Position numbers and translations under genes: made by a program. DNA of 16,821 nucleotides. Origin: an uncultured Anaerolineales bacterium (GTDB taxonomy: Bacteria; Chloroflexota; Anaerolineae; Anaerolineales; Villigracilaceae). The notes beneath the pieces were generated by a model. The model did no database searches. It saw only the letters and a program-made list of their open reading frames with translations, and was not told the DNA's origin. The stretch lies in contig CALFXA010000042.1 of the NCBI GenBank assembly GCA_937928015.1, forward strand, positions 1 through 16,821, in the 5' to 3' direction. Below, piece after piece: positions 1-16,821 of this stretch; position 1 is the first letter of the stretch, and the number at the start of each line of letters is the position of its first letter.

Positions 1-44
1 ATATCCACTCGTGACTGGAGTTCAGACGTGTGCTCTTCCGATCT
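1..44. other. Illumina TruSeq adapter and index left at contig end
   Basis: Bases 11-44 are identical to the Illumina multiplexing read-2 adapter, beginning GTGACTGGAGTTCAGACG and ending CTCTTCCGATCT. Bases 1-10 read AT plus ATCCACTC, which is the reverse complement of index 23 (GAGTGGAT) as I remember the TruSeq LT list, preceded by the last bases of the P7 arm. This stretch is therefore library sequence and not genome. Any start codon in it, such as the GTG at 30, is artificial. Genomic sequence begins at about 45. Confidence 0.97.
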
Positions 45-1316
45 GAGCAGGCGGCTGCAAAAGAAATTCCCATCAAGTTGGATGAGGCCGCCGCCTGGTT
101 GACCCTCGAAAATTGTTCCTCCGTTTCGAGTACCTCGACCAGCATGTGCGAAACCCTGCCCAATCTGGTCATCACAGGACAGGAGCCCCTACCGAACGAA
201 AGCATCACGCGCATCGAGGGTACGCTGAATGGGGTGGATTTTGCCTGCGATGCTGCCACCTGTTCGGTCCCGCTCACGGTCACCGACGAGAAAGGCGTAC
301 AGGTCAAGTTCTGGGCCTACTCCACCTACGGCGATAGCAGCCCCACCTTCACAGGGCAGGTACGCGTAATCCAATCGGACGCGGGTAATCCCGATCAGTT
401 TTATTGGTATGTGGATGTGCTCTCCTCACAATGGCAGGGACAGCCCGTAGCCACCTGTTCCGACTCGTGGGAGGTCTTCCCGCCTGTGGGCGGTGCTCCC
501 GATTGGTTGAGCACTCCCACCGAGACCGAAGATCTCTCCAGTGACATCCCCTATACCTACCTGGCCGCCAACCTGATCCTGCAAGGGGCAGTGGACGCCA
601 GCACCTGCCCCGATGGCGGACTCATCCCTGGCGGCGGGGCCAACACCTGCGGCATCGAGACCGCCCGCCCCGCCGTGACCGAGTGGCAGAATCAGTTCGA
701 CTCGCTCATCATCAACACGGCGCAGACCACGGGAGTCCCCGCCCGCCTGCTCAAGAATCTGTTCGCGCGCGAAAGCCAGTTCTGGCCGGGCGTCTTCCGC
801 GCAAACGGCGACACAGGCCTGGGTCAGTTGACCGAGAACGGCGCCGACACCACCCTATTCTGGAACCCATCCTTCTTCACACAATTTTGTCCGCTGGTGC
901 TTTCGAGCGACGCTTGCAGCGTGGGGTACGCGCATCTCGCCGTTGACCAGCAGGCTTTGCTGCGTGGTGCGTTGGTCGGGTCGGTCAATGCCACCTGCGA
1001 GGACTGCCCACTTGGGCTGGACCTGAGCCAGGCCGATTTCTCGGTGACGGTCTTTGCCCACACCCTGCTGGCCAATTGTGAACAGGCCGGGCGCATCGTC
1101 CGCAACTTTACGAGCAAGGCTCCGGGCGCCAGCGTCTCTTACGAAGACCTGTGGAAGTTCACCCTGGTCAACTACAACGCAGGACCGGGTTGCCTGGGTG
1201 ACGCCATCGAGGGCGCGCGCGGACAAGGACTCGAGTTGACCTGGACAAATATCTCGCCCTATCTGCCGGGCGCATGCACGGGGGCCATCGATTACGTGAA
1301 CGACATCAGCCAATAA
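45..1316 (+). CDS. Secreted lytic-transglycosylase-like protein, 5' end missing
   Basis: The frame is open from the adapter junction to a TAA at 1314-1316 and gives 423 residues; the true start and any signal peptide are lost. The N-terminal third is an extracellular, Thr/Ser/Cys-rich module with paired cysteines (for example FACDAATCSV) of a kind common in secreted Chloroflexota proteins. From about residue 215 to the end it resembles a lysozyme-like SLT fold. The motif LFARESQFWPG places a candidate catalytic glutamate at fragment residue 243, GDTGLGQLTENGA matches the Gly-rich SLT strand, and VNYNAGPGCLGDAI matches the usual YNAG motif. The family cleaves peptidoglycan glycan strands to anhydromuropeptides. 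The large insert between motifs and the many cysteines are unusual, so activity is not certain. A hairpin terminator follows, so this gene is transcriptionally separate from the cytochrome. Confidence 0.75.
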   Translation, partial: EQAAAKEIPIKLDEAAAWLTLENCSSVSSTSTSMCETLPNLVITGQEPLPNESITRIEGTLNGVDFACDAATCSVPLTVTDEKGVQVKFWAYSTYGDSSPTFTGQVRVIQSDAGNPDQFYWYVDVLSSQWQGQPVATCSDSWEVFPPVGGAPDWLSTPTETEDLSSDIPYTYLAANLILQGAVDASTCPDGGLIPGGGANTCGIETARPAVTEWQNQFDSLIINTAQTTGVPARLLKNLFARESQFWPGVFRANGDTGLGQLTENGADTTLFWNPSFFTQFCPLVLSSDACSVGYAHLAVDQQALLRGALVGSVNATCEDCPLGLDLSQADFSVTVFAHTLLANCEQAGRIVRNFTSKAPGASVSYEDLWKFTLVNYNAGPGCLGDAIEGARGQGLELTWTNISPYLPGACTGAIDYVNDISQ

Positions 1317-1335
1317 TCTTCATTTTTGATCCTTC

Positions 1336-1365
1336 ACAGCGGAGATGAAATATCTCCGCTGTTTT
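1336..1365 (+). terminator. Rho-independent terminator after transglycosylase-like gene
   Basis: ACAGCGGAGAT at 1336-1346 pairs perfectly with ATCTCCGCTGT at 1352-1362. The loop is GAAAT, and a short run of four T follows. It lies 20 bases after the stop codon of the upstream gene. Confidence 0.75.
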
Positions 1366-1495
1366 GATTCCTGTAATCAGCGGGTTATGGGTCTCGATAA
1401 GAAAATCTAATAGGTGCATGTTATTTCCATCACTAGCACGTATAAGGAAAAACAATAGAATAATTGTGAAATAAAACACAAGAAAGGAGCGCAAG

Positions 1496-3016
1496 GTGAA
1501 ATCCAGGATTCTAAGTTTCTTGATCATTTTTACGTTCGTGCTTTCGGCCTGCGCCCCGGGGTCGACACCCTCCCCCACAGCGGCGGAGAAGCCAAGCGAA
1601 ACGGCAGCCAGCCCCGAGGTCCAGACCCCAAACGCAGGGACGAATGAGTGCCTGGCCTGCCACACAGACAAGGATCACCTGATCGCCACGGCCAAGCCGG
1701 TCGAGGCGGCGGAGTCCGAGTCCAAAGGCGTTGGCTGAGGGGGCGATGTGGCTCCGTTGGAGCCATGGGAAAAAGTATTGGTTGACGAAGAAGCCTTCGG
1801 CGCGACCACGCACGGAACGATTGCCTGTACCCAGTGCCACGGCGGGACCCAGTCGACGGATAAGGACACGGCTCACGCCGGGTTGATCGCCAGCCCGAGC
1901 TCCATGCCCGACAAGTTTTGCGCGGAGTGTCATGCCGACCAGACGACGGCGTACGCCGGCAGCCTGCATGCCACCCAGCAAGGCTATTGGACAGCCATCA
2001 ACGCGCGCAGTGTGCCAGAAGATCATCCCGCGCTGGAAGGTATGTTCAATAATCATTGCGCCACTTGCCATACCACCTGCGGTGAATGTCATGTGGCCCA
2101 GCCCGCGAACGTGGGAGGCGGCCTGTTCAGCGGGCACGTCTTCGAGAAGACCCCGCCGATGACGCGCTCCTGCACGGCCTGTCACGGCAGCCGCGTGGGC
2201 AACGAATATCTCGGCAAAAATGAAGGCGTGCCGGGCGACGTGCATTTCCGCGAGGGACGCATGAACTGCGTGAAATGCCACGAGGGCACAGACCTGCACG
2301 GAGAAGGATTGACCGAGCCGCAGTCCAACCGCTACGCGGGGGCTGAAATGCCCAAGTGCGTGGACTGTCATCCCACCGCCGCGCCCGGCGGAGATAACAA
2401 CCCGATGCACCAGGCGCACGGCGACACGCTCTCGTGCCAGGTCTGTCACTCGGTGACCTACACCAGTTGTGATAGTTGCCATGTGGCAGTCAGTGAAAAA
2501 TCGGGCAAGCCGTTCTACGAGACCTCGGCCACCTACTCGACCTTCCTGATCGGGCGCAACCCGATCCAGAACGAGGACCGCCCGTACCGCTATGTCCCCG
2601 TACGACACGTGCCGGTAGACCCCGAGAGTTACGCCTACTATGGCGAGAATTTGCTCTCGAACTTCAACGCCCTGCCCACCTGGGTGTATTCCACGCCGCA
2701 CAACATTCAACGCAACACGCCGCAGAATGCCTCCTGCGACAAATGCCACAGCGGAGACTCGGCTTACTTCCTCACAGCGGACAAGGTCAAGCCTGAAGAG
2801 TTGGACGCGAACGCTTCGGTCATCGTAAATACGCTGCCCTCGGCTGTGGAAAAGTACTTCAGCGCGCCCACCCAGCCCGCCGACCACGTCCAGCACGTCT
2901 CGAACTCGTGCACGGCCTGTCATTCCACGGGAATCCGCAATGCGCCGGTCTACCCCGAGGATCACGGCGCCTACCAGGACGATAACTGCATCAGTTGCCA
3001 CAAGTTACCCAAGTAA
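1496..3016 (+). CDS. Multiheme cytochrome c lipoprotein with in-frame TGA (possible selenocysteine)
   Basis: A GTG start at 1496 follows AAGGAG at 1484-1489. Residues 1-19 form a lipoprotein signal peptide ending LSAC (Cys19), then a Pro/Thr/Ala linker and the first heme site CLACH (52-56). Codon 81 is TGA (1736-1738). The same frame then runs unbroken to TAA at 3016 with 12 more CxxCH motifs (CTQCH, CAECH, CATCH, CGECH, CTACH, CVKCH, CVDCH, CQVCH, CDSCH, CDKCH, CTACH, CISCH), 13 in all and about 506 residues if read through. The downstream part has no signal peptide of its own, so it could not be exported and haemylated unless the TGA is read. The sequence resembles no multiheme subfamily I can name; an electron-transfer or sulfur/nitrogen oxyanion reductase role is plausible. 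It sits 37 bases before the tetra-rhodanese gene and is probably cotranscribed. Alternatives to recoding are a recent nonsense mutation or a single-base error (TGG Trp or TGC/TGT Cys to TGA). Confidence 0.8.
1736..1767 (+). promoter_or_regulatory. SECIS-like hairpin directly after the in-frame TGA
   Basis: TGGCTCC at 1749-1755 pairs perfectly with GGAGCCA at 1759-1765, extended by two G-U pairs (1748:1766 and 1747:1767). The triloop is GTT. The loop starts 17 bases after the TGA and has G as its first base. The bacterial SECIS consensus, as I recall it, asks for a 3-14 base apical loop with G in its first two positions, a 4-16 base-pair upper stem and 16-37 bases between UGA and loop. This hairpin meets all three. 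A hairpin this short can also arise by chance in GC-rich coding DNA, so function is inferred. Confidence 0.45.
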
Positions 3017-3053
3017 CTTGCCCCATCGAATAAACTTAATAGGAGAAGAATCC

Positions 3054-4757
3054 ATGTCGAAGAAATTGCAAGCCCTGTTCGGATTGCTCATCGCGCTCAG
3101 CATGCTCTTGAGCGCCTGCGCCCCTGCCGCCGCCCCCGCCGAAGTGACGGAGGCCCCCGTCGTCGTGACCGATGCGCCTACCGAGGCGGTAGTTGCTCCC
3201 GATGCCCAGGCCCTCTTCACCGACCTCGTCGCCGGCCTGACCAGCGAGAACGGTTACGGCACCGTCGGCGCCGCCAAGTTGAGCGAGGAGATGGCCGACA
3301 AGGCGCCCTTCCTACTGGACGTGCGCGAAGCCTCCGAGGTTGAGGCTGACGGTTACATCGAGGGCGCAGTCAACATCCCCGTGCGTGACGTGCTCAACAA
3401 TCTCGACAAACTGCCCGGCGTGGACGAACCCATCGTCATCTATTGCGCCTCGGGTCATCGCGGCGCGATGGTCCTGTCGGCTCTGAAGCTGATGGGCTAC
3501 ACCAACGTCCGCAACCTGGGCGGCGGCCTCGGCGGTTGGAAGAAAGCCAACCTGCCCCTCGCGAGCGGCATGCCCGAAGCGCCCGCCGCCATCAGCACCC
3601 CGATCATCGCCGACCAGACGCTGTTCGAAATGCTCAACGGCTTCCTTACCAACCTGCCCGAGGGCTTCTACACCGTCAAGGCAGATAAGCTGGCCGAAGA
3701 ACTGGCTGACTCCGCCCCCGTGCTGATCGACGTCCGCACCACTGACGAATGGAACAAGGACGGCTACATCGAAGGCGCGATCAACATCCCGCTCAACGAT
3801 TTCTTCACCAGCCTCGACAAACTGCCCGCCAAGGACCAGGCCATCGTCATCTACTGCGGCTCCGGTCATCGCGGCGCGATCGTCCTGATGGCCCTCAAGT
3901 TGATGGGCTATGAAAACGTCCGCAACCTGGGCGGCGGCCTCGGCGCGTGGAAGAACGCCAACCTGCCCGTGGTCGGCTGGGTCAACTGGCCCGTGGTGTG
4001 GAGCGACTTCCTCACCAACCTGCCCGAAGGCTACTACAGCATCAAAGCTGCAGACCTGAACACCGCCCTGACGGAGAATCCGCCCTTCCTGCTGGACGTG
4101 CGCGAAGCCTCTGAGATCGAGAAGGATGGTTTCATTGCCGGCGCGGTCAACATCCCCACGCGCGACGTGCTTAACAACCTCGACAAACTGCCCGCGCTCG
4201 ACCAGCCCATCGTCATCTACTGCGCCTCCGGGCATCGCGGCGCGATGGTCATGGCTTCCCTGCGCATGCTGGGCTACACAGACGTGAAGAATCTGGCCGG
4301 CGGACTCGGCGGCTGGAAGAAGGCCGAACTGGCCGTCGAGACTGGCGTCCCCGCCGCCCCCATGGCTGGCACCGCTCCCGAAGTGGATGCCACCCGCCTG
4401 GCTGGCCTCAATAAATTCCTCACCGAACTGCCCGAAGGTTTCTACACCGTCAAGCCTGCCGACTTGAACGTGGAACTGACCGGCACCCCCGTTCCGTTCA
4501 TCCTCGACGTGCGCACTCCCGATGAGTTCGCTGCCGGCTACATCGAAGGCGCAGTCAACGTCAACGTCACCGAGGTGCCCGCCAACCTGTCCCAGCTGCC
4601 CGCCGACAAGGCTGCACCCATCGTGGTGCTGTGCCAGTCTGGGCATCGCGGCGCGATGGTCATGATGTACCTGCGCATGCTGGGCTACACCAACGTCCGC
4701 AATCTGGGCGGCGGCATGAATGCCTGGGCGGCCGCTGAACTGCCCGTGGCCAAGTAA
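3054..4757 (+). CDS. Lipoprotein with four tandem rhodanese domains
   Basis: The ATG at 3054 is chosen because AGGAGA lies just upstream and it begins a lipoprotein signal peptide ending LSAC (Cys22). A Pro/Ala/Thr/Val linker follows, then four rhodanese domains, 567 residues in all. Each domain has the DVR motif and a six-residue active-site loop with an intact catalytic cysteine: CASGHR (Cys131), CGSGHR (Cys268), CASGHR (Cys390) and CQSGHR (Cys527). Rhodaneses move sulfane sulfur through a cysteine persulfide. Four active copies tethered to the outer face of the membrane suggest sulfur binding or relay outside the cell. Repeats 1 and 3 are the most alike, and active-site spacing is 137, 122 and 137 residues, which suggests a two-domain unit was duplicated. 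The gene follows the multiheme cytochrome by 37 bases, so they are likely partners. The donor and acceptor are unknown. Confidence 0.93.
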   Translation: MSKKLQALFGLLIALSMLLSACAPAAAPAEVTEAPVVVTDAPTEAVVAPDAQALFTDLVAGLTSENGYGTVGAAKLSEEMADKAPFLLDVREASEVEADGYIEGAVNIPVRDVLNNLDKLPGVDEPIVIYCASGHRGAMVLSALKLMGYTNVRNLGGGLGGWKKANLPLASGMPEAPAAISTPIIADQTLFEMLNGFLTNLPEGFYTVKADKLAEELADSAPVLIDVRTTDEWNKDGYIEGAINIPLNDFFTSLDKLPAKDQAIVIYCGSGHRGAIVLMALKLMGYENVRNLGGGLGAWKNANLPVVGWVNWPVVWSDFLTNLPEGYYSIKAADLNTALTENPPFLLDVREASEIEKDGFIAGAVNIPTRDVLNNLDKLPALDQPIVIYCASGHRGAMVMASLRMLGYTDVKNLAGGLGGWKKAELAVETGVPAAPMAGTAPEVDATRLAGLNKFLTELPEGFYTVKPADLNVELTGTPVPFILDVRTPDEFAAGYIEGAVNVNVTEVPANLSQLPADKAAPIVVLCQSGHRGAMVMMYLRMLGYTNVRNLGGGMNAWAAAELPVAK

Positions 4758-4784
4758 ACATCCACGGGTCCCGCAATGTTATGG

Positions 4785-4818
4785 AAACCTGCCTGCAATG
4801 TCATTTGCAGGCAGGTTT
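4785..4818 (+). terminator. Hairpin terminator after the rhodanese gene
   Basis: AAACCTGCCTGCAA at 4785-4798 pairs perfectly with TTGCAGGCAGGTTT at 4805-4818 around a six-base loop. The stem is long and stable, but only a short T-rich stretch follows, so termination may be partial. It separates the cytochrome-rhodanese pair from the LysR gene. Confidence 0.65.
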
Positions 4819-4943
4819 GCTTTGGGACTTTTACCCAATCCCGTTGTCAAAAATTCAGATGATTCTCACTGGTAAAAACCATGATTACAACTTATTCTGA
4901 TACTGTCACCTTATCATTTGGACTTATCAACCAGGAGAAAATC

Positions 4944-5894
4944 ATGGTCGAACTATCCACTTTGCGTGTATTTTTGGCGGCGGCTGAGGAACGGAACTTC
5001 AGCCAGGCCGCGCGGCGGCTGAACATGTCCCAGTCGGCGGTCAGCCAGAATATCCAGGCCATGGAACAGGCCTACAACGTCGAGCTCTTCCTACGACGCG
5101 GACGGTCGGTCGCGTTGAGCGAAGCGGGCGAAACCATCCTGCCGCTGGCGCGCGAGGTGCTGCGTTCCGCCCGCCTGTTGGAGGACAGCCTGCAGAACAT
5201 CCACTCACATGAGGTGGGCGGCGACCTGCTGATTGGCTGTTCGACCTCGGCGGGGAAGTATCTCATGCCCGCCCTGCTCTCCATGTTCCAACAGCAATAT
5301 CCCGCCGTGCATCCGCGCGTCAAGATCATGTCGCGGGATGGCATCTTCGAGCGCCTGGTCAACCAGACCATCCCGATGGGTGCCTCCAGCAAGTTGTTCG
5401 AGCACCGCGACATCGACTGCCAGCCGCTGTTCGATGACCGCATCATCCTGATCGTGCCCGCCGACCATCCCTGGGCCCGCTATGGTCATGCCACCCCCGA
5501 TGACCTGCTCGACCAGAAGATCATCATGCGCGAGGAAATCTCGGGCACCTGCGAGACCGTCATGCAGGGATTGCGCGCCTACGGCATCACGCCCGACATG
5601 CTTAACGTAGCCATGGAACTCGGCAATCCCGAAGCCATCGAGATGGCCGTGGAGCGCGGGGTGGGCATCGCCTTCGTCTCGGAGATGGTCGCCGCGCGTG
5701 GGCTGGCCTTCGGGCGCGTGAAGAAGGTGGAGCTTCAAGGGCTCAACTTGCATCGCACCGTCTACATCTCGCGCAACGTGCATTATCCATTTACACGCGC
5801 ACAATCCCTATTCTGGGACTTTGCCCAGACCCAGCGTGAAAAATTAAATACCGAGATATGGGACAGCCTGGTGAATTTCGCCACCAACCCATAA
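4944..5894 (+). CDS. LysR-family transcriptional regulator
   Basis: The ATG at 4944 is preferred over the upstream ATG at 4881 because CAGGAGAA lies eight bases ahead and the protein then starts at the family's usual position (MVELSTLRVFLAAAEERNFS). It is 316 residues long, normal for the family. Residues 1-60 are the winged helix-turn-helix, with the core AARRLNMSQSAVSQNIQAME. From about residue 90 there is a periplasmic-binding-protein-like effector domain with the typical start (GGDLLIGCSTSAGKYLMPAL), resembling the CysL/CbbR branch. These regulators bind a small metabolite and act on nearby promoters and often their own. Here the gene is not divergent from a target: it lies on the same strand between the rhodanese and the Fe-S oxidoreductase, so its target cannot be read from layout. 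A sulfur-related role is a guess from neighbours. Confidence 0.92.
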   Translation: MVELSTLRVFLAAAEERNFSQAARRLNMSQSAVSQNIQAMEQAYNVELFLRRGRSVALSEAGETILPLAREVLRSARLLEDSLQNIHSHEVGGDLLIGCSTSAGKYLMPALLSMFQQQYPAVHPRVKIMSRDGIFERLVNQTIPMGASSKLFEHRDIDCQPLFDDRIILIVPADHPWARYGHATPDDLLDQKIIMREEISGTCETVMQGLRAYGITPDMLNVAMELGNPEAIEMAVERGVGIAFVSEMVAARGLAFGRVKKVELQGLNLHRTVYISRNVHYPFTRAQSLFWDFAQTQREKLNTEIWDSLVNFATNP

Positions 5895-5928
5895 AGGTGT
5901 GCTAAACTAAATCACATCCCGAAACCCA

Positions 5929-5950
5929 TCCTCTCCCCCACGGGAGAGGA
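5929..5950. repeat. Short inverted repeat in the LysR-oxidoreductase gap
   Basis: TCCTCTCCC at 5929-5937 pairs with GGGAGAGGA at 5942-5950 with a four-base CCAC loop. It follows the LysR stop by 34 bases and lacks a T tract. The form resembles small palindromic repeats scattered between genes in many bacterial genomes, and it could also attenuate transcription. Only one copy is seen in this window. Confidence 0.5.
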
Positions 5951-5966
5951 CTGCTATGGAGGCTCC

Positions 5967-7952
5967 ATGCTCACCCTCGTTGAAAAGATCCTCTTTGTGC
6001 TGGCGGTGGCTGCATCCCTGTATTACACCTGGCGCGGCGTGGAACGTATCCTCAGGAACATCGGCAGCGGCCAGGGAAAGGTGAACTGGTCCCTCATTCC
6101 CAAACGGATTGGAGAACTGATCGTCAAGGTCGGACTCTTCCAACCCGTTTTTCGTTTCCGCCTGGGACCGAGCATCCTGCACGCGCTGATCGGCTGGGGC
6201 TTCCTGTCCTTCCTGCTGATCAACCTCGCGGACCTGATCTACGCCTATACCGACTTCAAACTACTGGAACACCTCGGTTGGTTCGGGAATGCCTATCGCC
6301 TGCTGGCGGATATTGCCAACGTGGCGATTATCGTCGGGATCGTGGCGATGGTGGTACGCCGCTTCCTCCTGCGACCTGCCACCCTGTCCACGCGCGAGAC
6401 GACCCTGCTGCACCCCAAGGCCCGCTTCGGCATCCTGCGCGACTCGGCCATCGTGGCGGGCTTCATCTTCCTCCACAACTCGATGCGCTTCCTGGGCGAA
6501 TCCTTCGGGCTGGCTTTGGCAGGTCACGCCGACCCGTGGCAGCCGACCATTTCAACGGTGGCAGGCTGGTGGTCGGGGATGAATCCGAGCACGCTCGTCG
6601 TGGGAGAGCATCTCGCCTTCTGGCTGTCCATCGGCGCGGTGGTGGCCTTCCTCCCCTATTTTCCATACAGCAAACATATCCATCTTTTCTTCGCCCCCAT
6701 CAATTTCGCGCTCAAGCCCGAGCGGAAATCCATCGGACAATTGAGCTACGTCAACCTCGACGATCAGAGCATTGAGCAGTTCGGCGCGGCCAAAATGAAG
6801 GACCTCGGCTGGGAGCAGATCATGGACAGCTACGCCTGCATCATGTGCTTCCGCTGTCAGGAGGTCTGCCCCGCCTATAACACGGGCAAGCTGCTTTCGC
6901 CCGCCGCGCTGGAGATCAACAAGCGCTACCACCTGAACGGCGGCGGCGCGACGGACGTGGAACTCAAGACGCTCATCTCGGATGAGGCGGTCTGGGCCTG
7001 CACCTCGTGCGGTGCCTGCGTGGACATCTGCCCGGTGGGCAACGAACCGATGCGCGACATCCTCGACATCCGCCGCAACCTGTCGATGATGGAAAGCGCC
7101 TTCCCCAAGCAGTTGGAGACGGCCTTCAAGGGCATGGAACGCAACATGAACCCGTGGAACGTGAGCCAGGCCGACCGCATGAAGTGGGCGCAGGGACTCA
7201 CGGTCCCAACCATCGAACAGAATCCCGAACCCGAGATTCTGTGGTGGGTGGGCTGCGCTCCCGCCACGGACACGCGCGCGCAGAAGACCGCGCAGGCTTT
7301 TGCGAAAATCCTGAACGCGGCGGGCGTGAACTATGCCGTGCTGGGCAAGAACGAATCTTGCACGGGTGACTCGGCGCGCCGCGCGGGCCGCGAGGACATC
7401 TTCTTCGGGCTGGCGACGCAAAACGTGGAAATCCTGAACGAAATCGCGCCCAAACGCATTGTCACCACCTGCCCGCACTGCCTGCATACTCTCAAGAACG
7501 AGTATCCCGCCTTCGGCGGCAACTATGAGGTCATCCACCACACACAGTTCATCAACGAACTGGTGGGTGCAGGCAAGATTCAGTTGGAAGTGACCCAGGA
7601 TGACATGAAGGTCACCTTCCACGACCCGTGCTACCTGGGACGCCACAACAAGATCGTGGACGCACCGCGCGAGGCGTTGAAGTCGGCGGGGGCGCTGACC
7701 ATCGAGATGCCGCGCCATGCGGAAAAGTCCTTCTGCTGCGGCGCGGGCGGTGCACAGATGTGGAAGGAAGAGGAAGCAGGCACGGCGCGCGTCAACGTGA
7801 CCCGCTTCGACGAGGCCAAATCGACCGGAGCCGAAACCGTCGCAGTCGGCTGCCCGTTCTGCCTGACGATGATGACCGACGCCTCCAAAGCGGACGGCGG
7901 CACGGTCCAGGTCAAGGATGTGGCCGAGATCGTGGCGGAGCGGATGAAGTAA
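5967..7952 (+). CDS. Membrane Fe-S oxidoreductase, FadF/EMO (ETF:menaquinone) type
   Basis: The ATG at 5967 follows GGAGG at 5958-5962. The protein has 661 residues. Residues 1-250 carry about five hydrophobic segments with histidines suited to b-type heme (HALIGWG, FLHNSMRF, HLAFWLS, HIHLFF), like a NarI-type domain. Two 4Fe-4S clusters follow: CIMCFRCQEVCP (Cys291, 294, 297, 301) and CTSCGACVDICP (Cys345, 348, 351, 355). Two cysteine-rich CCG domains follow, as in HdrB/D and GlpC (WWVGCAP with TTCPHCLHT, then FHDPCYLGRHN with SFCCGAGG and VGCPFCL). This order matches the FadF/EMO family, proposed to pass electrons from electron-transfer flavoprotein to menaquinone, taking the place of ETF-QO. 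No etfAB lies in the window, so the electron donor is not shown; a heterodisulfide- or lactate-type donor is possible. A GAAA-loop hairpin follows the stop. Confidence 0.88.
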   Translation: MLTLVEKILFVLAVAASLYYTWRGVERILRNIGSGQGKVNWSLIPKRIGELIVKVGLFQPVFRFRLGPSILHALIGWGFLSFLLINLADLIYAYTDFKLLEHLGWFGNAYRLLADIANVAIIVGIVAMVVRRFLLRPATLSTRETTLLHPKARFGILRDSAIVAGFIFLHNSMRFLGESFGLALAGHADPWQPTISTVAGWWSGMNPSTLVVGEHLAFWLSIGAVVAFLPYFPYSKHIHLFFAPINFALKPERKSIGQLSYVNLDDQSIEQFGAAKMKDLGWEQIMDSYACIMCFRCQEVCPAYNTGKLLSPAALEINKRYHLNGGGATDVELKTLISDEAVWACTSCGACVDICPVGNEPMRDILDIRRNLSMMESAFPKQLETAFKGMERNMNPWNVSQADRMKWAQGLTVPTIEQNPEPEILWWVGCAPATDTRAQKTAQAFAKILNAAGVNYAVLGKNESCTGDSARRAGREDIFFGLATQNVEILNEIAPKRIVTTCPHCLHTLKNEYPAFGGNYEVIHHTQFINELVGAGKIQLEVTQDDMKVTFHDPCYLGRHNKIVDAPREALKSAGALTIEMPRHAEKSFCCGAGGAQMWKEEEAGTARVNVTRFDEAKSTGAETVAVGCPFCLTMMTDASKADGGTVQVKDVAEIVAERMK

Positions 7953-7969
7953 TCGGCGGTCAAGAATTC

Positions 7970-7995
7970 GTGGGCGGGCAGAAATGTCCGCCCAC
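7970..7995 (+). terminator. Hairpin with GAAA tetraloop after the oxidoreductase
   Basis: GTGGGCGGGCA at 7970-7980 pairs with TGTCCGCCCAC at 7985-7995 (one G-U pair), closed by a GAAA tetraloop. It lies 17 bases past the stop codon. No T tract follows, so it could instead be an RNA-stability hairpin or a dispersed repeat. Confidence 0.5.
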
Positions 7996-8116
7996 ATGAT
8001 TTAACACAAAGTCGTCAACACACGAAGATCATATCTTTTGCTCACGGTTTTGCATCTTTGAGTTTTCCCGCCCGACCAATGTCCCATGTTCCTTTCATCT
8101 TTCCTCTTTCATCTTT

Positions 8117-8125
8117 TGTTATAAT
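8117..8125 (+). promoter_or_regulatory. Extended -10 promoter for the E1-E2 operon
   Basis: TGTTATAAT is a perfect extended -10 element (TG, one base, TATAAT), 32 bases before the E1 start codon. No good -35 hexamer lies at the usual distance, which is normal for extended -10 promoters. The T/C-rich stretch just upstream holds two near copies of CTTTCATCTTT. Confidence 0.65.
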
Positions 8126-8157
8126 CCCCCTAAACCACTCTAATTCAGGAGAGAGAC

Positions 8158-10584
8158 ATGCCCAAAAAGAAGGGTAATGTTCGTATCGAGCTTCCCCTTT
8201 CAAAAGAAGAAATTCTCCGCGATTACCGCCTGGCCTATCAAAGCAGGCAGGCGTCCCTGATTGGTAGACGTGAAGTTCTGAGTGGCAAGGCAAAATTCGG
8301 CATTTTCGGCGACGGCAAGGAGCTGGCCAACCTGGCCATTGCCCGCGCCTTCCGCAAGGGCGACTGGCGCTCAGGCTATTATCGTGACCAGACCTGGATG
8401 TTCACCTTAGGCGTGATGAGCATCCAGGAATTTTTTGCCCAGCTATACTCCCACGCGGACCTGGCCCACGACCCCGCCACGGGTGGCCGCTCGATGAACG
8501 CCCACTTCGCCTCGCGTAACCTCAATCCCGACGGTTCCTGGCGCGACCAGACCCAGATGTACAACGTCGCCGCCGACGTCTCCCCCACCGCCGCGCAGAT
8601 GCCTCGCGCCGTCGGCCTGGCATATGCCTCCGTCCTCTACCGCGACCTCCCCGAACTGCTCAACTTCAAGAATTTCTCGAACAACGGTGACGAAGTCACC
8701 TTCGCCACCATCGGCAACGCCTCCACCGCCGAAGGCCTGTTCTGGGAATCGGTCAACGCCATTGGCGTGCTCAAGGCCCCCGCCGTGCTCACCATCTACG
8801 ACGACGGCTATGGCATCTCCGTCCCCAATCAGTTCCAGATGGTCAAGGAAAATATCGGGGCGCTTCTCAAAGGTTTCGAGCGCGACCCTGAAGCGCCGCC
8901 CGAAAAGGCCGAGCGCGGCTATGACCTGTACACCGTCCCCGCCTGGGATTATCCCGCCCTGCTCGAAACCTACCGCTCCGCCGCCGACATCGCGCGCGAA
9001 TATCACATCCCTGCCCTGGTGCATGTCGTCGATGTCACTCAGCCGCAGGGACATTCCACCTCGGGCAGCCACGAGCGTTACAAGTCGCCCGAGCGCCTCA
9101 AGTGGGAACAGGAATTCGACTGCGTGACAAGGATGCGCCGCTGGATTTTAGACAGCGCCATCGCCACGGACCCCGAGCTGGTCGCCGTTGAAAAAGAGGA
9201 TCAAGCCTCAGTGGAGCGATTCCGCAAAGCAGCCTGGGACGCCTACCTGGCCCCGATGGAGGAAGAACGCGCCCAGGTCGCAGACATGTTCGAGGAGGTC
9301 GCCACCAGTCTGCCCCAACCGTTGACGCAGAACCTGCGTCAGTTGCGCGACCGATTGATCAGCCTGCCGTCCTTCACGCGGCGCGACATCCATGCGGCGG
9401 CGCATGAGACGTTGAGATTCCTGCGGACCGAGGGACATCCGTCCAAACAGGTGCTGGTCGAGTGGATGAATCAATATAACGAGGTCGGGGTCCAGCGTTA
9501 TGACGAACACCTGTATAGCGGGACCGCGCTCAAGGTCAAGGAAGTGCCGCCCGTCTACTCGGAGAAATCCCCCACTGTGATGGGCTTCGAGGTGGTCAAT
9601 GCCGCCTTCGACTCCATCCTCGGGAGCGACCCGCGCGTGGTCGGCTTTGGCGAGGACGTGGGCTTCCTCGGCGACGTCAACCAGGGTTTCAAGGGTATGC
9701 AGGAAAAATACGGCGCGCTGCGCGTGACCGATACGGGCATCCGCGAGGCCACCATCCTCGGGCAGGCCATCGGCATGGCCATGCGCGGACTGCGCCCAAT
9801 TGCGGAAATTCAATATCTCGATTATGTGCTGTACGCGCTGCAAATCATGAGCGATGACCTGGCCACGCTGCGCTGGCGCACGGCAGGCGGACAGAAGGCG
9901 CCTGTCATCGTGCGCACGCGCGGGCATCGGCTGGAGGGCATCTGGCACTCGGGCTCGCCGATGGCAAGCATCCTCCATCTGGTGCGCGGCATGTACGTGC
10001 TCGTCCCGCGTGACATGACCCGCGCGGCGGGCTTCTATAACACGCTGCTCAAATCGGACGAGCCCGCCATCATGGTCGAGGTGCTCAACGGCTATCGCGT
10101 CAAGGAGCGCCTGCCCGATAACATCGGCGAGATGTGCCTGCCGCTGGGCGTGCCCGAAGTATTGCGCGAAGGCCGCGACGTGACCGTGGTCACGTACGGC
10201 GCATGCTGCCGCATCGTCCTGGATGCGGCCGAGAAGTTGAGCAAGGTCGGCATCGAGATCGAGGTCATCGACGTGCAGACCCTGCTGCCCTTCGATATTC
10301 ATGGCAAGATCGTCGAGTCGCTCCAAAAGACCAATCGAGTATTGTTCGTGGACGAGGACGTGCCAGGCGGCACGTCGGCATACATGCTGCAAGAAGTTAT
10401 CGAAAAACAAGGTGGGTACTTCCACCTCGACTCTCCCGCGCGGACCCTCTCGGGCACGGCCCATCGTCCCGCCTACGGCAGCGATGGCGACTACTGGTCC
10501 AAGCCCAACGCAGAGTCGATCTTCGATGCGGTGTATGAAATGATGCGCGAAGTGGACCCTGGGCAGTACCCAGAAATCCATTAA
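8158..10584 (+). CDS. Fused alpha-beta 2-oxoacid dehydrogenase E1
   Basis: The ATG at 8158 follows AGGAGAGAG. The 808 residues are an E1 alpha domain (about 1-440) joined to an E1 beta domain (about 465-808), subunits that are separate in most organisms. The complex decarboxylates a 2-oxoacid with thiamine diphosphate and passes the acyl group to lipoyl-E2. In the alpha part, the thiamine/Mg site reads GNASTAEG (186-193) and DDGYG (215-219) where the textbook motif is GDG and NN. The spacing is normal, and His299 (QGHSTSG) fits the conserved loop histidine. In the beta part, GEDVG (Glu499) fits the cofactor-activating glutamate and EGIWHSG (His597) the active-site histidine. Fused E1s with a DDGYGISV motif occur in other bacteria such as Bacteroidetes. 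Substrate (pyruvate or branched-chain oxoacid) cannot be told from sequence. It shares an operon with E2, 77 bases downstream. Confidence 0.92.
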   Translation: MPKKKGNVRIELPLSKEEILRDYRLAYQSRQASLIGRREVLSGKAKFGIFGDGKELANLAIARAFRKGDWRSGYYRDQTWMFTLGVMSIQEFFAQLYSHADLAHDPATGGRSMNAHFASRNLNPDGSWRDQTQMYNVAADVSPTAAQMPRAVGLAYASVLYRDLPELLNFKNFSNNGDEVTFATIGNASTAEGLFWESVNAIGVLKAPAVLTIYDDGYGISVPNQFQMVKENIGALLKGFERDPEAPPEKAERGYDLYTVPAWDYPALLETYRSAADIAREYHIPALVHVVDVTQPQGHSTSGSHERYKSPERLKWEQEFDCVTRMRRWILDSAIATDPELVAVEKEDQASVERFRKAAWDAYLAPMEEERAQVADMFEEVATSLPQPLTQNLRQLRDRLISLPSFTRRDIHAAAHETLRFLRTEGHPSKQVLVEWMNQYNEVGVQRYDEHLYSGTALKVKEVPPVYSEKSPTVMGFEVVNAAFDSILGSDPRVVGFGEDVGFLGDVNQGFKGMQEKYGALRVTDTGIREATILGQAIGMAMRGLRPIAEIQYLDYVLYALQIMSDDLATLRWRTAGGQKAPVIVRTRGHRLEGIWHSGSPMASILHLVRGMYVLVPRDMTRAAGFYNTLLKSDEPAIMVEVLNGYRVKERLPDNIGEMCLPLGVPEVLREGRDVTVVTYGACCRIVLDAAEKLSKVGIEIEVIDVQTLLPFDIHGKIVESLQKTNRVLFVDEDVPGGTSAYMLQEVIEKQGGYFHLDSPARTLSGTAHRPAYGSDGDYWSKPNAESIFDAVYEMMREVDPGQYPEIH

Positions 10585-10594
10585 ACACAAAGGG

Positions 10595-10642
10595 CACGAA
10601 GGACACCAGGGAAAAGCTTCGTGCTTCTTTGTGTCCTTCGTG
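10595..10642. repeat. Inverted repeat in the E1-E2 gap
   Basis: CACGAAGGACAC at 10595-10606 is the exact inverse of GTGTCCTTCGTG at 10631-10642, with 24 bases between. The same arms can also pair in shifted form (GCACGAAG with CTTCGTGC). Sequences of this CTTCGTG...CCTTCGTG type are known to me as dispersed intergenic repeats in several bacterial groups. It sits inside the operon leader of E2 and ends just before the GAGGAG ribosome-binding site, so it could alter E2 expression. Confidence 0.6.
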
Positions 10643-10661
10643 GATAAAAAGAGGAGCGTTT

Positions 10662-11882
10662 ATGGCAACCAATGTATATGTCCCACGCTTGGGCGAAGGC
10701 GTCGATGAAGTCACCATCACCAAGTGGCTCAAGCAGGTCGGCGACTCGGTCCACGAGTTGGAACCGCTGCTCGAAGTCAACACCGACAAGGTCGACACCG
10801 AAATCCCCGCCCCCGCCTCGGGTGTGATTCTGCGCATCGCGGCGATGGAAGGCCAGCCCGCCAAGGTCGGGGAATTGCTGGCGGTCATCGGCGTAGCGGG
10901 AGAAGTGGCAGATGGCGGAAATGCTCCTGCTCCGATTACTGAAGAAAAGCCACAGGTCGAAAATCAAAGGACGGAACCATCTATGGTCAGTCGTCCACCG
11001 TCTATGGACCTCGGTTTCATCTCCCCGGTCGTGGCCAAAATCGCCGCCGAGCATGGCATGGACCTCAGCCTGGTGCGCGGCACGGGCATGAATGGACGCA
11101 TCACCAAGAACGATGTGCTGGCATTTGTCGGGAAGCGGGAAGCTGGAGTCGTTGCCTCGCCTGCCCAACCTTCAAACCTGCAACCTGCCAACCTTCCAAC
11201 TCAAGGCGACCAACTCATCAAACATACCGTCATCCGCAAGTCGATCGCCGAGCACATGGTGATGAGCAAGCGCACCTCGCCACACGTGCTGACCGTCATG
11301 GAAGCGGACATGAGCCGCGTGGTCAAACATCGCGCCGCGAACAAAGCGGCCTTCGAGCGCGACGGCGTCAACCTGACCTTCACAGCTTACTTCCTGTCTG
11401 CCATTGTGACGGGGCTAAAGGCCTATCCCACCGTCAACTCCTCGTGGACTGAGGAAGGGCTGTTGGTGCACAAGGCCATCAATCTCGGCATGGCCACCTC
11501 GCTCGGCGAGGACGGCTTGATCGTGCCCGTCATCAAGGGCGCGGACAATCTGTCGCTGCTGGCGATGGCCCGCGCGGTCAACGATCTGGCGGCCCGCGCC
11601 CGCAGCAAGAAACTGCAACCCGACGAAGTCAAGGGCGGCACCTTCACGCTGACCAATCACGGCGTGAGCGGATCGATCCTGGCCTTCCCCGTCATCAATC
11701 AGCCGCAATGCGGCATCCTCGGCGTCGGCGCGATGCAAAAACGCGTAGTTGTGATCGACGACGCCATCGCCATCCGCCCGATGGTGTATCTGTCCTTCGT
11801 TTTCGATCATCGCATTCTGGATGGCGCTTCCGCAGACTGGTTCCTGTCCAAGGTCAAGGACACACTGGAGAATTGGAGCTAA
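10662..11882 (+). CDS. Dihydrolipoamide acyltransferase (E2) of 2-oxoacid dehydrogenase
   Basis: The ATG at 10662 follows GAGGAG; an in-frame upstream start at 10629 lies in the repeat and is rejected. The 406 residues contain one lipoyl domain (1-78, lipoylated Lys43 in NTDKVDTE), a linker, a peripheral-subunit-binding domain (about 120-156, ISPVVAKIAAEHG to TKNDVLAFV), a second linker and the catalytic domain (about 185-406) with the HxxxDG motif (His383, Asp387, Gly388). E2 forms the core of the complex and transfers the acyl group to CoA. Both linkers have an unusual base composition: they look like short tandem or dispersed repeat DNA that stayed in frame. It is followed after one base by the methyltransferase, implying translational coupling. 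The exact acyl specificity is unknown. Confidence 0.95.
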   Translation: MATNVYVPRLGEGVDEVTITKWLKQVGDSVHELEPLLEVNTDKVDTEIPAPASGVILRIAAMEGQPAKVGELLAVIGVAGEVADGGNAPAPITEEKPQVENQRTEPSMVSRPPSMDLGFISPVVAKIAAEHGMDLSLVRGTGMNGRITKNDVLAFVGKREAGVVASPAQPSNLQPANLPTQGDQLIKHTVIRKSIAEHMVMSKRTSPHVLTVMEADMSRVVKHRAANKAAFERDGVNLTFTAYFLSAIVTGLKAYPTVNSSWTEEGLLVHKAINLGMATSLGEDGLIVPVIKGADNLSLLAMARAVNDLAARARSKKLQPDEVKGGTFTLTNHGVSGSILAFPVINQPQCGILGVGAMQKRVVVIDDAIAIRPMVYLSFVFDHRILDGASADWFLSKVKDTLENWS

Positions 11883-11883
11883 C

Positions 11884-12504
11884 ATGACCAACTTCGATGA
11901 ACGTGCCAAAGAATGGGATTCCGATCCCATGAAAGTAGAACGCGCCCGCGTGGTGGCAGACGCCATCCGCAAGAGCGTGCCGCTCACGGCGGATATGTCC
12001 GCGCTGGAGGTGGGCTGCGGGACAGGGCTGCTCAGTTTCGCCCTGCAAGCGGACCTCGGTCCGATCACCCTGGCCGACACCTCGCAGGGCATGCTGGATG
12101 TGCTGGCCGAGAAGATCGCCGCTGCGGGCGTGACCAACATGCGCCCCGTCAAACTGGACCTGACGACTGATCCCCTGCCCACCGAGCGCTACGCCATCAC
12201 CTACTCCCTGCTGACTTTTCATCACGTCCACGACACGCAGACCCTGCTCGAAAAATTCCATGCGGTGCTTGAGCCGAACGGCATCCTGCTGGTGTGCGAC
12301 CTCAACAAGGAAGACGGCACCTTCCACACCGACGGCACCACCGATGTTCATCTTGGCTTTGATCGCGCGGAACTGCAAAAGCGGACGGAAGCGGCTGGCT
12401 TTGGCGAGGTCACGTTTTCGACGCCGTACGTGATCAGGAAAGAGATCAAGGATGGAACCGAAAAGGAATTCCCCCTCTTCCTGATGTCGGCCCGTAAGAG
12501 ATGA
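11884..12504 (+). CDS. Class I SAM-dependent methyltransferase
   Basis: The start lies one base after the E2 stop, and its ribosome-binding site lies in the end of E2 (TTGGAGC). The 206 residues have the SAM-binding motif LEVGCGTG (41-48), the acidic motif ADTSQGML after strand 2, and LTFHHVHD, typical of the UbiE/Methyltransf_11 group. The N-terminal NFDERAKEWD fits small-molecule methyltransferases that act on quinone or other metabolites. The substrate is not evident. Coupling to E2 suggests shared expression, but not necessarily shared function. A strong palindromic terminator begins five bases after the TGA stop, ending the operon. Confidence 0.9.
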   Translation: MTNFDERAKEWDSDPMKVERARVVADAIRKSVPLTADMSALEVGCGTGLLSFALQADLGPITLADTSQGMLDVLAEKIAAAGVTNMRPVKLDLTTDPLPTERYAITYSLLTFHHVHDTQTLLEKFHAVLEPNGILLVCDLNKEDGTFHTDGTTDVHLGFDRAELQKRTEAAGFGEVTFSTPYVIRKEIKDGTEKEFPLFLMSARKR

Positions 12505-12508
12505 CTGC

Positions 12509-12538
12509 AAAGGGCGATGTACATCGCCCTTTTATTTT
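12509..12538 (+). terminator. Rho-independent terminator of the E1-E2-methyltransferase operon
   Basis: AAAGGGCGAT at 12509-12518 pairs perfectly with ATCGCCCTTT at 12523-12532, with loop GTAC. TTTATTTT follows. This is a textbook terminator directly after the methyltransferase stop. Confidence 0.88.
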
Positions 12539-12543
12539 CCCCA

Positions 12544-12572
12544 TTGAAATAGAACTTATGTTCTGATACAAT
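12544..12572 (+). promoter_or_regulatory. Sigma-70-type promoter of the dienelactone hydrolase gene
   Basis: TTGAAA at 12544-12549 and TACAAT at 12567-12572 are separated by 17 bases, and TG at 12564-12565 makes it also an extended -10. Transcription would begin at about 12579, leaving a leader of only about 12 bases that is almost entirely the ribosome-binding site. Confidence 0.75.
12552..12563. promoter_or_regulatory. Palindromic operator candidate GAAC-N4-GTTC (LexA-like)
   Basis: GAACTTATGTTC (extended to AGAAC and GTTCT) lies between the -35 and -10 boxes, where a bound repressor would block polymerase. GAAC-N4-GTTC is the core of the Gram-positive-type LexA box, and I recall reports that green non-sulfur bacteria share it. 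Flanking bases match the full consensus poorly, and the gene downstream is not a known SOS gene. Confidence 0.4.
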
Positions 12573-12590
12573 TCTCACAAGGAGATGATC

Positions 12591-13244
12591 ATGCGATCCG
12601 ATATCCAACTCAAGGTGAACGACCAAACCGCCGCCGCTTATTTATCCGCGCCCGATGGCGGCGGACCCGGTGTGCTCGTGCTGCATGCCTGGTGGGGCCT
12701 CAAACCCTTCTTCAAACAAGTCTGCGACCGACTGGCCGAGCAGGGCTTTACCGCGTTTGCGCCCGACCTGTATCAGGGTCGCGTCGCCAAGACCATCGAC
12801 GAGGCCAAAGCGTTCATGGAACAAAATGACTTTGAATTGATGGGCGCGACCGTCGAGGCGGCCGTGAAGTATCTCAAAACGCAGACAGGTGCCCCCCTGG
12901 GTGTCGTCGGTTTTTCGATGGGCTCGGGCTGGGCGCTGGCAGTTGCCGCCAACGAACCAGACGTCAAGGCCCTGGTCCAATTCTACGGCGCGGGCGAGGC
13001 AGACTATAGCCAGATCAAAGCGAAGATCCTCGGTCATTTCGCCGAAGTGGATGAGTGGGAACCGCTGCAATACGTCCGCGCGATGGAGGATGGGATGAAG
13101 GCCGCGGGCCTCGACGTTACCCTGAACCTCTACCCGAATGTCGCCCACTGGTTCGTGGAGGAGGATCGGCCCGAGTTCGACTCCGCCGCCTCCGCCCTGG
13201 CCTGGGAACGAACCTACGAGTTCTTGAAACAGAGTTTGAAATAA
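12591..13244 (+). CDS. Dienelactone hydrolase family protein
   Basis: The ATG at 12591 is preferred to the ATG at 12585 because it sits six bases from AAGGAG. The 217 residues form a compact alpha/beta hydrolase: LVLHAWWGL (oxyanion region), FAPDLYQG, GFSMGSGWA with nucleophile Ser109, FAEVDEW with Asp154 and NVAHWFVEE with His186. Classical dienelactone hydrolase has Cys as nucleophile; here it is Ser, as in many related carboxyl hydrolases. It probably hydrolyses a small ester or lactone, but the substrate is unknown. It is transcribed alone, from its own promoter with a palindromic operator candidate, and ends at a strong terminator. Confidence 0.93.
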   Translation: MRSDIQLKVNDQTAAAYLSAPDGGGPGVLVLHAWWGLKPFFKQVCDRLAEQGFTAFAPDLYQGRVAKTIDEAKAFMEQNDFELMGATVEAAVKYLKTQTGAPLGVVGFSMGSGWALAVAANEPDVKALVQFYGAGEADYSQIKAKILGHFAEVDEWEPLQYVRAMEDGMKAAGLDVTLNLYPNVAHWFVEEDRPEFDSAASALAWERTYEFLKQSLK

Positions 13245-13253
13245 TAAGCAAAC

Positions 13254-13285
13254 CTCCTTCTTTTACAGAAGGAGTTTTTTTTCTT
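13254..13285 (+). terminator. Rho-independent terminator after dienelactone hydrolase
   Basis: CTCCTTCT at 13254-13261 pairs perfectly with AGAAGGAG at 13267-13274 over a five-base loop, followed by eight T and CTT. It lies between convergent genes. Confidence 0.92.
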
Positions 13286-13399
13286 AAATATCACTGGAAA
13301 TCCTATTTTCCAGAACTCGTCTCAAAAATACTCTTGCTGGGCAAAAGCCCCAAATTTATGAGAGAATTTTAGATGCTGTAACCGTTTTTGAAATGATTT

Positions 13400-15070
13400 C
13401 TAGAAAGAAACAACCAGGCTTCCCATGCCAATGGTAAGCAGAACGCTGATAGTCACAGAGACAAGTGCAAGAATGACCCCAGAGGCAAAAAAGATTTGTT
13501 GTCTTTTGGGAGAGTGATCAAGGGCCCGGTAGCCGCGCCAAAAGGAAATGACACTCAACAAGAAAAACGAAGGAGTAAAGTCAAGCTGAAAACGCATCGC
13601 AGACCAAAAGTAAAGCAATAGCGTACCGACCGCCAGCAGGGATGAAACCCCCAAGGATCTCATGATCCAGAGAAGGAAATTCCATTCGTCCTTATCCCAT
13701 AATAATTGCTGACGTGGCCTCATTCCCAAGGAAAACAAAGCAAATATGGAAAATGGTGCCATGTACACAAGACCCGTTACGTGTTGCGCATTATATACAG
13801 ACGGAAAAGAATACCAGCTAAAGATGGGTGCTCTTAACCCCAGCACCGAATGAATGAAGGGAAACGCTGTCTCCGTATGAAAAGGTAACAGGAAGTAATT
13901 ATATATATTCTGAAGAATAAAACCAGGCATCAGAAGTTCTTTATAATAATGCTTAAGATCCGTGCCAGCCAGTTGGTAATACAACCCTGTCTCAGTTATG
14001 CTGCCAAAGCGGGCCCAGTTGTACCAACCAAGACCAATAAAGGCAAGTCCAAGAGGCACACCCAGTGCAACCAACCTTTGCAGGATTTCTTTCCAATCTT
14101 TGGTGTAGAAATGATACATACGGAACATACTCATAATGGCCAACCCTGCGATAGGAAAAGCCAGGATCAATCGGCTGGCAATCGCGAGGGCCCATAGAAC
14201 ACCTACAAACATCAAACCAAGAATCGACACAGGCGCTCTTCTCAGGACAAACAACAAGAGCAGAAAACCACCTATCAAAAAAAACTGTCCGCCCGCGATC
14301 GCAGCCTCATAGACGCGCGCACTGACTTTGTTTTCCAAGGAAAATGTCATGGGACCAGCCAGCCCTAGAAAAAGGATGGATAATAGCAGAATCGAACGGG
14401 GTAAATCTCGAAAAAAGCGGTCCCATACCACCAAGCACAAAATGTAAAGCAACAAGAACACGCCCATAATAAATCCAAAGGCAATTGAAATGTCCCCTAC
14501 GCGATCACCAATCAGCGGATTAAACAAGACTAAGATCAAGGCAGGTGTTGGCCCCCAATAGAGATAATATTCTCCCTGATAAAGAGAAGCATCGAGAAGT
14601 ACCGGTATCATTCCCCAAGTATGGAAATCATATGGGTTTGGAAGTTTCAACAGTTCAGGGTCTGGATGTGAAGCCAGATGGAGGCTACCGCTCAGAAAAC
14701 CCCGCGCTAAATCGGCATAATATTTACTTGGAGAATGCCAAGTGGTCCACGTGCCTGCGCTGACAACCCAAACATAAACAACCAGAACCAAAACCACGAG
14801 CGGAAAAGTATAGGAATACGGCCTAATAGCTGCGTAGCTTTTCTTAACATACAGCTCAATACCAGAAATCAATATCGTTATTCTCGAACCAAACAGTGAA
14901 AACGCTATGGGAGTTATAAAAATAAATACACCCACTACAACAATCATGACGCGCATCGCCCGCCAATCAGCATGAGTACTCACGCCTAACCGATTGGCAA
15001 AAAAACCTCCTGCTGCGATCGCCAAGCCAGCAAGAGCAAGTATAAAAGGATATATATTTTTTCTCATCAT
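13400..15070 (-). CDS. Polytopic membrane protein, GT-C glycosyltransferase-like
   Basis: Starts at ATG 15070 (a second ATG follows at once), TAG stop, 556 residues. About 12 hydrophobic segments are visible. After the third comes a large outer loop with YYADLARGFLSGSLHL, LPNPYD and DASLYQGEYYLYWGPTPAL. That series recurs in uncharacterised bacterial membrane proteins related to GT-C mannosyl/arabinosyl-type transferases, which use lipid-linked sugars. I do not see a clear catalytic Asp/Glu pair in the first loop, so the enzyme role is inferred from topology and this motif only. The gene is visibly richer in A and T than everything around it, and it is the only intact gene on the minus strand. 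That suggests it was acquired separately. No partner gene is adjacent. Confidence 0.7.
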   Translation of the reverse strand: MMRKNIYPFILALAGLAIAAGGFFANRLGVSTHADWRAMRVMIVVVGVFIFITPIAFSLFGSRITILISGIELYVKKSYAAIRPYSYTFPLVVLVLVVYVWVVSAGTWTTWHSPSKYYADLARGFLSGSLHLASHPDPELLKLPNPYDFHTWGMIPVLLDASLYQGEYYLYWGPTPALILVLFNPLIGDRVGDISIAFGFIMGVFLLLYILCLVVWDRFFRDLPRSILLLSILFLGLAGPMTFSLENKVSARVYEAAIAGGQFFLIGGFLLLLFVLRRAPVSILGLMFVGVLWALAIASRLILAFPIAGLAIMSMFRMYHFYTKDWKEILQRLVALGVPLGLAFIGLGWYNWARFGSITETGLYYQLAGTDLKHYYKELLMPGFILQNIYNYFLLPFHTETAFPFIHSVLGLRAPIFSWYSFPSVYNAQHVTGLVYMAPFSIFALFSLGMRPRQQLLWDKDEWNFLLWIMRSLGVSSLLAVGTLLLYFWSAMRFQLDFTPSFFLLSVISFWRGYRALDHSPKRQQIFFASGVILALVSVTISVLLTIGMGSLVVSF

Positions 15071-15094
15071 CCGCGCGATTATAAGCGATTATGA

Positions 15095-15100
15095 ATTATA
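15095..15100 (-). promoter_or_regulatory. Possible -10 box for the membrane-protein gene
   Basis: On the minus strand TATAAT (15095-15100) lies 25 bases before the start codon; a second TATAAT lies at 15078-15083. No convincing -35 at proper spacing was seen (TTGTGA is only 14 bases away). Confidence 0.3.
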
Positions 15101-15154
15101 CACAGGCCTTTTTATCACAACTTAAGAGGGTCTCCATTGCCGGCAGAATCCTTT

Positions 15155-15360
15155 TTACCAAATGAATATCCTCAACCAGGTCATGCCCAATGCCAGGGAG
15201 ATGATCGTGATAAGAAAGCCTGCCTTGGTGTATTCCCAGAATTCCAGCTTCACTCCTCGGCGGGCGGCGGATTCCGCCACGATCAGGTTGGTTACCGGCC
15301 CAAACATGGTCAGGTCCCCGCCAGCATGGACGCGGCCGCCAGTGTCAGCCAGCCTGTCGG
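15155..15360 (-). pseudogene. C-terminal remnant of ArsB/SLC13-type anion permease, frameshifted
   Basis: On the minus strand, one frame gives DLTMFGPVTNLIVAESAARR, continuing through GVKLEFWEYTKAG and ending MTWLRIFIW, then TAA. This is typical of the last segments of ArsB/NhaD/SLC13-like transporters. Upstream, the matching segment PTGWLTLAAASMLAG is in a different frame. The two join at 15316-15319, where one G seems to be missing from a G run. Nothing further upstream resembles the rest of a permease, so about 70 residues remain of a protein normally over 400. It is a decayed relic. Confidence 0.75.
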
Positions 15361-15466
15361 TTTCGAATTTCATGCAACTAATTGGCCGCTCCTTCATCTA
15401 CACAGAATGTCAAGACAAAAGTAGTAAAATTGCGGCACTTACTCAAAATCAACTCTGGAGAGTCAA

Positions 15467-16821
15467 ATGTCTGAAAATTTTGATGTGGTTGTTATCGGTG
15501 CTGGACCTGCGGGATACGTGGCAGCCATCCGCGCCGCGCAACTCAAACAGAAGGTCGCCATCGTCGATAAGCAATGGCTGGGCGGTGTGTGCTTGAACGT
15601 GGGCTGCATCCCGTCCAAGTCGCTGCTGCGCAACGCCGAGCTGGCGCACATTCTGCGCGAACGCGGCAAGGATTTCGGCTTCTCGATGGAAAACCTCAAG
15701 CTGGACTACAGCGTGGCTGTCAAGCGCTCGCGCCAGAATTCCGACCGCCTGACCAAGGGCGTGGGCTTCCTGATGAAGAAGAACGGGATTGCCGTCTTCA
15801 TGGGCTCTGCCAAACTGACGAAGCCAAATCTGGTCACCGTAACCGACAAGGACGGCAAGGCGACGGAGCTTTCCGCGAAGAACATCATCGTGGCGACGGG
15901 CGCTTCCGCCGCCGCCCCCGCCGCGTGGAAGATCGACGGCGAGAAGGTCGTCACCTACTGGGAAGCCATCTTGCAAGACAAGCTGCCCAAGTCGGTGGTG
16001 GTGATTGGCTCGGGCGCCATCGGCGTGGAATTCTCCACCGTGTGGAGTTCCTACGGTGTGGACGTGACCATCGTCGAGATGCTGCCGCGCCTGGTTCCGC
16101 TCGAAGACGAAGAAGTCTCGAAGGAACTCGAAAAGGAATTCAAGAAGCGTGGCATCAAGATGCTGACGGGGCACAAGGTCGAGTCGGTGGAGGCAACGGC
16201 CACGGGCGTGAAGGTCGTGGTCAGCGCGGACGGGAAGACAACGACCCTCGAAGCGGACCAGGCCCTCGTCGCGATTGGTTTCCGTCCCAACTCAAAGGGA
16301 CTGGGGCTCGAAGAGGTCGGCGTCAAGATCAGCGAGCGCGGCTTTGTCGAGATCAATGAAAAGATGCAGACCAGCGTCCCGAACATCTACGCCATCGGCG
16401 ACGTGACGGGCAAGCTGATGCTGGCGCACGTCGGCTCGGCGATGGGCATCGTGGCTGCCGAGACCATCGCGGGCGCGGAGACGGTCACCCTCGATTACGA
16501 GATGATGCCGCGCGCCACTTACTGCCAGCCGCAGATCGCGTCGTTCGGCCTGACCGAGGCGCAGGCCAAGGAACGCGGCTACACGGTCAAGATCGGGCGC
16601 TTCCCCTTCCAGCCGAACGGCAAGGCGCTCGGCATTGGTGATTACGCGGGCTTCGTCAAACTGGTCATCGACGAGAAGTACGGTGAGATCCTCGGCGCAC
16701 ACATGATCGGCCCCGAAGTGACCGAACTGCTGCCCGAGCTGACCCTGGCACATATGATGGAGCTGACCCCGCACGAGATCGCTCGCAATGTCCACGCCCA
16801 CCCAACGCTCTCTGAAGCCAT
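15467..16821 (+). CDS. lpdA: Dihydrolipoamide dehydrogenase (E3), 3' end outside window
   Basis: The ATG at 15467 follows GGAG with six bases between. 451 residues are present; the family is usually about 460-470, so only the very end is missing. FAD-binding GAGPAG (11-16), the redox pair Cys42 and Cys47 in GGVCLNVGCIPSK, NAD-binding IGSGAIGVEF, second FAD motif IYAIGDVTG, and catalytic HPTLSE (His445, Glu450) are all intact. E3 reoxidises the dihydrolipoyl arm of E2 and reduces NAD+. It is the likely third subunit of the complex formed with the E1 and E2 genes to the left, though it may also serve other lipoyl complexes. It has its own leader rather than being in the E1-E2 operon. Confidence 0.96.
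   Translation, partial: MSENFDVVVIGAGPAGYVAAIRAAQLKQKVAIVDKQWLGGVCLNVGCIPSKSLLRNAELAHILRERGKDFGFSMENLKLDYSVAVKRSRQNSDRLTKGVGFLMKKNGIAVFMGSAKLTKPNLVTVTDKDGKATELSAKNIIVATGASAAAPAAWKIDGEKVVTYWEAILQDKLPKSVVVIGSGAIGVEFSTVWSSYGVDVTIVEMLPRLVPLEDEEVSKELEKEFKKRGIKMLTGHKVESVEATATGVKVVVSADGKTTTLEADQALVAIGFRPNSKGLGLEEVGVKISERGFVEINEKMQTSVPNIYAIGDVTGKLMLAHVGSAMGIVAAETIAGAETVTLDYEMMPRATYCQPQIASFGLTEAQAKERGYTVKIGRFPFQPNGKALGIGDYAGFVKLVIDEKYGEILGAHMIGPEVTELLPELTLAHMMELTPHEIARNVHAHPTLSEA

Follow-up and report, generated by a model that had tools for sequence, protein, structure and literature searches.

Introduction

Multiheme cytochromes that carry selenocysteine (Sec) have a precedent in Geobacter: the passages on ExtKL in PMC5877670 present it as a predicted Sec cytochrome whose gene cluster also contains the rhodanese ExtH, and as a candidate for selenite reduction. 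Entries in a 2026 review of 119 families or subfamilies (PMC13188914) include ExtKL (NF040886) and a GSU2204-family CXXCH protein (NF041027), and a GenBank-annotated Sec octaheme cytochrome (TIGR04315) is also listed there. With ExtKL as precedent, a Sec multiheme cytochrome is of a known kind.

The window analysed here, a stretch of 16,821 nucleotides from an uncultured Anaerolineales bacterium, holds a gene (1496-3016, forward strand) which resembles ExtKL, as those two sources portray it, in encoding a putative multiheme c-type cytochrome that is exported and has a single proposed Sec, and in having a rhodanese-like gene in its cluster (PMC5877670, PMC13188914). Unlike ExtKL, which has five hemes, it has 13, and its neighbours are a four-domain rhodanese and a LysR-type regulator rather than the ext set as described in those passages; the octaheme tetrathionate reductase (OTR, TIGR04315; structure 1sp3) has 8 heme motifs against the 13 found here. 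With E values up to 10 allowed, the ExtKL model NF040886 failed to match the window protein; in 11 genomes it never exceeded its cut-off, and its weak matches (in 8 of the 11) fell on no cytochrome locus. At the same E limit the NF041027 and TIGR04315 models also left the window protein unmatched, and none of the NCBIfam models run against it fits, so membership of ExtKL or OTR by sequence model was rejected. A family with this spread, hairpin and rhodanese link was not found in the open-licence literature searched. We are highly confident that codon 81 of the gene, a UGA, is decoded as Sec, and nearly as confident that the product is a selenoprotein of the lipoprotein-like, 13-heme-motif cytochrome type.

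Results

The gene runs in one frame from a GTG at 1496 to a TAA ending at 3016, with codon 81 (TGA, 1736-1738, context GVG-U-GGD) as its sole internal TGA; reading that codon as Sec gives 506 residues. The initial annotation had described a lipoprotein signal and a heme site before this codon and 12 CxxCH sites after it, and the motif count agrees: a signal peptide (1496-1552) ends in a lipobox-like LSAC (residues 16-19), the first heme motif, CLACH (residue 52), lies at 1649-1663, and 12 more motifs lie within 1826-3001. With this export signal, 13 CxxCH motifs and Pfam matches to cytochrome c7/c3/c554, the product has the predicted make-up of a multiheme c-type cytochrome; 14 His residues outside the motifs are also conserved. 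Among the UGA-containing loci described below, a CxxCH lies at most 60 residues upstream of the UGA in all 84, and a crude lipobox-like pattern is present in 73 of the 83 Sec loci that have the whole upstream part. PADLOC returned no match.

Scanning the contigs of genomes with the reading frame downstream of the UGA alone as query brought up 12 relatives with identities of 66-78%, from organisms recorded as Chloroflexota. In each of them TGA occupies the identical codon (ESKGVG-TGA-GG[DE]VAPLEPW), preceded by a signal and a heme site. Profile A2, run at E 1e-60 against 400 genomes from the phylum and 400 from the order of genome G001, matched 12 of the phylum genomes, with UGA at the site in 13 of 13 matches, and 82 of the order genomes, where the site is UGA in 77 and not UGA in five. 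The 98 UGA loci found overall, less 14 duplicates, leave 84 distinct loci (a few near-copies remain among them) with an in-frame UGA at the conserved position and coding sequence on both sides. The alignment of homologues across codon 81 that the initial annotation had proposed therefore comes out mostly in favour of recoding, and the identical UGA in 84 distinct loci rules out a sequencing error, frameshift or pseudogene. Of 80 complete cytochrome genes, 12 also end in UGA, which is thus a normal stop in these organisms; this rules out its being read as Trp throughout.

In bacteria, SECIS hairpins follow the UGA closely on its 3' side and have an apical loop starting with G. A hairpin of this kind, with G leading the loop, occupies 1749-1765 of the forward strand; its 7-bp stem (TGGCTCC/GGAGCCA) pairs 1749-1755 with 1759-1765 around a GUU loop (1756-1758), which is GTT in 84 of 84 loci. 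Stem and loop are as first described, although the onset had been put 17 bases past the UGA: the hairpin begins after 10 bases, and it is the loop that follows after 17. Rfam, searched over 1400-3200 of the window, gave a single chance-level match, elsewhere. Folded alone, four overlapping segments showed a modest advantage over shuffles, with z from -1.5 to -2.7, and in two of them a different pairing was favoured; we judge the hairpin to be non-accidental because of the comparative evidence.

That evidence begins with the third positions of codons +4 to +8, which are G, T, G, G and G in 83, 84, 84, 83 and 84 of the 84 loci, while all four bases occur at the third position of codon +9. Excess synonymous sameness over codons +4 to +8 is 0.987, against a mean of 0.11 over 236 columns, 0.262 in the best non-overlapping window (codons -6 to +1) and 0.258 in the best far window. 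The outermost stem pair (1749-1765) is not conserved across the family. The second pair is G-C in 78 loci, C-G in six and broken in none (n=84), and this compensatory swap, for which the tree requires three changes or more, costs two residue replacements (Ala by Pro, and Pro by Ala or Val). Pairing holds in 99.4% of cells in 56 distinct rows, and in 34-59% when the stem is slid; the covariation score and the number of double-change cells were reached by none of 500 shuffles, and the number of double-change pairs (one) by 252 of 500. In one locus (L056) an A-A innermost pair opens the loop to five bases, AGUUA. The proposed check of fold and covariation thus finds nucleotide-level conservation of the hairpin together with a compensatory swap, and on these comparisons of sequence we conclude that it is a signal acting in the RNA.

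A second set of sites was available for comparison, since genomes of 7 of the 12 relatives contain UGA-containing formate dehydrogenase genes. These encode an unrelated protein, and like the cytochrome genes of the same genomes they have an in-frame UGA and then a hairpin with GU in its loop; there GGUCU starts at base 19 after the UGA, compared with base 18 for GUU in the cytochrome, and it falls in the loop of the predicted fold at 5 of 7 sites. The two kinds of loop may both have GU as the second and third of five bases.

Thirteen relatives lacking the UGA were read; in the searches aimed at such relatives the query was a Cys protein or had Sec replaced by Cys, which may favour Cys forms. 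Four have Cys at the site (P0122, P0133, P0134 and P0136), which favours recoding; a simple exchange of Sec and Cys is contradicted by two with Trp (TGG; L085, and L084 after an apparent three-base loss) and by seven in which the residue is another one or the loop is degenerate or missing (P0123, P0124, P0135, P0137, L086, L087 and L103). A quick tree with 93 rows and many weak forks requires six changes of the Sec label, four of them forced by starred branches. The UGA-free rows are interspersed among the Sec rows, a pattern to be expected under repeated loss. In L085 the hairpin codons have drifted and GUU is absent. L084, near 5895 on the minus strand, is sister to the Sec form L082 and keeps the GUU hairpin with its closing pair swapped, and may represent a very recent loss of Sec.

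The genomes of relatives also hold the machinery for Sec, as a search of the kind suggested in the initial annotation found: among the 12 relatives from the downstream-only scan, SelB is above cut-off in 12, SelA in 11 and tRNA-Sec is present in 10. A further 79 genomes were searched for both proteins at E 1e-65. SelB was found in 52 of 54 genomes with a UGA form, 5 of 5 with a UGA-free form only and 12 of 20 without the cytochrome; the corresponding figures for SelA are 52 of 54, 5 of 5 and 13 of 20. Both are commoner with the UGA form (Fisher p 0.0003 for SelB and 0.001 for SelA, neither value being corrected for kinship). Two genomes with a UGA form, G609 and G664 (loci L082 and L129), showed neither SelA nor SelB, and either these genomes are incomplete or their Sec machinery is being lost.

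Could the UGA instead be read by another tRNA, such as that for Trp, with the hairpin as a general readthrough signal? The TGG codons at the aligned site of L084 and L085 speak for such a process, but both Trp forms are single and stand next to Sec forms on the quick tree, four relatives carry Cys, SelB and SelA go more commonly with the UGA form, and UGA acts as the stop of 12 of 80 of these very genes. We regard this explanation as very improbable. Decoding as Sec agrees with what the comparison demonstrates at the level of sequence, namely a conserved UGA, a constrained hairpin, exchange of Sec and Cys at the site and Sec machinery in relatives' genomes, and these four lines support the main reading of the initial annotation.

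A protein search with the downstream part as query returned 2489 matches, and none of the best 120 of these exceeds 430 residues, so that these 120 start after the UGA. The copies seen in the database mostly lack the front because the codon was read as a stop; the best 120 thereby lose the signal, the first heme and the Sec, and may be misread as non-exported proteins. One source labels several of these cytochromes 'thiosulfate/3-mercaptopyruvate sulfurtransferase', a label perhaps carried over from the rhodanese neighbour. The same best 120 of 2489, all beginning downstream, might be taken to mean that the gene yields a short lipoprotein terminated at the UGA and, separately, a protein initiated from a GTG within the hairpin, which would then be a regulatory or start structure; their starts, however, reflect annotation and not experiment. 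Attachment of c-type heme normally requires export, and the downstream piece, having no signal, could not acquire heme by the usual route. The residues flanking the UGA on either side are moreover conserved together, and the UGA-free relatives are one uninterrupted protein across the site. Two products are thus, in our estimation, even less probable than readthrough by another tRNA, and we retain a single Sec-containing protein.

Downstream of the cytochrome gene, at 3054-4757 on the forward strand, lies a gene for a lipoprotein-like protein with four stretches matching the rhodanese domain PF00581, each with CxSGHR. The 'four rhodaneses' noted at first are thus four domains, all within one protein. 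This four-domain rhodanese adjoins the cytochrome in 12 of 12 close relatives, and a rhodanese match was present in 77 of 79 judgeable Sec loci, counted as a tblastn match within the fetched stretch, which often extended less than 1 kb beside the gene. A LysR-type regulator (Pfam; 4881-5894, forward strand) is a frequent neighbour, found in 11 of 12 close relatives, the stretch from the twelfth (L005) stopping short of the locus; the regulator may be linked to the cytochrome.

Several other features of these neighbourhoods deserve mention. At 5967-7952 the window encodes a membrane protein with 4Fe-4S and CCG domains, whose likeness to the DsrK/TmcB/TfrB type is below cut-off. Its synteny with the cytochrome cluster extends to 4 of 12 close relatives, and also to L089, L090 and L092. 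At L094:1-2340 (the same site as L057), rhodanese-like repeats stand in frame with the Sec cytochrome, and the contig starts inside the repeats. At L096:1454-5339, a nine-heme, a b-type and an octaheme cytochrome adjoin a divergent Sec cytochrome (genome G406), the octaheme one scoring 164.6 of 375 bits against TIGR04315, below cut-off. Membrane genes of the Fe-S and NrfD (polysulfide reductase-type) kinds are found near some UGA-free forms (L084:8101-11201, L085:9088-11550, L087:7707-10797), with an octaheme cytochrome also near L084 and L087, a setting which differs from the rhodanese setting of the Sec forms.

Discussion

We propose that SelB and tRNA-Sec decode UGA codon 81 as Sec, guided by the hairpin at 1749-1765, and that the product would be exported as a lipoprotein and loaded with up to 13 c-type hemes, with a single Sec that falls between hemes 1 and 2 in the glycine loop GxGUGG. 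The GxGU part shows a possible likeness to motifs that PMC13188914 gives for HgcB and NF041211. The Sec is more probably a reactive selenol than a heme ligand, because the 14 conserved spare His residues suffice for 13 hemes and make a Sec ligand unnecessary. Its partner could be the neighbouring four-domain rhodanese, from which the Sec may accept sulfane sulfur (or selenium), the heme chain then reducing or oxidising the resulting selenenyl-sulfide.

The function would lie in sulfur or selenium redox chemistry, and the enzyme may act as an oxidoreductase on sulfur compounds and be folded like octaheme tetrathionate reductase. A first structure model, built on 16 sequences, had a pLDDT of 37.6 and was discarded. 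The best fold match, a tentative one, was to a tetrathionate reductase, with Foldseek on a second structure model giving nothing at E 0.001, and a sequence search of solved structures gave partial, weak matches only, mostly to nitrite reductase cytochromes. We give the sulfur role somewhat less than an even chance.

The same selenoprotein might instead handle selenite, tellurite or metals, as discussed for ExtKL, whose clustering with the rhodanese ExtH and candidacy in selenite reduction in the passages of PMC5877670 lend this some appeal; the Cys form P0134 also weakly matches the NCBIfam models ExtN and ExtO (35 bits, cut-off 200). Set against it are the lack of any ExtKL model match to the window protein, or to cytochrome loci in 11 genomes, and the tetrathionate reductase as best fold match, and we think such a job unlikely.

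Returning to chalcogen transfer, we tentatively envisage, as a possibility we hold with still more reserve than the sulfur role in general, a cell-surface Sec enzyme in which the tandem rhodanese would pass sulfane sulfur, or else selenium, on to a free selenol placed where a 13-heme wire begins, so coupling chalcogen transfer directly to long-range electron transfer.

The selenoprotein family is widespread (82 of 400 sampled genomes of the order, 77 of them with the UGA form) and we did not find it listed before. In Chloroflexota it connects selenium with sulfur carriers and multiheme electron transfer, and its natural Sec, Cys, Trp and loop-less forms make the role of Sec in a cytochrome directly testable. 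If a selenol fed by a rhodanese does stand at the entrance of a heme wire, this cytochrome may be a main reason why some Anaerolineales keep the Sec code.
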